Shown here in pieces: positions 1 to 64,000 of a DNA stretch of 64,000 nucleotides. The stretch lies in assembly GCF_024266585.1 (NCBI RefSeq), contig NZ_CP100647.1:623001-687000 (forward strand), written 5' to 3'. The DNA comes from Xanthomonas sacchari (GTDB lineage: Bacteria > Pseudomonadota > Gammaproteobacteria > Xanthomonadales > Xanthomonadaceae). The position numbers and the translations under genes were made by a program. Each line of letters begins with the position of its first letter. Position 1 is the stretch's first letter. A model generated the notes under the pieces. That model worked only from the letters and a program-made list of their open reading frames with translations. It had not been told where the DNA came from and did no database searches.

Positions 1-910
1 AGAACAGCAGCAGCGCCGGCGGCAGGTCCACCGCCCGCGCCTGGATCAGCGGCTGCAGCACGTGGCCCTCGAGTTGCTGCAGCACCACGAACAGCAGCAG
101 CGCGCCCAGCGCCACCTGCGGGCTGACGGTGAAGCCCAGCAGGATCGCCGGGACCGCGGCCACGATCGGGCCGACGATGGGGATGAAATCCAGCAGCGCG
201 GTCAACAGGCCGATGCCCAGCGCCACCGGCACGCCCAGCAGCCACAGGCCGATCCCGGTCAGGGTGCCGATCACCGCCATCGCCAGCAGCTGCCCGGTCA
301 GCCAGGCGCGCAGCGCCTGGCCGCTGGCGGTCAGCGCCTCGTCGGCCACGCCGCGTCGGTCGCGCGGCAGCAGGTGCAGCAGGCCGTGCCGATACAGCTT
401 CGGCTGCGCGGCCAGGTACAGGCCGCCGACCATCATCAGCACCGCGTCGGTGACGCCGCCGCCGGCCGACAGCACGATGGCGCCGGCATGCGTGGCCAGG
501 GTCGAGGCGCCGTCGCGCAACTGGTCGGGGATGCGCTCGATCTGCGGTCCCAGCGGGCCGGACTGCAGCCAGGCATGGAACTTGTTCCAGGCCGCCGGCA
601 AGGTGGCGCGGAAGGTGTCGATCTGCGCGGCGACCTCGGCGCCGAACAACAGCACGATCGCCGACAGCGCCAGCACCAGCAGCAGGATCACCAACGCCAG
701 CGCCGCCCACTCCGGCAGCGGCAACCACTTGCGCAACAGCGTCGCCAGCCCGTGCAGCAGCACGCCCACCACCACCGCACCGAACACGATCAGCAGCAGT
801 TCCGACAACTGCCAGGCCAGCAGCGCCAGCGCGCCCAATGCCATCACGACCAGGACCCGTGCCGTGAACGCGCGCAGGGGCGAGGGGGAACCGGGGGGCG
901 AGGTAGTCAT
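1..910 (-). CDS. AI-2E family transporter (PerM-like), C-terminus cut by window edge
   Basis: About 303 residues are visible, starting at ATG 910-908; the reading frame runs off the left edge, so the end is missing. The N-terminus has paired hydrophobic segments (about residues 14-60), followed by a soluble amphipathic region (about 75-130) and then several membrane spans. The last visible part contains LEGHVLQPLIQARAVDLPP, the signature of the AI-2E/PerM family of inner-membrane permeases. The substrate of most members is unknown and AI-2 export should not be assumed. The gene is transcribed leftwards, with about 200 bp separating it from the VOC gene. The family call is firm; the function is open. 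Confidence 0.9.
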   Translation of the reverse strand, partial: MTTSPPGSPSPLRAFTARVLVVMALGALALLAWQLSELLLIVFGAVVVGVLLHGLATLLRKWLPLPEWAALALVILLLVLALSAIVLLFGAEVAAQIDTFRATLPAAWNKFHAWLQSGPLGPQIERIPDQLRDGASTLATHAGAIVLSAGGGVTDAVLMMVGGLYLAAQPKLYRHGLLHLLPRDRRGVADEALTASGQALRAWLTGQLLAMAVIGTLTGIGLWLLGVPVALGIGLLTALLDFIPIVGPIVAAVPAILLGFTVSPQVALGALLLFVVLQQLEGHVLQPLIQARAVDLPPALLLF

Positions 911-1111
911 CGGCGGGCGGATTCCGATCAGGACAATGAGCGCGGACAGTAGTGGCAGGGCGGTGCAGGGCGAGCGAAGATCGCGCGCCGCCCGTCGGCA
1001 GCGTACACCCACCGGTCGCTGCGCATGGGCGATGCCGGCGGGCGCCAGGCGGCGCGGCGGGTTTCGGCGGTCGTTGGCGGGGCGTCCGGTCGCTCCGGCC
1101 CGGCGCTGGCG

Positions 1112-1501
1112 CTACTGCCCCACGGGCGGCTGCCAGAGTTCCACCTTGTTGCCTTCCGGGTCGATGACCCAGGCGAAGGCGCCGTACTCGGATTCGTCGA
1201 TGCGGTCCAGCACGTGGCAGCCCTCCTCGCGCAGCGCCGCGACCAGGGCATGCAGATCGTGCACCCGGTAATTGATCATGAAGGGGGCGGTGCCGGGCGC
1301 GAAGTGCGGCTCCTGCGCCGCCGCGCCGATCGACCACACGGTGGAACCGGCCACCGGCGCGCCGCTGGCGTCGCTCCAGGCGAAGGCGGTGCCGCCCCAG
1401 GCCTGCACGTCGATGCCGAGGTGCCGCTGATACCAGGCCTGCAGTGCGGCCGGATCCTGTGCCTTGAAGAAGATGCCGCCGATCCCGGTGACGCGTTTCA
1501 T
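1112..1501 (-). CDS. VOC (glyoxalase/bleomycin-resistance superfamily) protein
   Basis: A 129-residue single-domain protein with the beta-alpha-beta-beta-beta fold pattern of vicinal-oxygen-chelate proteins. It opens with GIGGIFFKAQDPAALQAWY, has a second half module around the stretch MINYRVHDLHALVAAL, and ends with DPEGNKVELWQP, where the Glu is a usual metal ligand. The first-strand His common in glyoxalase I is replaced by Gly, so classical glyoxalase I activity is doubtful. Its ATG overlaps the stop of the upstream gene by four bases (ATGA), so the two are translationally coupled. The substrate is not predictable. Confidence 0.85.
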   Translation of the reverse strand: MKRVTGIGGIFFKAQDPAALQAWYQRHLGIDVQAWGGTAFAWSDASGAPVAGSTVWSIGAAAQEPHFAPGTAPFMINYRVHDLHALVAALREEGCHVLDRIDESEYGAFAWVIDPEGNKVELWQPPVGQ

Positions 1502-1836
1502 GGAGCCTCCGCTGATCCGATGGTGGGCTGGCCGGGCAGCGGCTCATAACCGTCGCCGCGGCCGCTCAGCCAGCGCAGTCTACGCTTGCCGGCCTCGCCC
1601 AGGTACGCGGCGGCGGCCAGCAGCAGCGGGTGCCGCAGGTCCGCATCGGTCATCGTCCGCGCGCGTCCGCTTACCTCGATGCTCAGGAAATGCGCCTGGT
1701 CCGCCTCGTCGTTGTAGCTGCGCGCCAGCAGCCGATCGCGGCCGTCGCTGAAGCGATAGAGGGTGTAGGCGTAGGAGTAGCCGTCTGCTTCGTCGGGCTC
1801 GCTGGCGTCTACGTGGTGGGTGATGTCGATGTGCAT
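1498..1836 (-). CDS. hypothetical protein upstream of the VOC gene
   Basis: A 112-residue soluble acidic protein with no signal peptide or membrane segment. It begins with MHIDITHHVDASEPDEADGY, has several Tyr/Asp-rich strands, and has a central AHFLSIEVSGRARTMTDADL region. I do not recognise a family. Its stop overlaps the start of the VOC gene (ATGA), which argues that it is a real coding sequence co-expressed with it. Composition matches the chromosomal neighbours rather than the accessory genes to the right. Confidence 0.6.
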   Translation of the reverse strand: MHIDITHHVDASEPDEADGYSYAYTLYRFSDGRDRLLARSYNDEADQAHFLSIEVSGRARTMTDADLRHPLLLAAAAYLGEAGKRRLRWLSGRGDGYEPLPGQPTIGSAEAP

Positions 1837-1854
1837 GTGGGCTGCGTTTGGTTG

Positions 1855-2141
1855 TCAGGCCGCCATCGAGACCACGTGGCCTGTCCCTTCGTTGCCGCCT
1901 GCCCAGAGCGTGAAATCGGCGCCCGCCGGGAAGTTCGCTACTGCGTCAGGCATCAACAACTGTACCGCTGCCCGAAACGTATCGCCGGGCGACGGGCTGC
2001 CGGTAAAGCTTAGGCGGGCCGACCACGTTGCTGATCGATGCAGAGAATGGCGCACCATTGGCCGGAGACGAGCGCAGTTGCCGGACGTCCCAGTTGCGCA
2101 GGATGCAGATCGGCGAGGAAGTGGTGCGGCAGGTCATGCAT
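1855..2141 (-). pseudogene. frameshifted stand-alone EF-Tu domain-3-like gene
   Basis: From ATG 2141-2139 the frame reads MHDLPHHFLADLHPAQLGR and continues with GRPATALVSGQWCAILCIDQ until a stop near 2012. A second frame then gives LSFTGSPSPGDTFRAAVQLL, MPDAVANFPAGADFTLWAGG and a stop at 1855. Joined, the pieces follow the pattern of EF-Tu domain 3: a first strand, a GR-x-P-x-SG segment, a PGD turn and a late hydrophobic-F-x-(I/L)-x-(E/A)-GG strand. Start to stop is 287 nt, two more than a multiple of three, so one missing base would restore about 95 codons. It lies 15 nt after the DUF2695 stop. The cause may be a genuine mutation or a sequencing error. Confidence 0.6.
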
Positions 2142-2156
2142 CAGGCATCTGTCCGG

Positions 2157-2453
2157 TCACGGCTTACCCCAACGCTCCTCGACATTAAAAAGCACCTCGC
2201 AATCGCAGAAGCCGCCGTGCGCACCAAGCCAGGGGATGACCGACTCCGGAGCGACATCGTGGGACGCCAGAAACTGCGTGGTGAGCCGCAATGAATGATC
2301 GCAGCCATCGGCGAGCGCGTCATTCAAGTAATCGAACAAGGCCCAGAGCGTTTCCTTGGGGAGGGGAAACGCGGCTTCTTCAAGTGGACGCTGCTCGTGC
2401 ACTGCCGCCTCGCGGATGGCTTTGCGACGTTGGGCTTCCGGATCCTTTGGCAT
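2157..2453 (-). CDS. DUF2695 domain protein
   Basis: A 98-residue protein. The first 25 residues are charged (MPKDPEAQRRKAIREAA) and the rest carries the DUF2695 core: LFDYLNDALADGCDHSL, then LTTQFLASHDVAPESVIPWL, then GAHGGFCDCEVLFNVEE. The paired GCDHSLR and GFCDCEVL motifs with conserved Cys/His are diagnostic of this small family, whose role is unknown. The EF-Tu domain-3-like fragment begins 15 nt downstream, so the two were probably one operon. Confidence 0.85.
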   Translation of the reverse strand: MPKDPEAQRRKAIREAAVHEQRPLEEAAFPLPKETLWALFDYLNDALADGCDHSLRLTTQFLASHDVAPESVIPWLGAHGGFCDCEVLFNVEERWGKP

Positions 2454-2544
2454 TGTTGCTGTCGCTGGTAGAAAACGAAGATGTGGCGTGAAAAATCAGC
2501 AAGTGCGAAGCGCGCCGCGCAATGCGCAGGCGATCAGTCGCATA

Positions 2545-2868
2545 TCAGTCGCATCGCGGTGGAGCCACGTGCCCACGCTCCGCCGCCATCCGCTCGATTG
2601 CCTCGATCCCAAGACGCATCTTATCTCCCGCCGAAGTGTTTGCAGAATGGACGTGCATCCTCGGCGGGACGAAGGACCGAAGTGCCACTGCCTCCTCGAT
2701 CCAGAGCACTACGTCATACCCGGTTCCGCGTGCATCGTCGCCTAGATCGTGGTCCAGGCTGAGTTCCTCTACCTTCCCGGTTTGGAGCAGTGCGATGACA
2801 TCGTCCGGCCAATAGGCCCTTGTCCATCCCGTGGGTGTCTCTCGCTCGTCGTCCAGAAATACACGCAT
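2545..2868 (-). CDS. cyclic-phosphate-processing receiver-domain protein (cREC)
   Basis: A 107-residue protein starting at MRVFLDDERETPTGW (ATG 2868-2866); an in-frame start 24 codons upstream is less likely because the family begins at this methionine. The motifs DDERETP, LSLDHDLGDDARGTGYDV and HVHSAN are typical of the receiver-like domain proposed, from comparative genomics, to act on cyclic-phosphate RNA ends. The acidic cluster DDE and the DHDLGDD stretch would form the metal pocket. It is a lone-domain gene in the small-gene row; the function is predicted, not shown. Confidence 0.8.
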   Translation of the reverse strand: MRVFLDDERETPTGWTRAYWPDDVIALLQTGKVEELSLDHDLGDDARGTGYDVVLWIEEAVALRSFVPPRMHVHSANTSAGDKMRLGIEAIERMAAERGHVAPPRCD

Positions 2869-3192
2869 GGCAATCGGTACCTGCTTTCGGGTCGGGGGTC
2901 TGCCCATCGACCTGTACGCGACGAACCTACTACAGTCCAAGGAGCGGCGCGACCTCGCACGCCGCGAGACAAGGGCGAAGCGGCGCGCCGCATCGACCGG
3001 CGAGCGGCGTGGGCGGCAATGCCTGTCACGGATGGTTCTGCGCAGTTCCGTCGCCGCACCGGCCCCATCGCCACGAATTCAGCACATCCGTGGCCGCTTA
3101 TGCCGGAACGCAAGGCCTTCCGGCGCGAATTAGCGCCGGCGTATCGCATCGTGTGCCGTAGACGGCGGCAGTGCGGTTATCGATCGGATACA
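2869..3192. other. 324-bp region without a convincing gene
   Basis: No reading frame here looks coding. It contains a short stem-loop with arms GCCGGAA and TTCCGGC at 3102-3108 and 3118-3124, and next to it an inverted pair CGGCGC/GCGCCG at 3121-3138. Both lie downstream of the leftward gene ending at 3193, so they may help end that transcript. Neither is followed by a clear T-run. Confidence 0.4.
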
Positions 3193-3519
3193 TCACAACT
3201 TCAGGCTTGCAAGGGCGATGATATGCCTGGCCTTTTCGTCACCAAGCGCGCCTACTTCCACTTCTTGAATGATGCCGCGACGCAAAAGGCCGGCGAAGAC
3301 GAGGATGAGTTGAGAATAGCGGTAGTCGTATGTCTGAGCGATTTCACGCTCCTTTTTTACGGCCTGGTCGACCAGCAACCATAGGGCGTCCGGTGTGCCG
3401 ATGCTTGCGGCACTGCGTTTGAACTCTTGGAGATAGGCTTGGAGCTCGCGTTGAAGCGCGGTGTCGAACAGTAATCTGGCTGCCTTTTTCTCGAAAACGC
3501 TCCAGGTCATGTCATACAT
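3193..3519 (-). CDS. small hypothetical soluble protein
   Basis: A 108-residue protein starting at MYDMTWSVFEKKAARLLFD (ATG 3519-3517). It is mostly alpha-helical and charged, with no signal peptide or membrane span. The C-terminal third has the segment FAGLLRRGIIQEVEVGALGD, in which a hydrophobic helix is followed by a rule-like 'gene-product is Gly-acidic' turn seen in several unnamed small bacterial proteins. I do not recognise a named family. It belongs to the run of leftward small genes and has no partner close enough to suggest a role. Confidence 0.55.
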   Translation of the reverse strand: MYDMTWSVFEKKAARLLFDTALQRELQAYLQEFKRSAASIGTPDALWLLVDQAVKKEREIAQTYDYRYSQLILVFAGLLRRGIIQEVEVGALGDEKARHIIALASLKL

Positions 3520-3708
3520 GGCGGCTTTCTCTTTCCGGGTACCGGGCTCGTCGTGGACCACGCCAGAGCGGGGCCGGAAGCGATAAGGGGTGGCTTGCGC
3601 GGGCGATGCCGATCGGGCGTATCAGCCGATTGCCGGGTGTGGCTTGTGCAATGCGATTGGCACGAGCAGCAAAGCTGCGGTGATTCCCAAGTAGTACTCC
3701 TAAGGCAG

Positions 3709-4011
3709 TCAGTTGCTCTGGTTCCACGCCTTGATAGCCAGGGTGACGCGCTGGCGAGTCTCGGCATCCGCCTTGCGAACCAGATACGGCGACCGATTGC
3801 CCAAGACCCCCGGCGCGGTCGACTGCACGCGCTCGGCGAGCTGCGCGATGAAATCACGCCCGAGCGCGCGGAATTGCTCTACTTCCTGGGCAGTCAGCGC
3901 CATGGTCCACGCATAACCGACCGGGCCATGGCTGCAGTTGACGTCGAGCAGCAGCGTCTCTCCGTCGCGCAGCAAGAACCAAGCGTGCGGTTCGCGGTCC
4001 ACTACCTGCAT
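3709..4011 (-). CDS. small hypothetical protein
   Basis: A 100-residue protein from ATG 4011-4009, beginning MQVVDREPHAWFLLRDGETL. The coding pattern upstream of this ATG (Arg/Ser-rich) looks non-coding, so the longer open frame is not used. A conserved-looking stretch is LLLDVNCSHGPVGYAWTMAL, followed by a helical half with LTAQEVEQFRALGRDFIAQL. No signal peptide. No family recognised; it could be an orphan immunity-type protein, but nothing specific supports that. Confidence 0.55.
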   Translation of the reverse strand: MQVVDREPHAWFLLRDGETLLLDVNCSHGPVGYAWTMALTAQEVEQFRALGRDFIAQLAERVQSTAPGVLGNRSPYLVRKADAETRQRVTLAIKAWNQSN

Positions 4012-4093
4012 GGCGCGCTCCTGTGATGCGCGAGGACGACGCTTTGCGCAGGGTCGCACCACGTTGCTTGCATGACGTGACCGCGCATGCCCA

Positions 4094-4330
4094 TTAGGTT
4101 GACGGCTTGTTCTTGCTGTACACGATCTTCTTGCTTCCCGCCGCACAACTGCCGATGACCTTGCGATCCTTGATGTCGGCGTTGTCGACGATCTCAAGCG
4201 TGTAGTCCTTGACGCCGTGGGCATCGAGTTTCGCGGTGAGCTCGGCCTTCAACTCTTCGCAGTATCTGCCGGCTGCCAAAACAGGAGAAGAAACAACGGC
4301 GAGCAGGAGGAACACGATGGCCTGTTTCAT
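4094..4330 (-). CDS. DUF1161 small periplasmic protein
   Basis: A 78-residue protein with a Sec signal peptide (MKQAIVFLLLAVVSSPVLAA). The mature part is the DUF1161 domain: YCEELKAELTAKLDAHGVKD, then YTLEIV, then VIGSCAAGSKKIVYSK. The two Cys residues of the mature protein are probably disulphide-bonded in the periplasm. ATG 4330-4328 is chosen because the signal peptide starts there; upstream in-frame sequence is not coding-like. Function of the family is unknown. Confidence 0.85.
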   Translation of the reverse strand: MKQAIVFLLLAVVSSPVLAAGRYCEELKAELTAKLDAHGVKDYTLEIVDNADIKDRKVIGSCAAGSKKIVYSKNKPST

Positions 4331-4547
4331 GGTCGTACCAATGTCGAGGAGAGGGACGGGGCTCTGAGAAGACGGCGACCGGTGTGGCGGGCTTTGGGAA
4401 TGGAGCCGATCGGTCCGACCACCGGAGGGAACCCGGCAGTCGAGCCGAGTGTAGCAAGTGGCCGACCGCGTCAAGCACCACGACCGTCGCACGCCGCCGA
4501 CACCGGCAAGAAAAGTGCAAGCGACGCCGCGTTCTGGACGCTTCACA

Positions 4548-5087
4548 TCAGGGGTCGACCCAGACGCCCGCGTCGTACATCAGCCGCATGGTGTAGTTGA
4601 GCTGGAACGTCTGGTTGGGGCCGCAGGCGATCTCCGTGGCCTTTTCCGAGGTTCCCGGCGGTGAGACCAGAATCGACGAGCCCGACCTGAGCGGGTCGAG
4701 CAGGCTGTACCGGTAGCCGGCATTGCTGAATTCGATCGAGGCATTGCCGTTCGGGAACGTGCTGTAGGTGAACAGCCCCGCCGGCGGCGTCTTCTCCGCC
4801 GGATATTGCAGGACCAGCTTGCCCGCCTCCGATGCCCGGTACTGCAGGTAGCCACTCGTCCGGTTCACCACTTTCGACGAACACAGCGAAAACACCCGCT
4901 TGCGCGTTTGGCACGTCCATAGTGTGAGTTCCACTTTGTCGCAGAGCGGGCTGTGTTGGTATTCGCTCTCTGAGTCCTTCAGCGTCGCCCGGGTGATGGA
5001 CGGAAGCGGTTCGGATGCTCGCGCTGCTGCAGGTAAAAGGCCTACCGAGTAGGCTGCCATGACGATTTTTATCCATATCTTCATCAT
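4548..5087 (-). CDS. secreted hypothetical protein
   Basis: A 179-residue protein starting MMKIWIKIVMAAYSVGLLPA, a Sec signal peptide with cleavage expected after AARA-S. The upstream in-frame ATG at 5141 would put 18 polar residues before the signal and is rejected. The mature part is rich in beta strands and has several Cys residues (in LCDKVELTLWTCQT, FSLCSS and IACGPNQTF) that could form disulphides. It is not a named family to me. It is the last ordinary gene before the integron array, and no attC lies between it and its left neighbour. Confidence 0.6.
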   Translation of the reverse strand: MMKIWIKIVMAAYSVGLLPAAARASEPLPSITRATLKDSESEYQHSPLCDKVELTLWTCQTRKRVFSLCSSKVVNRTSGYLQYRASEAGKLVLQYPAEKTPPAGLFTYSTFPNGNASIEFSNAGYRYSLLDPLRSGSSILVSPPGTSEKATEIACGPNQTFQLNYTMRLMYDAGVWVDP

Positions 5088-5141
5088 CTTTTCCACCTGA
5101 TCATGTTCCTGGCGGGAGGCGGGTGCATGCGATGGCTGCAA

Positions 5142-5246
5142 CTATTGCAGCCTGCGTTGATCGGCAGAGCGCCGAAACAGCCAGCCAATGAGCAAGCCGC
5201 AGCCTGTGGAAGAGAGCAGCTGCAGCCATTCCAGAATGACGAACAT
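5142..5246 (-). CDS. possible small membrane protein (34 residues)
   Basis: ATG 5246-5244 opens a 34-codon frame (MFVILEWLQLLSSTGCGLLI then GWLFRRSADQRRLQ): one hydrophobic helix followed by a positively charged tail. A strong ribosome site, GGGGGAGGTG, ends six bases before the ATG on the minus strand. The frame is very short, so chance is a serious alternative. It sits between the secreted protein gene and the distal end of the integron array. Confidence 0.3.
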   Translation of the reverse strand: MFVILEWLQLLSSTGCGLLIGWLFRRSADQRRLQ

Positions 5247-5366
5247 GGTCGGCACCTCCCCCAGGCCTGGTAGCAACAGCGCCGCGACTACATCTGCTAC
5301 GGCGGCGTAGACGGGCGCACACGCTCGGCGAAAAGGATGTAGAGCAACCGTGTGTCCCAAGCGACC

Positions 5367-5423
5367 TGCCAACTGAGTTCAGCCGTGTCGCGAAGCGGCG
5401 TTGGCTTGGATGAACTATTAGAA
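5367..5423 (-). repeat. attC site 1 (distal end of array)
   Basis: 57 bp. On the minus strand it begins with a degenerate inverse core (TTCTAAT), has the stem arms CAAGCCAACGCCGCTTCGCG and GACACGGCT, and ends in GTTGGCA. It follows the stop of the cassette gene at 5439 by about 15 bp and marks the last recognisable cassette boundary. The poor inverse core suggests reduced activity. Confidence 0.7.
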
Positions 5424-5438
5424 ACCACTGCGAGGAAC

Positions 5439-5741
5439 TCAAGAAAAAACCTCAATGAGTTCTACTGCCTGCGAGCCTTCAACATGCCAGATCTTCGCAA
5501 AATTCACCACGTCATCTATCGGCTCGTTCGGATGACTGGTTGTTGTGATGTCATGGGAAAAATTGCGATCTGGGTCAGTGAGTAGCAAGTCAAAAACAAA
5601 CTCCCAGTTCTCGCAATCCGTCCCTGTCGCGCAAAAGAGATTAATCTTTCGGCCGATCAGACTTAGCAACAGCGACTCGTGATGCGCCGAATACGGCACG
5701 GAACTTACGAGTACGACTTTCAAAGCGCCGGCTGCATTCAT
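5439..5741 (-). CDS. cassette-borne small hypothetical protein
   Basis: A 100-residue soluble protein starting MNAAGALKVVLVSSVPYSAH. A Rossmann-like opening (KVVLVSSVPYSAHHESLLLS) is followed by INLFCATGTDCENWEFVFDL and a C-terminal helix. It is bounded by attC sites on both sides (5367-5423 and 5751-5808), so it is the gene of the last cassette. Codon use is AT-richer than the flanking genes, as expected for a cassette from a foreign source. Small cassette proteins of this general type are annotated under a DUF in databases, but I cannot name the family securely. Confidence 0.65.
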   Translation of the reverse strand: MNAAGALKVVLVSSVPYSAHHESLLLSLIGRKINLFCATGTDCENWEFVFDLLLTDPDRNFSHDITTTSHPNEPIDDVVNFAKIWHVEGSQAVELIEVFS

Positions 5742-5750
5742 TGGGTGGAG

Positions 5751-5808
5751 GAAATGCCTGAGTTAATCTGCGCCGCGAAGCAACATCGACTTGGACGAAC
5801 TGCTAGAT
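5751..5808 (-). repeat. attC site 2
   Basis: 58 bp. On the minus strand it starts with ATCTAGC (degenerate inverse core), has arms GTCCAAGTCGATG and CGCAGATTAACTC around a TTGCTTCGCGG tip, and ends in GCATTTC. The arms fit less well than in the sites at 7203 and 6580, so it is probably decayed. It closes the cassette carrying the gene at 6081-6536. Confidence 0.6.
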
Positions 5809-6080
5809 GGCTGGTTCATTGACAAAAACTGCCGTGACATTTGCCGCCGAAAGCTCTTGAACAAGCTTAGTGGGATCTAGGCGAGTCCTTCCGGACGGCG
5901 AGGGGGAGCTCGGCCGACGACTAGAGGAGAGCTTCGACGATGCTCTCGGCTTCCAGTACCCCTACGCCGGAGTTGCGAAGCGCTTGGACAACATCGCTAG
6001 GGTGTCCTCATATTGTAGTCGAAACTTCCAGGTTGCCTGACTCATGTGTCGAGAGCTCTCTTCTTGCTGCGGCCATGGAT
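5809..6080. other. cassette DNA without a confident gene
   Basis: 272 bp between attC site 2 and the stop of the gene at 6081. No complete start-to-stop gene is visible. The plus strand has an open stretch of about 45 codons (about 5874-6030) including EGELGRRLEESFDDALGFQY and then PYAGVAKRLDNIAR, without a start and closed by stops. It could be part of a lost gene brought in by the cassette. No clear attC separates it from the gene to its right, so either that gene's cassette has a long 3' part or an attC was lost here. Confidence 0.4.
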
Positions 6081-6536
6081 TCAGCTAGCCATCTCCTTCG
6101 CCCGTAGTCGTACAGCGTAGGGTGCAACAATCGAGAGGGCGATACAGAGGGCCAGCCATATCCAAGGGGACTCCAGCTCTTGGAGGTTGCCAATAACCTG
6201 AACTTTGTTTGGCCCATTTTTTCGATACAGAACCGGAAGCCCTTGATCTGAAGATGCCTGCTTGTATTGATCGGACTTTAGGTGCGCGTGAGAACTAAGG
6301 GTCTCGCCAGACTCAAGTTTCAGGAGTACCGCGTGGCCGTACTTTCGCTGATCTGAGGCCGCTCTTATTTCATCTTTCGGGCTGTCGCCTACGGGTTGGG
6401 GCAAGAGGATCAGCCTGGCGGGTGCAGACGACAGGCGGTACTGGAACCAAGGCACTACGTTGCTGACAAACACAACGAATGTCGAAGCGGCCATCAGGTA
6501 CAGCACGACAACAAACAATAGACGTTGAAATCTCAT
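6081..6536 (-). CDS. cassette-borne membrane protein with two TM helices
   Basis: A 151-residue protein starting MRFQRLLFVVVLYLMAASTF. There is one N-terminal membrane helix (about residues 5-28), a polar middle domain with an SGETLSSHAHLK segment and a VLYRKNGPNKVQVIG segment, and a second helix near the C-terminus (about 121-142). This layout, with a small beta-rich loop between two helices, resembles DUF3592-type membrane proteins, but the match is only in pattern. The gene lies inside the integron array and runs in the same direction as the other cassette genes. Confidence 0.65.
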   Translation of the reverse strand: MRFQRLLFVVVLYLMAASTFVVFVSNVVPWFQYRLSSAPARLILLPQPVGDSPKDEIRAASDQRKYGHAVLLKLESGETLSSHAHLKSDQYKQASSDQGLPVLYRKNGPNKVQVIGNLQELESPWIWLALCIALSIVAPYAVRLRAKEMAS

Positions 6537-6579
6537 GTCGAAGACTGGGTCAAGTGGGGCGTATGGTGGGATCAGTGAG

Positions 6580-6638
6580 GCCTGACATCAGATCAAGCCG
6601 CGCTGCGAAGCGGTGTCGGGTTGAGCGCATTGTTGGCG
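6580..6638 (-). repeat. attC site 3
   Basis: 59 bp. On the minus strand it begins CGCCAAC, has the arms CAACCCGACACCGCTTCGCA and GCGCGGCTTGATCTGATG, and ends in GTCAGGC. It overlaps the 3' end of the DUF7010 gene, whose last codons and stop lie inside the stem. The terminal core has GTC in place of GTT. Confidence 0.75.
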
Positions 6639-7177
6639 CGCACCCACTTTCGATGCTGCACGAAGGCCGCGGCGCCAAACGCGAGCTCGATGACCGCCCC
6701 CACGGCGACCACGAAGACCGCGGGCGCGCGACACAACGCCAAGACAATTGCGCTCGCAGCGAGCGCCAGACCCAATGCCCAGTAGAGCCGCATGCCATAC
6801 ACAGATGCAAACACCAGGTAGCGGCCCCCGATGACGAGCAGCATGCCCAAGAAGAACCAAGCCGGCTGACGGAGGCCCAGCCCGTACGCGAGCGGCAAGC
6901 TGAAGATGAGCCAGAACGTGCTCGCTCCCGCAAGTTGACCGAGCGGATTGCCTTTGCTGTGTGCGCCAGAGGCTCCAAGAAGCTTGCACAGCAGCACGCT
7001 GACCGGATAGATCAACATGCCGCCAATAAGCAGCGCCCAGATAGCGCGCTCCGGTGAGACGAACGCCGCAAAAGCAGTGGCAATTGCCCAGGCCATCGCC
7101 GATGCCACGATCCCGGTAGCGCCGCTCAAGTAGCCGCGACGCATGTCCCCCTGCGCTTCCCTCATCGTCATTTCCAT
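6593..7177 (-). CDS. DUF7010 family membrane protein, integron cassette gene
   Basis: A 194-residue integral membrane protein with about five or six hydrophobic segments. Family signatures are LSGATGIVASAMAWAIA, AIWALLIGGMLIYPVSVLLC, the loop KLLGASGAHSKGNPLGQLAG, and FFLGMLLVIGGRYLVFASVY. The C-terminus NPTPLRSAA is translated from the attC stem: the stop codon lies within attC site 3, so the natural end of the protein was extended by the recombination site. The start at 7177 follows a purine-rich ribosome site just after the previous attC core (GTTAGCA). The molecular role of DUF7010 is unknown. Confidence 0.8.
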   Translation of the reverse strand: MEMTMREAQGDMRRGYLSGATGIVASAMAWAIATAFAAFVSPERAIWALLIGGMLIYPVSVLLCKLLGASGAHSKGNPLGQLAGASTFWLIFSLPLAYGLGLRQPAWFFLGMLLVIGGRYLVFASVYGMRLYWALGLALAASAIVLALCRAPAVFVVAVGAVIELAFGAAAFVQHRKWVRANNALNPTPLRSAA

Positions 7178-7202
7178 CGAGACCCCTGCTCGCTGTTGTG
7201 CA

Positions 7203-7262
7203 TGCTAACGCCTGAGTTACGCCGCGCCGCGAAGCGGCGTCGGCTTGACCGAATGGTTAGAC
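7203..7262 (-). repeat. attC site 4 (best preserved)
   Basis: 60 bp. On the minus strand: inverse core GTCTAAC, arm GGTCAAGCCGAC, tip GCCGCTTCGCGGC, arm GCGGCGTAACTC, core GTTAGCA. The core fits the RYYYAAC and GTTRRRY pattern at all but one position. It is the clearest single piece of evidence for the integron. Confidence 0.85.
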
Positions 7263-7533
7263 GGCGGTGCCAGGCGGCGGTAAAGCATGGCCCGTGCTCC
7301 CCAGCACTGCCTCCGAACGCCGAGCATGCCACAGATCGCGGTCTTGGGGCTTGCCCGAGGTGCTGGCCGCTGGATGTGACAGAGACCGAAGGCAATGAGC
7401 GCAGTGGGGCAACGAAGCCGGACGACGAGGCGGCGGGCTATCCGATGGCTGGAGACGAGTGGAATGCGTCCAAGAGCCGAGCGTCGAAGCGTCAAGCAAC
7501 TTGCCAAACGCGGAAGCCGCGCCGCACGTACAG
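7263..7533 (-). other. integron cassette without a confident gene
   Basis: About 270 bp between attC sites 4 and 5. The best minus-strand frame is 7499-7257 (80 codons, starting MLDASTLGSWTHSTRLQPSD, its stop formed by the TAA of the attC inverse core). It is Arg/Pro/Ser-rich and has no recognisable domain. A longer minus-strand frame (7624-7217) starts inside one attC and ends inside the next and looks spurious, as does a plus-strand frame. It may be a gene-less cassette, a small-RNA cassette, or one with a decayed gene. Confidence 0.4.
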
Positions 7534-7598
7534 CACTATCGCATGATGTTGCAATTTGCCGTGCCGCAAAGCGGTATCGGCTTGAACGATTGTTAGGC
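7534..7598 (-). repeat. attC site 5 (terminal core degenerate)
   Basis: About 65 bp. On the minus strand it begins with a perfect inverse core GCCTAAC (7592-7598), continues CGTTCAAGCCGATACCGC with a TTTGCGGCACGGC arm, and ends in a poor core (GATAGTG where GTTRRRY is expected). The left limit is therefore approximate. Confidence 0.65.
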
Positions 7599-7646
7599 CT
7601 AAAAGCCAAGATGCAGGTCGCCAATTACGCTATCCAAGACCTTTGT

Positions 7647-7921
7647 CTAAAAGTCCTGGAGTTTTTGCCGCTTCACCGAGTCCAAGTCGGACCATTGACC
7701 ACCCTCAGAAAGACGTTTGCCGGTTGCGTAAGAGTCCTTCCAGATCGTTTGGCAAGCGGAATCACCCGTAAATCCTTGGCGATCAACAATTCGGGCCGCA
7801 ACCGAACCGACAAACACTTTGTCTGCACCGAGAGCTAGCCCGGTGATCTCGCAGTAGGTGTAGTCAGGCGATGCGAAGGCGGAGGCCGGCAGCAAAAAAG
7901 TTCAGCTAGCAAAAGTCGCAT
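7647..7921 (-). pseudogene. cassette gene for a small secreted protein, frameshifted in a homopolymer
   Basis: ATG 7921-7919 follows a good ribosome site (AGGAAAG, four bases before) and reads MRLLLAELF before leaving frame. After a run of six A on the plus strand (7894-7899) the continuing frame is LLPASAFASPDYTYCEITGL, then ALGADKVFVGSVAARIVDRQ, ending at 7647. One more base in the run would give an uninterrupted protein of about 91 residues with a standard Sec signal peptide cleaved after AFA. The mature part has two Cys and no family that I recognise. It is either a one-base loss in the gene or a homopolymer sequencing error. Confidence 0.6.
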
Positions 7922-7940
7922 TGATCTTTCCTGCCTGTAG

Positions 7941-8038
7941 GCCTAATGCGCTAGTTGAGGGGCGCCGGAGCAGCGAATCCGCAGAGGGCGCCTCTCGGCA
8001 GCGCCGGTAAGCGGTCGCTCTTGAGCGGCTGGTTAGAC
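7941..8038 (-). repeat. attC site 6 (long form, next to barstar cassette)
   Basis: About 98 bp. On the minus strand it begins GTCTAAC (8032-8038), continues CAGCCGCTCAAGAGCGACCG, has a longer central stem than the other sites (GGCGCTGCC, GAGGCGCCCTC), and ends GCGCATTAGGC, a core with ATT for GTT. The other sites are 57-65 bp, so this one is of a different size class and probably came from another cassette source. Confidence 0.7.
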
Positions 8039-8119
8039 GGCTGGTCGAATGCCAAGGGGCTTTGACGGATGCTGAGCATTGCGGTTTCTATGCGAAGAGG
8101 AAGCATGCCGGCCGCTAGG

Positions 8120-8407
8120 CTAAGCATAGAGCACATCTGACGCGGCCTTGGGATACTTGATGGCCATTTCATCGAGGCACAACTTCATTAGCTCCGCATC
8201 TCGCGGGAGTTTGGTCTCTAGTTCTCTCCAACCTTTCAGTCGAAGTGTCTCAGGCATTTTTACGAGCCCGGTGATTGAATCCCAGAAGGCGTCCCAGTTA
8301 CGGCCATACCATCCGGGAAACCCCAAAGACTCGCTGAGCAAGGCATGAAGCTCTACGGCTGATTCAACAGCCGCCAAATTCACCTCGATGAGCTTGATGC
8401 GATCCAT
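8120..8407 (-). CDS. barstar-like RNase inhibitor, first integron cassette
   Basis: A 95-residue protein of the barstar family. It has the core segment LLSESLGFPGWYGRNWDAFW followed by DSITGL, and the helix pattern and acidic face (ESLGF, NWDAFWD) that in barstar bind barnase-type ribonucleases. It starts at ATG 8407-8405, ten bases inside the first cassette junction (8417-8423). No ribonuclease gene accompanies it, so it is an orphan immunity-type gene; being next to the attI side it would be the most recently inserted and best expressed cassette. Confidence 0.85.
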   Translation of the reverse strand: MDRIKLIEVNLAAVESAVELHALLSESLGFPGWYGRNWDAFWDSITGLVKMPETLRLKGWRELETKLPRDAELMKLCLDEMAIKYPKAASDVLYA

Positions 8408-8416
8408 GTGCTAGCC

Positions 8417-8423
8417 GCCCAAC
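8417..8423 (-). other. attI-side core recombination site of the integron
   Basis: On the minus strand the sequence is GTTGGGC, matching the GTTRRRY core, eight bases before the barstar ATG. It is the junction between the first cassette and the non-cassette DNA to the right, which should contain attI. A GTCTAAT sequence lies a few bases away on the attI side. The extent of attI cannot be fixed by eye. Confidence 0.55.
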
Positions 8424-8627
8424 TACTATTAGACCGCCTAAAAGCGGTGATGGGCCAAGTATCCACCAACGCCAGAATTCTGCAAAGAGAGGAATTATTA
8501 TTTCACATCAATGACTTGCCGGATGGCGGTCGCGGTTGGGGGAGTCGATGCTGGCTGCCTTGTTCGACGTTCGGGCTGGCGTGTGAGTTACATCCATGAG
8601 GGTGAAGGGATAACGGCACATCCATCG

Positions 8628-8850
8628 CCGCAGTTGCTGGAGTAGGTGTACTGCCGGTCGCGGCGTAGGCATGACAGCCTGCGCACCGCCCAAGCATAGG
8701 TTGGCCGGATACGGCGCTTCATCCCGGCCAACGGCAAACAGCACCCAGCGCGGATGGGGCCGGCCGAGCAGATCCATACGCATGTGCTAGGGGCGTGGGC
8801 GTCTGAGGCGTGCAGTCCGCTGATGGGTTGGACACCGGCAGCGAGTGACG
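8628..8850 (+). pseudogene. intI: integron integrase (intI) remnant, N-terminal domain only
   Basis: Reading the plus strand in the frame of 8628 gives PQLLE, stop, VYCRSRRRHDSLRTAQA, stop, VGRIRRFIPANGKQHPARMG and PAEQ. This follows the IntI N-terminal core-binding domain, whose usual pattern is L-L-x-Q-V-R-x-R-I-R-x-x-H-Y-S-x-R-T-E-Q-A-Y-V-x-W-I-R-R-F-I, then N-G-K-R-H-P-x-x-M-G-x-x-E. In-frame TAG codons at 8643-8645 and 8697-8699 replace the expected Gln and Tyr. After about 8790 the similarity fades and the catalytic domain (Arg, His-x-x-Arg, Tyr) is absent before ilvD. The direction, divergent from the cassettes, is the normal one for intI. Confidence 0.75.
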
Positions 8851-8894
8851 CCAGCATCAAGAAAGCAACCCAGCTGTGGGCGTTTGTGCTCCCG

Positions 8895-8917
8895 CGTCGG
8901 GACTGAAGTCCCTCCCA
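8895..8917 (-). repeat. REP element, GTGG-head type
   Basis: One unit of the GTGGGAGGGACTTCAGTCCC family, followed by GACG, in reverse orientation. Its inner palindrome GGGACTTCAGTCCC would form a short hairpin. It lies just downstream of ilvD. The same unit occurs at 40872, 41059, 52452 and 52654. Confidence 0.8.
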
Positions 8918-8975
8918 CAGTGCAATGCCAGGGCGCCATGAAGACCGGGGGATCCGCGGTCTTCGTGGCAACGCC

Positions 8976-10814
8976 TCAGCCATCCAGCAGCGCCTTGTCG
9001 CGCACCGCACCCTTGTCCGCGCTGGTCGCCAGCAGCGCGTACGCCTTCAACGCGGTACTGACCTTGCGCGGGCGCGGTTCGGCCGGTTTCCAGCCGCGGG
9101 CGTCCTGTTCGGCGCGACGCGAGGCCAGTTCCGCATCGGAGACCAGCAGGTCGATGCGGCGCTGGGGGATGTCGATGCGGATGCGGTCGCCGTCGCGGAC
9201 CAGGCCGATGGCGCCGCCGGCCGCGGCCTCTGGCGAGGCGTGGCCGATCGACAGGCCGGAGGTACCGCCGGAGAAGCGGCCGTCGGTGAGCAGGGCGCAT
9301 TGTTTGCCCAGGCCCTTGGACTTCAGGTACGAGGTCGGGTACAGCATTTCCTGCATGCCGGGGCCGCCCTTGGGGCCTTCGTAGCGGATCACCACCACGT
9401 CGCCGGCCTTGACGTCGTCGGCGAGGATGCCCTTGACCGCGGCGTCCTGGCTCTCGAACACCTTGGCGTTGCCCTCGAACACGTGGATGGATTCGTCCAC
9501 GCCGGCGGTCTTCACCACGCAGCCGTCCTCGGCGATGTTGCCGTACAGCACCGCCAGGCCGCCTTCCTGCGAGTAGGCGTGGGCGACGTCGCGGATGCAG
9601 CCGGTGGCGCGGTCGGCGTCCAGGCTCGGCCAGCGCGTGGCCTGGCTGAAGGCGACCTGGGTGGGGATGCCGGCCGGCCCGGCCTTGTAGAAGGTCTGCA
9701 CCGCGGCGTCGTCGCTCTGGGTGATGTCCCACTGCGCGATCGCGTCGGCCAGGCTGCGGCTGTGCACGGTGGCCTGGTCGGTATGCAGCAGGCCGCCGCG
9801 CGCCAGTTCGCCGAGGATGGCGACGATGCCGCCGGCGCGGTGCACGTCCTCGATGTGGTACTTCTGCGTGTTCGGCGCCACCTTGCACAGCTGCGGCACG
9901 CGCCGCGACAGGCGGTCGATGTCGCGCAGGGTGAACGGCACTTCGGCCTCCTGCGCGGCGGCGAGCAGGTGCAGGATGGTGTTGGTGGAGCCGCCCATCG
10001 CGATGTCCAGGGTCATCGCGTTCTCGAACGCCTCGAAGGTGGCGATGCCGCGCGGCAACGCGCGCGGGTCTTCGGCGCCGTACCAGCGGTGGCACAGTTC
10101 CACCGCGGTACGGCCGGCCTTGAGGAACAGTTGCTCGCGGTCGGCATGGGTGGCGACCACGGTGCCGTTGCCGGGCAGGGACAGGCCCAGCGCTTCGGTC
10201 AGGCAGTTCATCGAGTTGGCGGTGAACATGCCCGAGCAGGAGCCGCAGGTGGGGCAGGCGCTGCGCTCGAACGCGGCGACCTTCTCGTCGGAGGCGGTGG
10301 GATCGGCGGCGATCACCATCGCGTCGATCAGGTCCAGGTTGTGGTCGGCGAGCTTGGTCTTGCCGGCTTCCATCGGCCCGCCGGAGACGAACACGGTGGG
10401 GATGTTGAGGCGCAGGGCGGCCATCAGCATGCCGGGGGTGATCTTGTCGCAGTTGGAGATGCACACCAGCGCGTCGGCGCAGTGCGCGTTGACCATGTAC
10501 TCGACCGAGTCGGCGATGATCTCGCGGCTGGGCAGCGAGTACAGCATGCCGTCGTGGCCCATGGCGATGCCGTCGTCCACGGCGATGGTGTCGAACTCCT
10601 TGGCCACGCCGCCGACGCGCTCGATCTCGCGCGCCACCAGTTGCCCGAGATCTTTCAGGTGCACGTGGCCGGGGACGAACTGGGTGAAGGAATTGGCGAT
10701 GGCGATGATCGGCTTGTGGAAGTCGGCGTCCTGCATGCCGGTGGCGCGCCACAGCGCGCGGGCGCCGGCCATGTTGCGGCCGTGGGTGGAGGTCTTGGAG
10801 CGATAGTCGGGCAT
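8976..10814 (-). CDS. ilvD: dihydroxy-acid dehydratase
   Basis: A 612-residue protein (usual length about 610-616) starting [20 protein letters not shown]; an upstream in-frame start is not used because the family begins here. It dehydrates 2,3-dihydroxy-isovalerate and 2,3-dihydroxy-3-methylvalerate in valine/isoleucine synthesis in the cytoplasm. The iron-sulphur and Mg sites show as [12 protein letters not shown] (Cys118, Cys122) and [17 protein letters not shown] (around 187-203); the C-terminal [20 protein letters not shown] loop is also present. It stands alone and is the marker gene flanking the integron. Confidence 0.97.
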
Positions 10815-11058
10815 GGGAGCAGCAAACGAGCGGGCGGGGAGGCTGGCGATGGTGGCGCGATCGGATCGTTGCTGCTGCAACCGTCCTGGACGCCCACCGG
10901 TGGGCCGGCCACGTTAGCACGCGCGCCGGCGCCGCCGCGCGCCGGCCAGGACTGCGGAATGCGTCGCAGAATCGCCCCCCGCCGCTTGGCAGACTGCCCA
11001 GGCCGGTGCGTCAGGGGGCGTAGGCCCGGCTCGCCCATCATGACCACAGGAGGTGTCC

Positions 11059-12420
11059 ATGCTTCGGCATGTGCGTTCGTCGTCTTCCGCTGTTTCCTCC
11101 CCCGCCCCGTCCCTTATGACCACCCCGGCCGATCCGGGCCGCCGCAGCGTGCTGCGCGCCAGTGTCGGCATTGCCGCCGGCGCCGCGCTGTGGGGCCTCG
11201 GTGGCCAGGCCCGCGCCGCCGGCACGCTGCCGTTCGCCGGCCTCAACCTGTCCGGCCTGGCGTCCAACAACTTCGTGGACAACGCCGTCATCGACCGGCA
11301 CTACCGCGATATCCGCGACCAGCACATCGCCGCCGCCGGCGCCTGCCCGCTGTTCCGCCTGCCCACCACCGCCGCACGCTTCAGCACCGGCCAGGGCATG
11401 CCGCTCAACGCCACGTACTGCGACCAGGTCGAGAAAGTGCTGGACCGGCTCGCGCTGCGCGGCAAGGTGGCGATCCTGGAGTTGCACGACTACATGCGCC
11501 TGCCGATCAAGGTGGCGAGCAAGTCCGGTTACCGGCGCGATGGTTCCGGGCAGTTGATCGGGCCGGACGGACGCGCGGTCACCGATCCCGCCGACCAATC
11601 GGTGTGGAACGGCACCTACCGCAAAGGCAATTTCCTGTACCTGGCCTACTTCGACCCGGCCGACACCCTGCTCAAGCTCTACGAGTACCGCGTGATCGGC
11701 ACGCCCGGCTGCACGCTGTACAACGCCGCCGGCCTGCCGGACCTGTGGAGCCGCATCGTGCAGCGCTTCCGCTCGCATCCGGCGATCTTCGGCTGGGGCC
11801 TGATGAACGAGCCCTACGAGGGACCGGAGTACAACGCCGACGGCAGCAAGCTGGTGATGGCCGATCACTGGCTGCGCACTGCCACCGCCACTTCGGCGCG
11901 CATCTTCGACTTCGACCGGTCGCATTACGTGTTCGTCTGCGGCAATCAGTACGCCAGCGCGCGCCTGTGGGACCAGGTGTCCAACAACCTGGACACGATC
12001 CCCGACCCGTACGACCGCATCGTCTACGAGGCGCACAACTACCTCGACAACGAGGGCCAGGGCGGCGGCAACTGGACCAATCCCAATGAATCCGTTGCGC
12101 CGGACACCGGCATCAAGATGGTCACGCCGTTCATCGACTGGCTGGGACGCCGAGGCAAGCGCGGCTTCCTCGGCGAGCACGGCTATCCGGCCGGCAACGC
12201 CAGTGCGGAATTGGCGACCAAGCGCATGCTCGCGCACCTGCAGGCCAACAACATCCCCAGCACGCAATGGTGCTTCGGCCCCGGCTGGCCGGACAACGAC
12301 GTGCTGGGCATGAGCCGCGACGTCGGCATGGACATCCAGGTCAAATCCAACATCGCCGCGGTGCAGCCGTACTTCGACGCGCGCCTGTCCAGCTACGTGC
12401 CGCCGCCGCCGGCGAGCTGA
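11059..12420 (+). CDS. secreted glycoside hydrolase family 5 cellulase (endoglucanase)
   Basis: A 453-residue protein. ATG 11059 is preceded by AGGAGG at good spacing; ATG 11116 is a second candidate. The N-terminus has a twin-arginine signal (RRSVLRASVGIAAGAALWGL, cut near ARAA), so export by Tat is likely, which fits the SVLR context but is not certain. The catalytic domain has the GH5 signatures: acid/base Glu251 in GLMNEPYEGPE and nucleophile Glu373 in GFLGEHGYP, plus EAHNYLD between them. It should hydrolyse beta-1,4-glucans in plant cell walls, in keeping with a plant-associated organism. It diverges from ilvD. Confidence 0.88.
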   Translation: MLRHVRSSSSAVSSPAPSLMTTPADPGRRSVLRASVGIAAGAALWGLGGQARAAGTLPFAGLNLSGLASNNFVDNAVIDRHYRDIRDQHIAAAGACPLFRLPTTAARFSTGQGMPLNATYCDQVEKVLDRLALRGKVAILELHDYMRLPIKVASKSGYRRDGSGQLIGPDGRAVTDPADQSVWNGTYRKGNFLYLAYFDPADTLLKLYEYRVIGTPGCTLYNAAGLPDLWSRIVQRFRSHPAIFGWGLMNEPYEGPEYNADGSKLVMADHWLRTATATSARIFDFDRSHYVFVCGNQYASARLWDQVSNNLDTIPDPYDRIVYEAHNYLDNEGQGGGNWTNPNESVAPDTGIKMVTPFIDWLGRRGKRGFLGEHGYPAGNASAELATKRMLAHLQANNIPSTQWCFGPGWPDNDVLGMSRDVGMDIQVKSNIAAVQPYFDARLSSYVPPPPAS

Positions 12421-12451
12421 CGCGTCGCGGCCGGCAACGGTGGCGCCCGAA

Positions 12452-12479
12452 CGCCGGCCGCGGGTTTCCGCGGCCGGCG
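12452..12479 (+). terminator. GC-rich stem-loop after the GH5 gene
   Basis: A perfect 12-bp stem, CGCCGGCCGCGG and CCGCGGCCGGCG, with the loop GTTT, 31 bp after the cellulase stop. No T-run follows, so it may stabilise the 3' end or assist termination rather than act as a classic terminator. Confidence 0.5.
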
Positions 12480-12520
12480 GAACCGGGCATCATCGGGGCT
12501 GGACTCAGGAAGACGTTGCC

Positions 12521-13075
12521 ATGAAAAGGTCGAAGACGACCGCCTTGTTGCTGATGAGCGCCGCGCCGCTGTTGTTCACCGCCTGCGGGCGCGAGCCGGA
12601 AGCCAAGACCCAGGAAGGCCTGTACACCTCGGTGGATGCCTGCGTGGCGCAGACCCACGACATCGCCACCTGCCGCGAGGCCTTCGCGCAGGCGCAGAAG
12701 CAGGCGGCCGAGCAGGGGCCCAAGTACGCCAGCCGCGAACAGTGCGCGCAGGACTATGCGCCGGAGCGCTGCGTGGAGCAGCGCGACAGCCACGGCCATT
12801 CCTTCATCGGGCCGATGATGACCGGTTTCTTCCTGTCGCAGATGCTCAACAACAACCGCGCCGCCGGGTTCAATGCTGCGCCCGCCTACCAGGATCGGCA
12901 GGATCAGTGGCAGCGGCCGGCGTCCTATTCCGGCGGCGCCGGTGCGGCGGCCAGCGGCACGACACTGCGCGGCAACCAGACCATGACCCATATCGGCGCC
13001 ACGCCGAACCGGGCGGTCACCGTCAGCCGCGGCGGTTTCGGCGAATCCGCCGGCGGTCGCGGCTTCGGCAGCTGA
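12521..13075 (+). CDS. YgiB/DUF1190 family lipoprotein
   Basis: A 184-residue protein starting MKRSKTTALLLMSAAPLLFT with the lipobox-like Cys in FTAC, so probably an outer-membrane or periplasmic lipoprotein. DUF1190 features are the Cys-bearing segments SVDACVAQTHDIATCREAF and REQCAQDYAPERCVE, and a Gly/Gln-rich low-complexity C-terminus ending GGFGESAGGRGFGS. In enterobacteria ygiB stands directly before ygiC, as here (34-bp gap). The role is unknown, but the fixed pairing suggests joint action in the envelope. Confidence 0.82.
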   Translation: MKRSKTTALLLMSAAPLLFTACGREPEAKTQEGLYTSVDACVAQTHDIATCREAFAQAQKQAAEQGPKYASREQCAQDYAPERCVEQRDSHGHSFIGPMMTGFFLSQMLNNNRAAGFNAAPAYQDRQDQWQRPASYSGGAGAAASGTTLRGNQTMTHIGATPNRAVTVSRGGFGESAGGRGFGS

Positions 13076-13109
13076 GCATCGCTTTTCTCCTCATCGCACG
13101 AGACCTCGC

Positions 13110-14291
13110 ATGAAACGCATCGCGATCGTCGAGCGCGGCGACTGGCGCGCCCAGGCCGCGGAGTACGGTTTCCGCTTCCATACCATCGACGGCCAGCGCT
13201 ATTGGGACGAACGCGCCTACTACGCGTTCAGCCTGCGCCAGATCGAGCGCGACCTGGAAGATCCCAGCGCCGAACTGCATGCGATGGCGATGGGCCTGCT
13301 CGACGACATCGTCGCCAGCGAGGCGCTGATGCAGCGGCTGGCGATTCCGCCGGCGTTCCGCGACTGGATCGCCGACAGCTGGCGGCGCCGCGAGCCGCAT
13401 CTGTACGGGCGCCTGGACCTGGCCTACGACGGCCGCGGCCCGGCCAAGCTCTACGAACTCAACTACGACACGCCGACCTCGCTGTTCGAGTCGGCGTTCT
13501 TCCAGTGGCAGTGGCTGGAGGACCAGCGTGCGCAGGGCCGTCTGCCGGACGAGGCCGACCAGTTCAATTCCATCCACGAAGCCTTGCTGGAGCGTTTCGC
13601 CGCGCTCGCCAGCGGGCTGCCGCCGCCGCTGTACTTCGCCGCGGTGCGCGATTCGGAAGAGGACCAGGGCACGGTCGCCTACCTGCGCGACTGCGCCGCG
13701 CAGGCCGGCGTCGCCGGCGAGCTGATCGCGATCGAGGACATCGGCCTGTCCAGCGACGGCCGCTACACCGATCTGGACGACACGGTGATCGGCGCGCTGT
13801 TCAAGCTGTATCCGCTGGAGGACATGTTCGCCGAGCGCTTCGGCCAGGCGCTACCGGGCTCGGGCCTGCGCCTGTTGGAGCCACCGTGGAAGGCGCTGCT
13901 CAGCAACAAGGGCATCCTGCCGTTGCTGTGGGAGCGCCATCGCGGCCATCCGAACCTGCTGCCGGCGGCGTTCGACGACGGCAGCGCGTTGCCGCCGGGC
14001 TGGGTGCGCAAGCCGCTGCATTCGCGCGAGGGCGCCAATATCGTGCTGCATCTGGACGATGGCCGCGTGCTGGAGAGCGATGGCCCGTATGCCGGGCCGT
14101 ATGTCCGCCAGCAGGCGCATCCGTTGCCGGCGTTCGACGGCCGCTACCCGATGGTGGGCAGCTGGATCGTCGGCGACCGCGCCTGCGGCATCGGCATCCG
14201 CGAGGACGACGGCCCGATCACCCGCGACAGCGCGCGGTTCCTGCCGCACGCCATCGTCGAGGATGCACGGCCGGGCGTGCTGTATGCCTGA
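13110..14291 (+). CDS. ygiC: glutathionylspermidine synthase family protein (YgiC-like)
   Basis: A 393-residue ATP-grasp protein of the GSP_synth family (usual length about 385-390) and without an amidase domain. Signatures are RYWDERAYYAFSLRQIE near the N-terminus, LYELNYDTPTSLFESAFFQW in the middle, ILPLLWERHRGHPNLLPA, and the C-terminal VGSWIVGDRACGIGIREDDG. E. coli YgiC has ATPase activity but was not shown to make glutathionylspermidine, so the acceptor peptide or substrate remains unknown. It follows the YgiB gene and overlaps the next gene by eight bases. Confidence 0.9.
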   Translation: MKRIAIVERGDWRAQAAEYGFRFHTIDGQRYWDERAYYAFSLRQIERDLEDPSAELHAMAMGLLDDIVASEALMQRLAIPPAFRDWIADSWRRREPHLYGRLDLAYDGRGPAKLYELNYDTPTSLFESAFFQWQWLEDQRAQGRLPDEADQFNSIHEALLERFAALASGLPPPLYFAAVRDSEEDQGTVAYLRDCAAQAGVAGELIAIEDIGLSSDGRYTDLDDTVIGALFKLYPLEDMFAERFGQALPGSGLRLLEPPWKALLSNKGILPLLWERHRGHPNLLPAAFDDGSALPPGWVRKPLHSREGANIVLHLDDGRVLESDGPYAGPYVRQQAHPLPAFDGRYPMVGSWIVGDRACGIGIREDDGPITRDSARFLPHAIVEDARPGVLYA

Positions 14292-14958
14292 GTCTGTGTC
14301 GCGCGCCGATGCGGCGTCGCCTGGCGCGCCGCGCCGGCATCGCAACGACGGAACGCCGTTGGCCGCCTATGCGGACCAGGTGGCGGTGCGCTGCCATCGT
14401 TGCGGCGCGCCGGGCTGGGTGCTGGCGCAGTGGGAGCCTTATCGGTGGCAGGCACGCTTCCGTTGCGGGCAGTGCGCCGCGGGGCTGGACAGCGACGCCG
14501 ACGATTGGGTGGGGGCGGTGCAGTTGGAAGGACATCGTGCCTGTGGCCATTGCGGACACAAATGGGTGCGGGTCCGTGCGACAGCGACCGGTGCAGCACC
14601 TTCGCCGGCAACCTTGCCCGGGCGTTGCCCGCAGTGCGGGAAGAGCAGCGCGGTGGCCGTCACCACTTACCGCGTGCGCGACGAATCGCCCTGCGATCCG
14701 CACTTCGGCATGCCGCTGGCGCTGGTCGCGCCGACCCGCGCCGGCGTGCTGTGGGCCTACAACCCGCGCCATCTGCAGGAATTGCAGGACTACGTGGCGG
14801 CGACGCTGCGCGAACGCCGCGGCCTGTTCGGCCGTTCGATGGTGGCGCGGCTGCCGGCGTGGATGAAGCTGGCGCGGCATCGGCCGCTGATGCTGCGCAC
14901 GCTGCAGCGTCTGCAGCAGGCCAGCGCGCAGTTGCCGCCGCCTGCGGCGGCAACGTAG
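14284..14958 (+). CDS. zinc-ribbon hypothetical protein overlapping ygiC
   Basis: A 224-residue protein starting at ATG 14284, overlapping the end of the ygiC-like gene by eight bases. It has three Cys-pair motifs: CHRCGAPGW with CGQCA, CGHCGHKW, and CPQCGK, so it probably binds two zinc ions in rubredoxin-like knuckles. The C-terminal half is helical and basic, with VLWAYNPRHLQELQDYVAAT and a following RERRGLFGRSMVARLPAWMK region. I do not recognise a named family. The overlap makes it part of the ygiB-ygiC operon. Confidence 0.65.
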   Translation: MPESVSRADAASPGAPRRHRNDGTPLAAYADQVAVRCHRCGAPGWVLAQWEPYRWQARFRCGQCAAGLDSDADDWVGAVQLEGHRACGHCGHKWVRVRATATGAAPSPATLPGRCPQCGKSSAVAVTTYRVRDESPCDPHFGMPLALVAPTRAGVLWAYNPRHLQELQDYVAATLRERRGLFGRSMVARLPAWMKLARHRPLMLRTLQRLQQASAQLPPPAAAT

Positions 14959-15114
14959 CGGCGACGTCAGGGGTCATCCTCCGCCGGGAAAGCGGCCGGT
15001 GGAGTCGCGCCATGCGCGCCGCATGCGAAATGTCTACGGTGTGATACGCATCACGGTTGACTGGTCTTGCCCGACTGACGAAGATCGACGTCGGGGAGTG
15101 CTGTAGGGGCCAGC

Positions 15115-15498
15115 ATGTCTGCATATCGTGCTCGCGCCAGAGTGCTGGCGCTGCTTGCGTGCGTCGCCGTCAACTGCAGCGCGTGCGCGGTGGTGACGGT
15201 CGCCACCGCGCAAGACGACGTGGTCGTGCGCGGCCTGTTCGGCGCGCGCATCGCCACGGCAGGCTTGGCGCCTGTGGCGATCCGCTCGCAAGGTCTGGGA
15301 ATCTCGCAGACCCCGCGCGCATGGACGGTGGGCTGGCACGCCGAAACCGCGATCTATGCTCCCCTTGGTGCGGACGCATGCCGCATCGTGCTGATTTCCA
15401 ATACCGAAGCCGAGGTCCGCCGCCTGCTTGCGATCCTGCAGGCCGGTGGCGGCGATTTGTTGCAGGTCTGCGTCCACTCACAGGAGGTGTCACGATGA
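15115..15498 (+). CDS. hypothetical exported protein
   Basis: A 127-residue protein. The N-terminus MSAYRARARVLALLACVAVN has a basic start and a hydrophobic stretch, followed by CSACAVVTVATAQ; the Cys positions could serve a lipobox, though the fit is poor. The rest has no known domain. It ends in HSQEVSR with its stop inside the ATGA of the next gene, so the two are translationally coupled. The ribosome site of the next gene (AGGAGG) lies inside this coding sequence. Confidence 0.6.
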   Translation: MSAYRARARVLALLACVAVNCSACAVVTVATAQDDVVVRGLFGARIATAGLAPVAIRSQGLGISQTPRAWTVGWHAETAIYAPLGADACRIVLISNTEAEVRRLLAILQAGGGDLLQVCVHSQEVSR

Positions 15499-16457
15499 AA
15501 ACGTCTCTTGCCTGTTGCTCTTTTCTGCTGTTGGGTGGCTGCGCGCATCTGGAGCAGGCGCCGCTGGTGTATGCGTCGAAGACGACATTCGGTGTCGATG
15601 TTTCCACGGCATCCACCGAGAACCCAGGCATTTCGATGAACCTGGGCTACAAACAGGTGGATGCGGCCTATGTGCCGGTGGCGGTGGCAAGAAAGTGCAA
15701 CGATGGGGTCGCAGGTGCCGACTGCAGCAAGAAAGGGTACGAATTGTTGGTGATCTCAGGCGTCGCCAGAGAGGGCGACTCGGACGCGGACGGGACCAGC
15801 GAAGACGCGCGGATCGAAGTCGCCAAGAAGGCATCGACAGACTATGCGAGGGCGCTGTCGGAGGAGACGCTGGCGAAGCAGGCGATGATCGAGGCCGATA
15901 GCAAGCTCAAGCAGCTGCGCGAAAGCTACAGCGCAGCCGCCAAGCGGCAAAGCGCATACGATCAAGCGAAACTGAAATGGGCGTCACTCCAGGCAGCGGC
16001 GGGCAGCCCGGGCACGGTCGACGAGGCGGACGTAAGTGCTGCGAAGAGCGCCATGGACGCGCTCGTGCCCACTGCCGAAGACCAGGCGATTCTCGCGGGT
16101 TTCGCTCAGAGCGAGAATGACCTGCGGCAGAACGCCGCCGCCGTGGCGGCTGAATACGCGAGCAAGCAGAAAGCCGCAGAGTTGCAGGAAGCCATCCTCA
16201 AGTCGGCCAATGCGAAGATCGCACGCAGCAATCTGGGCGACTCCTATTCCGTCTTTGGCAGCTTCGATGGCACGAGCACGGCGAATGGCAGTGGCTCCGC
16301 GTCGATCGGGCTGGGCAAGATGTTCTCGACCGGCGTGGCCGCGCAACGTTTGGCGGGCGGCATATCGACCATGGCCTGCTATGACCTGATTAAGAGCAAG
16401 GTTCCTGCCGCCGTGGCCGCGGCGGAATTGGAGAAGCTGTTGCAGCACTGCCAATAA
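15495..16457 (+). CDS. hypothetical lipoprotein with a long coiled-coil
   Basis: A 320-residue protein with lipobox LLLGGC (Cys16) after MKTSLACCSF. The first part of the mature chain is beta-rich and contains TTFGVDVSTASTENPGISMN, a pattern seen where an autotransporter- or porin-like strand region begins. Residues about 110-240 are Ala/Lys/Glu/Gln-rich and should form a coiled coil. A short Gly/Ser/Thr-rich stretch follows, with SYSVFGSFDGTSTANGSGSA. No family is known to me. It starts within the previous gene's stop (ATGA). Confidence 0.6.
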   Translation: MKTSLACCSFLLLGGCAHLEQAPLVYASKTTFGVDVSTASTENPGISMNLGYKQVDAAYVPVAVARKCNDGVAGADCSKKGYELLVISGVAREGDSDADGTSEDARIEVAKKASTDYARALSEETLAKQAMIEADSKLKQLRESYSAAAKRQSAYDQAKLKWASLQAAAGSPGTVDEADVSAAKSAMDALVPTAEDQAILAGFAQSENDLRQNAAAVAAEYASKQKAAELQEAILKSANAKIARSNLGDSYSVFGSFDGTSTANGSGSASIGLGKMFSTGVAAQRLAGGISTMACYDLIKSKVPAAVAAAELEKLLQHCQ

Positions 16458-16517
16458 GGCGGTGTTTGCGCCGACGGCAAGCGCGGTCGAGCGCTGCGGC
16501 GCCGCCTCGGCCGCTCG

Positions 16518-17816
16518 CTACAGCAACCCGTCGCGCTTCACCGCCAGGTAGCGCTCGATCAGCGCGCCGGGCAATTCCTCGCCGGTGACGTCGAGCACCA
16601 TCACGCCGTGGCTGCGCAGCGCGTCGTGCGCGGCGCTGCGTTGCTGCAGGTAGCGCGCCACGGCGCCGGCCTGCACGGCCTGCGGCAGGTCGTATACCTC
16701 GTCGGCCAGCGCCTGGTCCAGTTCGCGCTCGCGCAGGCTGGCCACGCACACCAGGTGGCGGCGCTGCAGCAGGCGTACCGCGGCCAGCAGGTCTTCGATG
16801 TCCTCGTCGCGCACGTTGCTGACCAGCATCACCAGCGCGCGGCGGCGCTGGCGCAACGACAGCTCGGTGGCCGCGGCCAGGTAGTCGGTGGCTACCGGCT
16901 GCGGCTGCAGGTCGTAGCTGGCGCGCAGCAACACGTCGACCGTGCCCATGCCACGCTGCGGCGCCACCCAGCGCGCCTCGCCGCCGCTGGCCATCATGCC
17001 CACCGCATCGCCCTGGCGCAGCGCCAGGTACGACACCACCAGCGCCGCGTTGAGCACGTGGTCGAAATGCGACAGGCCGCGCTCGCTGGCCAGCATCCGC
17101 CGCCCGGTGTCGATCAGCATCAGCAACTGCTGGTTCTTCTCGTCCTGGTACTCGCGCGAGATCAGCTTGCGCGCGCGCGAGGTGGCTTTCCAGTCGATCT
17201 GGCGCAGGCTGTCGCCGACGCGGTACTCGCGCATCTGGTGGAAGTCGGTGCCTTCGCCGCGGCGCCGCTTCAGGTGCGCACCGACCAGGCGCGAGGCCTG
17301 TTCGGCGCTGAACAGGGCGAAGCGGGTCAGCGGCGCGAAGTTCGGATACACGCGCACGGTCTGCGCCGGCCCGGCCAGGCGTTGCTGCCGCCACAGGCGC
17401 CAGGGCGCATGCAGGCGCAGGTGGGTGCCGTCGAAGACGAAGCGGCCGCGCGCCGTGGGCCGCAGCTGGTAACGCACCTGGGTCCGATGCGCGGCGGGCA
17501 GGGTCATGCGCTGCGGCAGCCCCTGCAGTTCCCAGCCGCTGGGCACCAGGTCGAACAGGTCCACGCGCTGGCGTTGCGCGCTGTCCAGGTGCAGCACCAC
17601 CTCACGCTGCACGCCCAGCGGCAGCGCTTCGGGCAGGTCGCGGCGCAGTTGCGGCGTAGGCCGCCGCCACAGCCGCCAGGCATCGAGCGCCGCGACCAGC
17701 GCGATGCCCGCCGCGAGCGCCTGCCAGCTCCACAACGGCAGCCAGCCCAGCGCCACGGCCAGGCCGCACAGCGCCCACAGTGCGAGCAGGGCTAGCAGGG
17801 GCGGGGCGGGTCTCAT
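16518..17816 (-). CDS. DUF58 domain protein
   Basis: A 432-residue protein with two N-terminal membrane helices (about 5-45) and a DUF58/vWA-like domain. The diagnostic segment is RRRGEGTDFHQMREYRVGDS followed by LRQIDWKATSRARKLISREY (about residues 180-220). DUF58 proteins are the regular partners of MoxR ATPases. It is the last gene of the leftward MoxR operon, 166 bp after moxR; that gap holds a repeat that may separate expression levels. The general role is thought to be MoxR-assisted folding or metal insertion, unproven here. Confidence 0.88.
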   Translation of the reverse strand: MRPAPPLLALLALWALCGLAVALGWLPLWSWQALAAGIALVAALDAWRLWRRPTPQLRRDLPEALPLGVQREVVLHLDSAQRQRVDLFDLVPSGWELQGLPQRMTLPAAHRTQVRYQLRPTARGRFVFDGTHLRLHAPWRLWRQQRLAGPAQTVRVYPNFAPLTRFALFSAEQASRLVGAHLKRRRGEGTDFHQMREYRVGDSLRQIDWKATSRARKLISREYQDEKNQQLLMLIDTGRRMLASERGLSHFDHVLNAALVVSYLALRQGDAVGMMASGGEARWVAPQRGMGTVDVLLRASYDLQPQPVATDYLAAATELSLRQRRRALVMLVSNVRDEDIEDLLAAVRLLQRRHLVCVASLRERELDQALADEVYDLPQAVQAGAVARYLQQRSAAHDALRSHGVMVLDVTGEELPGALIERYLAVKRDGLL

Positions 17817-17828
17817 TGCTGGGCTGCC

Positions 17829-17975
17829 GGGAATGGGGAATGGGGAATGGGGAATCGGAAAAGCGGCAGGGCTGCAGCGCGACGCTCTGCAGCGTTCGTC
17901 GGTTCACCGCAATCGGGGGTTGCCGGAAACGCCGAGAACCCCGGCGTTTTCCATTCCCCATTCCCCATTCCCGAC
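17829..17975. repeat. GGGAATGG direct/inverted repeat pair
   Basis: Four tandem GGGAAT units at 17829-17858 face three ATTCCCC units at 17951-17975, so the intergenic RNA between moxR and DUF58 could form a long stem. The same simple iteron (as CCCCAATCC) occurs at 51455-51480 beside bioC. Such short repeats are common in Xanthomonas intergenic DNA. Confidence 0.7.
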
Positions 17976-17982
17976 TCCCGGC

Positions 17983-18975
17983 TCATTTCCTCGGCGCCTC
18001 CACCTTGGCCAGCAGCGCACCCAGGGCGTCGTCGGCGCTCTGGCCTTCGATCTGCAGTTCCGGGGCCAGGGCGATGCGGTGGCGCAGGGCGGGCTTGGCC
18101 ACGTCGCGGATGTCGTCGGGGATGACGAAATCGCGGCCGGACAGCACCGCCTGCGCGCGCGCCGCGCGGACCAGGGCGATGCTGCCGCGCGGGCCGGCGC
18201 CCAGGGCGATGCCGGGCCAGCGGCGGGTGGCGGCGACGATGCGCACGGCGTAGTCGATGACCTGCGGGTCGACCGCGATGGCGGCGGTGCCGGCCTGCAT
18301 CGCCACCACGTCCTCGGCGCCGAGCACGCGCGGCACCTGCGACAGGTCGAAGTCGCCGGCGCTGCGGCCGCTGGTGACCGCGGTGACCATGCGCGCCTCG
18401 TCCTCCAGCTGCGGGTAGTCGATCAGGATCTTCAGCAGGAAACGGTCCAGCTGCGCTTCCGGCAACGGGTAGGTGCCTTCCTGCTCGACCGGGTTCTGCG
18501 TGGCCAGGGCCAGGAACGGCGGCGCCAGCGGGAAGGCCGTGCCTTCGATGGTGACCTGGCCTTCCTGCATCACTTCCAGCAGCGCCGACTGGGTCTTGGC
18601 CGGGGCGCGGTTGATCTCGTCGGCCAGCAGCAGGTGGGTGAACACCGGGCCGCGGCGGATCTTGAAGCTTTCGGTCTTGGGGTCGTACACGGCATGGCCG
18701 CTGACGTCGCTGGGCATCAGGTCCGGGGTGAACTGCACGCGTGCGTAGTTCAGTTCCAGCGCCTGCGCCAACGCGCGCACCAGCAGGGTCTTGCCGAGGC
18801 CGGGCACGCCCTCGATCAGCACGTGGCCGCCGGCCAGCAGCGCGATCAGGATCTGCTCCAGCACCTGCGGCTGGCCGATGAAGGCGTGGCCGACCGCGGC
18901 GCGGATCGCCTCGGCGCGTTCGATCAGGGCAGGGCCGGCGAGCGGCGCGACGGCGTCGGAGAAGGCGGTGGTCAT
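17983..18975 (-). CDS. MoxR family AAA+ ATPase
   Basis: A 330-residue AAA+ protein starting MTTAFSDAVAPLAGPALIER. Walker A is GVPGLGKT (about residue 58), Walker B is LLLADEINRAP, sensor 1 is LALATQNPVEQEGTYPLPEA, and the GPRGSIALVRAAR segment is the MoxR sensor 2. Its ATG overlaps the stop of the DUF4350 gene by four bases (ATGA). It is the chaperone motor of the six-gene operon running from the RDD gene to DUF58. Confidence 0.93.
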   Translation of the reverse strand: MTTAFSDAVAPLAGPALIERAEAIRAAVGHAFIGQPQVLEQILIALLAGGHVLIEGVPGLGKTLLVRALAQALELNYARVQFTPDLMPSDVSGHAVYDPKTESFKIRRGPVFTHLLLADEINRAPAKTQSALLEVMQEGQVTIEGTAFPLAPPFLALATQNPVEQEGTYPLPEAQLDRFLLKILIDYPQLEDEARMVTAVTSGRSAGDFDLSQVPRVLGAEDVVAMQAGTAAIAVDPQVIDYAVRIVAATRRWPGIALGAGPRGSIALVRAARAQAVLSGRDFVIPDDIRDVAKPALRHRIALAPELQIEGQSADDALGALLAKVEAPRK

Positions 18976-20159
18976 AACTGGTTTCTCATCTGGACGAGGA
19001 GGCGGATGCGCTCGCGCAAGGCGGCGGATTGGGTGGGCGGCGGCGGTTGCAAGGCCTGTTCGACCTGGGCCACCGGCAGCTGCAGGCGTTCGGCGATGGC
19101 GGCGGCCTGGGCCGGGCCCTCCAGCGCCGCGGCGATCGGCGCGCGCCGGCGCAGCCGCGCCAGGAACGCCTCGCGCATCGCCGCGTACAGCAGGTCGGCG
19201 CGGCCGTAGCGCAGCAGGTGTTCGCCGCTGGCGCGCACATGCTCCAGCAGCGAGCGGCGATCGGCCGCCGGGGCGGCGCGCAGCGGCCCGAAGCGCTGCA
19301 TGCGCGACCACAGCCAGGCCAGCAGGATCAGCAGCGCCGGCAGCCAGGCCGGCCAGCCGCGGGTGAACAGGGTGCGCCACAGCGACGGCAGTTCGGCCGA
19401 ATAGATCAGGTGGATGGTGCCCTGGCCGTAGTTCGGCCCCAGCACCTGCCGGGCCAGCAGGCGGTTGCCCGCCTCGCGCAGCCCGCCGCTGTGCAGCTCC
19501 TGGTCGGTCTCCACCGACGAACCCTTGAGCATCGCGCCGAGCCGCTTGTCCTGGTTCTCGAGGAAGTTCAGCTGCGACAGCACGTCCACGCTGCCGTCGC
19601 CATAGGGAATGCGCGCAAACACGAAGTCGTCGTTCTCGCCGCTCCACCAGTTGCTGGGCGTGTCCGGATCGATATGGAAGCGGCGGCCGTCGCAGAAGAC
19701 TTTTTGCGGCGCCGCGCCCGGCACCGCCAGCACCAGGCAGTTGTCCGGGCTGCGCGCCTCGACGCTGACGTCCAGCGCTTCCAGGATCGGCACGTCGCCG
19801 TGCTTGACCTCGGCCGTGGGCGTGCGCAGCACCAGATGCCCGCCATGCTCCACCCAGTCCAGCAAGGCCTCGCTGTCGGCCTGGCCGAGCATGCGCGGAT
19901 CGCCGTACAGCACCACGCTGTCGTGCGGGTGCAGGCGCATCGCCGCCAGGTCCAGGCGTTGCCGCGACTCGGCGCGCACGCCGTCGGCGCGCAGGGTCTG
20001 GCGCAGCGCGTACAGCGGGTTGTAGGCGGCTTCGCCGCGCGGCGGCAGCACGATCACCCGCTCGGCGCGTTCGTAGCGGCCCAGGAACCAGGCCGCGGCC
20101 ACGCTGGCCAGCAGCAGGCCGACCAGGAAGATCAGCGCATTGCGCGTGCCGCTGTTCAT
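18972..20159 (-). CDS. DUF4350 domain protein
   Basis: A 395-residue protein. ATG 20159 is chosen because it overlaps the upstream stop as ATGA; a start nine bases earlier also exists. There is an N-terminal membrane anchor (ALIFLVGLLLASVAAAWFLG), a DUF4350 extracytoplasmic part (YNPLYALRQTLRADGVRAES, VVLYGDPRMLGQADSEALL), a second membrane helix near residue 275 (LPALLILLAWLW), and a cytoplasmic helical tail. It couples to moxR by another ATGA overlap and is a regular member of MoxR/DUF58/DUF4129 clusters. Confidence 0.85.
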   Translation of the reverse strand: MNSGTRNALIFLVGLLLASVAAAWFLGRYERAERVIVLPPRGEAAYNPLYALRQTLRADGVRAESRQRLDLAAMRLHPHDSVVLYGDPRMLGQADSEALLDWVEHGGHLVLRTPTAEVKHGDVPILEALDVSVEARSPDNCLVLAVPGAAPQKVFCDGRRFHIDPDTPSNWWSGENDDFVFARIPYGDGSVDVLSQLNFLENQDKRLGAMLKGSSVETDQELHSGGLREAGNRLLARQVLGPNYGQGTIHLIYSAELPSLWRTLFTRGWPAWLPALLILLAWLWSRMQRFGPLRAAPAADRRSLLEHVRASGEHLLRYGRADLLYAAMREAFLARLRRRAPIAAALEGPAQAAAIAERLQLPVAQVEQALQPPPPTQSAALRERIRLLVQMRNQL

Positions 20160-21835
20160 GCCTGCCACCGGAACTGGCGCTGCAGGTCGTCGACCAGCGC
20201 ATCGAAGGCGCTGTCCTCGGGCAGGCGGCCGGCGTAGGCGGCGTGCTGCCAGACCCGCACCATGCGCGCGAACAGGCTGCGGTCGGTCTCATCGGGCAGG
20301 CGCTGCGCGGCGCGCAGGCACTGCGCCTCGGTGGCGCTGGGCGGCAGCACTACCGCGGCGCGCTCGCACAGCGTCGCCACGCTGGCCCGGTACAGCAGCG
20401 CCAGCGCATCGCGGTGGCGGCCCTCGCGCCAGGCGCGCCGTGCTGCCGTGGCCACGTCGTCGGGCAGCGGTTGCGGCGCCAGCACCGGCTCGTGCTCCGG
20501 CGCCGCCACTACCGGCGCCCGCCGGCTGTGGCCGGCGCCGCGCAGCCACGGCAGCCAGTGTTTGGCGGTCAGCAGCACTACCAGCAGCAGGATCGCCACC
20601 AGCAGCCACAGGCCCCACTTGCCGACGAAGGCGATGGCCTTGGCCGCGGCCTCGATCCACTTGCCGAACGGGGTGAGATCCCGCTTCTTGTCGTCGGGCT
20701 TGGGCGGTTCGTCGGGATTGCGCTTCTTCCAGTAGCCGATGGTGCGCTTGGCGGTCAGCAGCGGGTCGGCGTAGGCGCGGTCGGCGGCGCGGGCGAAGCG
20801 CGCATCGGCGGCGGGCACGGTGTCGAACACCTCGTCCAGCGGCACCGGCCGCGCGCCGTGGTGGTGGCTGCCGGTGGCGTGCGCGTCGTCGGTTTCGCTG
20901 TCGGTATCTGCATCTGCATCTGCATCGGTGTCCGCGTCGGCGTCGGTCTCGTCATCGCGCTCGTCGGTGGCGGGTGCCGCCTGCTTCGCCGCGGTGTGGT
21001 CGGCCGCCGGTTGCGCACGCAGCGCTGCGGCCGGTGCGGCGAGCAGGGCCACGCACAGCAGCGCCAGCGGCGCGGCATTGCGCAGGCGCGCGGCCATCCG
21101 GCGCAGCGCCATCTCCACGTCCCAGGCTTCGAGCTGGGTGCGCCGATTGAGGTATAGGCCGAAGCCGGCGCCGACGAAGAACGGTTCGATCAGGGTCATC
21201 GCCAGCCAGCCGATGGCGTTGAAGCCGATGTCGGCCCATACCGGCGTCTGGTCGCCGATCAGCGCCCAGGCCGCGCGCGCGGTTTCCGGCAACAGGTCGA
21301 TGGGGACGAACATGAAGATCGTGGCGATGCAGGCCAGGCACAGCATCGCCTCGAAATGCCAGTACACGGTGGCCATCAACAGCGCATGGCCGTAGATGGC
21401 CCCGCCCAGGGTGCGGCGGCGCTCGCGCTGCTGGTCGGGGCTTGCGCCTTCCAGCAGCTCCAGCGGCATGAACACGCTGCGCGCCGGGCTCAGCCGGCGC
21501 CAGGTCAGGTAGCCGAGCAGGATGCGCCAGCCCCAGGCGCCTTGCGCGCGCACGGTGTCGCGCACGCGCGGCACGTCGCCGAACACGGCACGCGAGATCA
21601 CGAACAGCGGGATCCGGTCCAGCACCGGCTTCAGCCACCACAGCAGCAGCGGCGCCAGCCACAGCTGGTCGATCGCCCAGGCGCCGAGGTTGAGCACGAC
21701 GAACAGCGGCAGGGTGACCAGCAGCCAGGGCTTCCAGATCGCCCCGGCGTGGCGGCGGACCAGGGCGTTGCCCAGTTCCATCGCTTCCCAGGCCGAGCGT
21801 GCGCGCAGCACCACGTCCAGGCGCTCAATCCGCAT
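20156..21835 (-). CDS. DUF4129-containing multi-pass membrane protein
   Basis: A 559-residue protein starting MRIERLDVVLRARSAWEAME. The first 240 residues hold several membrane spans; a hydrophobic stretch near 255-270 (LALLCVALLAAPAAA) is followed by a low-complexity Asp/Ala/Thr segment coded by repeated hexanucleotides (20900-20960), another span (LWLLVAILLLVVLLT), and the C-terminal DUF4129 domain with WREGRHRDALALLYRASVAT. It overlaps both neighbours. The acidic linker is a likely site of length variation between strains. Confidence 0.82.
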   Translation of the reverse strand: MRIERLDVVLRARSAWEAMELGNALVRRHAGAIWKPWLLVTLPLFVVLNLGAWAIDQLWLAPLLLWWLKPVLDRIPLFVISRAVFGDVPRVRDTVRAQGAWGWRILLGYLTWRRLSPARSVFMPLELLEGASPDQQRERRRTLGGAIYGHALLMATVYWHFEAMLCLACIATIFMFVPIDLLPETARAAWALIGDQTPVWADIGFNAIGWLAMTLIEPFFVGAGFGLYLNRRTQLEAWDVEMALRRMAARLRNAAPLALLCVALLAAPAAALRAQPAADHTAAKQAAPATDERDDETDADADTDADADADTDSETDDAHATGSHHHGARPVPLDEVFDTVPAADARFARAADRAYADPLLTAKRTIGYWKKRNPDEPPKPDDKKRDLTPFGKWIEAAAKAIAFVGKWGLWLLVAILLLVVLLTAKHWLPWLRGAGHSRRAPVVAAPEHEPVLAPQPLPDDVATAARRAWREGRHRDALALLYRASVATLCERAAVVLPPSATEAQCLRAAQRLPDETDRSLFARMVRVWQHAAYAGRLPEDSAFDALVDDLQRQFRWQA

Positions 21836-22862
21836 CGACGGCCTCCGCCCGGCCGCGCCCGCCGCGCCACAGCCACACCAGCACCAGCGTCCACAGCACC
21901 GCGGACACGCTGTACTTGACCCATGCCGGCACGGTCGCGATGGACGACCAGAACGCCTCGATGAAAGCGGCCACCAGCAGCATCGCGGCCACGCCCAGGC
22001 ACAGCCGGGCGCCGATCCTGCCGCCTTCCACCAACGCATCGACGCGCCGCCGCCGCCCTGGCGCCAGCACCTTCAGGCCGAGCTGCAGGCCGGCGCCGCC
22101 GGCGATCACGATCGCGGTCAGCTCGAACGGCGCATGCCCGGCGACGAAGCGCCAGAAGGTGACGCCGTAACCGATCTGGTGCAGGTGTCCGGCCACCGCG
22201 CCGATGGTGATGCCGTTGAACAGCAGCACCAGCACCGTGCCCAGCCCCGCCAGCAGGCCGCTGGCGAAGGTGCGCAGGCCGATGCTGATGTTGTTCATGA
22301 TGTAGTGGCCGAACATCTGCCAGTCGGTGCCGCTGTCGCGGCCGAGCTTCTGCGCGCTGGCGGCCGGGTCGTACATGCGCTCGATCTGGCTGACCTGCAT
22401 CGGGTCCATCAGCCCGTGGATCAGTTCCGGCCGGAACTGCAGCAGCACGAAGATGGTCACCAGCGGCACCACGAACAGCGCGGCGGCCGCGGCCATGTAG
22501 CCGGCCTGGCTGCGCACCAGCTGCGGGAACTCGGCGAACAGGAACTCCGCCGCGCGCCGCCAGCGCGGCCGCGGCGCCCGGTACAGCACGGTGTGGCCCT
22601 GCTGCATCAGGTGCTGCAGGCGCGCGGTCACCTGCGGGCTGTAGCCGCGCTTGCTCGCCAGCGCCTGCTGCTGGCACAGGCGCCGGTAGCGCGCCGGCAT
22701 GTCCTCGTCGGCGAGCGGCAGCGGCGGCGGGCTCGGCGGCGCGACCGCGTCCGTGGCCTCGGCGATGGTCTTGCGGGCCTGCTTGCGCCCGCTGTGCTGC
22801 AGCCAGGCTTCGAACGCCTGCCATTCGTGCTGATGGCGAAGGACGAACTGTTCCTGCTTCAT
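21825..22862 (-). CDS. SpoIIM/DUF95 family membrane protein
   Basis: A 345-residue protein starting MKQEQFVLRHQHEWQAFEAW. After a soluble N-terminal 130 residues it has about five membrane helices, with the family segment FGHYIMNNISIGLRTFASGL and a GAVAGHLHQIGYGVTFW loop. SpoIIM is named from sporulation in Firmicutes; in Gram-negatives this family travels with RDD and MoxR genes and has no sporulation role. Its start overlaps the RDD stop (ATGA) and its stop lies 11 bases inside the DUF4129 gene. Confidence 0.87.
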   Translation of the reverse strand: MKQEQFVLRHQHEWQAFEAWLQHSGRKQARKTIAEATDAVAPPSPPPLPLADEDMPARYRRLCQQQALASKRGYSPQVTARLQHLMQQGHTVLYRAPRPRWRRAAEFLFAEFPQLVRSQAGYMAAAAALFVVPLVTIFVLLQFRPELIHGLMDPMQVSQIERMYDPAASAQKLGRDSGTDWQMFGHYIMNNISIGLRTFASGLLAGLGTVLVLLFNGITIGAVAGHLHQIGYGVTFWRFVAGHAPFELTAIVIAGGAGLQLGLKVLAPGRRRRVDALVEGGRIGARLCLGVAAMLLVAAFIEAFWSSIATVPAWVKYSVSAVLWTLVLVWLWRGGRGRAEAVDAD

Positions 22863-23545
22863 CGGCGCCCCAGCAACCAGTTGGCCATCGCGTACAGGCG
22901 CAGCACCCCGGCCTGGCCCGGCGTGTCGGTCAGCGGCTGCGCCAGCGCGGCCAGTTCCAGTTGCCGCTCCGGGGTGAGCCGGGGCGCGCGCTCGGCGAAG
23001 GCGATCAGCGCCGCCTGTTCGGCCGGCAGCAGCGGCCGCGGCGGGGCGAGCGCGCTGGCGATCGGCGGCAATGCCGCGTCCTCGCGCGGCGGCTGGTGCA
23101 CCACCAGCGTGCCCGCGACCAGGTCGCCCAGGCGCCGCGAATGGGCGTCGAACAGGCAGGCGATCAGGCCGACGGCATAGCCGAACGGCAGCATGTCCAC
23201 GGTGCGCAGCAGGTTGCGGGTGATCGCCGCCATCCACCCCGCCGGCGCGCCGTTGCGCGCCACCACGCGCAGGCCCAGCGCTTGCTTGCCCAGGGTCTGC
23301 CCGCGCCAGCCCTCGAGCACGATCGGGTACCCCCAGAACACCAGGAACATCACCACCAGGTACAGGCCCCGGCCGAGTCCGCCGAGCAGGCCGAGGAACA
23401 TGCCCATCGCGGTCAGCACGGCGAAACGCAGCGCCAGGTCGATCAGCCAGGCCAGCGCGCGCGGCACCGCGCCGGCGGCCGGCAGATGCAGCGGCACGCC
23501 TTCGGGGGTGATGACCTCGCGGTAGGTATCGAGCATGCCGCTCAC
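22859..23545 (-). CDS. RDD family membrane protein
   Basis: A 228-residue protein, first gene of the MoxR operon. RDD-family features are PRALAWLIDLALRFAVLTAM (Arg and Asp in the first helix), FWGYPIVLEGWRGQTLGKQA and the later ACLFDAHSRRLGDLVAGT with Asp. It has four or so membrane spans and a soluble C-terminus. The fixed company of SpoIIM, DUF4129, DUF4350, MoxR and DUF58 suggests a shared envelope complex of unknown purpose. Confidence 0.87.
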   Translation of the reverse strand: MSGMLDTYREVITPEGVPLHLPAAGAVPRALAWLIDLALRFAVLTAMGMFLGLLGGLGRGLYLVVMFLVFWGYPIVLEGWRGQTLGKQALGLRVVARNGAPAGWMAAITRNLLRTVDMLPFGYAVGLIACLFDAHSRRLGDLVAGTLVVHQPPREDAALPPIASALAPPRPLLPAEQAALIAFAERAPRLTPERQLELAALAQPLTDTPGQAGVLRLYAMANWLLGRR

Positions 23546-23708
23546 CGCCGCCGCGCGGCGCGGCGGACACGGGCGCCTGCGATGTGGGGAGGCCGTCCTT
23601 CCGTTCGGCCGGCTGCCTGTGGCGGCATGCTGCTCTCGACTGCGTCCTGCTCCGAAGCGGCACTTTAGCCGGCGTGGCGGGAATTGCCCAGCGCGCCGGC
23701 GGTGCCGA

Positions 23709-24620
23709 TCAACGTACCGTGCCGCCGTCGCGCTGGCGCCCGGCGAACAGCTTGCGCACGCCGGCGACCAGGGCCATCAGGCCGACCAGCACCAGCTTCC
23801 AGGCCTTGGCCAGCAGCAGGCCGAGCTTGGCGAACAGGCCGGCCTTGGCCGCCAGGCCGCCGCCGATCAGGGTGGCCAGGCCATAGCTGGCGATCTTGTC
23901 GGTGGACGGGTTGTGGTCGGCATAGCGGGCGCCGCTGTCGAACTCGGCCATCGGCAGCAACTGCTGCATGCCTTCGCGCACCTGCGCCAGTTCGCCCATG
24001 CCCGAGACCGCATTGAGGCTCAGGTAGCCATTCCGTCCGAGCACGCGGATGTCGTAGTTGAGGGTGTGCTCGCGCTCGCCCGCGAACGCCAGCTCGCGCG
24101 CCCAGTACAGCTTCTTGCTGCCGGTGTCGTAGCGCGGCGGCACCGCCCAGCCGACCAGGTCGACCTGCTCGTAGCCGGCCTTCTTGCGCTGCGCGTTGGA
24201 CTCGCGCGTCTCCTGCTGCATGTCCTTGAGCATGGCCTGGTAGTCGATCTTGCTGGCGTCCTCGTCGGACACGTAGCCGTCGTCGGAATAGGTGACCACC
24301 ACCGCCCAGCTGCCTTTTTCGTCGAGCGCGGGTTGGCGCGGCACGATCAGGCCCAGCACGTCGTCGTCGGGCGGGTTGCCCCAGTAGCTCTCCAGCACCC
24401 TGCGCGCGTCGGTCTTGTCCAGAAAGCGGAATGCCGGGCCGAGGTCGAAATGCACCTTGGCCTGCGGCAGTTCGATATGCCCGTCGCGGAAATGCAGCGA
24501 GCCGACGAACTGCTCGGCGGTCATGTCCGGGCCGCTGTCCTGGGCCTGGGCCGGAAGGGCGGTAGCGCACAGCGCACAGAAAAAAGCAGCCAGCAGGCCG
24601 CGCGGCGAGATCTTGATCAT
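23709..24620 (-). CDS. DUF2167 family membrane protein
   Basis: A 303-residue protein with a Sec signal (MIKISPRGLLAAFFCALCAT to AQAQ). ATG 24620 is preferred to the ATG 12 bases upstream because GGA precedes it at useful spacing. DUF2167 features include SWAVVVTYSDDGYVSDEDAS, IDYQAMLKDM, and a C-terminal pair of membrane helices (LATLIGGGLAAKAGLFAKLG and WKLVLVGLMALVAGV). The function is unknown. It stands alone behind the MoxR operon, 163 bp upstream of its first gene. Confidence 0.85.
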   Translation of the reverse strand: MIKISPRGLLAAFFCALCATALPAQAQDSGPDMTAEQFVGSLHFRDGHIELPQAKVHFDLGPAFRFLDKTDARRVLESYWGNPPDDDVLGLIVPRQPALDEKGSWAVVVTYSDDGYVSDEDASKIDYQAMLKDMQQETRESNAQRKKAGYEQVDLVGWAVPPRYDTGSKKLYWARELAFAGEREHTLNYDIRVLGRNGYLSLNAVSGMGELAQVREGMQQLLPMAEFDSGARYADHNPSTDKIASYGLATLIGGGLAAKAGLFAKLGLLLAKAWKLVLVGLMALVAGVRKLFAGRQRDGGTVR

Positions 24621-24763
24621 CGGCGATTCCATTCGTTCGGTGGCGTCCCCACGCCAGAGACGCATAGTGTCGCGCAAGCGCGTGGGGCGCGCCAGTCGCC
24701 AGCGCGCGCTCGTGCCGGTCCACGGTGCCGCGCGGCGTCCTGCCCGCGCGGCGCCGGCAGCGC

Positions 24764-25324
24764 TCAGGCGGGCGACGCCGGCGCAGGTCTTAGGCCGGCG
24801 TCGAAGGCGGCCAGCAACTGCGCGCCGTGTGGCCATGCGCCCAGGCCGCTGGCCGCATTGAGGTGTCCCAGGCGGTCGAGTTCGACCAGTCCGCTGCCCC
24901 AGTCGGCTGCGCAGCGGCGGCTGTAGGACGGCGCCGCGTACGGATCGTCGTTGCTGGCCACGATCAGGCTGGGAAACGGCAGCGGTGCGACCGGCACCGG
25001 GACGAAACTGGCCGCGTGCGCATGCGGGAACGCGGCGCTGTGCGGATCGGGCACCGCAACCAGGAAGGCGCCGCGCGGCAGGCGTTCGGCGCGCGCGGCC
25101 CAATGCGCGACCAGCAGGCAACCCAGGCTGTGCGCGATCAGCAGCGGCGGTGTGGCGCAGTGCTGCACGCAGCGGTCGAGCGCGCTCAGCCAGTCGTGCA
25201 GTTGCGGGTGCGCGAACGACGCCGGCTGCAGCCGGCGCATGCGCGGGTCGTGCTGCTGCCAGAGGGTTTGCCAGTGCTCCGGCCCCGAGTCGCCGATGCC
25301 CGGCACGATCACCACGTCCTGCAT
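24764..25324 (-). CDS. RBBP9/YdeN-type alpha/beta hydrolase
   Basis: A 186-residue small serine hydrolase. It begins MQDVVIVPGIGDSGPEHWQT, has the nucleophile elbow AHSLGC, the acid residue in ASNDDPY, and the His in LGHLNAASGLG, all in family order. The length fits the RBBP9/YdeN group. The substrate is not predictable; bacterial members include esterases of unknown role. It diverges from the Lrp-type regulator gene. Confidence 0.85.
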   Translation of the reverse strand: MQDVVIVPGIGDSGPEHWQTLWQQHDPRMRRLQPASFAHPQLHDWLSALDRCVQHCATPPLLIAHSLGCLLVAHWAARAERLPRGAFLVAVPDPHSAAFPHAHAASFVPVPVAPLPFPSLIVASNDDPYAAPSYSRRCAADWGSGLVELDRLGHLNAASGLGAWPHGAQLLAAFDAGLRPAPASPA

Positions 25325-25449
25325 GCGCTACGCTCCGTTGGAGGAAAGCGTGAGTGTCGCGCTGCCTGCCTGGCACCGCCATGGCGATGCATCGGCGCAA
25401 GCGGCGGTTTTCCGATGAATCCACGGTGCATGACGAGGGGGCGAAGCGA

Positions 25450-25923
25450 GTGGCGGCGAAAACCTGGCGGGGCGATGCGCTGGATTACGCGATCCTGGAG
25501 GCGCTGCAGTGCGACGGCCGCATTGCCCTGGCGGCGCTGGGGCGGCGCATCGGCCTGTCGCAGCCGGCGATGTCCGAGCGCGTGCGCCGGCTCGAGGAAC
25601 AGGGCGTGATCACCGGCTACACCGCGCGTGTCGATCCGCGCGCGCTGGGCCTGGCGACCTCGGCGATCGTCCGCCTGCGCACCACGCATGCGCAGATCGG
25701 CGCGTGCCTGCAACTGTTCGCGCAGATGCCGCAGGTGCTGGACGTGCACCGGGTCACCGGCGAGGACTGCTTCGTGCTGCGCGTGCTGGTGCCTGCGCCG
25801 GCGCAACTGGAGCCGGTCATCGATGCCCTGGCGCGCTTCGGTGCGGTGACCACCAGCGTGGTGCTGCGCAGCGAGACGCCGCGCCCGATCGGCCGCGCGT
25901 TGCTGGCGTTGGCGGCGGAGTAG
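25450..25923 (+). CDS. Lrp/AsnC family transcriptional regulator
   Basis: About 157 residues from GTG 25450, which has GAGGGGG eight bases upstream and gives the usual family length; ATG 25381 or an even earlier GTG are possible. The N-terminal helix-turn-helix is LAALGRRIGLSQPAMSERVR followed by RLEEQGVITGYTA, then the Lrp ligand-binding RAM domain with VLDVHRVTGEDCFVLRVLVP. It probably responds to an amino acid and may control the divergent hydrolase gene. Confidence 0.88.
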   Translation: MAAKTWRGDALDYAILEALQCDGRIALAALGRRIGLSQPAMSERVRRLEEQGVITGYTARVDPRALGLATSAIVRLRTTHAQIGACLQLFAQMPQVLDVHRVTGEDCFVLRVLVPAPAQLEPVIDALARFGAVTTSVVLRSETPRPIGRALLALAAE

Positions 25924-25932
25924 CGGTGGCGG

Positions 25933-26484
25933 CTACTCCGACGCCGCCGCGGCCGCGCCCAGATAGCGGTCCTTCAGCCGCACGTAGTGCTGCGCCGAGT
26001 AGTGCAGGCTCTCGATCTCCTTGTCGCTGAGCATGCGCGCCTTGCGCGCGGGATTGCCCAGCCACAGCTCGCCTTCGCCGACGGTCTTGCCCGGGCCGAC
26101 CACCGCGCCGGCGCCGACGAAGCCGTACTTCTTCACCGTGGCGCCGTCGAGGATGCAGGCGCCCATGCCGATCAGGCACAGGTCCTCGATGGTGCAGGCG
26201 TGGATGATGGTGCCGTGGCCGACGGTCACGTCCGCGCCGATCAGGGTCGGATAGCCGGCCGCGTTGAACGGGCTGTGGTGGCTGACGTGGATGATGGTGC
26301 CGTCCTGGATGTTGCTGCGCGCGCCGATGCGCACGTAATTGACGTCGCCGCGGATCACCGTGCCCGGCCATACCGACACGTCGTCCTCCAGCACCACGTC
26401 GCCGATCAGGGTGCAGGCCGGATCCACATAGACGCGTGCGCCCAGTTGCGGGGTCTTGTCGAGGTAGGGGCGAAGCGGGGACAT
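25933..26484 (-). CDS. gamma-carbonic anhydrase family protein
   Basis: A 183-residue left-handed beta-helix protein starting MSPLRPYLDKTPQLGARVYV. Hexapeptide repeats fill residues 15-130, with the zinc-site histidines in HVSHHSPF and GHGTIIHACTIED. The rest is a C-terminal helix. Homologues (YrdA, PaaY-like) are common and their activity varies, so real carbonic anhydrase activity is only possible. It is convergent with the Lrp gene and divergent from the quinate operon. Confidence 0.87.
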   Translation of the reverse strand: MSPLRPYLDKTPQLGARVYVDPACTLIGDVVLEDDVSVWPGTVIRGDVNYVRIGARSNIQDGTIIHVSHHSPFNAAGYPTLIGADVTVGHGTIIHACTIEDLCLIGMGACILDGATVKKYGFVGAGAVVGPGKTVGEGELWLGNPARKARMLSDKEIESLHYSAQHYVRLKDRYLGAAAAASE

Positions 26485-26598
26485 GGCGCTCTCCGGCGGT
26501 GGGCGGCCGGCGGCCACGCGGGCGCCGATGATAGCGTGGCGCCCGGCGCCGGTTGCCGCCTTCGGAACGCCCGCAAGGACGGGGCCTTGCGGGCGTTT

Positions 26599-26656
26599 GT
26601 GCGATAAACGCACTGCCAATCGATATTCGCACTTGAATGGTGCAGTGCGATAAAAC
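26599..26656 (+). promoter_or_regulatory. PcaR/PcaU-like operator cluster before the quinate operon
   Basis: Three related sequences: GTGCGATAAACGCAC (26599-26613), CGATATTCGCAC (26621-26632) and GTGCGATAAAAC (26645-26656). The first matches the PcaR-type box GTTCGATAATCGCAC (recalled from the protocatechuate regulators of the IclR family) at 13 of 15 positions; the second at 11 of 12 over its length. The 10-mer GTGCGATAAA is repeated 46 bp apart. They lie 110-167 bp before the start of the beta-helix gene. Confidence 0.55.
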
Positions 26657-26765
26657 TAGCGTTGCCGCTGTTCCGGCGCCTGGCAGCGCACGACGTGTGC
26701 GCAGATGGCCGCCGTGCCGTCGCCGCCCGCCGCCGGCGCGGTCCCGATTCTGTTGGAGATGGTGC

Positions 26766-28274
26766 ATGTCCTGTGCGTTTTCCCGCGGCCTGGCCCTGCT
26801 CGCGGCCCTGCTTCCCGGCGCCGTGCGCGCCTACCAGGCCGAGCCGGTGCCGCCGGCGCCCAGCGTGCTGACCGTGGACCGCTATGCCGACGACGATGCC
26901 CCGGGCTCCCTCCGCTGGGCGATCACCACCGCCAACCAGGCGCCCGGCCGCTACCGCATCGAGATCGCCGCGGTCGGCGCGCCGTCCTACGTGATCCGCC
27001 CGCGCGCGCCGTTGCCGGCGTTGCAGGGGCCGCTGCAGGTGGTCGGCCTGGCACGGGCGCACGACGGCCAGTACATCGCCATCGACGGCGCCGGCTACAT
27101 CCAGGGCAAGGGCACCGCCGCCTGCCCGGGCGCGGAGAAGGGCCAGTTCGGCACCAACGTGCGCAGCACCACGCTGCCCGGCCTGGTGCTGCGCGATACC
27201 CATGGCGTGGAGCTGAGCGGCCTGGAGATCCGCAACTTCTGCATCGGCGTGCTGATCAACCGCGCCAGCGACAATGTGCTGCGCGACAACCGCATCGTCG
27301 CCAACCACGGCGGCGCCGGGGTGATGCTGACCGGCGACGACGGCAACGGCCAGTCCACCGCCACCACCACGGTACGCAACCGCATCGTGCGCAACACCTT
27401 CCTCGACAACGGCGACGGCCTGGAACTGACCCGCGGCGCGGCCTGGAACCTGGTGGCCGACAACCTGTTCCACTCCACCGATGCCAACCCCGAGCCCTCG
27501 CAGGGCATCGAGATCCTGTGGGGCAACGACAACACCGTGCTGCGCAACCGGTTCGAGCGTTATTCCGACGGGCTGCAGATCAACTGGGGCAACCGCAACA
27601 CCATCGCCGACAACGACTTCGCCGGCAATTCGATCGGGGTCAGCGTCAGCGGCCGCGACAACCTGATCGAGGGCAACCGCCTGGTCGGCAACGGCATCGG
27701 CATCGCGGTGCGTCCGCAGCCGCGCAGCGAACCCAACCGGTTCAGCGCCAACCTGCTCTCCGGCAACGGCCTGAAGATCGAGCGCTGTTTCGCCGGCGGC
27801 GCCTGCGCACCGGGCCAGCCGCGCGGCGCCATCGTGTTCGGCGTGCCCGGCCTGGAACACGCGGCCTTCGTCGGCTCGCGCGGCATCGGCGTCGATCCGG
27901 ACCCGCGCAAGCGCGCGGCGATCTGCGGCGCCGCCGCCGCGGACGGCTGCCAGCCGCCGCCGAACTTCGGCCAGGCCGCCCCGCAGTTGCGCGCGATCGA
28001 ACGCGGCGCGGGCGTGCCGCAGGTGCAGGGGACCTTCACCGGCCGGCCCGGTCACCTGTACACGGTGGAACTGTTCGGCAACCGCCGCCCTGGCGACGAC
28101 GAAGCCGAACGCTATCTCGGCCGTGCCGAGGCGTCGGTGGATGCGCAGGGGCAGGGCCGCTTCGCGCTGCCGCTGGAGGCCGACAGCGCGGATCTGGCCA
28201 CGCTCACCGCCACCGTCACCAGCGACGATGGCGCGACCTCGCCGCTGAGCGCGCCGCTGGCGGTGGCGCCGTGA
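26766..28274 (+). CDS. secreted beta-helix protein, probable QuiC-like 3-dehydroshikimate dehydratase
   Basis: A 502-residue protein with a signal peptide (CAFSRGLALLAALLPGAVRA). Residues about 40-340 form right-handed beta-helix coils, seen as repeated N-x-(V/I)-x-x-N units such as DNVLRDNRIVANHGGAGVML and NRNTIADNDFAGNSIGVSVS. Other segments are DAPGSLRWAI and a Cys pair near 355. It heads an operon with an OprB porin and a periplasmic dehydroquinate dehydratase. In Acinetobacter quiBCXA the dehydroshikimate dehydratase QuiC is of similar length and, to my memory, the same fold. By context it would turn 3-dehydroshikimate into protocatechuate in the periplasm. The activity is inferred, not shown. 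Confidence 0.6.
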   Translation: MSCAFSRGLALLAALLPGAVRAYQAEPVPPAPSVLTVDRYADDDAPGSLRWAITTANQAPGRYRIEIAAVGAPSYVIRPRAPLPALQGPLQVVGLARAHDGQYIAIDGAGYIQGKGTAACPGAEKGQFGTNVRSTTLPGLVLRDTHGVELSGLEIRNFCIGVLINRASDNVLRDNRIVANHGGAGVMLTGDDGNGQSTATTTVRNRIVRNTFLDNGDGLELTRGAAWNLVADNLFHSTDANPEPSQGIEILWGNDNTVLRNRFERYSDGLQINWGNRNTIADNDFAGNSIGVSVSGRDNLIEGNRLVGNGIGIAVRPQPRSEPNRFSANLLSGNGLKIERCFAGGACAPGQPRGAIVFGVPGLEHAAFVGSRGIGVDPDPRKRAAICGAAAADGCQPPPNFGQAAPQLRAIERGAGVPQVQGTFTGRPGHLYTVELFGNRRPGDDEAERYLGRAEASVDAQGQGRFALPLEADSADLATLTATVTSDDGATSPLSAPLAVAP

Positions 28275-29599
28275 GCCGTGTCGCTCCCGCCGGCGCTCGC
28301 GCGGTGCGACGCCTGCCGTCGTTGCCGGTCTGGTCGCTGCTGGCCGCGGCCGTCGCCTTCGCCCCGTCCGGCGCCGCCGCGCAGGACGCCACCGACCTGG
28401 CGCACAGCACCTTCAGCGGCGACTGGGACGGCGTGCGCAGCGACTGGCTGCGGCGCGGCGTCAACGTGCGCGGCGACTATGTCGGCGAAGCCATGGGCCT
28501 GGTCGACGGCGGCCGCGGCGAGCGCGGCGCGCGCTATGCGCAGCAGGTGCGGATGGGCGTGGACCTGGACCTGGCGAAACTGGCCGGCTGGGACGGCGGC
28601 ACAGTGCATGTGACCCTCAACGACCGCCGCGGCCGCAGCACCTCGGCCGACCTGCTCGGCAACCGCTTCCCGATCCAGGAAGCCTACGGCGGCCAGTTCA
28701 CCCGGCTGACCGAACTGAGCTACGACCGCCGCTTCAACGACGGCCGTTCCTACGTCAAGGCCGGCTTCTATGCGATGGGCAACCAGTTCGGCGCGCACAC
28801 GCTGCTGACCAACTTCGTCAACGCCGCGTTCTGCGCGCATCCGCTGGCGATGTCCGGCAACAGCGGTTGGTACAACTATCCCAACGCGCGCTGGGGCGCG
28901 GAGGTGGCGCAGCAACTGACGCCGGCGGCGAACCTGCGGGTCGGCTGGTTCCAGGTCAATCCCCGCACCAACAACAACGTGCACACCGCGTTCGACCTGG
29001 CCGCGCGCGGCACCACCGGCTCGCTGTTCCCCGTGGAGCTGACCTGGACGCCGGGCGCCGGCGGCGCCTATCCGGGCACCTACAAGTTCGGCGGCTACTA
29101 CGACTCCTCGCGGGTGCCGCGCAAGGGCCTGGATCCGCGCGCCACCACCGGCCGCGACGGCGCCTACCTGCTGGTCGAACAGAAGCTTTACTCGCCCGGT
29201 GGCGAACGTGGGCGCGGCCTCACCGGCTTCGCCCAGTACATGGTGTCCGACCGCGCCACCGCGCAGATCACCCGCTGGTACGCGCTGGGCGGGGTGTACC
29301 AGGGCATCGGCCGGCGCAGCCAGGACCGCATCGCCCTGGGCTACGTCGGCGCCGACATCAACCATCGCCTGCTCGACGCGCGGCGCGCGGCGCTGCTCGA
29401 TGCCGGCGTGCCGCCGGACGCGCCGGTGTTCGCGCTCGACACCGCCGAGGAACTCTACGAACTGTCCTACAGCGCGCAGCTGACGCCGTGGCTGATGCTG
29501 CGGCCGGATGTGCAGTACATCGTCAACCCCGGCACCTTCGCCTATGCGCGCACCGACAACGCGCTGGCGGTGGGGCTGCAGGTCAAGCTCACCTTCTGA
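28271..29599 (+). CDS. OprB-type carbohydrate porin (QuiX-like)
   Basis: A 442-residue outer-membrane protein. The start is GTG 28271, overlapping the previous stop (GTGA). After a signal peptide (to GAAAQ) the protein has the OprB layout: FSGDWDGVRSDWLRRGVNVR at the N-terminus, aromatic-ended strands throughout, GGYYDSSRVPRK in the middle and VQYIVNPGTFAYARTDNALA before the terminal strand VGLQVKLTF. Ending in Phe is normal for BamA-inserted barrels. It probably lets quinate or shikimate into the periplasm. Acinetobacter QuiX is a related porin-like protein in the qui operon. Confidence 0.87.
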   Translation: MSRVAPAGARAVRRLPSLPVWSLLAAAVAFAPSGAAAQDATDLAHSTFSGDWDGVRSDWLRRGVNVRGDYVGEAMGLVDGGRGERGARYAQQVRMGVDLDLAKLAGWDGGTVHVTLNDRRGRSTSADLLGNRFPIQEAYGGQFTRLTELSYDRRFNDGRSYVKAGFYAMGNQFGAHTLLTNFVNAAFCAHPLAMSGNSGWYNYPNARWGAEVAQQLTPAANLRVGWFQVNPRTNNNVHTAFDLAARGTTGSLFPVELTWTPGAGGAYPGTYKFGGYYDSSRVPRKGLDPRATTGRDGAYLLVEQKLYSPGGERGRGLTGFAQYMVSDRATAQITRWYALGGVYQGIGRRSQDRIALGYVGADINHRLLDARRAALLDAGVPPDAPVFALDTAEELYELSYSAQLTPWLMLRPDVQYIVNPGTFAYARTDNALAVGLQVKLTF

Positions 29600-29636
29600 G
29601 CGCGCGCTGCGCGCCTCCTTGCCCAGGCCGATCCCG

Positions 29637-30542
29637 ATGCCCCTGTTTCCACCACGACTGATGTTCCTGTGCTGCGCCGGTCTGCTGCTGGCGTCGCCGT
29701 TGCAGGCCGCGCCCGCGGCGCTTCCGGCAGCGGCGCCCGCGTCAGCGCCCGCGGCGGCCCCGTTGCCGGCGCCGCAACTGCTGCAGATCCGCGGGCTCGC
29801 CATCGGCACCGGCCTGCCGAAGATCATCGTGCCGATCACCGCCCATGACGCCGAGCAGGCGCTGGCGCAGGCGCAGCGCATCGCCGCCTCGCCGGATGCG
29901 GACATGGCCGAATGGCGCATCGACCTGATGGACGGCGCCACCGACGCGGCGGCGCTGGCGGCATTGGGGCCGCGCCTGGCGCAGGCATTGCACGGCAAGC
30001 CGCTGCTGCTGACCTTCCGCACCAACGCCGAGGGCGGTGCGGTGCCGCTCGACGATGCCGCCTACGGCGCGCTGTACGCGCGGCTGCTGGACGCGCGCTT
30101 CGCCGACCTGCTCGACGTGGAGATGTTCCGCGACCCGGCGGTGGTGCGGCAGCTGGTGCAGCACGCGCACCGGCAAGGCGTGTACGTGGTGATGTCCAGC
30201 CACGACTTCCACGCCACCCCGCCGGTGGCCGAGATGGTGGCGCGGCTGCAGCGCCAGCAGGCGCTGGGCGCCGACGTGCTGAAGATCGCGGTGATGCCGC
30301 GCGACCCGGGCGACGTGCTGCATCTGCTCGACGCCACCTGGCAGATGCGCCAGCGCAGCGGCCAGCCGCTGCTGACCATGGCGATGGGGCCGCTGGGCGC
30401 GGTGTCGCGGCTGTCCGGCGGCACCTTCGGGCAGAGCCTGACCTTCGGCATGCTCGGCAGCGCCTCGGCGCCGGGGCAGATCGACGCGGTGCGGTTGCGG
30501 CAGGCGCTCGACGCGCTGCATGCCGCCGCGCCCCCCAAGTAA
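29637..30542 (+). CDS. periplasmic type I 3-dehydroquinate dehydratase (QuiB-like)
   Basis: A 301-residue protein. The first 25 residues (PRLMFLCCAGLLLASPLQAA) form a Sec signal peptide, followed by an Ala/Pro linker. The type I dehydroquinase domain (about 55-300) has EWRIDLMD, the catalytic His in VVMSSHDFHATP, the Schiff-base Lys in GADVLKIAVMPRD and the substrate-binding Arg in MGPLGAVSRLSGG, then LTFGMLGSASAPGQI. Biosynthetic AroD is cytoplasmic, so the signal peptide marks this as a catabolic enzyme making 3-dehydroshikimate from dehydroquinate in the periplasm. Confidence 0.88.
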   Translation: MPLFPPRLMFLCCAGLLLASPLQAAPAALPAAAPASAPAAAPLPAPQLLQIRGLAIGTGLPKIIVPITAHDAEQALAQAQRIAASPDADMAEWRIDLMDGATDAAALAALGPRLAQALHGKPLLLTFRTNAEGGAVPLDDAAYGALYARLLDARFADLLDVEMFRDPAVVRQLVQHAHRQGVYVVMSSHDFHATPPVAEMVARLQRQQALGADVLKIAVMPRDPGDVLHLLDATWQMRQRSGQPLLTMAMGPLGAVSRLSGGTFGQSLTFGMLGSASAPGQIDAVRLRQALDALHAAAPPK

Positions 30543-30590
30543 GCCCGCGACGCTGCGGTTCTCGTTCGCCGTTCTAGCAGGAGTGTTGCC

Positions 30591-31898
30591 ATGAGCCATG
30601 CCGCCGCCCCGCCCACCGCCCTGGTCCTGGAGCGCATGAGCGGTTTCCAGTGGACGGCCATTGCGGTCTGCGTGCTGTTGAACATGCTGGACGGGTTCGA
30701 CGTGATGGTGATGGCGTTCATCGCCCCGCACGTGTCGGAGGCCTGGCACTTGTCCGGCAAGCTGCTGGGGATCGCGCTCAGCGCCGGGCTGGTGGGCATG
30801 GCGCTGGGCTCGCTGCTGCTGGCGCCGCTGGCCGACCGCTGGGGCCGCCGCAACATGATCCTGTGCTGCCTGGCGATCCTGACCGTCGGCATGGCCGCCT
30901 CGGCGCTGGCGCAGAACATCTGGCAACTGGCCGTGCTGCGCGTGTTCACCGGCATCGGCATCGGCGGCATGCTTGCCGGCGTGGGCGTGATCACCGCCGA
31001 ATACGCAAGCCCGAAGTGGCGCAGCACCGCGGTTGCGCTGCAGGCCACCGGCTATCCCATCGGCGCCACGCTCGGCGGGCTGGTCGCCGCGGCGCTGCTG
31101 GAACGCTGGGGCTGGCACGCGGCCTTCCTGTTCGGCGCCCTCGCGTCGCTGCTGTGCATCCCGGTGGTGCTGGCGCTGCTGCCCGAATCGTTGGATTTCC
31201 TGCTCAGCCGGCGCCCGCCGGATGCGCTGGCGCGGCTCAACGCGCTGCTGGCGCGCATGCGCGCACCGACGCTGGACGCGCTGCCGCCGCGGCCGCCGGT
31301 GCAGGAGAAGGCGGGTTACGCGGCGCTGTTCACCCCGCGCCTGCGTCGCAACAGCGTGCTGATCGCGCTGGGCTTCTTCATGCACATGTTCGCCTTCTAC
31401 TTCGTGCTGAGCTGGACGCCCAAGCTGCTGGTGCAAGCCGGGCTGTCGGCCGAACAGGGCGTCACCGGCGGCGTGCTGCTGAACCTGGGCGGCATCGTCG
31501 GTGGCGCGGTGTTCGGCGCTCTGGCCGCACGCTTCGCGCTGCCGCGGTTGACCGCGGCCAGCTTCCTGATCGCCGCACTGGGGATGGTGGTGTTCGCCAC
31601 GCTGGGCGCGCAGCTGCAGCTGGCCTTCCCGGTGGCCTTCGTGATCGGCGCGGCGCTGTTCGGCTCGATGGCCGGCCTGTATGCGGTGGCGCCGATCGTG
31701 TTCGAGCCGACCGTGCGTACCACCGGCCTGGGCTGGGCGATCGGCATCGGCCGCGTCGGCGCGATCCTCTCGCCGATGACCGTCGGCGTGCTGGTCGACG
31801 CCGGCTGGCAGCCGGCCAATCTGTACTACGTGCTGGCGTTGCCGCTGCTGGTGGCCATTGCCGCGGTGTTGACGATGCGGCTGCAGCCAGCGCGTTGA
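30591..31898 (+). CDS. AAHS-type MFS importer for aromatic acids (PcaK-like)
   Basis: A 435-residue twelve-helix MFS protein starting MSHAAAPPTALVLERMSGFQ. The first helix has the aromatic-acid:H+ symporter signature MLDGFDVMVMAFIAP, and loop 2-3 has LADRWGRRNM. A stretch VLSWTPKLLVQAGLSAEQGV is also typical. It is the last gene of the quinate unit, 48 bp after the dehydratase gene, and would carry the periplasmic product (protocatechuate or dehydroshikimate) into the cytoplasm. Confidence 0.87.
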   Translation: MSHAAAPPTALVLERMSGFQWTAIAVCVLLNMLDGFDVMVMAFIAPHVSEAWHLSGKLLGIALSAGLVGMALGSLLLAPLADRWGRRNMILCCLAILTVGMAASALAQNIWQLAVLRVFTGIGIGGMLAGVGVITAEYASPKWRSTAVALQATGYPIGATLGGLVAAALLERWGWHAAFLFGALASLLCIPVVLALLPESLDFLLSRRPPDALARLNALLARMRAPTLDALPPRPPVQEKAGYAALFTPRLRRNSVLIALGFFMHMFAFYFVLSWTPKLLVQAGLSAEQGVTGGVLLNLGGIVGGAVFGALAARFALPRLTAASFLIAALGMVVFATLGAQLQLAFPVAFVIGAALFGSMAGLYAVAPIVFEPTVRTTGLGWAIGIGRVGAILSPMTVGVLVDAGWQPANLYYVLALPLLVAIAAVLTMRLQPAR

Positions 31899-32245
31899 AG
31901 CCAGGGCGACCCGCCGGGCGCGCGCTGCGCCAACCTCCGAGAACAACGCGCTTGACGGCGCTGGCGGTGCCGGCCTGGCCTGTGTCGCTCCCTCGGCGCC
32001 GCTGCCCGGCGCCGGGACCAATGTGGCGGCGGTGACGTTCGGCGACCACCAATTCCAGCGCTGGACGGGCACTGCAGGCGCCGTGTGCTGGCACCGTGCC
32101 AGCGTCGCGCATCTGCCCCCCACCTTCCGGATCCTCGGACGTGGTGGGCATGGAACTTGTGCGTTCTCGGTGCCCGGCATCGCGGTGCCGGCCACCATGC
32201 TGCGCCCGGTCGAGGCGCCCTGAGGCCCCAAGGACGCGGGGCCAG

Positions 32246-32274
32246 CCATTGCCACCGCGCGCGGGTGGCAATGG
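32246..32274. terminator. bidirectional stem-loop between convergent quinate units
   Basis: A perfect 11-bp stem CCATTGCCACC / GGTGGCAATGG with a 7-nt loop, between the importer gene (ending 31898) and quiA (ending 32287). There is no long T-run on either side, so termination strength is uncertain. The rest of the 388-bp gap (31899-32286) has no credible gene; one plus-strand frame ending at 32223 lacks protein character. Confidence 0.5.
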
Positions 32275-32286
32275 TGCGGCGTGTTC

Positions 32287-34716
32287 CTACTTGGCGTCCG
32301 GCAGCGCGTAGGCGATCACGTAGTCGCCGCGGTCCGGCGACTGCCGCGCGCCGCCGGCGGTGATCACCACGTACTGCTTGCCGTTCTTGGCCGAGAGGTA
32401 GGTCATCGGCCCGCCCTGGCTGCCCACCGGCAGCCGCGCCTTCCACAGTTCCTTGCCGGTGCCGCTGTCGTAGGCGCGCAGGTAGTAGTCCTGGGTGCCG
32501 GCGATGAACACCAGGCCGCTCTGGGTGACCAGGGTGCCGCCCAGGGTCGGCATGCCGATCGGAATCGGCAGGTGCATCTTGAAGCCGAGCGGGCCGGTGT
32601 CCTGCACCGTGCCCACCGGCACCTGCCAGGCGATGCGGCGGGTCTTCAGGTCGATCGCGCTGAGCGTGCCGAACGGCGGCGCCTGGCAGGGGATGCCCAG
32701 CGCCGACAGGAAGCGGTTCTTGTTGACCGCGTACGGCGTGCCCTTCAGCGGCACCGCGCCCATGCCGGTGTTGACCGCCTCGCCGCCGCTGGAGGCGGCC
32801 GCCTTCTCGGCCTTCTGCGGGATCATCTGCACCCACAGGCCCAGGCGCATGTCGTTGGCGAACACCACGTCGTGCACCGGGTCGACCGACAGGCCGCCCC
32901 AGTTCATGCCGCCCAGCGAGCCGGGGAAACTCAGCGACACGTCGGTGCCGGGCGCGGTGTACAGGCCTTCGTAGCGCATCTTCTTGAAGGCGATGCGGCA
33001 CAGCATCTGGTCCAGCAGGGTGGCGCCCCACATGTCCGCTTCGCGCAGGTGCTTGGTGCCGATCTGCGGCATGCCCACCGACAGCGGTTGGGTCAGCGCA
33101 TACGGTTCGTGCGGGATGTCGGCGGCCTTGACCGGCACCTCGCGGACGTCGGTCAGCGGCCTGCCGGTGGCGCGGTCGAGCACGTACAGCTGGCCGGCCT
33201 TGGTGCCGATGATCAGCGCCGGCACGCGGCGGCCGTCGGCCATCGGGAAGTCGATCAGGCTCGGCTGCATCGGCAGGTCGAAGTCCCACAGGTCGTTGTG
33301 CACGGTCTGGTAGACCCACTTGACCTTGCCGGTGCTGGCGTCCAGCGCGGTGATCGAAGCGCCGAAGCGGTGGTCCAGCGCGGTGCGCTCGGCGCCGTAC
33401 AGGTCGGTGGACGGGCTGCCCATCGGCAGGAACACGGTGTTGGAGGCGGCGTCGTAGGACATCGGCGCCCACACGTTGGGGGTGCTGCGCACATAGGTCT
33501 TGCCCGGCGCCGGCGGCTGCGTGTCCTGCGGGTTGCCGGGATCGAACGCCCAGCGCTGCGCGCCGGTGATCACGTCGAAGCCGCGGATCACGCCGCCGGG
33601 CATGTCGGCTTGCACGTTATCGGCGACGCGGCCGCCGACCACCACCGTGGTCCCGGCCACGGTCGGCGCCGAGGTCAACTGGTAGAACGGATCCGGCGCG
33701 GCGCCGAGGCCGGCTTTCAGGTCGACCTGGCCGTTCTGGCCGAAGCCGGTGCAGAACGCGCCGGTGTCCGCGTCCAGCGCGATCAGCCGCGCGTCGATGG
33801 TGTTGGTCAGCACGCGCCGCCGGCAGTTCGCGCCGGCCGGCAGCACCGCCGCCGCCACCGGCGACGCGTTGGCGGCGCTGGGCTGGGCCAGCGCCGCGTC
33901 GGCATCGAAGTAGGCCAGGCCGCGGCAGCGCTGCCAGACCGAGGACTGCGCATTGATCTCGCGCTTCCACAGTTGCCGGCCGCTGCTGGCGTCCAGCGCA
34001 ATGACGTTGTTGTGCGGGGTGCACACGAACAGTGTCTCGCCGATCTGCAGCGGGGTGGTCTGGTCCTCGGCGCCGTTGCCGTCGCTGACGGCGATGTCGC
34101 CGGTGCGGTAGGTCCAGGCCACCTGCAACTGGTCGACGTTGCCGCGGCCGATCTGGTCCAGCGCGGCGAAACGGCTGCCGCCGGCGGTGTTGCCGTAGTG
34201 GCTCCAGTCGCGTTGCGCCTGCGCCGGGGTCACCGGCACCGGCGCCGGTCCGGGGCCGCTGGCGACCACCGGCGGATGCGGCACGAACATGCCGGCCAGG
34301 CCGCCGGCGCAGGCCAGCGCCAGCACCGCCGCCAGCGCATAGGCGCCGCGGCCCCCGGGCAGGCCGCGGGCGCGGCGCAGGGTCGGGTAGGCGAGGGCGA
34401 CCAGCAGCGCCAGCACCGCCGGCATCATCAGCCGCGACACCAGCGGCCAGAACGCCAGGCCGGCGTCCCAGTACGCCCAGGCCACGCTCAGTACGAAGGC
34501 CAGCGCGTACAGCCAGGCGCCGGCCGGGCGCCGCCGCAGCACCAGCAGCGCCGCGGCCACGCAGGCCGCGCCCATCGCCAGGAAGTAGACGCTGCCGCCG
34601 AGCGTGGCCAGGCGGATGCCGCCGACCAGCAGCGCCAGCCCGATCAGCGCCAGCAGCAGGCCGACGCTCCACAGCACGATCCGGCCGCCGGCCGACACAT
34701 CCGATTGGGTTTGCAC
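32287..34716 (-). CDS. quiA: membrane PQQ-dependent quinate/shikimate dehydrogenase
   Basis: An 809-residue protein from GTG 34716 (AGAGGA upstream); longer in-frame starts exist but add non-membrane sequence. The first 140 residues have five membrane helices (IVLWSVGLLLALIGLALLVG and following), as in the glucose/quinate/shikimate dehydrogenase family. The PQQ beta-propeller has DWSHYGNTAGGSRFAALDQI, TPHNNVIALDASSGRQLWKR, WVYQTVHNDLWDFDLPMQPS and MNWGGLSVDPVHDVVFANDM. It oxidises quinate to dehydroquinate on the periplasmic side and feeds ubiquinone. Glucose as substrate cannot be excluded from sequence, but the neighbouring genes point to quinate. Confidence 0.85.
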   Translation of the reverse strand: MQTQSDVSAGGRIVLWSVGLLLALIGLALLVGGIRLATLGGSVYFLAMGAACVAAALLVLRRRPAGAWLYALAFVLSVAWAYWDAGLAFWPLVSRLMMPAVLALLVALAYPTLRRARGLPGGRGAYALAAVLALACAGGLAGMFVPHPPVVASGPGPAPVPVTPAQAQRDWSHYGNTAGGSRFAALDQIGRGNVDQLQVAWTYRTGDIAVSDGNGAEDQTTPLQIGETLFVCTPHNNVIALDASSGRQLWKREINAQSSVWQRCRGLAYFDADAALAQPSAANASPVAAAVLPAGANCRRRVLTNTIDARLIALDADTGAFCTGFGQNGQVDLKAGLGAAPDPFYQLTSAPTVAGTTVVVGGRVADNVQADMPGGVIRGFDVITGAQRWAFDPGNPQDTQPPAPGKTYVRSTPNVWAPMSYDAASNTVFLPMGSPSTDLYGAERTALDHRFGASITALDASTGKVKWVYQTVHNDLWDFDLPMQPSLIDFPMADGRRVPALIIGTKAGQLYVLDRATGRPLTDVREVPVKAADIPHEPYALTQPLSVGMPQIGTKHLREADMWGATLLDQMLCRIAFKKMRYEGLYTAPGTDVSLSFPGSLGGMNWGGLSVDPVHDVVFANDMRLGLWVQMIPQKAEKAAASSGGEAVNTGMGAVPLKGTPYAVNKNRFLSALGIPCQAPPFGTLSAIDLKTRRIAWQVPVGTVQDTGPLGFKMHLPIPIGMPTLGGTLVTQSGLVFIAGTQDYYLRAYDSGTGKELWKARLPVGSQGGPMTYLSAKNGKQYVVITAGGARQSPDRGDYVIAYALPDAK

Positions 34717-34830
34717 GTTTTCGATCCTCTGCAGGGTAGGCGCGCGGCGCCCGCGGCCGGCCACGACGGCGGCGAGGACGGGGTGTGCGCACGATGGCAT
34801 GCCGCGGCCCGGAAGCACGTCGACAACGTG

Positions 34831-34863
34831 GGCGATTATCGCATTTGTGTTCGGTAATAGAAC
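34831..34863 (-). promoter_or_regulatory. PcaR/PcaU-like boxes before quiA
   Basis: GGCGATTATCGCA at 34831-34843 resembles the reverse complement of the PcaR-type box, and GTTCGGTAATAGAAC at 34849-34863 matches GTTCGATAATCGCAC at 12 of 15 positions. They lie about 115-150 bp upstream of quiA, in the gap shared with the divergent RND efflux operon. The gap (34717-35012) has no gene. Confidence 0.45.
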
Positions 34864-35012
34864 GAATGCCGCGGTTCGCCGGCGCGACGCTGCGTGCCGC
34901 TTCCGACGTTTCTCCGACCTTGGTGAAGGCCGTACAACGCACCGTTACAGGGATGGTGCGATGCGACACATCCGTAGAGTAGCGTTGCGCGTTTCTTCCC
35001 AGCCGCACTCCC

Positions 35013-36203
35013 ATGTCCGACCTCCTGATGGCGCCTCGTCGTCCCGTTCGCTGTGCCCTGTTGCTGGCCATTGCCGTGGCCGGAGGCTGCTCCGGCGACA
35101 AGCCGGCGGCCGCGCCGCCGCCGCGGGTGGGGGTGCTGACCCTGGGGGCGCATACCCTGCCGGTGGAGCGCACCCTGGCCGGCCGCACCGTGGCCTACGA
35201 GACCGCCGACGTGCGCCCTCAGGTCGGCGGGCTGCTGCGCCAGCGCCTGTTCCAGGAGGGGCAGGAGGTCAAGGCCGGGCAGCCGCTGTACCTGATCGAT
35301 CCGGCGCCGTACCAGGCCGCCTACGACATCGCCCGCGGCAACCTGGTGCAGGCCGAGGCGGCGCTGGCCAGCGCGCGGCCCAAGGCCGAGCGCACCCGCA
35401 CCCTCACCGACATGGACGCGGCCAGCAAGCAGGACGCCGACGACGCCCTGTCCGCCCTGCGCCAGGACGAGGCCGCGGTGGTCGCGGCCAAGGCGGCGCT
35501 GCAGGCGGCGCGGATCAACCTCGACTACACCCGCATCACCGCGCCGATCTCCGGCACCATCGGCACCTCCGCCTACACCGTCGGCGCGCTGCTCACCGCC
35601 GCGCAGGACGCGGCGCTGACCACCATCCAGCGGCTGGACCCGATCTACCTGGACGTCACCCAGTCCAGCACGCAGATGCTGGCGCTGCGCCGCCAGCTCG
35701 ATGCCGGGCAGATCCACGCCATCGACGGCAAGGCGCAGGTCAAGGTGCGATTGGAGGACGGCAGCACCTATCCGCACGCCGGCACCCTCGAGTTCGTCGG
35801 CACCCAGGTCAACGCCGGCACCGGCAACGTCACCCTGCGCGCGGTGGTGCCCAATCCCGAGCACCTGCTGCTGCCGGGCATGTACCTGCGCGCGGTGCTG
35901 CCGATGGCCACCGACCAGGGCGCGGTGCTGGTGCCGCAGCAGGCGGTGACCCGCGACAGCAAGGGCGAGCCGCTGGTCAAGCTGCTCGACGCGCAGAACA
36001 AGGTGGTGGAGCGCCACATCCGCACCGGCGAGGCGATCGGCCACGACTGGGTGGTGGAGTCCGGGCTCAAGCCGGGCGAGCGCCTGATCGTGGTCAACGG
36101 CAGCCGCGCCGAACTCGGCAAGCCGGCGCAGCCGTATCCGGTCACCGCCGCCCAACTCGATGCCGCGCCGGCGCTGCCGGGCGACGACGCCCAGGCCGAC
36201 TGA
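35013..36203 (+). CDS. RND efflux periplasmic adaptor (AcrA/MexA type), lipoprotein
   Basis: A 396-residue protein with lipobox AVAGGC (Cys25). The mature chain has the barrel-sandwich start (RTLAGRTVAYETADVRPQVG), a helical hairpin with QDADDALSALRQDEAAVVAA, then NLDYTRITAPISGTIGTSAY, and the beta-barrel and membrane-proximal domains. It joins the RND pump to the outer-membrane channel. It is the first gene of a three-gene operon diverging from quiA; no regulator gene is adjacent. Confidence 0.92.
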   Translation: MSDLLMAPRRPVRCALLLAIAVAGGCSGDKPAAAPPPRVGVLTLGAHTLPVERTLAGRTVAYETADVRPQVGGLLRQRLFQEGQEVKAGQPLYLIDPAPYQAAYDIARGNLVQAEAALASARPKAERTRTLTDMDAASKQDADDALSALRQDEAAVVAAKAALQAARINLDYTRITAPISGTIGTSAYTVGALLTAAQDAALTTIQRLDPIYLDVTQSSTQMLALRRQLDAGQIHAIDGKAQVKVRLEDGSTYPHAGTLEFVGTQVNAGTGNVTLRAVVPNPEHLLLPGMYLRAVLPMATDQGAVLVPQQAVTRDSKGEPLVKLLDAQNKVVERHIRTGEAIGHDWVVESGLKPGERLIVVNGSRAELGKPAQPYPVTAAQLDAAPALPGDDAQAD

Positions 36204-36213
36204 GGACTCCCGC

Positions 36214-39200
36214 ATGTCGCGCTTCTTCGTCAACCACCCGGTGGTGGCCTGGGTCATGGCCATCGTCATCGTCCTGATCGGCATGCTGGCCATCCATGGG
36301 CTGCCGGTCGAACGCTATCCGCACATGGCGCCGCCCACCATCACCGTGCGCGCCACCTACACCGGCGCCTCGGCGCAGACGGTGGAAAACACCGTCACCC
36401 AGCTGATCGAGCAGTCGCAGCAGAGCCTGGACCACCTGCTGTACATGACCTCCACCAGCGCCTCGGACGGCACCGCGCAGGTCAACCTGGTGTTCGAGAC
36501 CGGCACCAACGCCGACACCGCGCAGGTGCAGGTGCAGAACCAGTTGCAGTCGGTGATGTCGGTGTTGCCGCAGGCGGTGCAGCAGAACGGCCTGGTCATC
36601 ACCAAGTCCAGCGGCTCGCTGTTCGAGGTGGTGGCGTTCACCTCCGACGACGGCAGCATGGACAACTTCGATGTCGCCAACTACATGGAATCGAACATCG
36701 ACGACCAGATCAGCCGCGTCAGCGGCGTCGGCAACATCCAGCCGCTGGGCTCGGAATACGCCATGCGCATCTGGCTGGACCCGGAGAAGCTGCGCAAGTA
36801 CGCGCTGATGCCGTCCGATGTGGAGAACGCGCTGCAGTCGCAGAACACCGACGTGTCCGCCGGCGAGATCGGCGGCCAGCCGGCGCTGCGCGGGCAGCGC
36901 CTGGACGCCACCGTGACCACCCGCAGCCGCCTGCAGACCCCGGCCCAGTTCGGCGCCATCGTGCTCAAGAGCGATGCCAGCGGCGCGGCCGTGCGCCTGT
37001 CGGATGTGGCCACCATCGGTCTGGGCCCGGAGACCTACGACAGCATCACCCGCTTCAACGGCAAGCCCTCGGCCTCGCTGGGCATCGAGCTCAACTCCGA
37101 CGCCAACGCGGTGGAGACCTCCGAGGCGATCGAGAAGCGCCTGCAGGAACTCAAGCAGTACTGGCCGCACGGCTACAACTACCACATCGCCTTCAGCACC
37201 ACGCCGTTCGTCACCACCTCGATCAAGGAGGTGGTGATCACCCTGATCGAGGCGGTGCTGCTGGTGGTGGCGGTGATGTACCTGTTCCTGCAGAACTGGC
37301 GCGCCACGCTGATCCCGACCATCGCCGTGCCGGTGGTGCTGATGGGCACCTTCGGCGTGCTCGCCGCGTTCGGCTATTCGATCAACACCCTGACCATGTT
37401 CGCGATGGTGCTGGCGATCGGCCTGCTGGTCGACGACGCCATCGTGGTGGTGGAGAACGTGGAGCGGGTCATGGGCCAGGAAGGCCTGCCGCCGAAGGAA
37501 GCCACGCTGCGCTCGATGCAGCAGATCGGCGGCGCCCTGGTCGGCATCGTGCTGGTGCTGACCGCGGTGTTCGTGCCGATGGCGTTCTTCAACGGCGTCA
37601 CCGGCGTGATCTACCGGCAGTTCTCGATCACCATCGCCGCCTCGATGATCCTGTCGGTGCTGGTGGCGATGACCCTGACCCCGGCGCTGTGCGTGACCAT
37701 CCTCAAGCCGCTGCACCAGGGCGAGGCGCCGATCGGCTCGCACGGCCGCCTGGGCTGGTTCTTCGTCTGGTTCAACACCCGCTTCCGGCACCTGTCCGAG
37801 CGCTACCGCGCGCTGGTCGAGCGGGTGCTGGGGCGGCGCGCGCTGGGCCTGATCGCCTACGCGCTGCTGCTCGCGGTCACCGGGCTGTTGCTGTGGCGCC
37901 TGCCCGGTGCGTTCCTGCCCGACGAGGACGAGGGCATGCTCAACGTGCTGGTCAAGCTGCCGGCCGGCTCCACCCTGGAGCAGACCCTGGCGGTGACCGA
38001 CCGGCTGACCAAGGCCGCGCTGAAGGACCCGGGCGTGCGCTCGGTGCTGTCCTCGGCCGGCTTCAGTGTCACCGGCGCCGGCCAGAACGTCGGCATGGCC
38101 TTCATCCGCCTGAAGGACTGGGACGACCGCGACGACGACGCGGCGACCATCGCCGATCATCTGAACAAGGCGCTGGCCGACGTGCCGGATGCGGAACTGT
38201 TCGTGACCTCGCCGCCGGCGATCACCGGCCTGGGCGACGCCTCCGGCTTCACCTTCGAGCTGATGGACTACGAAGGCGCCGGCCATGCCGCCCTGGTCGC
38301 CGCGCGCGACAAGCTGCTGCGCCTGGCCCAGCACGATCCCAAGCTGATGAACGTGCGCTACGCCAGCCTGGAGGACGCGCCGGTGTATGCGGTGAAGATC
38401 GACGACGCCAAGGCGCAGGCGCTGGGCGTGGACCCGGGCGACATCAACGCCACGCTCAACAGCGCGCTCGGCGGCGACTTCGTCAACAACTTCATCTACA
38501 AGGGCCGCATCAAGAAGGTCTTCGTCCAGGGCGATGCGCAGGCGCGCATGGCGCCGCAGGATCTGGACCGCTGGACGGTGCGCAACAGCGGCGGCGACAT
38601 GGTGCCGATGTCGTCCTTCACCCGCTCGCACTGGACCAGCGCGCCGGCCGCGCTGGAACGCTACAACGGCGTGTCGGCGATGGAACTGACCGGCCAGGCG
38701 GTGCCCGGGGTCAGCTCCGGCGCGGCGATGGACGAGATGGCCGAACTGAGCAAGCAGCTGCCGCACGGCTTCGGCTACGCGTGGTCGGACATGGCCTACC
38801 AGGAGAAGCTGTCGGCCAACCAGGCACCGGCGCTGTACGCGATCTCGCTGCTGTTCGTGTTCCTGTGCCTGGTGGCGCTGTACGAGAGCTGGTCGATCCC
38901 GTTCGCGGTGATGCTGGCGGTGCCGGTGGGCGTGTTCGGCGCGGTGCTGCTGATGACCCTGCGTGGTCTGGAGAACGACGTGTACTTCCAGGTGGGCCTG
39001 CTGACCACGGTGGGCCTGGCGGCGAAGAACGGCATCCTCATCGTCGAGTTCGCGCGCGACCTCGAACACCGCGGCGAAAGCCTGCTGGCCGCCACCCTGC
39101 ACGCGGTGCAGATGCGCCTGCGGCCGATCCTGATGACCTCGCTGGCGTTCCTGCTCGGCGTGCTGCCGCTGGTGTTCAGCAAGGGCGCCGGCTCGGCCGC

Positions 39201-39342
39201 GCGGCACTCGCTGGGCACCGGCGTCACCGGCGGCACCCTGGCCTCGATCACCCTGGGCCTGTTCTTCGTGCCGCTGTTCTACGTGATCGTGCGGCGGCTG
39301 TTCCCCGGCCGCCCGGCCGCCACCGAGGAGGTGCAGGCATGA
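36214..39342 (+). CDS. RND family multidrug efflux permease (AcrB/MexB type)
   Basis: A 1042-residue inner-membrane pump starting MSRFFVNHPVVAWVMAIVIV (usual HAE1 length about 1030-1050). The proton-relay Asp pair is in AIGLLVDDAIVVVENVERVM (TM4) and the TM10 Lys in TTVGLAAKNGILIVEFARDL. The signature DxxxDxxM-like loop and the ALCVTILKPL segment are present. It exports hydrophobic or amphipathic compounds; the substrate is not readable. It lies 10 bp after the adaptor gene. Confidence 0.95.
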   Translation: MSRFFVNHPVVAWVMAIVIVLIGMLAIHGLPVERYPHMAPPTITVRATYTGASAQTVENTVTQLIEQSQQSLDHLLYMTSTSASDGTAQVNLVFETGTNADTAQVQVQNQLQSVMSVLPQAVQQNGLVITKSSGSLFEVVAFTSDDGSMDNFDVANYMESNIDDQISRVSGVGNIQPLGSEYAMRIWLDPEKLRKYALMPSDVENALQSQNTDVSAGEIGGQPALRGQRLDATVTTRSRLQTPAQFGAIVLKSDASGAAVRLSDVATIGLGPETYDSITRFNGKPSASLGIELNSDANAVETSEAIEKRLQELKQYWPHGYNYHIAFSTTPFVTTSIKEVVITLIEAVLLVVAVMYLFLQNWRATLIPTIAVPVVLMGTFGVLAAFGYSINTLTMFAMVLAIGLLVDDAIVVVENVERVMGQEGLPPKEATLRSMQQIGGALVGIVLVLTAVFVPMAFFNGVTGVIYRQFSITIAASMILSVLVAMTLTPALCVTILKPLHQGEAPIGSHGRLGWFFVWFNTRFRHLSERYRALVERVLGRRALGLIAYALLLAVTGLLLWRLPGAFLPDEDEGMLNVLVKLPAGSTLEQTLAVTDRLTKAALKDPGVRSVLSSAGFSVTGAGQNVGMAFIRLKDWDDRDDDAATIADHLNKALADVPDAELFVTSPPAITGLGDASGFTFELMDYEGAGHAALVAARDKLLRLAQHDPKLMNVRYASLEDAPVYAVKIDDAKAQALGVDPGDINATLNSALGGDFVNNFIYKGRIKKVFVQGDAQARMAPQDLDRWTVRNSGGDMVPMSSFTRSHWTSAPAALERYNGVSAMELTGQAVPGVSSGAAMDEMAELSKQLPHGFGYAWSDMAYQEKLSANQAPALYAISLLFVFLCLVALYESWSIPFAVMLAVPVGVFGAVLLMTLRGLENDVYFQVGLLTTVGLAAKNGILIVEFARDLEHRGESLLAATLHAVQMRLRPILMTSLAFLLGVLPLVFSKGAGSAARHSLGTGVTGGTLASITLGLFFVPLFYVIVRRLFPGRPAATEEVQA

Positions 39343-40781
39343 GCGCCGTCTCGCGCATGAGCGTGGCGGCGGCCACGCTGCTCGTCCTGGCCGGCTGCAC
39401 CCTGGCGCCGACCTACCAGCGTCCGGTGGCGCCGGTGCCGGCCGACCTGGCCGCGGCCGATGCGGCGCCGGCCGCCGGCGCCGCCACCGACACCCTGGCG
39501 ATGCCGGACTGGCAGCAGGTGTTCCTGGATCCGCGGTTGCGCCAGACCATCGCGCTGGCCCTGCAGAACAACCGCGACCTGCGCGTGGCGATGCTGTCTA
39601 TCGACAAGGCGCGCGCGCAGTACCGCATCCAGCGCGCCGCGCAGCTGCCCTCGTTCGATGCCAGCGCCAGCATGAGCCGCGGCCGCAGCAGCGCCGCCAG
39701 CAATGACGATGGCGTCTCCCAGCTCTCCACCAACGACGCCGTCCAGGTCGGCCTGAGCAGCTGGCAGCTGGACCTGTTCGGGCAACTGCGCAGCCTCAAC
39801 CAGGAGGCCCTGCAGAACTGGCTGTCCAGCGCCGAGAACCAGCGCAGCGTGCGCCTGAGCCTGGTCGCCCAGGTCGCCGCGGCGTGGCTGACCGTGGGCG
39901 CGGACCAGGAACAACTGGCGCTGGCGCAGCAGACCCTGGACAGCCAGGCGCAGACCCTGCAACTGACCGAGCGCCAGCATGGCGTCGGCAGCGTGTCGGG
40001 GCTGGACCTGGCGCAGCAGCAGACCAGCGTGGCGTCGGCGCGGGTCGCCGTGGCCAGCGCCGCCACCCAGTTGGCGCAGGCGCGCGATGCGCTGCAGCTG
40101 CTGGTCGGCGCGCCGGTGGAGGCGGCACTGTTGCCGACGGCGCAGGCGCTGCAGGACAGTGTCGTGCTGGCGCCGCTGCCGGCGCACCTGTCCTCGGCGG
40201 TGTTGCTGCAGCGTCCGGACGTGCTCGCCGCCGAGCACAGCCTGCAGGCGGCCAATGCCGACATCGGCGCCGCGCGCGCGGCATTTTTCCCCTCGCTGAG
40301 CCTGACCGCGTCGACCGGCCGCAGCAGCGATGCGCTGTCGACGCTGTTCTCGGCCGGCAGCCGCACCTGGTCGTTCGTGCCCAGCATCACCGCGCCGATC
40401 TTCCACGCCGGCGCGCTGAAGGCCTCGCTGGACGCGTCCAAGCTCGGCAAGGACATCGCCGTGGCGCAGTACGAGAAGGCGATCCAGTCGGCCTTCGCCG
40501 AAGTGGCCGACGCCCTGGCCGCGCGCGACCATCTGCAGGCGCAGCTGAGCGCGCAGCAGGCCCTGGTCGACGCCAGCCAGCGCAGCTATACCCTGGCCGA
40601 CGCGCGCTATCGCGCCGGCCTGGACGGTCACTTGCCGGTGCTGGATGCGCAGCGGTCGCTGTTTGCCGCGCAGCAGGCGCTGATCGCGCTGCGCCTGCAG
40701 GACGCCAGCAACCGGGTGACCCTGTACCAGGTGCTCGGCGGCGGTGCCGACGCCCAGGCCCAGGCCGCGGCCGCGCCCTGA
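39339..40781 (+). CDS. outer-membrane efflux lipoprotein (OprM/NodT family)
   Basis: A 480-residue protein with lipobox LVLAGC, then CTLAPTYQRP, the standard start of the OprM group. Two outer-membrane-efflux repeats follow, with LALQNNRDLRVAML and the second repeat segment LLQRPDVLAAEHSLQAANAD and AARAAFFPSLSLTASTG. Its ATG overlaps the pump stop (ATGA). It completes the tripartite pump with the two genes before it. Confidence 0.93.
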   Translation: MSAVSRMSVAAATLLVLAGCTLAPTYQRPVAPVPADLAAADAAPAAGAATDTLAMPDWQQVFLDPRLRQTIALALQNNRDLRVAMLSIDKARAQYRIQRAAQLPSFDASASMSRGRSSAASNDDGVSQLSTNDAVQVGLSSWQLDLFGQLRSLNQEALQNWLSSAENQRSVRLSLVAQVAAAWLTVGADQEQLALAQQTLDSQAQTLQLTERQHGVGSVSGLDLAQQQTSVASARVAVASAATQLAQARDALQLLVGAPVEAALLPTAQALQDSVVLAPLPAHLSSAVLLQRPDVLAAEHSLQAANADIGAARAAFFPSLSLTASTGRSSDALSTLFSAGSRTWSFVPSITAPIFHAGALKASLDASKLGKDIAVAQYEKAIQSAFAEVADALAARDHLQAQLSAQQALVDASQRSYTLADARYRAGLDGHLPVLDAQRSLFAAQQALIALRLQDASNRVTLYQVLGGGADAQAQAAAAP

Positions 40782-40871
40782 GCTGGAACCGAGGCAGGCC
40801 TGAGGCGAGCTTGAGGCCTGCTTGAGGCAGACCTGAGCGAGCAGGAGCGTCGCCACGCGCGACGCTCTCCC

Positions 40872-40895
40872 GTGGGAGGGACTTCAGTCCCGACG
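40872..40895 (+). repeat. REP element, GTGG-head type
   Basis: A unit of the GTGGGAGGGACTTCAGTCCC family followed by GACG, identical to the copies at 8895, 41059, 52452 and 52654 over the whole unit except at the ends. Confidence 0.8.
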
Positions 40896-41058
40896 CATGG
40901 CAGTTGGACGCTGTCCAACGGTCGACCAAGGCGAGGCCCTGTGCGACATCCCCGTGGTACCCGACACGGCCAGCCGCCGCGCCGCTGTTTTCATGCCCGG
41001 ACCCGGCTGTCCGCAACGGCATGCGACGCCAGGTGACCCGGCGCAGGAGGCATCCCTT

Positions 41059-41082
41059 GTGGGAGGGACTTCAGTCCCGACG
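41059..41082 (+). repeat. REP element, GTGG-head type
   Basis: A second unit of the same family and orientation, 164 bp after the previous one. The pair is a direct rather than an inverted arrangement. Confidence 0.8.
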
Positions 41083-41377
41083 CGACGGCACTCGGACGGC
41101 TCTCCAACCACCGACCCCGGCGACGCCTCGTGCGCGCCCCCGCGGCACACGCCACGACCAGCCTCACGCCGCCATCTTCATAGCTGAACGTAGCGGTATG
41201 CTTCGGCGGGCGTCGTAGACAAATACCGGACGCTTGCGCGCCGCATCTCCTTCATCGCACTGGCCGCAGGCACGCCCCGGGCGCCTCTTCAGCGCCTTGG
41301 CGACACCCTCGACACCGCCCCAGCGCGCCGGGCAGCGCGCCAGGCTTGGGCCATAATCGCGGCGACTCACTCTAGGT

Positions 41378-42247
41378 ATGCCGCAACCGATGAAGATCCC
41401 CCCGAGCCTGCAGCCGCTGATCGACGATGGCGTCATCGACGGCGTGCTGCGCCCGCTCAAGAGCGGCAAGGAGGCCGCAGTCTATGTAGTCCAGGCCGGC
41501 GACGACGTGCTCTGCGCCAAGGTCTACAAGGACATGGCGCAGCGCAGCTTCCAGGCCCGCGTGCAGTACCAGGAAGGGCGCAAGGTCCGTGGCAGCCGCC
41601 AGGCGCGGGCGATCGGCAAGGCCAGCAAGTTCGGTCGCCGCGAGCAGGAGGCGGCGTGGAAGGACACCGAGGCCAACACCCTGTACCAGTTGGTGGACGC
41701 CGGCGTGCACGTGCCGCAGCCGCGCGGCTACTTCCACGGCGTGCTGCTGATGGAGCTGGTCACCGACGCCGACGGGCAGAGCGCGCCGCGGCTGAGCGAA
41801 GTCGAGCTGGAACCGGCGCAGGCGCAGGCCTTTCATGCGCAGTTGGTCGGCGACGTGGTCAGGATGCTGTGCCTGGGCCTGGTCCACGGCGACCTGTCCG
41901 AATACAACGTGCTGGTCGGCGCCGACGGCCCGGTGGTGATCGACTTCCCGCAGGTGGTCAGCGCCGCCGGCAACAACGCCGCCCGCGCCATGCTGCTGCG
42001 CGATGTGCACAACCTGCGCGACTGCCTGGGCCGCTTCGCCCCCGAGCTCAACGCCACCCACTACGGCGAGGAGATGTGGGCGCTGTACGAGAAGGGCACG
42101 CTGCGCCCGGACAGCGCGCTCAGCGGCCGCTTCACCTTCGACACCCGCCGCGCCGACGTGCGCGCGGTGCGCGCCTCGATCGAGGACGCGCGGCAGGAAG
42201 CCATCATCCGCCAGCAGGGCCGAGAGGCCGCTGCGCAGGACGACTAG
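41378..42247 (+). CDS. RIO-type atypical serine kinase
   Basis: A 289-residue protein starting MPQPMKIPPSLQPLIDDGVI. RIO1-type features are the P-loop SGKEAAVYVVQAGDDVLCAK (Lys), the segment KVYKDMAQRSFQARVQYQEG, catalytic loop LVHGDLSEYNVLVG, and VIDFPQVV with the metal Asp. RIO kinases in eukaryotes and archaea act in ribosome maturation; the bacterial targets are not known. Start 41378 is the only in-frame ATG at the proper place; an ATG four codons later is also possible. Confidence 0.93.
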   Translation: MPQPMKIPPSLQPLIDDGVIDGVLRPLKSGKEAAVYVVQAGDDVLCAKVYKDMAQRSFQARVQYQEGRKVRGSRQARAIGKASKFGRREQEAAWKDTEANTLYQLVDAGVHVPQPRGYFHGVLLMELVTDADGQSAPRLSEVELEPAQAQAFHAQLVGDVVRMLCLGLVHGDLSEYNVLVGADGPVVIDFPQVVSAAGNNAARAMLLRDVHNLRDCLGRFAPELNATHYGEEMWALYEKGTLRPDSALSGRFTFDTRRADVRAVRASIEDARQEAIIRQQGREAAAQDD

Positions 42248-42579
42248 GGCTGTCGTCCCGCCCCGCGAACGCCAGCGGATGCCGGCGCACTCTCGGGAAC
42301 AGCCGACAGACCCTGGCGCGAAGTCGCTTTCGCGCACGCCCATGTTGCGCTGCAATGCGGCGCAGTCACGTTTGCGACACCGGCCACCGCGCGCCGCAAA
42401 CCGCGCGAAGCCTTGCCACGCCTGCATTGCGCGCGCGCCTGCGCACGTGCGACCAGCCATCTGCCGCCGACCCGCCAGGCGTAGTGATGCGCGTTACAGT
42501 TCGCTTATTTGCGGAAATGGTTATTGGCAATAACAATTTGCTCGACGCCGCTTGCGCAGCTGCCCCGGGAGGGCCACCC
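42248..42579. other. 332-bp region upstream of the HSL-type hydrolase, no gene
   Basis: No coding frame. GC falls sharply at 42480-42545 to an AT-rich patch with GCGTTACAGTTCGCTTATTT and a perfect palindrome (42520-42534, listed separately). This is probably the promoter of the hydrolase gene, whose ribosome site GGGAGG lies just before 42580. Confidence 0.5.
42520..42534 (+). promoter_or_regulatory. perfect palindrome, possible TetR-type operator
   Basis: GTTATTGGCAATAAC is a 7-bp perfect inverted repeat around one base, 46 bp before the hydrolase ATG in an AT-rich patch. A dyad of this size and place suits a TetR- or MarR-type regulator; no regulator gene is adjacent. Confidence 0.45.
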
Positions 42580-43539
42580 ATGTATTTCGATCCAGACGTC
42601 GTCCGTTTCTTCGCCCTGGCGCAGCAGTCCGGGCAGCCGCCGATGGAGGAACTGCCCTTGCCCGAGGCGCGGGCGATGATGCGCGGCGTCGCCGCGCAGT
42701 TCGGTTTCCCGCGCGCGGAGATGGCCGAGGTTCGCGACCTGCAGGCATCGGGTCCGGCCGCGCCGGTTCCGCTGCGCCTGTACCGCCCGCACGGCCTCGA
42801 CGCCGGTCCGGCCCCGACCTGCGTGTACGCGCATGGCGGCGGCGGCGTGGTCGGCGACCTCGACTCGCACGACGACGTGTGCCGGCAACTGGCCGCGCGC
42901 GCCGGCTGCCAGGTGCTGGCGGTGGACTACCGGCTGGCGCCCGAGCACCCGGCGCCGGCCGGCATCGAGGACGTGATCGCGGTGCTGCGCTGGCTGGCGG
43001 CGCACCCGGGCGAGGTCGGCGCCGATCCGCAGCGCCTGGCGATCGCCGGCGACAGCATGGGCGGCGCCCTGGCCGCCAGCGCCGCGCTGGATGCGCGCGA
43101 TGCCGGCATCGCCTTGCGTTGCCAGGTCCTGATCTACCCGCTGACCGACGTGCGTCCGGACAACCCCTTCCCCTCGCGCGTGCACAACGCCGGCATCCCG
43201 CCGCTGACCGAGGCGGCGATGCGCTACTTCGACCGCCAGTTGCTGCCGGACCCGTCGCTGGCGTCGGACTGGCGCATCTCGCCGGTGGTGGCGCCGGACG
43301 TGGCCGGCGTCGCCCCGGCGCTGGTGGTGCTGGCCGAGCGCGATGCGCTGCACGACGAAGGCCTGCACTACGCGCAGCGCCTGCGCGAGGCGGGCGTGGA
43401 AACCCTGGTGCGCATCTACCCGGGCATGATCCACGGTTTCATCAACATGGGCGGCGTGCTGCGCGTGGCCGGCGAAACCCTGGACCTGGCCGCGCTGCTG
43501 CTGCGCCAGCGCCTGCTGCCGGTGCCCGCGCAGGACTGA
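42580..43539 (+). CDS. HSL-family alpha/beta hydrolase (esterase)
   Basis: A 319-residue protein starting MYFDPDVVRFFALAQQSGQP. It has the hormone-sensitive-lipase oxyanion motif HGGGGVVGD, nucleophile elbow GDSMGG, acid Asp in ERDALHDEG and His in IHGFINMGG. HSL esterases hydrolyse short acyl or aryl esters. ATG 42580 follows GGGAGG; the frame is open further upstream but lacks protein character. A palindrome in front suggests its own regulator. Confidence 0.9.
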   Translation: MYFDPDVVRFFALAQQSGQPPMEELPLPEARAMMRGVAAQFGFPRAEMAEVRDLQASGPAAPVPLRLYRPHGLDAGPAPTCVYAHGGGGVVGDLDSHDDVCRQLAARAGCQVLAVDYRLAPEHPAPAGIEDVIAVLRWLAAHPGEVGADPQRLAIAGDSMGGALAASAALDARDAGIALRCQVLIYPLTDVRPDNPFPSRVHNAGIPPLTEAAMRYFDRQLLPDPSLASDWRISPVVAPDVAGVAPALVVLAERDALHDEGLHYAQRLREAGVETLVRIYPGMIHGFINMGGVLRVAGETLDLAALLLRQRLLPVPAQD

Positions 43540-43627
43540 GCCCCATCGCAGCGCGTACCACCTCCCGGCAATCGCCGCCGGTGGTGGCACGCGCTGCCTC
43601 GCCTGGAACCATGCGTCCGTCGCATCC

Positions 43628-43698
43628 GTAGGAGCGGCTTCAGCCGCGACGGGGCATTGCCGATACGCACCCCGGGTCGCGGCTGAAGCCGCTCCTAC
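43628..43698. repeat. inverted REP pair, GTAG-head type (BIME)
   Basis: GTAGGAGCGGCTTCAGCCGC (then GAC) at 43628-43650 and its reverse complement at 43676-43698 form a large cruciform. It lies between the convergent hydrolase and mnmG genes and could end both transcripts. The same pair occurs at 52709-52770. Confidence 0.85.
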
Positions 43699-43732
43699 GC
43701 GAGTGCTGCGCTCGCTGCGCGTTCGCGACCGA

Positions 43733-45622
43733 TCACGCCACCCGGCTGCGCCGCGCGCGTTCCAGGTGCACCAGCAGTAGCGAGATCGCCGCCGGGGTCA
43801 TGCCGGGGATGCGCTGCGCCTGGCCGACGGTCTGCGGACGCACCCGCTCGAGCTTCTGCTGCACTTCGGCCGACAGCCCGCGCACCTGCGCGTAGTCGAA
43901 CGCGGCCGGGATCGGGGTGTCCTCGTGGCGCTGCTGGCGCGCGATCTCTTCGCGCTGGCGGTCCAGGTAGCCGGCGTACTTGATGCCGATCTCCACCTGC
44001 TCGGCCACCTGCGCATCGGTCACGCCCGGGCCCAGCGACGGCACCCGCATCAGCGCGGGGTAGTCCAGTTCCGGGCGCTTGATCAGGTCCAGCACGGTGG
44101 TCTCGCGGCTCACCGCCACGCCCAGCGTGGCCGCGACCTCGCGGCCCAGTGCGTTGCCCGGCGTGGCCCACAGCCCGCGCAGGCGCTCGTTCTCGCGCGC
44201 CACCGCCTCCTGCTTGGCCTGGAACCGCGCCCAGCGCGTTTCGTCGACGATGCCCAGGTCGTGGCCGATGCCGGTCAGGCGCGCGTCGGCGTTGTCCTCG
44301 CGCAGCTGCAGCCGGTACTCGGCGCGGCTGGTGAACATGCGGTACGGCTCGCTGGTGCCGTGGGTGATCAGGTCGTCGATCAGCACGCCGATGTAGGCCT
44401 GGTCGCGGCGCGGCGACCACGGCTCAAGCCCGCGCACCTGGCGCGCGGCGTTGAGGCCGGCGATCAGGCCCTGCGCGGCCGCTTCCTCGTAGCCGGTGGT
44501 GCCGTTGATCTGCCCGGCGAAGAACAGCCCGGGCATGGCCTTGGTCTCCAGCGAGGCCTTGAGCCCGCGCGGGTCGAAGAAGTCGTACTCGATGGCGTAG
44601 CCGGGGCGGGTGATGTGGGCGCGCTCGAAGCCGCGGATCGAACGCACCAGCTCCAGCTGCACGTCGAACGGCAGCGAGGTGGAGATGCCGTTGGGGTAGA
44701 TCTCGACCACGTCCAGGCCTTCCGGCTCGACGAAGATCTGGTGGCTGGCCTTCTCGGCGAAGCGCACCACCTTGTCCTCGATCGAGGGGCAGTAGCGCGG
44801 GCCGATGCCCTCGATCTGCCCGGTGTACAGCGGCGAGCGGTCCAGCGCGCCGCGGATGATGGCGTGGGTGCGCTCGGTGGTGTGGGTGATCCAGCACGAG
44901 ACCTGGCGCGGATGCTGGGCGACCTCGCCCAGGAACGACATCACCGGCAGTGGATCGTCGCCGGGCTGCTCCTCCATCGCCGCGTAGTCCAGGCTGCGCC
45001 CGTCGATACGCGGCGGGGTGCCGGTCTTGAGCCGGTCCACGCCGAAGCGGCCGTCGCGCAGCGCCTGCGACAGCGCGGTGGCCGGCGGATCGCCGGCGCG
45101 GCCGCCGGCGTACTGGGTCTGGCCGATGTGGATCTTGCCGGCCAGGAAGGTGCCGGCGGTCAGCACCACCGCCGCCGCCTCGAAGCGCAGCCCGGTCTGG
45201 GTCAGCACCCCGCGCACGCGCTCGCCGTCCATCACCAGGTCGTCCACCGCCGCCTGGAACAGGGTCAGGTTCGGCTGCGCCTCGACCAGGCGCCGGATCG
45301 CGCTGCGGTACAGGCTGCGGTCGGCCTGGCAGCGGGTCGCGCGCACCGCCGGGCCCTTGGAGGCATTGAGCGTGCGCCACTGGATGCCGGCCAGGTCCGC
45401 GGCCTGGGCCATCGCCCCGCCCAGCGCGTCGATCTCCTTGACCAGGTGGCCCTTGCCGATGCCGCCGATGGCCGGGTTGCAGCTCATCGCCCCCACCGTC
45501 TCCACGTTGTGGGTCAGCAGCAGGGTGCGCGCGCCGGCACGCGCCGACGCCAGCGCCGCTTCGGTGCCGGCGTGGCCGCCGCCGATCACGATCACGTCAT
45601 AGCGGTAGAAGGAGTCGCTCAT
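43733..45622 (-). CDS. mnmG: tRNA uridine-5-carboxymethylaminomethyl modification enzyme MnmG
   Basis: A 629-residue protein (normal 625-635) starting [20 protein letters not shown]. The FAD-binding motif is [30 protein letters not shown] and the segment [20 protein letters not shown] are typical. With MnmE it adds carboxymethylaminomethyl to U34 of certain tRNAs. The C-terminal helical domain that binds MnmE and tRNA is complete. mnmG is often near gidB and parAB; here it stands alone. Confidence 0.97.
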
Positions 45623-45719
45623 CGGGGTCTCGTCGGCCGGCACGGGACCGGCGGCAGGGGGCTGCGGGCGGGGGTCGCCCTGGGCGTGGACATGAATTTT
45701 AGCGGTTGCATCACAAATT

Positions 45720-45880
45720 GCAGATTTGGGCCTCAAGTTGGCACGCAATCTGCAGATATTCCCACTGCACCCAACGTGGCAATGCGTCAGGGGCGTATGA
45801 CTGGAATTGGAACAGGGGCCAGTCACGCGCACGTTGGGGGAGCTGGGGGCCGGTAGTCGGGGGACTACCGGCCCTTTTTT
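45720..45880 (+). ncRNA. candidate small RNA upstream of mnmG, reading away from it
   Basis: The 511-bp gap 45623-46133 has no convincing gene but has a strong plus-strand terminator at 45847-45880. No plus-strand coding gene lies before it. Upstream, TGCAGATT (45720-45727) and AATCTGCA (45747-45754) form a stem, so the transcript would be structured. The 5' end is not defined: no clean -35/-10 pair was found. It could also be the 3' end of an unseen small mRNA. Confidence 0.4.
45847..45880 (+). terminator. strong intrinsic terminator
   Basis: An 11-bp stem GGGCCGGTAGT / ACTACCGGCCC, a 6-nt G-rich loop and six T in a row. This is the best-formed terminator seen in the window. It can only serve a rightward transcript starting after the mnmG promoter region. 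Confidence 0.85.
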
Positions 45881-45936
45881 ATGCCCGTTTTCCGCCGCCG
45901 GCCGGCGCGCGCGCCAGCAACGACAAGGCCCCAACG

Positions 45937-45966
45937 CGAAAAGCCCCGGCGGACCGGGGCTTTTCG
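45937..45966 (-). terminator. stem-loop terminator of the Tyr-rich lipoprotein gene
   Basis: CGAAAAGCCCCGG / CCGGGGCTTTTCG with a 4-nt loop. The A/T ends make it work in both directions; it is 168 bp downstream of the leftward lipoprotein gene and 57 bp after the previous terminator. Confidence 0.7.
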
Positions 45967-46133
45967 TTGTGAGGCGCCGACGCCCGACAGGGCCGGAACA
46001 GGGGGGATCCAGATTTCCCTGTCGGACATCGACATAGACGGTGGGGTCAACCCCTTCGGGTCATAAAGCGACGCAGGCGGTCACCCCGTAGGACGTAGAG
46101 TGCTTGCTGTGACAGGCGAACGCAAGCCCTTTC

Positions 46134-46649
46134 TCAGGGCTCGAGTGTGCGACGTGTCCCATTGCTGCGCCCCATGTTGCCGGGGCGGGGCGCCGGCGGC
46201 CGCGGCATCGCCTCAGGGCGCTGCATCACCGGCCGGGGCGGCTGCATGGACTGCGGCCGCGGCGCCGAATTGAGCGCATCCGGACGGCGCAGGCGGTCCA
46301 GGTCGCGCCACGGCGTCGGCACCCGACCGCCCACGCTGGGCGGTGGCGGCGACGAACCGCCGTCGTCCGGCCGCGGGCGCGGCGGTGGACGGTGGCGCGG
46401 GCCGTCGTAGCCGCGATAGTAGTAATACGGCACGCCGTAGCCGTAGTAGCCGTAATACGCCGGGCCGTAACCGTAGTAGGGCACCGCGCCGTACGGCGAG
46501 TAGTACTCGGAGTAACCGGGCGGATAGCGGTATTCGACCGAGGGCGCGCCACGGTAGTAGCCACCGTCGCCGCCTCCGGCGTAATCGTAGGTGGCACAGC
46601 CGCCCAGTGCGGCCAGCAGTCCAGCGGCGCAGATCAGGCTCAGTTTCAT
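46134..46649 (-). CDS. Tyr/Pro-rich lipoprotein
   Basis: A 171-residue protein starting MKLSLICAAGLLAALGGC, a lipobox signal with Cys18. The mature part is low-complexity: Tyr/Gly-rich to about residue 80 (YYGYGPAYYGYYGYGVPYYY), then Pro/Arg-rich. No domain is seen. Such Tyr-rich small lipoproteins are common in Xanthomonadaceae; the role is unknown. It is likely attached to the outer membrane. Confidence 0.7.
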   Translation of the reverse strand: MKLSLICAAGLLAALGGCATYDYAGGGDGGYYRGAPSVEYRYPPGYSEYYSPYGAVPYYGYGPAYYGYYGYGVPYYYYRGYDGPRHRPPPRPRPDDGGSSPPPPSVGGRVPTPWRDLDRLRRPDALNSAPRPQSMQPPRPVMQRPEAMPRPPAPRPGNMGRSNGTRRTLEP

Positions 46650-46813
46650 GGCATTTGCCCTCCATCAGGCTGGCTGACAGGTTCGGTCCGTTGCATTGAA
46701 TCCCCCCTTAACTTCCCGCGCCGCACTTGAACGCTTAAGTCGCGCGCAACGGCGGCGCACCTGCGCCGGTCGCGGGCGCTGCACGTTGGCGACGATACGC
46801 TACCCTTTCGCGC

Positions 46814-47773
46814 ATGGTCTCACGTTTTCTGCCCGAGTTCGGCGACGTCCTGGCGGCCGCCGCACGCATCGCCGCGTATGCGCGGCCGACCCCGGTCCTG
46901 CGTTCGCAGGCGCTGGACGCCGCCACCGGCGCGCAGCTGTATTTCAAGGCCGAACACCTGCAGTGCGGCGGCGCGTTCAAGTTCCGCGGCGCCTGCAATG
47001 CGGTGTGGGCGCTGGATCCGGCGCAGGCGGCCCGCGGGGTCGTCACCCACTCCTCAGGCAACCATGGCGCGGCCCTGGCGCAGGCCGCGCGCACCCGCGG
47101 CATCGGCTGTCATGTGGTGGTGCCCGAAGGCGCGGTCGCGGCCAAGCTCGCCAACATCGCCCGCCACGGCGCCACGCTGTGGCGCTGCGCGCCGACCATC
47201 GCCGCGCGCGAGGCGATGTGTGCGCGGGTGCAGCGCGACACCGGCGCGACCCTGGTGCATCCGTATGCCGATCCGGCGGTGATCGCCGGCCAGGGCACCG
47301 CGGCGCTGGAACTGCTCGACGCCAGCGGCGGACTGGACCTGCTGGTGGTGCCGGTCGGCGGCGGCGGCCTGGCCGCGGGCAGCCGCCTGGCGCTGTCGGC
47401 GCTGGCGCCGCAGGCGCAGTTGCTGCTGGCCGAGCCGGCCGGCGCCGCCGACACCGCGCGCTCGCTGGCCGCCGGCGAGCGCCGCGTGGACATGGTCCCG
47501 GACACCGTCTGCGACGGTCTGCGCGGCAGCCTGGGCGAGCCGAACTTCGCCCTGCTGCACGGCCATGCCGAGGTGATGGTGGTCGAGGACGCGGCGACCG
47601 TGGCGGCGATGCGGCTGCTGTGGCAGGTGCTCAAGCAGGTGGTGGAGCCGTCCTCGGCGATCGCCCTGGCGGCGGTGCTGGCGCAGCCGGCGCGCTTCGC
47701 CGGGCGGCGGGTGGGGGTGATCCTGTCCGGCGGCAACGTCGACCTGGATGCCTTGCCGTGGGGCGCGGCATGA
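46814..47773 (+). CDS. threonine/serine dehydratase-like PLP enzyme
   Basis: A 319-residue fold-type II PLP protein. The PLP Lys is in GAFKFRGACNAVWA; SSGNHGAALAQAA binds the substrate carboxylate, GGGGLAAGSRLA the phosphate, and SGGNVD is at the C-terminus. The length and lack of a regulatory ACT domain fit a catabolic threonine/serine dehydratase or serine racemase; sequence alone does not separate them. Its stop overlaps the next start (ATGA). Confidence 0.87.
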   Translation: MVSRFLPEFGDVLAAAARIAAYARPTPVLRSQALDAATGAQLYFKAEHLQCGGAFKFRGACNAVWALDPAQAARGVVTHSSGNHGAALAQAARTRGIGCHVVVPEGAVAAKLANIARHGATLWRCAPTIAAREAMCARVQRDTGATLVHPYADPAVIAGQGTAALELLDASGGLDLLVVPVGGGGLAAGSRLALSALAPQAQLLLAEPAGAADTARSLAAGERRVDMVPDTVCDGLRGSLGEPNFALLHGHAEVMVVEDAATVAAMRLLWQVLKQVVEPSSAIALAAVLAQPARFAGRRVGVILSGGNVDLDALPWGAA

Positions 47774-48372
47774 GCGCGCGGGGCGGGTTCCGCTGGCTGC
47801 GCTGGCTGCTGCGCCTGGCGGCGCTGCTGGGGCTGTGGCTGCTGGGCGTGGCGATCTACATCGTCTGGGTCGGCGACCGCGACCAGGCGGCGCCGGCGGA
47901 CGCGATCATCGTGCTTGGCGCGGCGGCCTACGACGCCAAGCCGTCGCCGGTGTTCGAGGAGCGCATCCGCCACGGCCTGGACCTGTACCAGCGCGGCTAC
48001 GCGCCGACCCTGATCTTCACCGGCGGCTTCGGCAACGGCGCGCGCTTCGCCGAGTCGCAGGTGGCCCGGCGCTACGCGCTGCGCCACGACGTGCCGGCCG
48101 ACGCGATCCTGATCGAGACGGTGTCGCGCACCACCCGGCAGAACCTGATCGAGGCGCGCCGGCTGATGCGCGAACACGGCCTGCACCGGGTCATCGTGGT
48201 CAGCGATCCGCTGCACATGGCGCGGGCGCTGCGGCTGTGCCAGGAACTGCAGATCGACGCGCTGGCGTCGTCGACCCCGAGCAGCCGCTTCCGCAGCTTC
48301 CAGACCCGCTGGCGCTTCCTGCTGCAGGAGCTGTACTTCTTCCATCGCGACCTGCTGGAGCAGGCCGCCTGA
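47770..48372 (+). CDS. YdcF/DUF218 family protein
   Basis: A 200-residue protein. It has an N-terminal membrane anchor (LLRLAALLGLWLLGVAIYIV) and a DUF218 domain with ADAIIVLGAAAY, IFTGGFGNGARFAESQVARR and VIVVSDPLHMARALRLCQEL. Family members include ElyC and SanA, linked with envelope biogenesis, and YdcF, which binds S-adenosylmethionine. It is coupled to the dehydratase gene by the ATGA overlap. Confidence 0.87.
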   Translation: MSARGGFRWLRWLLRLAALLGLWLLGVAIYIVWVGDRDQAAPADAIIVLGAAAYDAKPSPVFEERIRHGLDLYQRGYAPTLIFTGGFGNGARFAESQVARRYALRHDVPADAILIETVSRTTRQNLIEARRLMREHGLHRVIVVSDPLHMARALRLCQELQIDALASSTPSSRFRSFQTRWRFLLQELYFFHRDLLEQAA

Positions 48373-48427
48373 GCGTTGCGGCGAGCCCGTATGATTGGGC
48401 CTTTCCACGACTGGAGGGGCGACCGCC

Positions 48428-48856
48428 ATGAGCAACCACGGAGTTCCTGCGCAGGACCAGGCCATCGCCCTGGTCCAGGCCTATTACGCGGCGTTCAACC
48501 GCGGCGACTGGGACGGCATGCTGGGCATGCTCAGCGACGACGTCGCCCACGACCTCAACCAGGGCGCGCGCGAGACCGGCAAGGACGCGTTCGCCGCCTT
48601 TCTGCAGCGCATGAACGCCAGCTACCGCGAGCAACTGCACGACATCGTGGTGCTGGCCGCGCAGGACGGCCGCCGCGCCGCCGCCGAGTACGTGGTGCAT
48701 GGCGAGTACCACCACACCGACACCGGCCTGCCGGAGGCGCGCGGCCAGCGCTACGTGCTGCCGGGTGGGGCGTTCTTCGACATTCGCGACGGCAAGATCG
48801 CCCGGGTCAGCAACTACTACAACCTGGAAGACTGGATCGCGCAGGTCTCCGCCTGA
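48428..48856 (+). CDS. NTF2-like (ketosteroid-isomerase-related, SnoaL-type) protein
   Basis: A 142-residue single cone-shaped domain: ALVQAYYAAFNRGDWDGMLG, LSDDVAHDLNQGARETGKDA, EYVVHGEYHHTDTGLPEARG, ISNYYNLEDW-type C-terminus (KIARVSNYYNLEDWIAQV). ATG 48428 is chosen for its ribosome site (GGAGGGGCGACC before). Members range from isomerases to binding proteins; no catalytic claim is made. Confidence 0.82.
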   Translation: MSNHGVPAQDQAIALVQAYYAAFNRGDWDGMLGMLSDDVAHDLNQGARETGKDAFAAFLQRMNASYREQLHDIVVLAAQDGRRAAAEYVVHGEYHHTDTGLPEARGQRYVLPGGAFFDIRDGKIARVSNYYNLEDWIAQVSA

Positions 48857-48972
48857 GCCGCGCGCCGGCCTGAGGCCGGTGCGTTCGCGCTGTCGCAAAA
48901 CTGTCCGCGCGCCGTCATCGGTGGCCGCAGGCGCGGTGGCTATGGTCGCCGCGTCGAGTGAGAGGACCGCCG

Positions 48973-50487
48973 ATGCGCGCGCTGTTTCGTTCCCCGGCCG
49001 TCGCGGTGGCGCTGCTGGCCTGCACGCTCGCGCTGGCCCTGCTGGGCATGCGCGGGATCTGGGACGCCGACGAAGGCCGTTACTCCAATGTCGCGCTGAA
49101 CATGCTGCACAGCGGCGACTGGCTCACGCCCCGGCGCAGCCAGGACGTGGCGCAATGGACCAAGCCGCCGCTGACCTATTGGGCGATCGCCGCCAGCGTC
49201 GCCGTGTTCGGGCCGTCGCCGTGGGCGGCGCGGCTGCCGTCGGCGTTGGCCTACCTGCTGTGCGTGTTGCTGGCCTGGCGCCTGGCCGCGCGGTTGTTCC
49301 CCGAGCGCCCCGACCTGCCGGCGCAGGCCGCGCTGCTCTACGCGACCATGCTGGCGCCGTTCGGCGCGGCGCAATGGATTTCCACCGATTTCCTGCTCGC
49401 CGCCTGCGAGACCCTGGCGGTGTGGGCCTTCGTCGAAGCGCGGGCGCATCCGCCCGGCCAGGGCAAGCGCTGGATCGCGGCGATGTGGGCCGGTTTCGCG
49501 CTGGCGTTCATGACCAAGGGACCGCCCGGGTTGCTGCCGTTGCCGGCCCTGCTGCTGTTCAACGCGGTGACGCCGGGGCCGCCACGGCGCGCGCTGCAAC
49601 TCTCCGGCATCGCGCTGTTCACGGTGCTGGCGCTGCCCTGGTACCTGGCGGTGATCCATGGCCATCCCGGCTTGCTGCAGTACTTCGTCGGCGACGAGGT
49701 GGTCAAGCGCGTGGCCAGCGATGCGTTCGGGCGCAACGCGCAGTGGTATGGCTGGGCGGTGGCGTATGCGCCGATCCTGGTCCTGGGCACGCTGCCGTGG
49801 ACGCCGGCGCTGGCGCGCTGGGCCTGGCAACTGCCGCGGCAGTTGCGGCAGTGGTGGTGCACGCCGGCACAGCGCCTGCAGCAGGCCGCGCCGCTGCTGC
49901 TGACGCTGTGGCTGCTGCTGCCGCTGCTGGTGCTGTGCCTGTCGCGCTCGCGGCTGCCGCTGTACGTGCTGCCGCTGTTCGTGCCGCTGGCGCTGCTGGC
50001 GGCGTGGCAGCGCGCGCAGGAAGGCCGCGCGCCGTGGCGCTGGCCGTGGCTGCTGGGCTGGTGCGGGCTGCTGCTGGCGCTCGCGCTGGCGTTGGCGCTG
50101 CTGCCCACGCACAAGGACGCCGGCGCCTGGGCGCAGGCGATCGCCCAGCGTGCCGGCGCGCCGGTGCGCGAGGTGGTGTTTGTCGAGGACATGGCGCGCT
50201 ACGGCCTGCGCCTGGAACTGGGCGCGCAGGTGCGCAAGATCCGCCTGGACGCCTTGCCCGATGCGCCGCGCTTCGGTCCCGAGTACGACGCCGACCTGAC
50301 CACGGTCTTGCGGCAACCCCGCGCCGACCGCGTGTGGGTGTGCAAGGACGACGCCTGGCCGCAGGTGGCCGCGCGCATCGCCGCGCAGGGCGCGCGGGCG
50401 CAGGCGCTGGGGACGCCCTACCAGGGGCGGGTGCTGTTCCGGGTGCTGCCCGGCTCAGTCGCCGCGGCGGCGGATCGGGATCGCTGA
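48973..50487 (+). CDS. ArnT/PMT-type membrane glycosyltransferase
   Basis: A 504-residue protein with about 11 membrane helices in the first 380 residues. The first periplasmic loop has the Asp/Glu motif GIWDADEGRYSNVALNMLHS (the acidic pair binds the lipid phosphate in ArnT), then WTKPPLTYWAIA. The C-terminal 110 residues are soluble. It probably moves a sugar from a polyprenyl phosphate donor to an envelope acceptor such as lipid A; the sugar is unknown. Its 3' end overlaps the convergent bioC gene by 33 bases. Confidence 0.85.
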   Translation: MRALFRSPAVAVALLACTLALALLGMRGIWDADEGRYSNVALNMLHSGDWLTPRRSQDVAQWTKPPLTYWAIAASVAVFGPSPWAARLPSALAYLLCVLLAWRLAARLFPERPDLPAQAALLYATMLAPFGAAQWISTDFLLAACETLAVWAFVEARAHPPGQGKRWIAAMWAGFALAFMTKGPPGLLPLPALLLFNAVTPGPPRRALQLSGIALFTVLALPWYLAVIHGHPGLLQYFVGDEVVKRVASDAFGRNAQWYGWAVAYAPILVLGTLPWTPALARWAWQLPRQLRQWWCTPAQRLQQAAPLLLTLWLLLPLLVLCLSRSRLPLYVLPLFVPLALLAAWQRAQEGRAPWRWPWLLGWCGLLLALALALALLPTHKDAGAWAQAIAQRAGAPVREVVFVEDMARYGLRLELGAQVRKIRLDALPDAPRFGPEYDADLTTVLRQPRADRVWVCKDDAWPQVAARIAAQGARAQALGTPYQGRVLFRVLPGSVAAAADRDR

Positions 50488-51345
50488 CAGCGGCACCGCG
50501 GCGATCTCACCGCCGCCCTCGCGGATCGGCGCACCCGGCGGCGGCGCCCAGGCATGCGCGTAGATCACTTCCCAGGTGCTGGGCAGGGTGCCGTCGGCCT
50601 GGCGCAGCGGTTCGTAGGCGGCGCTGGCGGCGGCGAAGCGGCCGCGCCCGGTGAGGGTGTGGCGGCGCGCCTGCAGCGCGTTGGTGGCGCCGATCGCGCG
50701 CAGTTCGCGCATCAACGCGGCGAGGTCCGGATAGGTCAGGTTGAACACGTCGCGGTCCAGCACCGGATCGCGGAAGCCCGACAGCATCAGCGCATCGCCG
50801 AACTGCGCGATCGGCGCGAAGTGGCTCACGTGCGGCGTGGTGCGGTCGGCCTGGGCGAAGGCCTCGCGCAGCTCGATCAGCGTATCCGGGCCGAAGCTGG
50901 AACACAGCAGCAGGCCGCCGGGGCGCAGCACGCGGCGAAAGCCGGCGAACACCGCCGGCAGGTCCTCGACCCACTGCAGGCACAGATTGCTGAAGATCAC
51001 ATCGACGCTGTGCTCGGCCAGCGGCAGCGCGCGCGCGTCGGCGCAGACGCGGCCGAACGGCTTCCACCAGCCGGCCTGGCGCTTGGCCTGCTGCAGCATC
51101 GGCAGGGCCTGGTCGAGCGCGATCACCTGCGCGCGCGGCCAGCGCTTCTTCATCGCCGCGGCGGCATGCGCCGGGCCGCTGCCCACGTCCAGCACCACCT
51201 GCGGCACGCGGTCGCCGAGGTAGTCCAGCGATTCCAGCAAGCGCCCCTGCACCTCGCGCTGCAGGGCCGCGGCCGCGTCGTAGCTGGCGGCGGCACGGGC
51301 GAACGCGCGGCGGATGTGCTGGGAGTCGAACGCGGAAGGATCCAT
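50455..51345 (-). CDS. bioC: malonyl-ACP O-methyltransferase
   Basis: A 296-residue class I SAM methyltransferase starting MDPSAFDSQHIRRAFARAAA. The SAM-binding motif I is VVLDVGSGPAHAAAAMKKRW; ALPLAEHSVDVIFSNLCLQW matches the BioC consensus. It methylates malonyl-ACP so that fatty-acid synthesis can build the pimeloyl chain for biotin. The other biotin genes bioH, bioF and bioB lie to the right in the same direction. Confidence 0.92.
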   Translation of the reverse strand: MDPSAFDSQHIRRAFARAAASYDAAAALQREVQGRLLESLDYLGDRVPQVVLDVGSGPAHAAAAMKKRWPRAQVIALDQALPMLQQAKRQAGWWKPFGRVCADARALPLAEHSVDVIFSNLCLQWVEDLPAVFAGFRRVLRPGGLLLCSSFGPDTLIELREAFAQADRTTPHVSHFAPIAQFGDALMLSGFRDPVLDRDVFNLTYPDLAALMRELRAIGATNALQARRHTLTGRGRFAAASAAYEPLRQADGTLPSTWEVIYAHAWAPPPGAPIREGGGEIAAVPLSAIPIRRRGD

Positions 51346-51485
51346 CGGCGCATTATCGCCGCGCGCGTCCCGCCGCGGCCAGCGGTGGGACGCGGATCAC
51401 CGCGTTCCGCACCTCGCGCCGACCTGTGGCGCAGCTGCGGCTGCGCATCCCGACTCCCCAATCCCCAATCCCCAATCCCGGCGCT

Positions 51486-52268
51486 TCAGAACGTCCCCGG
51501 ATAGCTGCCGCCGTCGAGCAACAGGTTCTGCCCGCTCAGGTAGCCGGCCTGTGCGCTGCACAGGAAGGCGCAGGCCGCGCCGAATTCCTCGGCGGTGCCG
51601 AAGCGCCCGGCCGGAATCTGCCGGCGCTTGCGCTCGGCCAGCGCGGCGGGGTCGATACCCTCGCGCTGTGCGGCGTGGGCGATGTTGCCGCGCAGCCGGT
51701 CGGTGTCGAACTGCCCCGGCAGCAGGTTGTTGATGGTGACGTTGTGCGCCACCGTGCGCCGCGCCAGCCCGGCGACGAAGCCGGTGAGGCCGGCACGCGC
51801 GCCGTTGGACAGGCCCAGGCTGTCGATCGGCGCCTTCACCGCCGCCGAGGTGATGTTGACGATGCGGCCGAAACCGCGCGCCTGCATCGCATCGACGGTG
51901 GCGCGGATCAGCGCGATCGGCGCCAGCATGTTGGCGTCGAGCGCGCGCAGCCAGTCCTCGCGTTCCCACTCGCGGAAATCGCCGGGCGGCGGGCCGCCGG
52001 CGTTGTTGATCAGGATGTCGACCTGCGGACAGGCGGCCAGTGCGGCGGCGCGTCCGGCCTCGGTGGCGATGTCCGCCGCCACCGCGACCACCTCGCCGCC
52101 GCCGTCGAGCGCGCGCAGTTGCGCCGCCGCCCTATCCAGCCCGGCCTGGCCGCGCGCCACGATCGTCACGTGCACGCCCTCGCGGGCCAGCGCCTGCGCG
52201 CAGCCCAGTCCCAGCCCCTTGCTCGCGGCGCAGACCAGCGCCCATTTGCCGGCGATTCCCAGGTCCAT
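51486..52268 (-). CDS. SDR-family protein lacking the YxxxK active site
   Basis: A 260-residue Rossmann-fold SDR. The NAD(P) motif is ASKGLGLG and NNAGG is present. The Ser of the catalytic triad is in NITSAAVKAPIDSLG, but where YxxxK should follow the sequence is LGLSNGARAGLTGFVAGLAR, with no Tyr or Lys in place. This points to a non-standard reductase or a binding protein. It sits between bioC and bioH, so a link to biotin or acyl-ACP chemistry is possible but not shown. Confidence 0.85.
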   Translation of the reverse strand: MDLGIAGKWALVCAASKGLGLGCAQALAREGVHVTIVARGQAGLDRAAAQLRALDGGGEVVAVAADIATEAGRAAALAACPQVDILINNAGGPPPGDFREWEREDWLRALDANMLAPIALIRATVDAMQARGFGRIVNITSAAVKAPIDSLGLSNGARAGLTGFVAGLARRTVAHNVTINNLLPGQFDTDRLRGNIAHAAQREGIDPAALAERKRRQIPAGRFGTAEEFGAACAFLCSAQAGYLSGQNLLLDGGSYPGTF

Positions 52269-52451
52269 GCTTGCACTCCGGTTCGAAGGAGCCGCGATGA
52301 TCGGACATCGTGGCTGCGGCGGCCAGCGTCACACCGCGACTGCAGGACAGTTGCGCGCGCAGGACAAGTGCAGGAGCGAGTTCGCTGCGCTGTGTTTGGC
52401 TGCCATGCGTGGCGACTGGAGTGGCTCCCACGGGATGGGCCGGGCATCCTC

Positions 52452-52475
52452 GTGGGAGGGACTTCAGTCCCGACG
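52452..52475 (+). repeat. REP element, GTGG-head type
   Basis: GTGGGAGGGACTTCAGTCCC followed by GACG. With the reverse copy at 52654-52676 it makes a widely spaced inverted pair. Confidence 0.8.
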
Positions 52476-52521
52476 ACGGAGGGTGTCGGCCGGCTTTCTG
52501 CTTCGCTTGTCGCGGCGGCAC

Positions 52522-52604
52522 GACAGTTGAGTCCCAGGGCGGAGACGCTTGCGTCTTTCTGACGTCGGTGCGGGTCGCGTGATGCGTTGTGGGAGTCAAC
52601 TGTC
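52522..52604. repeat. MITE-like inverted repeat with IS110-end similarity
   Basis: Left arm GACAGTTGAGTCCCA (52522-52536) and right arm TGGGAGTCAACTGTC (52590-52604) pair at 14 of 15 positions around 53 bp. The right end, TTGTGGGAGTCAACTGTCAT, matches the sequence at the IS110 transposase 3' end (63286-63305) with one difference. Confidence 0.55.
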
Positions 52605-52653
52605 ATGTAGCGCGCGACGCACGAGACGGTGTGCGCTTTCCGATGGCGCAATG

Positions 52654-52676
52654 CGTCGGGACTGAAGTCCCTCCCA
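52654..52676 (-). repeat. REP element, GTGG-head type
   Basis: Reverse-oriented copy of the GTGGGAGGGACTTCAGTCCC family. Confidence 0.8.
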
Positions 52677-52708
52677 CAGTGCACCCGGCGGGCTCGCCGC
52701 AAGCGCCT

Positions 52709-52770
52709 GTAGGAGCGGCTTCAGCCGCGACCCGACGCAACGGGCGCGTCGCGGCTGAAGCCGCTCCTAC
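52709..52770. repeat. inverted REP pair, GTAG-head type (BIME)
   Basis: GTAGGAGCGGCTTCAGCCGC with GAC at 52709-52731 and the reverse copy at 52748-52770. It lies directly downstream of bioH (ending at 52803) and probably shapes the 3' end of that mRNA. Confidence 0.85.
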
Positions 52771-52802
52771 GACAGCATCGTGGAACGCGCGGCGCGACGC
52801 CG

Positions 52803-53564
52803 CTAGTTCAGCGTCGCCAGGAATCCGCGCAGCGCCTCGGCGACGGTGTCGGCATGACCGAGGAACGGGGCGTGGCCACCGCCGGCGATGGTCAGCGCGC
52901 GTGCGTTGGGCGCCAGCGCCGCGGCGGCGTCCATGCCCGCCGGCGGGACCAGGCGGTCGCGCTGGCCGCCGATCCACAGGCTGGGCACGCGCAGGCCGGG
53001 CAGGGCGCGGCGCAGGTCGGTGCGCTCCAGCAGGGTCAGGCCATCCTGCAGCACGTGCGGGTCGGGCGCGCCGCGGGCGTCGAGCGCGGCGCGCAGGCTG
53101 CGCAGTTCGGCGCGCGCATGCGCCGAGCCGAGCGTGTCCAGCGCCAGGAAGCGTTCGAGGGTGCCGCGGTAGTCCTCGGCGAGATCGCGGCCGAACTGTT
53201 CGAACACCTGCGGTTCTACTGCGTGCGGCCAGTCGCTGCCGCGCACGAAACGCGGCGTCGCCGCGAGCATCGCCAGCCCGCGCACCTGCGGCTGGGTGGC
53301 GGCGGCGTGCAGCGCGAACAGCCCGCCCAACGACCAGCCCAGCCACACCGCCGGCGGCGTGGCCGCGGCGATCGCGCTGACCACGTGCGGCAGCGCCAAC
53401 GGCGTGTCGTCGCCGCGGCTGTGGCCATGCCCGGGCAGGTCCACCAGGTGCAGGCGGTACTGCGCCGACAGGCGCTCCACCAGCGGCGCGAAGATGCCGC
53501 CGTTCAACGCCCAGCCGTGCAGCAGGACCAGATCGGGGCCCTGCCCCAGGGTGTCGATATGCAT
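52803..53564 (-). CDS. bioH: pimeloyl-ACP methyl ester carboxylesterase
   Basis: A 253-residue alpha/beta hydrolase starting MHIDTLGQGPDLVLLHGWAL. The nucleophile elbow is WLGWSLGGLFALH, the Asp is in IGGQRDRLVPP and the His in AGGGHAPFLGH; all fit BioH. It frees pimeloyl-ACP from its methyl ester, ending the BioC detour. It is followed by the repeat cluster, which separates it from the SDR and bioC genes. Confidence 0.92.
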   Translation of the reverse strand: MHIDTLGQGPDLVLLHGWALNGGIFAPLVERLSAQYRLHLVDLPGHGHSRGDDTPLALPHVVSAIAAATPPAVWLGWSLGGLFALHAAATQPQVRGLAMLAATPRFVRGSDWPHAVEPQVFEQFGRDLAEDYRGTLERFLALDTLGSAHARAELRSLRAALDARGAPDPHVLQDGLTLLERTDLRRALPGLRVPSLWIGGQRDRLVPPAGMDAAAALAPNARALTIAGGGHAPFLGHADTVAEALRGFLATLN

Positions 53565-53614
53565 CGTCGTCCGTCGTCGCGAAGAAACCGGAAAGAGCGG
53601 CGTCGGCCGCCGCG

Positions 53615-53968
53615 TCAGTGCGCCGCGCGCCGCGCCAGCACCTGCGGCAGCAGCAGGCGCCACTGCCGGCGCGGATAGTCGCGGGTACGCCAGGCCGACC
53701 AGCGATGCGCGCCGCGGCGCTGCTGGATCGCCGCGCTCAGCCAGTCGCCGTCGATGCCCTGCCAGGCGCCGGCCGGCGTCAGCAGGTTGGGCGCCAGCCG
53801 CGGATGCACGTCGTCGCGCAGCATCTGCCACAGCGCCTCGGTGGCGAACGGCGAGGCGGCGAGCACGGCGGCGATGTGCGGATGCTGCGCGTGCACCGCT
53901 GTGTCCAGGTACAACTCCGACAGCGCGTCCCACACCTTGCGCCGCGCCGCGAGTCCGGCGTCGCTCAC
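53615..53968 (-). CDS. small hypothetical protein between bioF and bioH
   Basis: A 117-residue protein starting at GTG 53968, which overlaps the bioF stop (GTGA). It has [20 protein letters not shown], then [20 protein letters not shown] and [20 protein letters not shown]. The pattern (VW-x-ALS-(D/E)-L-(F/Y)-LDT, then (R/D)-DEV-like, then NLL-x-x-AG-x-W) resembles the small DUF7079-type proteins, a match I hold with low confidence. It is co-transcribed with bioF but not a known biotin enzyme. Confidence 0.7.
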
Positions 53969-55170
53969 GCCGGCAGGCCGGGCGGATGCGCGGCCACGCG
54001 ATCGCGGGCCAGCGCCAGCGCATCCAGCAGCGCCTGCACCTGCGCCGGCGTGTGCAGCGCCGACAGGGTCACGCGCAGCCGCGACTTGCCTTCCGGCACC
54101 GTCGGCGGGCGGATCGCCGAGACCAGGTAGCCGGCCTGTTCCAGCGCCGCCGACCACGCCAGCGCGGTGCGCTCCTCGCCGCACAGCAGCGGCTGGATCG
54201 GCGTGTCCGAGGCCATCAGTTCCAGACCATGGCGACGCGCGCCGCCGCGGAACAGGGCGATCAGTTCGACCAGGCGCTCGCGCCGCCATTGGTCGCGCCG
54301 CGCCAGCTTGACCGCCGCCAGCGACGCGGCGGCCTGCGCCGGCGGCAGCGCGGTGGTGTACAGATACGGCCGCGCGGTTTCGGCCAGATGCCGGACCAGC
54401 GCTGCATCGCCGACCACCGCGGCGCCGTAGCCGCCCAGCGCCTTGCCCAGGGTCACCAGTTGCAGCGGGATGTCGTCGACCCCCAGGCCGGCCTCGGCGA
54501 CGCTGCCGCGCCCATGCGGACCGACCACGCCGACGCCGTGCGCGTCGTCCACGTACAGCAGCGCCTGTTGCGTGCGCGCCACCAGCGCCAGCGAGCGCAG
54601 CGGCGCGCTGTCGCCGTCCATGCTGAACACGCCATCGGTGGCCAGCATCGCCGCGCCGTCGGCGGCGTGCTTGAGCTGGCGCATCGCGCCTTCGGCATCC
54701 AGGTGAGGGTAGCGGCGCAGGCGGCAGCCGGCCAGGCGGCTGGCGTCGAGCAGGCTGGCGTGGTTGAGCCGGTCCTGCACGCACACGTCTTCTTCCTCGC
54801 TCAACAGCGCCTGCTGCACCGCCAGGTTGGCGATGAAGCCGCTGCCGAACAGCAGCGCCTGCGGATAGCCGAGCCAGTCGGCGATCTCGCGTTCCAGCGC
54901 CTCGTGCAGCGCGTGGTGGCCGCACACCAGGTGCGAGGCGGTGGCGCCGGCGCCCTCGCGCGCGGCCGCGTCCTGCAGGGCGGCGACCACTTCGAACTGC
55001 TGCGCCAGGCCCAGGTAGTCGTTGCTGCAGAAGCCGGTCAGCCAGCGGCCGTCCACTTCCAGGCGCACGCCGTCGCGGCGGCCGACGCTGCGGCGCACGC
55101 GCAGGCGCCCCTGCGCGTCGCGCAAGGCGCGCGCGGACTGGATGCGGTCGTGCAGGTCGGGACGGGCCAT
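53965..55170 (-). CDS. bioF: 8-amino-7-oxononanoate synthase
   Basis: A 401-residue PLP enzyme starting [20 protein letters not shown]. Family signatures are [43 protein letters not shown], and the PLP Lys in [16 protein letters not shown]. It condenses pimeloyl-ACP and alanine. The neighbours bioB upstream and bioH downstream are the usual ones in this group. Confidence 0.95.
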
Positions 55171-55275
55171 GGGCGCGGGACGGGCAACGGGCCGGTTAGC
55201 GTAGCGCGTCCCCGGCCGGGCCGGGCGCCGCCGGCGATGGACGGCCGGATCGGCGGACGGACGCGCGGCGGGGAC

Positions 55276-56319
55276 TCAGACCAGGGCGGCGGCGATCGCC
55301 GGCGTGGGCGGGGCGGTGATGTCCGCATGCACGGTGCCGGGATGGTCGTGCGCATCGGCGTCCACCATCACCTGCATCGGCCGCAGCCCCAGCTGCGCGA
55401 ACAGCGCCTGGTCGCGCGCGGTGTCCGGGTTGCCGGTGGTCAGCAGCTTCTCGCCGTAGAAGATCGAGTTGGCGCCGGCGCAGAAGCACAGCGCCTGCAG
55501 CTCGTCGCTCATGCTCTCGCGCCCGGCCGACAGCCGCACCATCGCCCGCGGCATCGCGATGCGCGCCACCGCGATCGTGCGCACGAACTCGAACGGGTCC
55601 AGCTCGACCGTGCCGTGCAGCGGGGTGCCGGCGACCTGCACCAGGCGGTTGATCGGCACCGAATCCGGATGCACCGGCAGGTTGGCCAGCGCCTGCAGCA
55701 GGCCGGCGCGCTGGTCGCGCGACTCGCCCATGCCGACGATGCCGCCGCAGCAGGTCTTCAGGCCGGCGTCGCGCACATGGGTCAGCGTGTCCAGGCGGTC
55801 CTGGTACTGGCGGGTGTGGATGATCGAGTCGTAGAAATCCGGCGCGGTGTCCAGATTGTGGTTGTAGTAGTCCAGCCCGGCCGCCTTCAGCGCCTGCGCC
55901 TGGGTGCCGTCGAGCATGCCCAGGGTGGCGCAGGTCTCCAGGCCCAGCGCCTTCACCTCGCGGATCATCTCCGCCACCTTCGGGATGTCGCGGTCCTTGG
56001 GCGAGCGCCAGGCCGCGCCCATGCAGAACCGCGAGGCGCCGGCGGCCTTGGCCTGGCGCGCCTTGTCCAGCACCGCCTCGGTGCTCATCAGCTTCTGCGC
56101 TTCCACGCCGGTGGCGTAACGCTGCGCCTGCGGGCAGTACGCGCAGTCTTCCGGGCAACCGCCGGTCTTCACCGACAGCAGCGTCGAGACCTGCACCTGC
56201 GCCGGATCGAAGTGCTCGCGGTGCACGGCGGCGGCGCGGTGCAGCAGCTCCGGGAACGGCAGATCGAACAGGGCGAGCAATTCCTGGCGTTGCCAGTCGT
56301 GTCGGACGACAGCGGACAT
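55276..56319 (-). CDS. bioB: biotin synthase
   Basis: A 347-residue radical SAM protein starting [20 protein letters not shown]. The [4Fe-4S] motif is [10 protein letters not shown], with the [2Fe-2S] Cys residues in CATLGML and [11 protein letters not shown], and [17 protein letters not shown] containing the Arg ligand. It inserts sulphur into dethiobiotin. It is the first gene of the leftward biotin run, 105 bp before bioF. Confidence 0.96.
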
Positions 56320-56356
56320 GGGGGTTTCCTGACGGTCAGCGGCTGGGAAAGCGGGC

Positions 56357-56385
56357 AGTCTGGTGAGCATGCAAAGTCCTGTCAA
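56357..56385 (-). promoter_or_regulatory. possible bioB promoter inside the start of comF
   Basis: On the minus strand TTGACA (56385-56380) and CAGACT (56362-56357) are 17 bp apart, 38 bp before the bioB ATG. The -35 is perfect and the -10 matches TATAAT at 3 of 6. No BirA operator of the enteric type was found nearby. Confidence 0.3.
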
Positions 56386-57100
56386 CTTCATGGGCGCTTG
56401 TTTGGTTGACGGCGGCTGGCGGTGGCTGCAGCGCCGCCTGTTGCCGGAACGCTGTCTGGTCTGTGGCGAGCCCGGCGTGCCGGGCCTGGACCTGTGTGTG
56501 GCCTGTCGCGACGGCGTGCCGTGGAATGCGGCCGCCTGCTGCCGCTGTGCACTGCCGCTGCCGGCGCTGGATGCCGAGCAGGCCTGCGGCGCGTGCCAGC
56601 GCCGGCCGCCGCCGCTGGAGCGGGTCGCCAGCGCCTGCGTGTACGCCGCACCGGTCGATGGGCTGTTGCGCCGCTTCAAGTTCCACCAGGACCTGGCGGC
56701 CGGGCGCCTGCTCGCCGCACTGCTGCAGGCACGCTGCGCGGCGTTGCCGCGGCCGCAGGCGCTGCTGCCGGTGCCGCTGCATCCGGCCCGGTTGCGTCAG
56801 CGTGGCTACGACCAGGCCCTGGAACTGGCGAAGCCGCTGGCGCGCGCACTGGCGCTGCCGCTGTGCCTGGACCTGCAGCGGGTGCGGGCGACCGCGGCGC
56901 AGTCCGAACTGGACGCCCGCGCACGTCGGCGCAATCTGCGCGGCGCGTTCGCGGTGCCGGCCTCGGCGGTGCTGCCGGCGCACGTGGCCCTGGTCGACGA
57001 CGTGATGACCACCGGCGCGACCCTGCACGCCGCGGCACAGGCGCTGCGCCGTGCCGGCGTCGAACGGGTCGATGCGTGGGTGGTGGCGCGGGTGCCGTGA
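56369..57100 (+). CDS. comF: ComF family amidophosphoribosyltransferase-like protein
   Basis: A 243-residue protein from ATG 56369 (a GTG six bases earlier is possible). The N-terminus has the Cys pairs of the ComF zinc finger ([39 protein letters not shown]), and the C-terminal half is a PRTase domain with the PRPP loop [20 protein letters not shown]. ComF is needed for DNA uptake in naturally competent bacteria. It diverges from bioB, as in many gammaproteobacteria. Confidence 0.92.
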
Positions 57101-57326
57101 GCGTGCTGCGTCTATCGCACGCGGGTGCAGACGGCTCGGCTCGGCCGGAAAGCGCGCGCGTCAGGGCGCGCTGCCTGTCGCGCGAGGCATGGCGGGACGC
57201 GCCGCGTTGCGTGCGCATCGGCCGACCTGCCGCAGCGGCGATCCGGCAGGGGGCTGCGCGCATGAACGGTCCGCAGGCGCCCCCGGCCTTATGATCGTGA
57301 CGAGGCCAACAATGAAGGAGCTTGCG

Positions 57327-57833
57327 ATGCGCTGGAAGGCTTTGGGTCTGTCGATGACGCTGTGTGTCTTCGCTGTCGCCGGGTGCGGGTATGGCAAGGC
57401 ACCGGATGTCGCCGCCGCCATCCCGGTCAAGGCGAAGATCGAATGGCGTCTGGCCAGCCATGCGCCCACCCCCGACGCTGTCCAGGCCGACTACCACGGA
57501 CAGCCTGTGTACCTGGCGCCGCAGGCGTTGCTGGTCGTCGAGGAGGCGGCGACCGTCGCGCCCGCCGACAACGGCGATGGCCAGCCAGCGCTGGATCTGC
57601 GCTTTCCTGGACATGGCCAGCGCCTGACCCGGGCCACCGAGCAGAACGTCGGCAAGCCGATCGCACTGCTGGCCGACGGCCAGGTGCTGACCGTGGCCAC
57701 GATCATGGCGCCGCTGCCGGGGGACAGCCTGCGGATCAGTGGGTTGCAGGACATGCAGGAGCAGCAGCGGGTGCTGGCGTTGTTGACCCACGCGCCGGCC
57801 GCGGCCGCACCAGCGCAGGATGCCAAGCGCTAG
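57327..57833 (+). CDS. lipoprotein with a SecD P1-head-like domain
   Basis: A 168-residue protein. ATG 57327 has AAGGAG six bases upstream, so it is preferred to the ATG at 57312. The lipobox is FAVAGC. The segment GQPALDLRFPGHGQRLTRAT, then EQNVGKPIALLADGQVLTVA and MAPLPGDSLRISG match the pattern of the SecD periplasmic P1 head (hydrophobic-G-x-x-F...L-T-x-x-N-VGK-x-(L/I)-A-(I/L)-x-x-DG-x-V-x-x-P-x-I...I-x-G). No membrane domain follows. It may be a stand-alone relative of the Sec head, role unknown. Confidence 0.65.
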   Translation: MRWKALGLSMTLCVFAVAGCGYGKAPDVAAAIPVKAKIEWRLASHAPTPDAVQADYHGQPVYLAPQALLVVEEAATVAPADNGDGQPALDLRFPGHGQRLTRATEQNVGKPIALLADGQVLTVATIMAPLPGDSLRISGLQDMQEQQRVLALLTHAPAAAAPAQDAKR

Positions 57834-57996
57834 AACGCGCTGGTGAGATGGGGAGCGGCCGATGCCACATCCTGGCCTGGCCCTGCGCGGGCTGCGCCTG
57901 GACGCGGCCATGTCGGCACTGCGCGTTGGGGTGCCGGCCCGTTGCGGGGGCTTGGGGCACGTTTCGGCGCGCGCTGCGCGTGATCGATGACAGGCC

Positions 57997-58899
57997 CTAG
58001 GCTGCGCGCAGCGCCAGCGCCACGGCGATGCCGGCGAAGACCGCCAGGCCGACCCAGTTGTTGTGCAGGAAGGCGCGGAAGCACGCCGCGCGTTCGCGGT
58101 GCCGGGCCATGCGGAACTCGGCGACCACCAGCAGTGCCGCCACGCCCAGGCCGACCCAGTACCAGATGCCCAGGTCCGCGCGCTGGCCGACGAAGGCCAG
58201 GGCGACGAACATCAGCGCGTACAGCACGCCCTGGATGACCAGATCCAGTTCGCCGAACAAGATCGCGGTGGACTTGGAGCCGGCGCGCAGGTCGTCCTCG
58301 CGATCGACCATCGCATACCAGGTGTCGTAGGCGGTGGCCCACAGGATGTTGGTCGCGTACAGCAGCCAGGCCAGCGCCGGCACCTCGCCGCGCACCGCGG
58401 CGAAGGCCATCGGGATCCCCCAGCCGAAGGCCATGCCCAGGTAGACCTGCGGCAGGTAGGTGTAGCGCTTGAGGTAGGGATAGCTGGCGGCCAGTAGCAG
58501 CCCGATCACGCTCAGGCCGATGGTCAGCGCGTTCATGGTCAGCACCAGCGCGAACGCCACCAGCATCAGCACCGCGAACACCGCCAGCGCTTCGCGGCCG
58601 CTGACCGCACCGGTGGCCAGCGGCCGGCTGCGGGTGCGCTCGACCTGCGGGTCCAGCCAGCGGTCGGCATAGTCGTTGATCACGCAGCCGGCCGAGCGGG
58701 TCAGCCAGACCCCGGCGGTGAACACGCACAGCGTCCACAGCGGCGGCACCCCGTCGGCGGCCAGCCACAGCGCCCACCAGGTCGGCCACAGCAGCAGCAG
58801 CGCGCCGATCGGCCGGTCGCCGCGCAGCAGCTTCCAGTACTGGCCCAGGCGCGCGCGCGGCGGCAGCGCGGCAGGCGTCTCGTAGCGTTCGTAACCCAT
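57997..58899 (-). CDS. ubiA: 4-hydroxybenzoate octaprenyltransferase
   Basis: A 300-residue, nine-helix prenyltransferase starting [20 protein letters not shown]. The first Asp motif is [20 protein letters not shown] (NDxxDxxxD) and the second is [16 protein letters not shown]. It joins octaprenyl diphosphate to 4-hydroxybenzoate in ubiquinone synthesis at the inner membrane. Length and start match the family; ubiC is not in the window. Confidence 0.95.
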
Positions 58900-59220
58900 C
58901 GCGCAAGGGTAGCAGCCGCATCGTGTGGACGGCAGCACGCGATGTCGTGCCGTTGGCCTGCGCTCCGCGCGGTAGCTGCGGGAGCGCGAGGTGTCGGTGC
59001 CGCTTGCAGGTCTACAGATGCGCTCTGGCAGTCTGTCCGGCGCCAGCCTGTGGATGCTCCCCCCGGGCCGGGCATGGTCGGCCCCGGCGTCGCCTGTGCG
59101 TCGCGCACGTCTTGCCTACGAGCGGCGCGGCCTGGTCGGAACGCCCGCGGGGGCGCTGCCGCAGGGAGTTGCGCCCGGGGGAGACGCGGCCGACGAATGC
59201 CGTTAGAATGCGCGTCCGTT
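58900..59220. other. 321-bp gap between ubiA and the tRNA gene
   Basis: No convincing gene or repeat. GC is high throughout. The tRNA promoter should lie near the right end, but no clear -35/-10 pair was identified. Confidence 0.4.
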
Positions 59221-59297
59221 GCGCCCGTAGCTCAGCCGGATAGAGTAGTGGCTTCCGAAGCCATTGGTCGGGGGTTCGAATCCCTCCGGGCGCGCCA
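59221..59297 (+). tRNA. tRNA-Arg (anticodon CCG)
   Basis: 77 nt. The acceptor stem GCGCCCG/CGGGCGC pairs fully and CCA is encoded. The anticodon arm is GTGGC-TTCCGAA-GCCAT with anticodon CCG (reading CGG). The T arm GGGGGTTCGAATCCCTC and the D arm GCTCAGCCGGATAGAGT are standard. No intact integrase gene or attachment repeat was noticed next to it. Confidence 0.95.
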
Positions 59298-59537
59298 TCC
59301 AGTCTTGCTCCCTGCTTCCTCCGCACCGTCTTTCCGACGATCGCGTGCCCGGCAAACAGATCCGCTGACGCCGCAGCGCGCATGCCAGCGGCACGGCTAT
59401 CGTATGCGCATGCCTGCGCTCGTCTTCCCCATTCCTGCTCTTGGGCCTGCCCATTCCGCCGCCTGCTGCGCGGCAGAGGTCGGCATCGGCGACCCGTGCC
59501 CGCGCGTCGGGCGGGTGGCGCAGATCCGCGCACGGGC

Positions 59538-60386
59538 ATGACCATGCAACGCACCGCCAGTCCTCGGGCGCCCCTGCCCAAGCCGGCCGTGCGCCGGCTC
59601 GGCGCGGACGACGCGCTGGCCTATCTGCGGGTGGGCGAGGGCGCGCCGGTGCTGCTGGTGCACGGGGCGCTGTGCGACTACCGCTACTGGGCGCCGCAGC
59701 TGCGTGGCCTGGCCGATCGTTTCCAGCTCAGTGCGTTGAGCCTGGGCCAGTACTACCCTCGGCTGCCGTCGGCGGCGCGCCATGCGTTCGGCTGGCGCTG
59801 GCATGCCCGGCAGCTTGCCGCCTTCATTGCCGAGGAGCCGCGCCCGGTGCATCTGGTCGGCCACTCCCGCGGCGCCGCCGTGGCCTGGCAGGCGGCGCTG
59901 CTGCGGCCCGAGGCCATCGCCAGCCTGACCCTGTTCGATCCTGGCGGTCCGCAACCGCAGGGCCTGTCGCCGGAGGTGCAGGCGGTCCGCGCGCAGGCGA
60001 TCGCGCTGCTGCAGGACGGCCAGGTCGAGGCCGGCCTGGCATGCTTCGTCGACTCGGTCAGCCAGCCCGGCGCCTGGGCACGCAGCAGCGCGAGCTTCCG
60101 GCAGATGGTCCGCGACAACGCGCAGACCCTGGTGCCGCAGATCGCCGATGCGCTGCCGGCGTACCGGCCCGAGCAGGCGGCGGCGCTGGCGATGCCGGTG
60201 CTGCTGGTCGCCGGCGAGCACAGTCCGGCGCAGTACCACGACAACGCCGCGGCCCTGGCCGGGTGGCTGCCGGATGCGCAGTTGCAGTTACTCGCCGGCG
60301 CCTCCCACGGCATGACGTTTACCCACGCGCGGCGCTGCAATGGGCTGATCGCCGACGCGATTGCCGCTGCCGAAAGCGGGTCTTGA
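59538..60386 (+). CDS. alpha/beta hydrolase
   Basis: A 282-residue protein starting MTMQRTASPRAPLPKPAVRR. It has the oxyanion region LLVHGALCDYRYWAPQLRGL, nucleophile elbow LVGHSRGAAVAWQAA, an acid candidate in LLVAGEHSPAQYHDN, and His in GASHGMTFTHA. The pattern fits the general esterase/epoxide hydrolase fold; the substrate is unknown. The start is one of two nearby ATGs. Confidence 0.85.
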   Translation: MTMQRTASPRAPLPKPAVRRLGADDALAYLRVGEGAPVLLVHGALCDYRYWAPQLRGLADRFQLSALSLGQYYPRLPSAARHAFGWRWHARQLAAFIAEEPRPVHLVGHSRGAAVAWQAALLRPEAIASLTLFDPGGPQPQGLSPEVQAVRAQAIALLQDGQVEAGLACFVDSVSQPGAWARSSASFRQMVRDNAQTLVPQIADALPAYRPEQAAALAMPVLLVAGEHSPAQYHDNAAALAGWLPDAQLQLLAGASHGMTFTHARRCNGLIADAIAAAESGS

Positions 60387-60789
60387 ACGCGCCGTCCCGC
60401 GGCGCCGCGGCGTGGAACATTGGGCGCTGGTCGATTATCTAGACAAGAAGCGTGACCCGCTAATATTTATCCTGGCTCTATTCGTTTCGCGGATGTTCGG
60501 AAAATGACCGGGAAACGTTTTGAGTTTTGCGCAGGGCCTGCTGGGGCCTGTCAGAAACCGGTTATAAATCGCTTTTCCGCGAACCTCGAGTGAAGCGTTA
60601 CGCACGGTCACGATGAGACGCGCGTTGCAGGATGGAACTATTTAAAGTTCAAGCGTTGACAGTGACTGCGCGGTCGATGAGGTTGGTGTCGAACGCGCTA
60701 TCGCCGCGCTACACAAGACGCCATCGCGTTCCACGCACGACCAACAGCCGCAGTTGCCACTTTCTCAAATCAGCTCAGGGGATTCCGTC
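60387..60789. other. 403-bp AT-richer leader before the lipocalin-like genes
   Basis: No gene. GC is well below the surroundings. It holds an inverted pair GAACTATTTAAAGTTC (60635-60650) and an AT patch CTAATATTTATCC (60461-60473). It probably contains the promoter and operator of the two downstream genes, whose 5' leader would be long. Nothing riboswitch-like was recognised. Confidence 0.45.
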
Positions 60790-61878
60790 ATGAACATGAT
60801 CCGGATGCACGCACGCGTGCATGCTTTAGCGATCGCCGCCCTCGCGTTTCCTGCCACACTGCTTGCGCCAGATGCGGTGGCGCAGGCGATCGGCACGTTT
60901 CCGCCGATCGAAACCAGTATTTCGCTTCCGCACGATGAGGCCGCGCACCGCCAGCCGGCCGAATGGTGGTATATGACCGGCTTTCTGGACGGTACCGACC
61001 CGTCCGGCGGAAAACATTCGTACGCGTACGAAATGGTCGTGTTTCAGATCGATGGCGTGGCCAATACGCCGCCGGTCTACGATGCGCATTTTGCGATCTC
61101 GGATCTGGATCGCGGCGATTTCCGCTTCAAGAAGCAGGTGACCACCGGTCCGTTCACCACCTCGACCGACCGTTTCGATCTCGATGTCGCCGGCTTCCAG
61201 ATGGGCGGATCGATGGGCAGTTACTACGCCAAGGCCGCGCCCGCCGATCTGGATTACGCCATCGACCTCAGCACGCAGGCGCTGCAGAAACCGACCTTGA
61301 ACGGTACCAATGGCGTGGAAACCTACGGCGATTTCATCTCTCCGTATTATTCCTTCAACGTCAATGCCACCAGCGGCACGGTGTGGGACCACGGCGTGCC
61401 GGTCAAGGTCACCGGGACCTCCTGGTACGACCACGAATGGGCCAACGGCATTCCCGGCGACGCCAACAGTGGCTGGACCTGGTTCGGCGTTTCGCTGGAC
61501 GACAACAGCCAGTACAACATCAGTTTCTTCATGAAGGGCGACGGCACGGTGGATCAGGCGCTCGCCGTCAAGACCGCCGACGGCCACTACGCGCCGGTCG
61601 ATCCCGCCGCGCTCAAGCTTGAGCGGATCGGCAGCTGGACCAGTCCGCATACCGGCTACACCTATCCGGCGCAGTGGAAGGTCACCTTGCCCGACGGCGC
61701 AATCACCATTACCCCGATGCTGCAGGACGCCGAACTGTATGCGCCGGCCACGCAGAAGTTCTATTTCGAAGGACCCGCCAAGGTGGCGGGCACCCTGGCC
61801 GGAAAATCCATTACCGGCAAGGCGTTCGCGGAAATGAATCCCTGGGGCGTGGAGTGGGGCGCGCGCATCCTGCCTTGA
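60790..61878 (+). CDS. secreted CrtC/AttH lipocalin-like protein 1
   Basis: A 362-residue protein with a signal peptide (ALAIAALAFPATLLAPDAVA). The lipocalin-like domains of the CrtC/AttH family are marked by PAEWWYMTGFLDGTDPSGGK and SYAYEMVVFQID in the N-terminal half, and TGTSWYDHEWANGIPGDANS with SGWTWFGVSLDD in the second half. CrtC members include carotenoid 1,2-hydratase, but most are uncharacterised secreted proteins; no carotenoid genes are near. It is the first of two paralogues, 57 bp apart. Confidence 0.85.
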   Translation: MNMIRMHARVHALAIAALAFPATLLAPDAVAQAIGTFPPIETSISLPHDEAAHRQPAEWWYMTGFLDGTDPSGGKHSYAYEMVVFQIDGVANTPPVYDAHFAISDLDRGDFRFKKQVTTGPFTTSTDRFDLDVAGFQMGGSMGSYYAKAAPADLDYAIDLSTQALQKPTLNGTNGVETYGDFISPYYSFNVNATSGTVWDHGVPVKVTGTSWYDHEWANGIPGDANSGWTWFGVSLDDNSQYNISFFMKGDGTVDQALAVKTADGHYAPVDPAALKLERIGSWTSPHTGYTYPAQWKVTLPDGAITITPMLQDAELYAPATQKFYFEGPAKVAGTLAGKSITGKAFAEMNPWGVEWGARILP

Positions 61879-61935
61879 CCTCGCCGCATCGCATCCAATC
61901 AGTACGACATCCGTCATTCATTCGAGGAAATCACA

Positions 61936-63033
61936 ATGAATCTCTCTGCAAGAACGTTCGGGCGCTTCCGTGGCTGGCTCGCCGCGGCCATGGTCATCGT
62001 GTGCGGGCTCTCGTCCGCGCCCGCGGCGGCGCAAGTCTTCGAAGAACCTGCGCCGGTGCAATTGCCGCGCGACGAAGGCCCGCACCACAGCCAGTTGGAA
62101 TGGTGGTATTTCGTCGGCCATCTGTACGGCGTCGATCCCAGCGGCGCCAAGCGCGAATTCGGTTACGAGGTCACCGTGTTCCAGTTGTGGCCGATCGGCT
62201 CCGGGCCGGCCACCTACTCCTGGCATTTCGCGGTCACCGACGTGAACAACAAGCTGCACAAGGTGGAAGAGCGCGTCGTCTCCGAACAGATCCCGGACCA
62301 GCAGGGATCGTTCAACTTCACCAACGACGGCTGGTCGATCAGCGGGTCGCAGCAGAACTATGCGATCAAGGGCGCGCTCAGCGACGGGCGCTTCGCCATC
62401 GACCTCAAGACCAGCAGCGACATGCCTTTCGTCCTGCATAACGGCAACGGCGTGGTGGACTATCGGCCCATCGCCAAGACCTCGGCCTACTACTCGTCCA
62501 CGGCGCTGGATACGGAAGGCACGGTCTACGACAACGGCGTGCCGATCAAGATCGTCGGCACCTCGTGGCAGGACCGCCAGTGGTTCGTCAAGGGCATGGC
62601 CTCCGACGAGAACGGCTCGTTCTTCGGCGGCGGCTGGAACTGGTTCGCCATCCAGCTCGATAACGACACGCAGTACATGCTGTATTACCTGCAGGATCCC
62701 AACACCGGCGCCATCACCAACAAGTTCGGCACGCGCGTGTCCAAGGGCGTGGCGACGCCGGTGTCCGGCAGCGAGATGGACCTGCAGCGGCTCGCGACCT
62801 GGACCAGCCCGAATTCCGGCTACACCTACGAGTCGAAGTGGAACGTGATCCTGCCCGAGGGCAATCTGCTCATCACCCCGTTGGTCGACGACCAGGAGAT
62901 GCTGTGGACCGGTCACCGCACGTACTGGGAAGGCGCCTCGCAGGTGGTCGGCACCCTCAACGGCAACGACGTCACCGGCCGCAGCTACGTCGAGGTCAAT
63001 CCGTGGCGGCAGCCGTACACGTCGCTGCCCTGA
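61936..63033 (+). CDS. secreted CrtC/AttH lipocalin-like protein 2
   Basis: A 365-residue paralogue of the previous protein, also with a signal peptide (LAAAMVIVCGLSSAPAAAQ). The matching motifs are QLEWWYFVGHLYGVDPSGAK, REFGYEVTVFQLW, GTSWQDRQWFVKGMA and FFGGGWNWFAIQLDNDTQYM. The Tyr-Asp-His-Glu of the first protein reads Gln-Asp-Arg-Gln here, so the active sites or ligands may differ. The pair arose by tandem duplication and is one operon. Confidence 0.85.
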   Translation: MNLSARTFGRFRGWLAAAMVIVCGLSSAPAAAQVFEEPAPVQLPRDEGPHHSQLEWWYFVGHLYGVDPSGAKREFGYEVTVFQLWPIGSGPATYSWHFAVTDVNNKLHKVEERVVSEQIPDQQGSFNFTNDGWSISGSQQNYAIKGALSDGRFAIDLKTSSDMPFVLHNGNGVVDYRPIAKTSAYYSSTALDTEGTVYDNGVPIKIVGTSWQDRQWFVKGMASDENGSFFGGGWNWFAIQLDNDTQYMLYYLQDPNTGAITNKFGTRVSKGVATPVSGSEMDLQRLATWTSPNSGYTYESKWNVILPEGNLLITPLVDDQEMLWTGHRTYWEGASQVVGTLNGNDVTGRSYVEVNPWRQPYTSLP

Positions 63034-63060
63034 ACGCCGCGATGTAGCCGCAGCAACCTT

Positions 63061-63088
63061 GTTCCAGGCGGAGACATCCGCCTGGAAC
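63061..63088 (+). terminator. perfect stem-loop after the lipocalin-like pair
   Basis: GTTCCAGGCGGA / TCCGCCTGGAAC, a 12-bp stem with loop GACA, 27 bp after the last gene. There is no T-run. It may protect or end the mRNA. Confidence 0.6.
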
Positions 63089-63285
63089 AGCGGCGTGTGT
63101 GACGTCGGCAGTGGTGCTGGTACATGACGCGGCCATGGCCACGCCGGTGCTGGCAGAGGATGCGGCCGCCGCCTCGCGATTGCGCAGGTGGGGCAGGACA
63201 GGTGCGATGTAGTGCCAGGGGCACGTGCGCGATCTCGCAGGAACGGCGGTGTTCCCCGCGTCGTGCCGGGCTGCTTGGGGCCAGT

Positions 63286-63305
63286 TGTAGGAGTCAACTG
63301 TCATG
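63286..63305 (-). repeat. IS110 element 3' end region
   Basis: TTGTAGGAGTCAACTGTCAT overlaps the transposase stop codon and repeats, with one difference, a sequence at 52588-52607. It is a candidate for the end of the element or for a shared target sequence. Confidence 0.5.
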
Positions 63306-64000
63306 CCCCAGCGATAACCGGAGGAGCGTACGGGGCCTGATCGCGCGCGATGGCATTGAGCCAGCGCAGGAACTTGTGCATGCAGGCGACGATGGCGACC
63401 TTGGCCGGCTTGCCGGCCGCGCGCAAGCGCGCGTAGGTGTTGGCCAAGGGGGATTTGGCGCGGATGCTGGCCCAGGTGGCCATGTACAGCACGCCTCGCA
63501 CGTCGGCACGGCCGCCTTTGATGCGACGTTGGCCTTTCCAGCAGCCGCTGTCGTGATTGAACGGGGCCAGCCCGACCAGGGCGGCGAGCTTGCGTGGCGG
63601 CAGCGTGCCCAGCTCTGGCAACCGCGCGGCCAGGACCGCGCGCAGGATCGTGCCGAGCCCAGGCACCTTGGGCAAGCTCGAGCAGGTCTTGCCCTGCTGC
63701 TCGATCTCCTGCGTCAATGTCTGGATCTGCTGGTTCAGCAGGGCGACCACCTCTCGGCAGCGGCGTTGCACCTTGGCGCTGGTGATGTGCTCCAGGCGCC
63801 GCCGATGGGCATCGCGCTGGCCCACCAGGGTGGCGCGTAGGTCCAGCAGTTCGCGCAGGGACTGAAGATGCTCGGGCACCACGGTCGTGGGCGTGGCCGG
63901 GATGTGCTGGGCGGCGATGGCCAGCAGGCGCGCGTCCAGGGCGTCGGTCTTGGCCTGCAGGCCCAAGGCTTGGGCTAGCTTGCGCGGACGATCGGCGGCC
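63301..64000 (-). CDS. IS110-family transposase, 5' part cut by window edge
   Basis: About 233 C-terminal residues are visible, running leftwards and ending at 63301. The DEDD-type N-terminal region is mostly outside; KTDALDARLLA is its last piece. The Transposase_20 (helix-hairpin-helix) part has SSLPKVPGLGTILRAVLAAR, LAALVGLAPFNHDSG and RRIKGGRADVRGVLYMATWA, all typical, with the conserved Ser replaced or outside the clear motif. IS110 elements have no long terminal inverted repeats and excise through circles. A direct TSD is not expected. Confidence 0.92.
   Translation of the reverse strand, partial: AADRPRKLAQALGLQAKTDALDARLLAIAAQHIPATPTTVVPEHLQSLRELLDLRATLVGQRDAHRRRLEHITSAKVQRRCREVVALLNQQIQTLTQEIEQQGKTCSSLPKVPGLGTILRAVLAARLPELGTLPPRKLAALVGLAPFNHDSGCWKGQRRIKGGRADVRGVLYMATWASIRAKSPLANTYARLRAAGKPAKVAIVACMHKFLRWLNAIARDQAPYAPPVIAGA

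Follow-up and report, generated by a model that had tools for sequence, protein, structure and literature searches.

A group of quinate-type genes in Xanthomonas sacchari raises the question of whether the beta-helix protein encoded among them is the 3-dehydroshikimate dehydratase of a periplasmic pathway leading from quinate and shikimate to protocatechuate. The window, the whole stretch of 64,000 nt that was analysed, comes from a genome assembled as a single contig of 4.89 Mb.

The gene set and its setting

A first-pass annotation of the window had proposed that five genes form one quinate/shikimate route: an OprB porin, a membrane PQQ quinate dehydrogenase, a type I dehydroquinase with a signal peptide, a beta-helix protein as candidate dehydroshikimate dehydratase and an AAHS importer. 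All five are indeed open frames between positions 26599 and 34863, and protein-family models back each name except that of the transporter, which scores below the AAHS cut-off. The features are as follows.

quiC, 26766..28274, plus strand: probable exported right-handed beta-helix 3-dehydroshikimate dehydratase of 502 aa, with a signal-like N-terminus MSCAFSRGLALLAALLPGAVRA
quiX, 28271..29599, plus strand: OprB-family outer-membrane porin (PF04966), whose GTG start overlaps the quiC stop
quiB, 29637..30542, plus strand: probable exported type I 3-dehydroquinate dehydratase (TIGR01093)
MFS gene, 30591..31898, plus strand: AAHS-type transporter, probable protocatechuate/aromatic acid importer (best model TIGR00895)
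quiA, 32287..34818, minus strand: membrane-bound PQQ-dependent dehydrogenase, probably of quinate/shikimate (TIGR03074), with a provisional start codon

The quartet quiC-quiX-quiB-MFS occupies one strand; the quiC stop and quiX start share the letters GTGA, and gaps of 37 and 48 nt precede quiB and the MFS gene, respectively. quiA is convergent to the quartet and ends 388 nt past the MFS gene. Family scans and comparison with Acinetobacter baumannii place quiA, quiB, quiC and quiX together here, which is the gene set of an Acinetobacter-type qui locus. The nearest regulator gene seen is of the Lrp/AsnC type (25354-25923), beyond a carbonic-anhydrase-like gene. Divergent from quiA, on the plus strand at 35013-40781, are an RND-type efflux adaptor gene (TIGR01730) and then, judged by eye, RND-pump-like and outer-membrane-factor-like frames, and a match to asX1, a small RNA of Xanthomonadaceae, is found at 45768-45881 (plus strand; 117.8 bits).

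The partner proteins vary in how closely they resemble their Acinetobacter counterparts. QuiX scores 297.1 bits against the OprB model PF04966 (cut-off 22.9) and is 28% identical to A. baumannii QuiX. QuiB passes TIGR01093 (220.6 bits; cut-off 139.3), is 51% identical to the A. baumannii enzyme over 238 aa and begins with a hydrophobic, signal-like stretch. QuiA passes TIGR03074, the model for membrane PQQ dehydrogenases of the glucose/quinate/shikimate family, with 1085.5 bits (cut-off 832.65); it shares 50.7% identity with the QuiA frame of A. baumannii across 456 aa and has four hydrophobic stretches above threshold near its N-terminus. This homology and the joint occurrence of QuiA with QuiC speak for quinate/shikimate and not glucose as the probable substrate; three further QuiA homologues (38-44%) are present in the genome. 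The A. baumannii quiA frame itself (L004:11815-13224) stops at 469 aa, and most Acinetobacter loci match over a much longer length. For the importer, an AAHS-type MFS gene is present, with TIGR00895 (AAHS) as its best-scoring model, but the score of 352.9 bits lies under the cut-off of 418.55. The protein also falls under the cut-off of the PcaK model NF053517 (200.8 bits; cut-off 770) and is 31% identical to A. baumannii PcaK.

The remainder of the pathway is encoded elsewhere in the genome. Homologues of pcaI, pcaJ, pcaF, pcaH, pcaG, pcaB and pcaD are arranged in this order at 548618-554850 of the contig (C1), with 41-68% identity to A. baumannii, the pcaHG pair being backed by PF00775. They end 95 kb before quiC (C1 649763), so that the qui and pca genes are not contiguous in this genome. 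The pathway had been described as complete; this holds from quinate only as far as protocatechuate, the ring-cleavage genes being located some 95 kb off, beyond the window. The genome contains pqqC and a type II dehydroquinase gene (aroQ), a second, weak match to PF01220 also exceeding the cut-off. quiB is the sole PF01487 match, there being no second type I dehydroquinase. A two-domain dehydratase of the QuiC1 type was sought in the genome and rejected, the sole PF14696 match being a frame of 454 aa, which is too short.

The beta-helix protein QuiC

QuiC is an ortholog of an enzyme of solved structure. It is similar over its full length to Acinetobacter QuiC (51.5% identity over 466 aa) and to PDB entry 8WM1 (E 6.8e-148), and a sequence search of the PDB returned 8WM1 alone at E <= 0.001. 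This entry, released on 2024-10-02, is a 3-dehydroshikimate dehydratase. The predicted structure of the window protein is a beta-helix, which superposes on 8WM1 and on folds of the pectate-lyase type; a TIM-barrel identity was rejected on this ground.

Generic family models are of little help in naming the protein. Pfam and NCBIfam return a generic beta-helix match (PF13229 Beta_helix, 66.7 bits), a NosD-type match and one weak polygalacturonase match, with no model that names the family. The NosD-type match is to the broad Pfam model PF05048, which is passed with 61.8 bits (cut-off 23.6), below the PF13229 score; the model for NosD proper, TIGR04247, gives 51.2 bits against a cut-off of 300, and a NosD identity was rejected. 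We take the PF13229 and PF05048 matches as probably reflecting common beta-helix repeats.

A competing identity is that of a pectate lyase-like polysaccharide lyase, epimerase or hydrolase lying beside quinate genes by chance. In the structure search, the folds next nearest to the QuiC model after 8WM1 are headed by enzymes acting on polymers of uronic acids, and the A. baumannii QuiC homologue matches a GH110 glycosidase with an E value of 0.00043. The window protein, however, reaches PL6 lyases only at E 0.19-0.3, and 8WM1 is far better by both sequence and structure, so that an unrelated polysaccharide enzyme is hardly credible. The sequence and structure comparison that the first-pass annotation had put forward as a check on its candidate dehydratase has thus come out in favour of Acinetobacter QuiC and 8WM1, far above any polysaccharide enzyme in the PDB searches.

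That annotation had further called the beta-helix gene the main unknown, on the ground that dehydroshikimate dehydratases are usually TIM barrels. The generalization is right, and the exception was already known: PMC7442255 and PMC9324987 divide these dehydratases into four classes, one of them termed ‘bacterial membrane-associated’, and in the latter this class stands structurally apart from the other three, all TIM barrels. The class has been named in print, and the question that the gene had posed is answered by the deposited structure. Our literature search, with most subscription journals outside its scope, returned no account of a beta-helix fold for a dehydroshikimate dehydratase, of 8WM1 or of quiBCXA and, judged by titles, no paper on a quinate locus in Xanthomonas; this gap gives no ground for calling the fold undescribed. 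Acinetobacter QuiC we take to be a member of the membrane-associated class.

Conservation was assessed in 81 QuiC proteins, that of the window and those of 80 further loci. A crude hydrophobicity test finds a hydrophobic N-terminus in 79 of the 81, and in the two misses (L016 and L017) an upstream ATG was probably taken as the start; a stricter test, demanding 19 residues, finds no such stretch in the QuiC or QuiX of the window. There are 98 invariant columns, six of them cysteines. No lysine or histidine is invariant, the nearest being H365 (79 of the 81). Three segments, DNGDGLELTRG, PEPSQGIEILWGND and ERYSDGLQINWGNRN, coincide with three of the model's strands (217-221, 246-251 and 268-276). 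By their repeat pattern these strands would stack with E220, E249 and Q271 in register, and conservation and strand register together suggest that these three residues line the active site.

Occurrence of QuiC and its partners

The loci compared are the best 80 of 125 confirmed QuiC relatives from one scan of genome contigs; many are from Acinetobacter and they are not independent. Among these 80, the closest named relatives are those of Xanthomonas sp. F10 and NCPPB 1128 (94-95%). Counting matches of at least 40% identity over at least 100 residues within the fetched flanks, quiB accompanies quiC in 62 of the 80 loci, quiX in 61, pcaHG in 53 and quiA in 43, with quiC, quiB and quiX together in 60. 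In 17 loci, from Pseudomonas, Caulobacter or Caulobacterales, Psychrobacter and two Enterobacterales, the flanks contain none of quiB, quiX and quiA.

Among 100 whole genomes, the source genome and 99 relatives, QuiC is present in 11, ten of them from one genus. QuiA of at least 58% identity occurs only in the same 11, the next match being at 49%, and by position quiA is not adjacent to quiC in four (G001, G014, G015 and G020). A whole-genome search then covered 24 of the 37 genomes without quiA in the QuiC flank (all except L018-L027, L046, L059 and L079). QuiA of at least 57% was present in 12 of these and absent from 12; a type I dehydroquinase was present in eight and absent from 16. Four genomes (G108, G113, G114 and G115) have the type I dehydroquinase and no QuiA at this level. 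Eight have QuiA (58-71%) and no type I dehydroquinase: L028, L029, L031, L033, L034 and L045 from Pseudomonas, and L072 and L091 from Caulobacter. Each of these eight QuiA matches contains one stop codon, in every case at the last codon, which is therefore the natural gene end. To judge from the partnerless flanks and the absences of QuiA and type I dehydroquinase, QuiC can also occur apart from the pathway.

Type II dehydroquinase matches occur in 15 of the 16 genomes without the type I enzyme. An exported type II enzyme in place of QuiB was considered and rejected: by eye, no clear signal peptide precedes the GPN motif in any of the 19 loci, out of 21, with a readable frame (all but L118 and L125).

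Other neighbourhoods differ in kind. In Azotobacter beijerinckii DSM 378 a single open frame of 787 codons (L035:8956-11319, plus strand) encodes QuiC and, after it, a type I dehydroquinase domain. This fusion was found in one of four genomes of the Azotobacter genus set and one of 248 of the family set, the same single draft genome in both; the family-set search used a limit of 1e-100 and at most four candidates per genome among the matches listed, so that weaker or split cases could escape. In Rouxiella (L039:5960-8793) and Sodalis (L041:6134-8960) a UbiD-family gene and a UbiX-family gene precede quiC, with an intervening DUF554 gene in Sodalis, and L044:6401-8852 has a similar arrangement by eye. 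The best model for the UbiD-family genes of Rouxiella and Sodalis is VdcC (452-457 bits, below the cut-off of 650). Their presence beside quiC suggests decarboxylation of protocatechuate to catechol and hence a possible route from dehydroshikimate to catechol. A carboxylesterase gene (PF00135; L060:10389-12050, minus strand) adjoins quiC in one locus, with look-alikes by eye in L091 and L095; it perhaps releases quinate from esters of the chlorogenate type.

The proposed pathway and its relatives

Almost certainly, these genes form a locus of the Acinetobacter type for the periplasmic catabolism of quinate and shikimate. The analysis establishes the gene families, the orthology of QuiC to the solved enzyme, its fold, the linkage and that the genome carries pca-type genes, pqqC and aroQ; the activities, locations and transport substrates that follow are inferred. 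Quinate and shikimate would cross the outer membrane through the porin QuiX. QuiA, on the periplasmic side of the inner membrane, would oxidize quinate to 3-dehydroquinate and shikimate to 3-dehydroshikimate and pass the electrons to the quinone pool; this chemistry and electron route are those generally known for the QuiA family. Exported QuiB would convert dehydroquinate to dehydroshikimate, and exported QuiC would convert the latter to protocatechuate. The AAHS-type symporter, to judge from its family and linkage, would import protocatechuate, and cytoplasmic PcaHG would then break it down together with the rest of the beta-ketoadipate enzymes, whose genes are those some 95 kb away. Periplasmic steps would keep the catabolic intermediates off the cytoplasmic shikimate pathway, which would have its own type II dehydroquinase; the presence of this enzyme and of pqqC, and the lack of a second type I dehydroquinase, fit such a separation of synthesis in the cytoplasm from breakdown in the periplasm. 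PMC4213383 reports that in ADP1 some quinate-derived dehydroshikimate does enter the cytoplasm.

It is improbable that shikimate or dehydroshikimate, and not quinate, is the main substrate of the locus, with QuiB as an accessory. Eight QuiC genomes do combine QuiA of at least 57% with a lack of type I dehydroquinase and may use shikimate only, because its oxidation yields dehydroshikimate directly, so that QuiA and QuiC would suffice. The window, however, does contain quiB, whose product starts with a signal-like stretch and shares 51% identity with its Acinetobacter counterpart, so quinate could also be processed, and the two uses are not mutually exclusive. Rather unlikely, too, is an MFS protein that imports quinate, shikimate or another aromatic acid and not protocatechuate. 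The missed TIGR00895 and NF053517 cut-offs speak for another substrate, but QuiA and exported dehydratases would make inner-membrane import of quinate needless, and in Stenotrophomonas and Pseudoxanthomonas (L019-L027) a homologue is flanked by quiB and pcaI, and pcaHG come later in the locus. Protocatechuate uptake at the end of a quinate and shikimate pathway remains our preferred reading.

As to origin, QuiC may have arisen independently as a dehydroshikimate dehydratase on the beta-helix scaffold of alginate epimerases and lyases, without a conserved lysine or histidine base. Its site would consist of invariant carboxylate and amide residues stacked on successive rungs (E220, E249 and Q271; D217, Q246 and D268), the invariant arginines R133, R166, R223, R277, R316 and R372 and Tyr111, perhaps around a metal ion, and would reuse the scaffold's proton abstraction beside a carbonyl or carboxylate and elimination of a beta group. 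Some lineages would then have shortened the route to QuiA and QuiC, for shikimate only, or fused both dehydratases. We offer this whole scheme tentatively, with its chances somewhat short of even. Enzymes of uronic acid polymers remove a proton next to a carboxylate and the nearest other folds act on such polymers, and a common chemistry is therefore plausible by analogy.

In QuiC, a dehydratase that acts on a small molecule in the breakdown of plant acids uses a fold otherwise mostly known from polysaccharide enzymes. The right naming of its family would allow quinate and shikimate use to be predicted in Xanthomonas, Stenotrophomonas, Pseudomonas, Caulobacter and Acinetobacter, all represented among the best 80 relatives. 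The wider biology of such loci is already known from Acinetobacter.

The window shares with the Acinetobacter pca-qui cluster (quiBCXA) a signal-like type I dehydroquinase, a beta-helix QuiC, an OprB-type QuiX and a membrane PQQ-dependent QuiA, but differs in its order C-X-B-MFS with convergent quiA, in the distance of some 95 kb to its pca genes and in an MFS protein with no more than 31% identity to PcaK. Its QuiC differs from 8WM1 at about half of the residues. The Stenotrophomonas and Pseudoxanthomonas qui-pca loci (L019-L027) have the same order C-X-B-MFS and a QuiC 68-73% identical, whereas their pca genes directly follow the MFS gene and there is no quiA in the fetched flank. TIM-barrel dehydroshikimate dehydratases are metal-dependent and cytoplasmic. 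Those named AsbF, Qa-4 and QuiC1/QsuB catalyse the same overall reaction on an unrelated fold, a TIM barrel according to PMC9324987.
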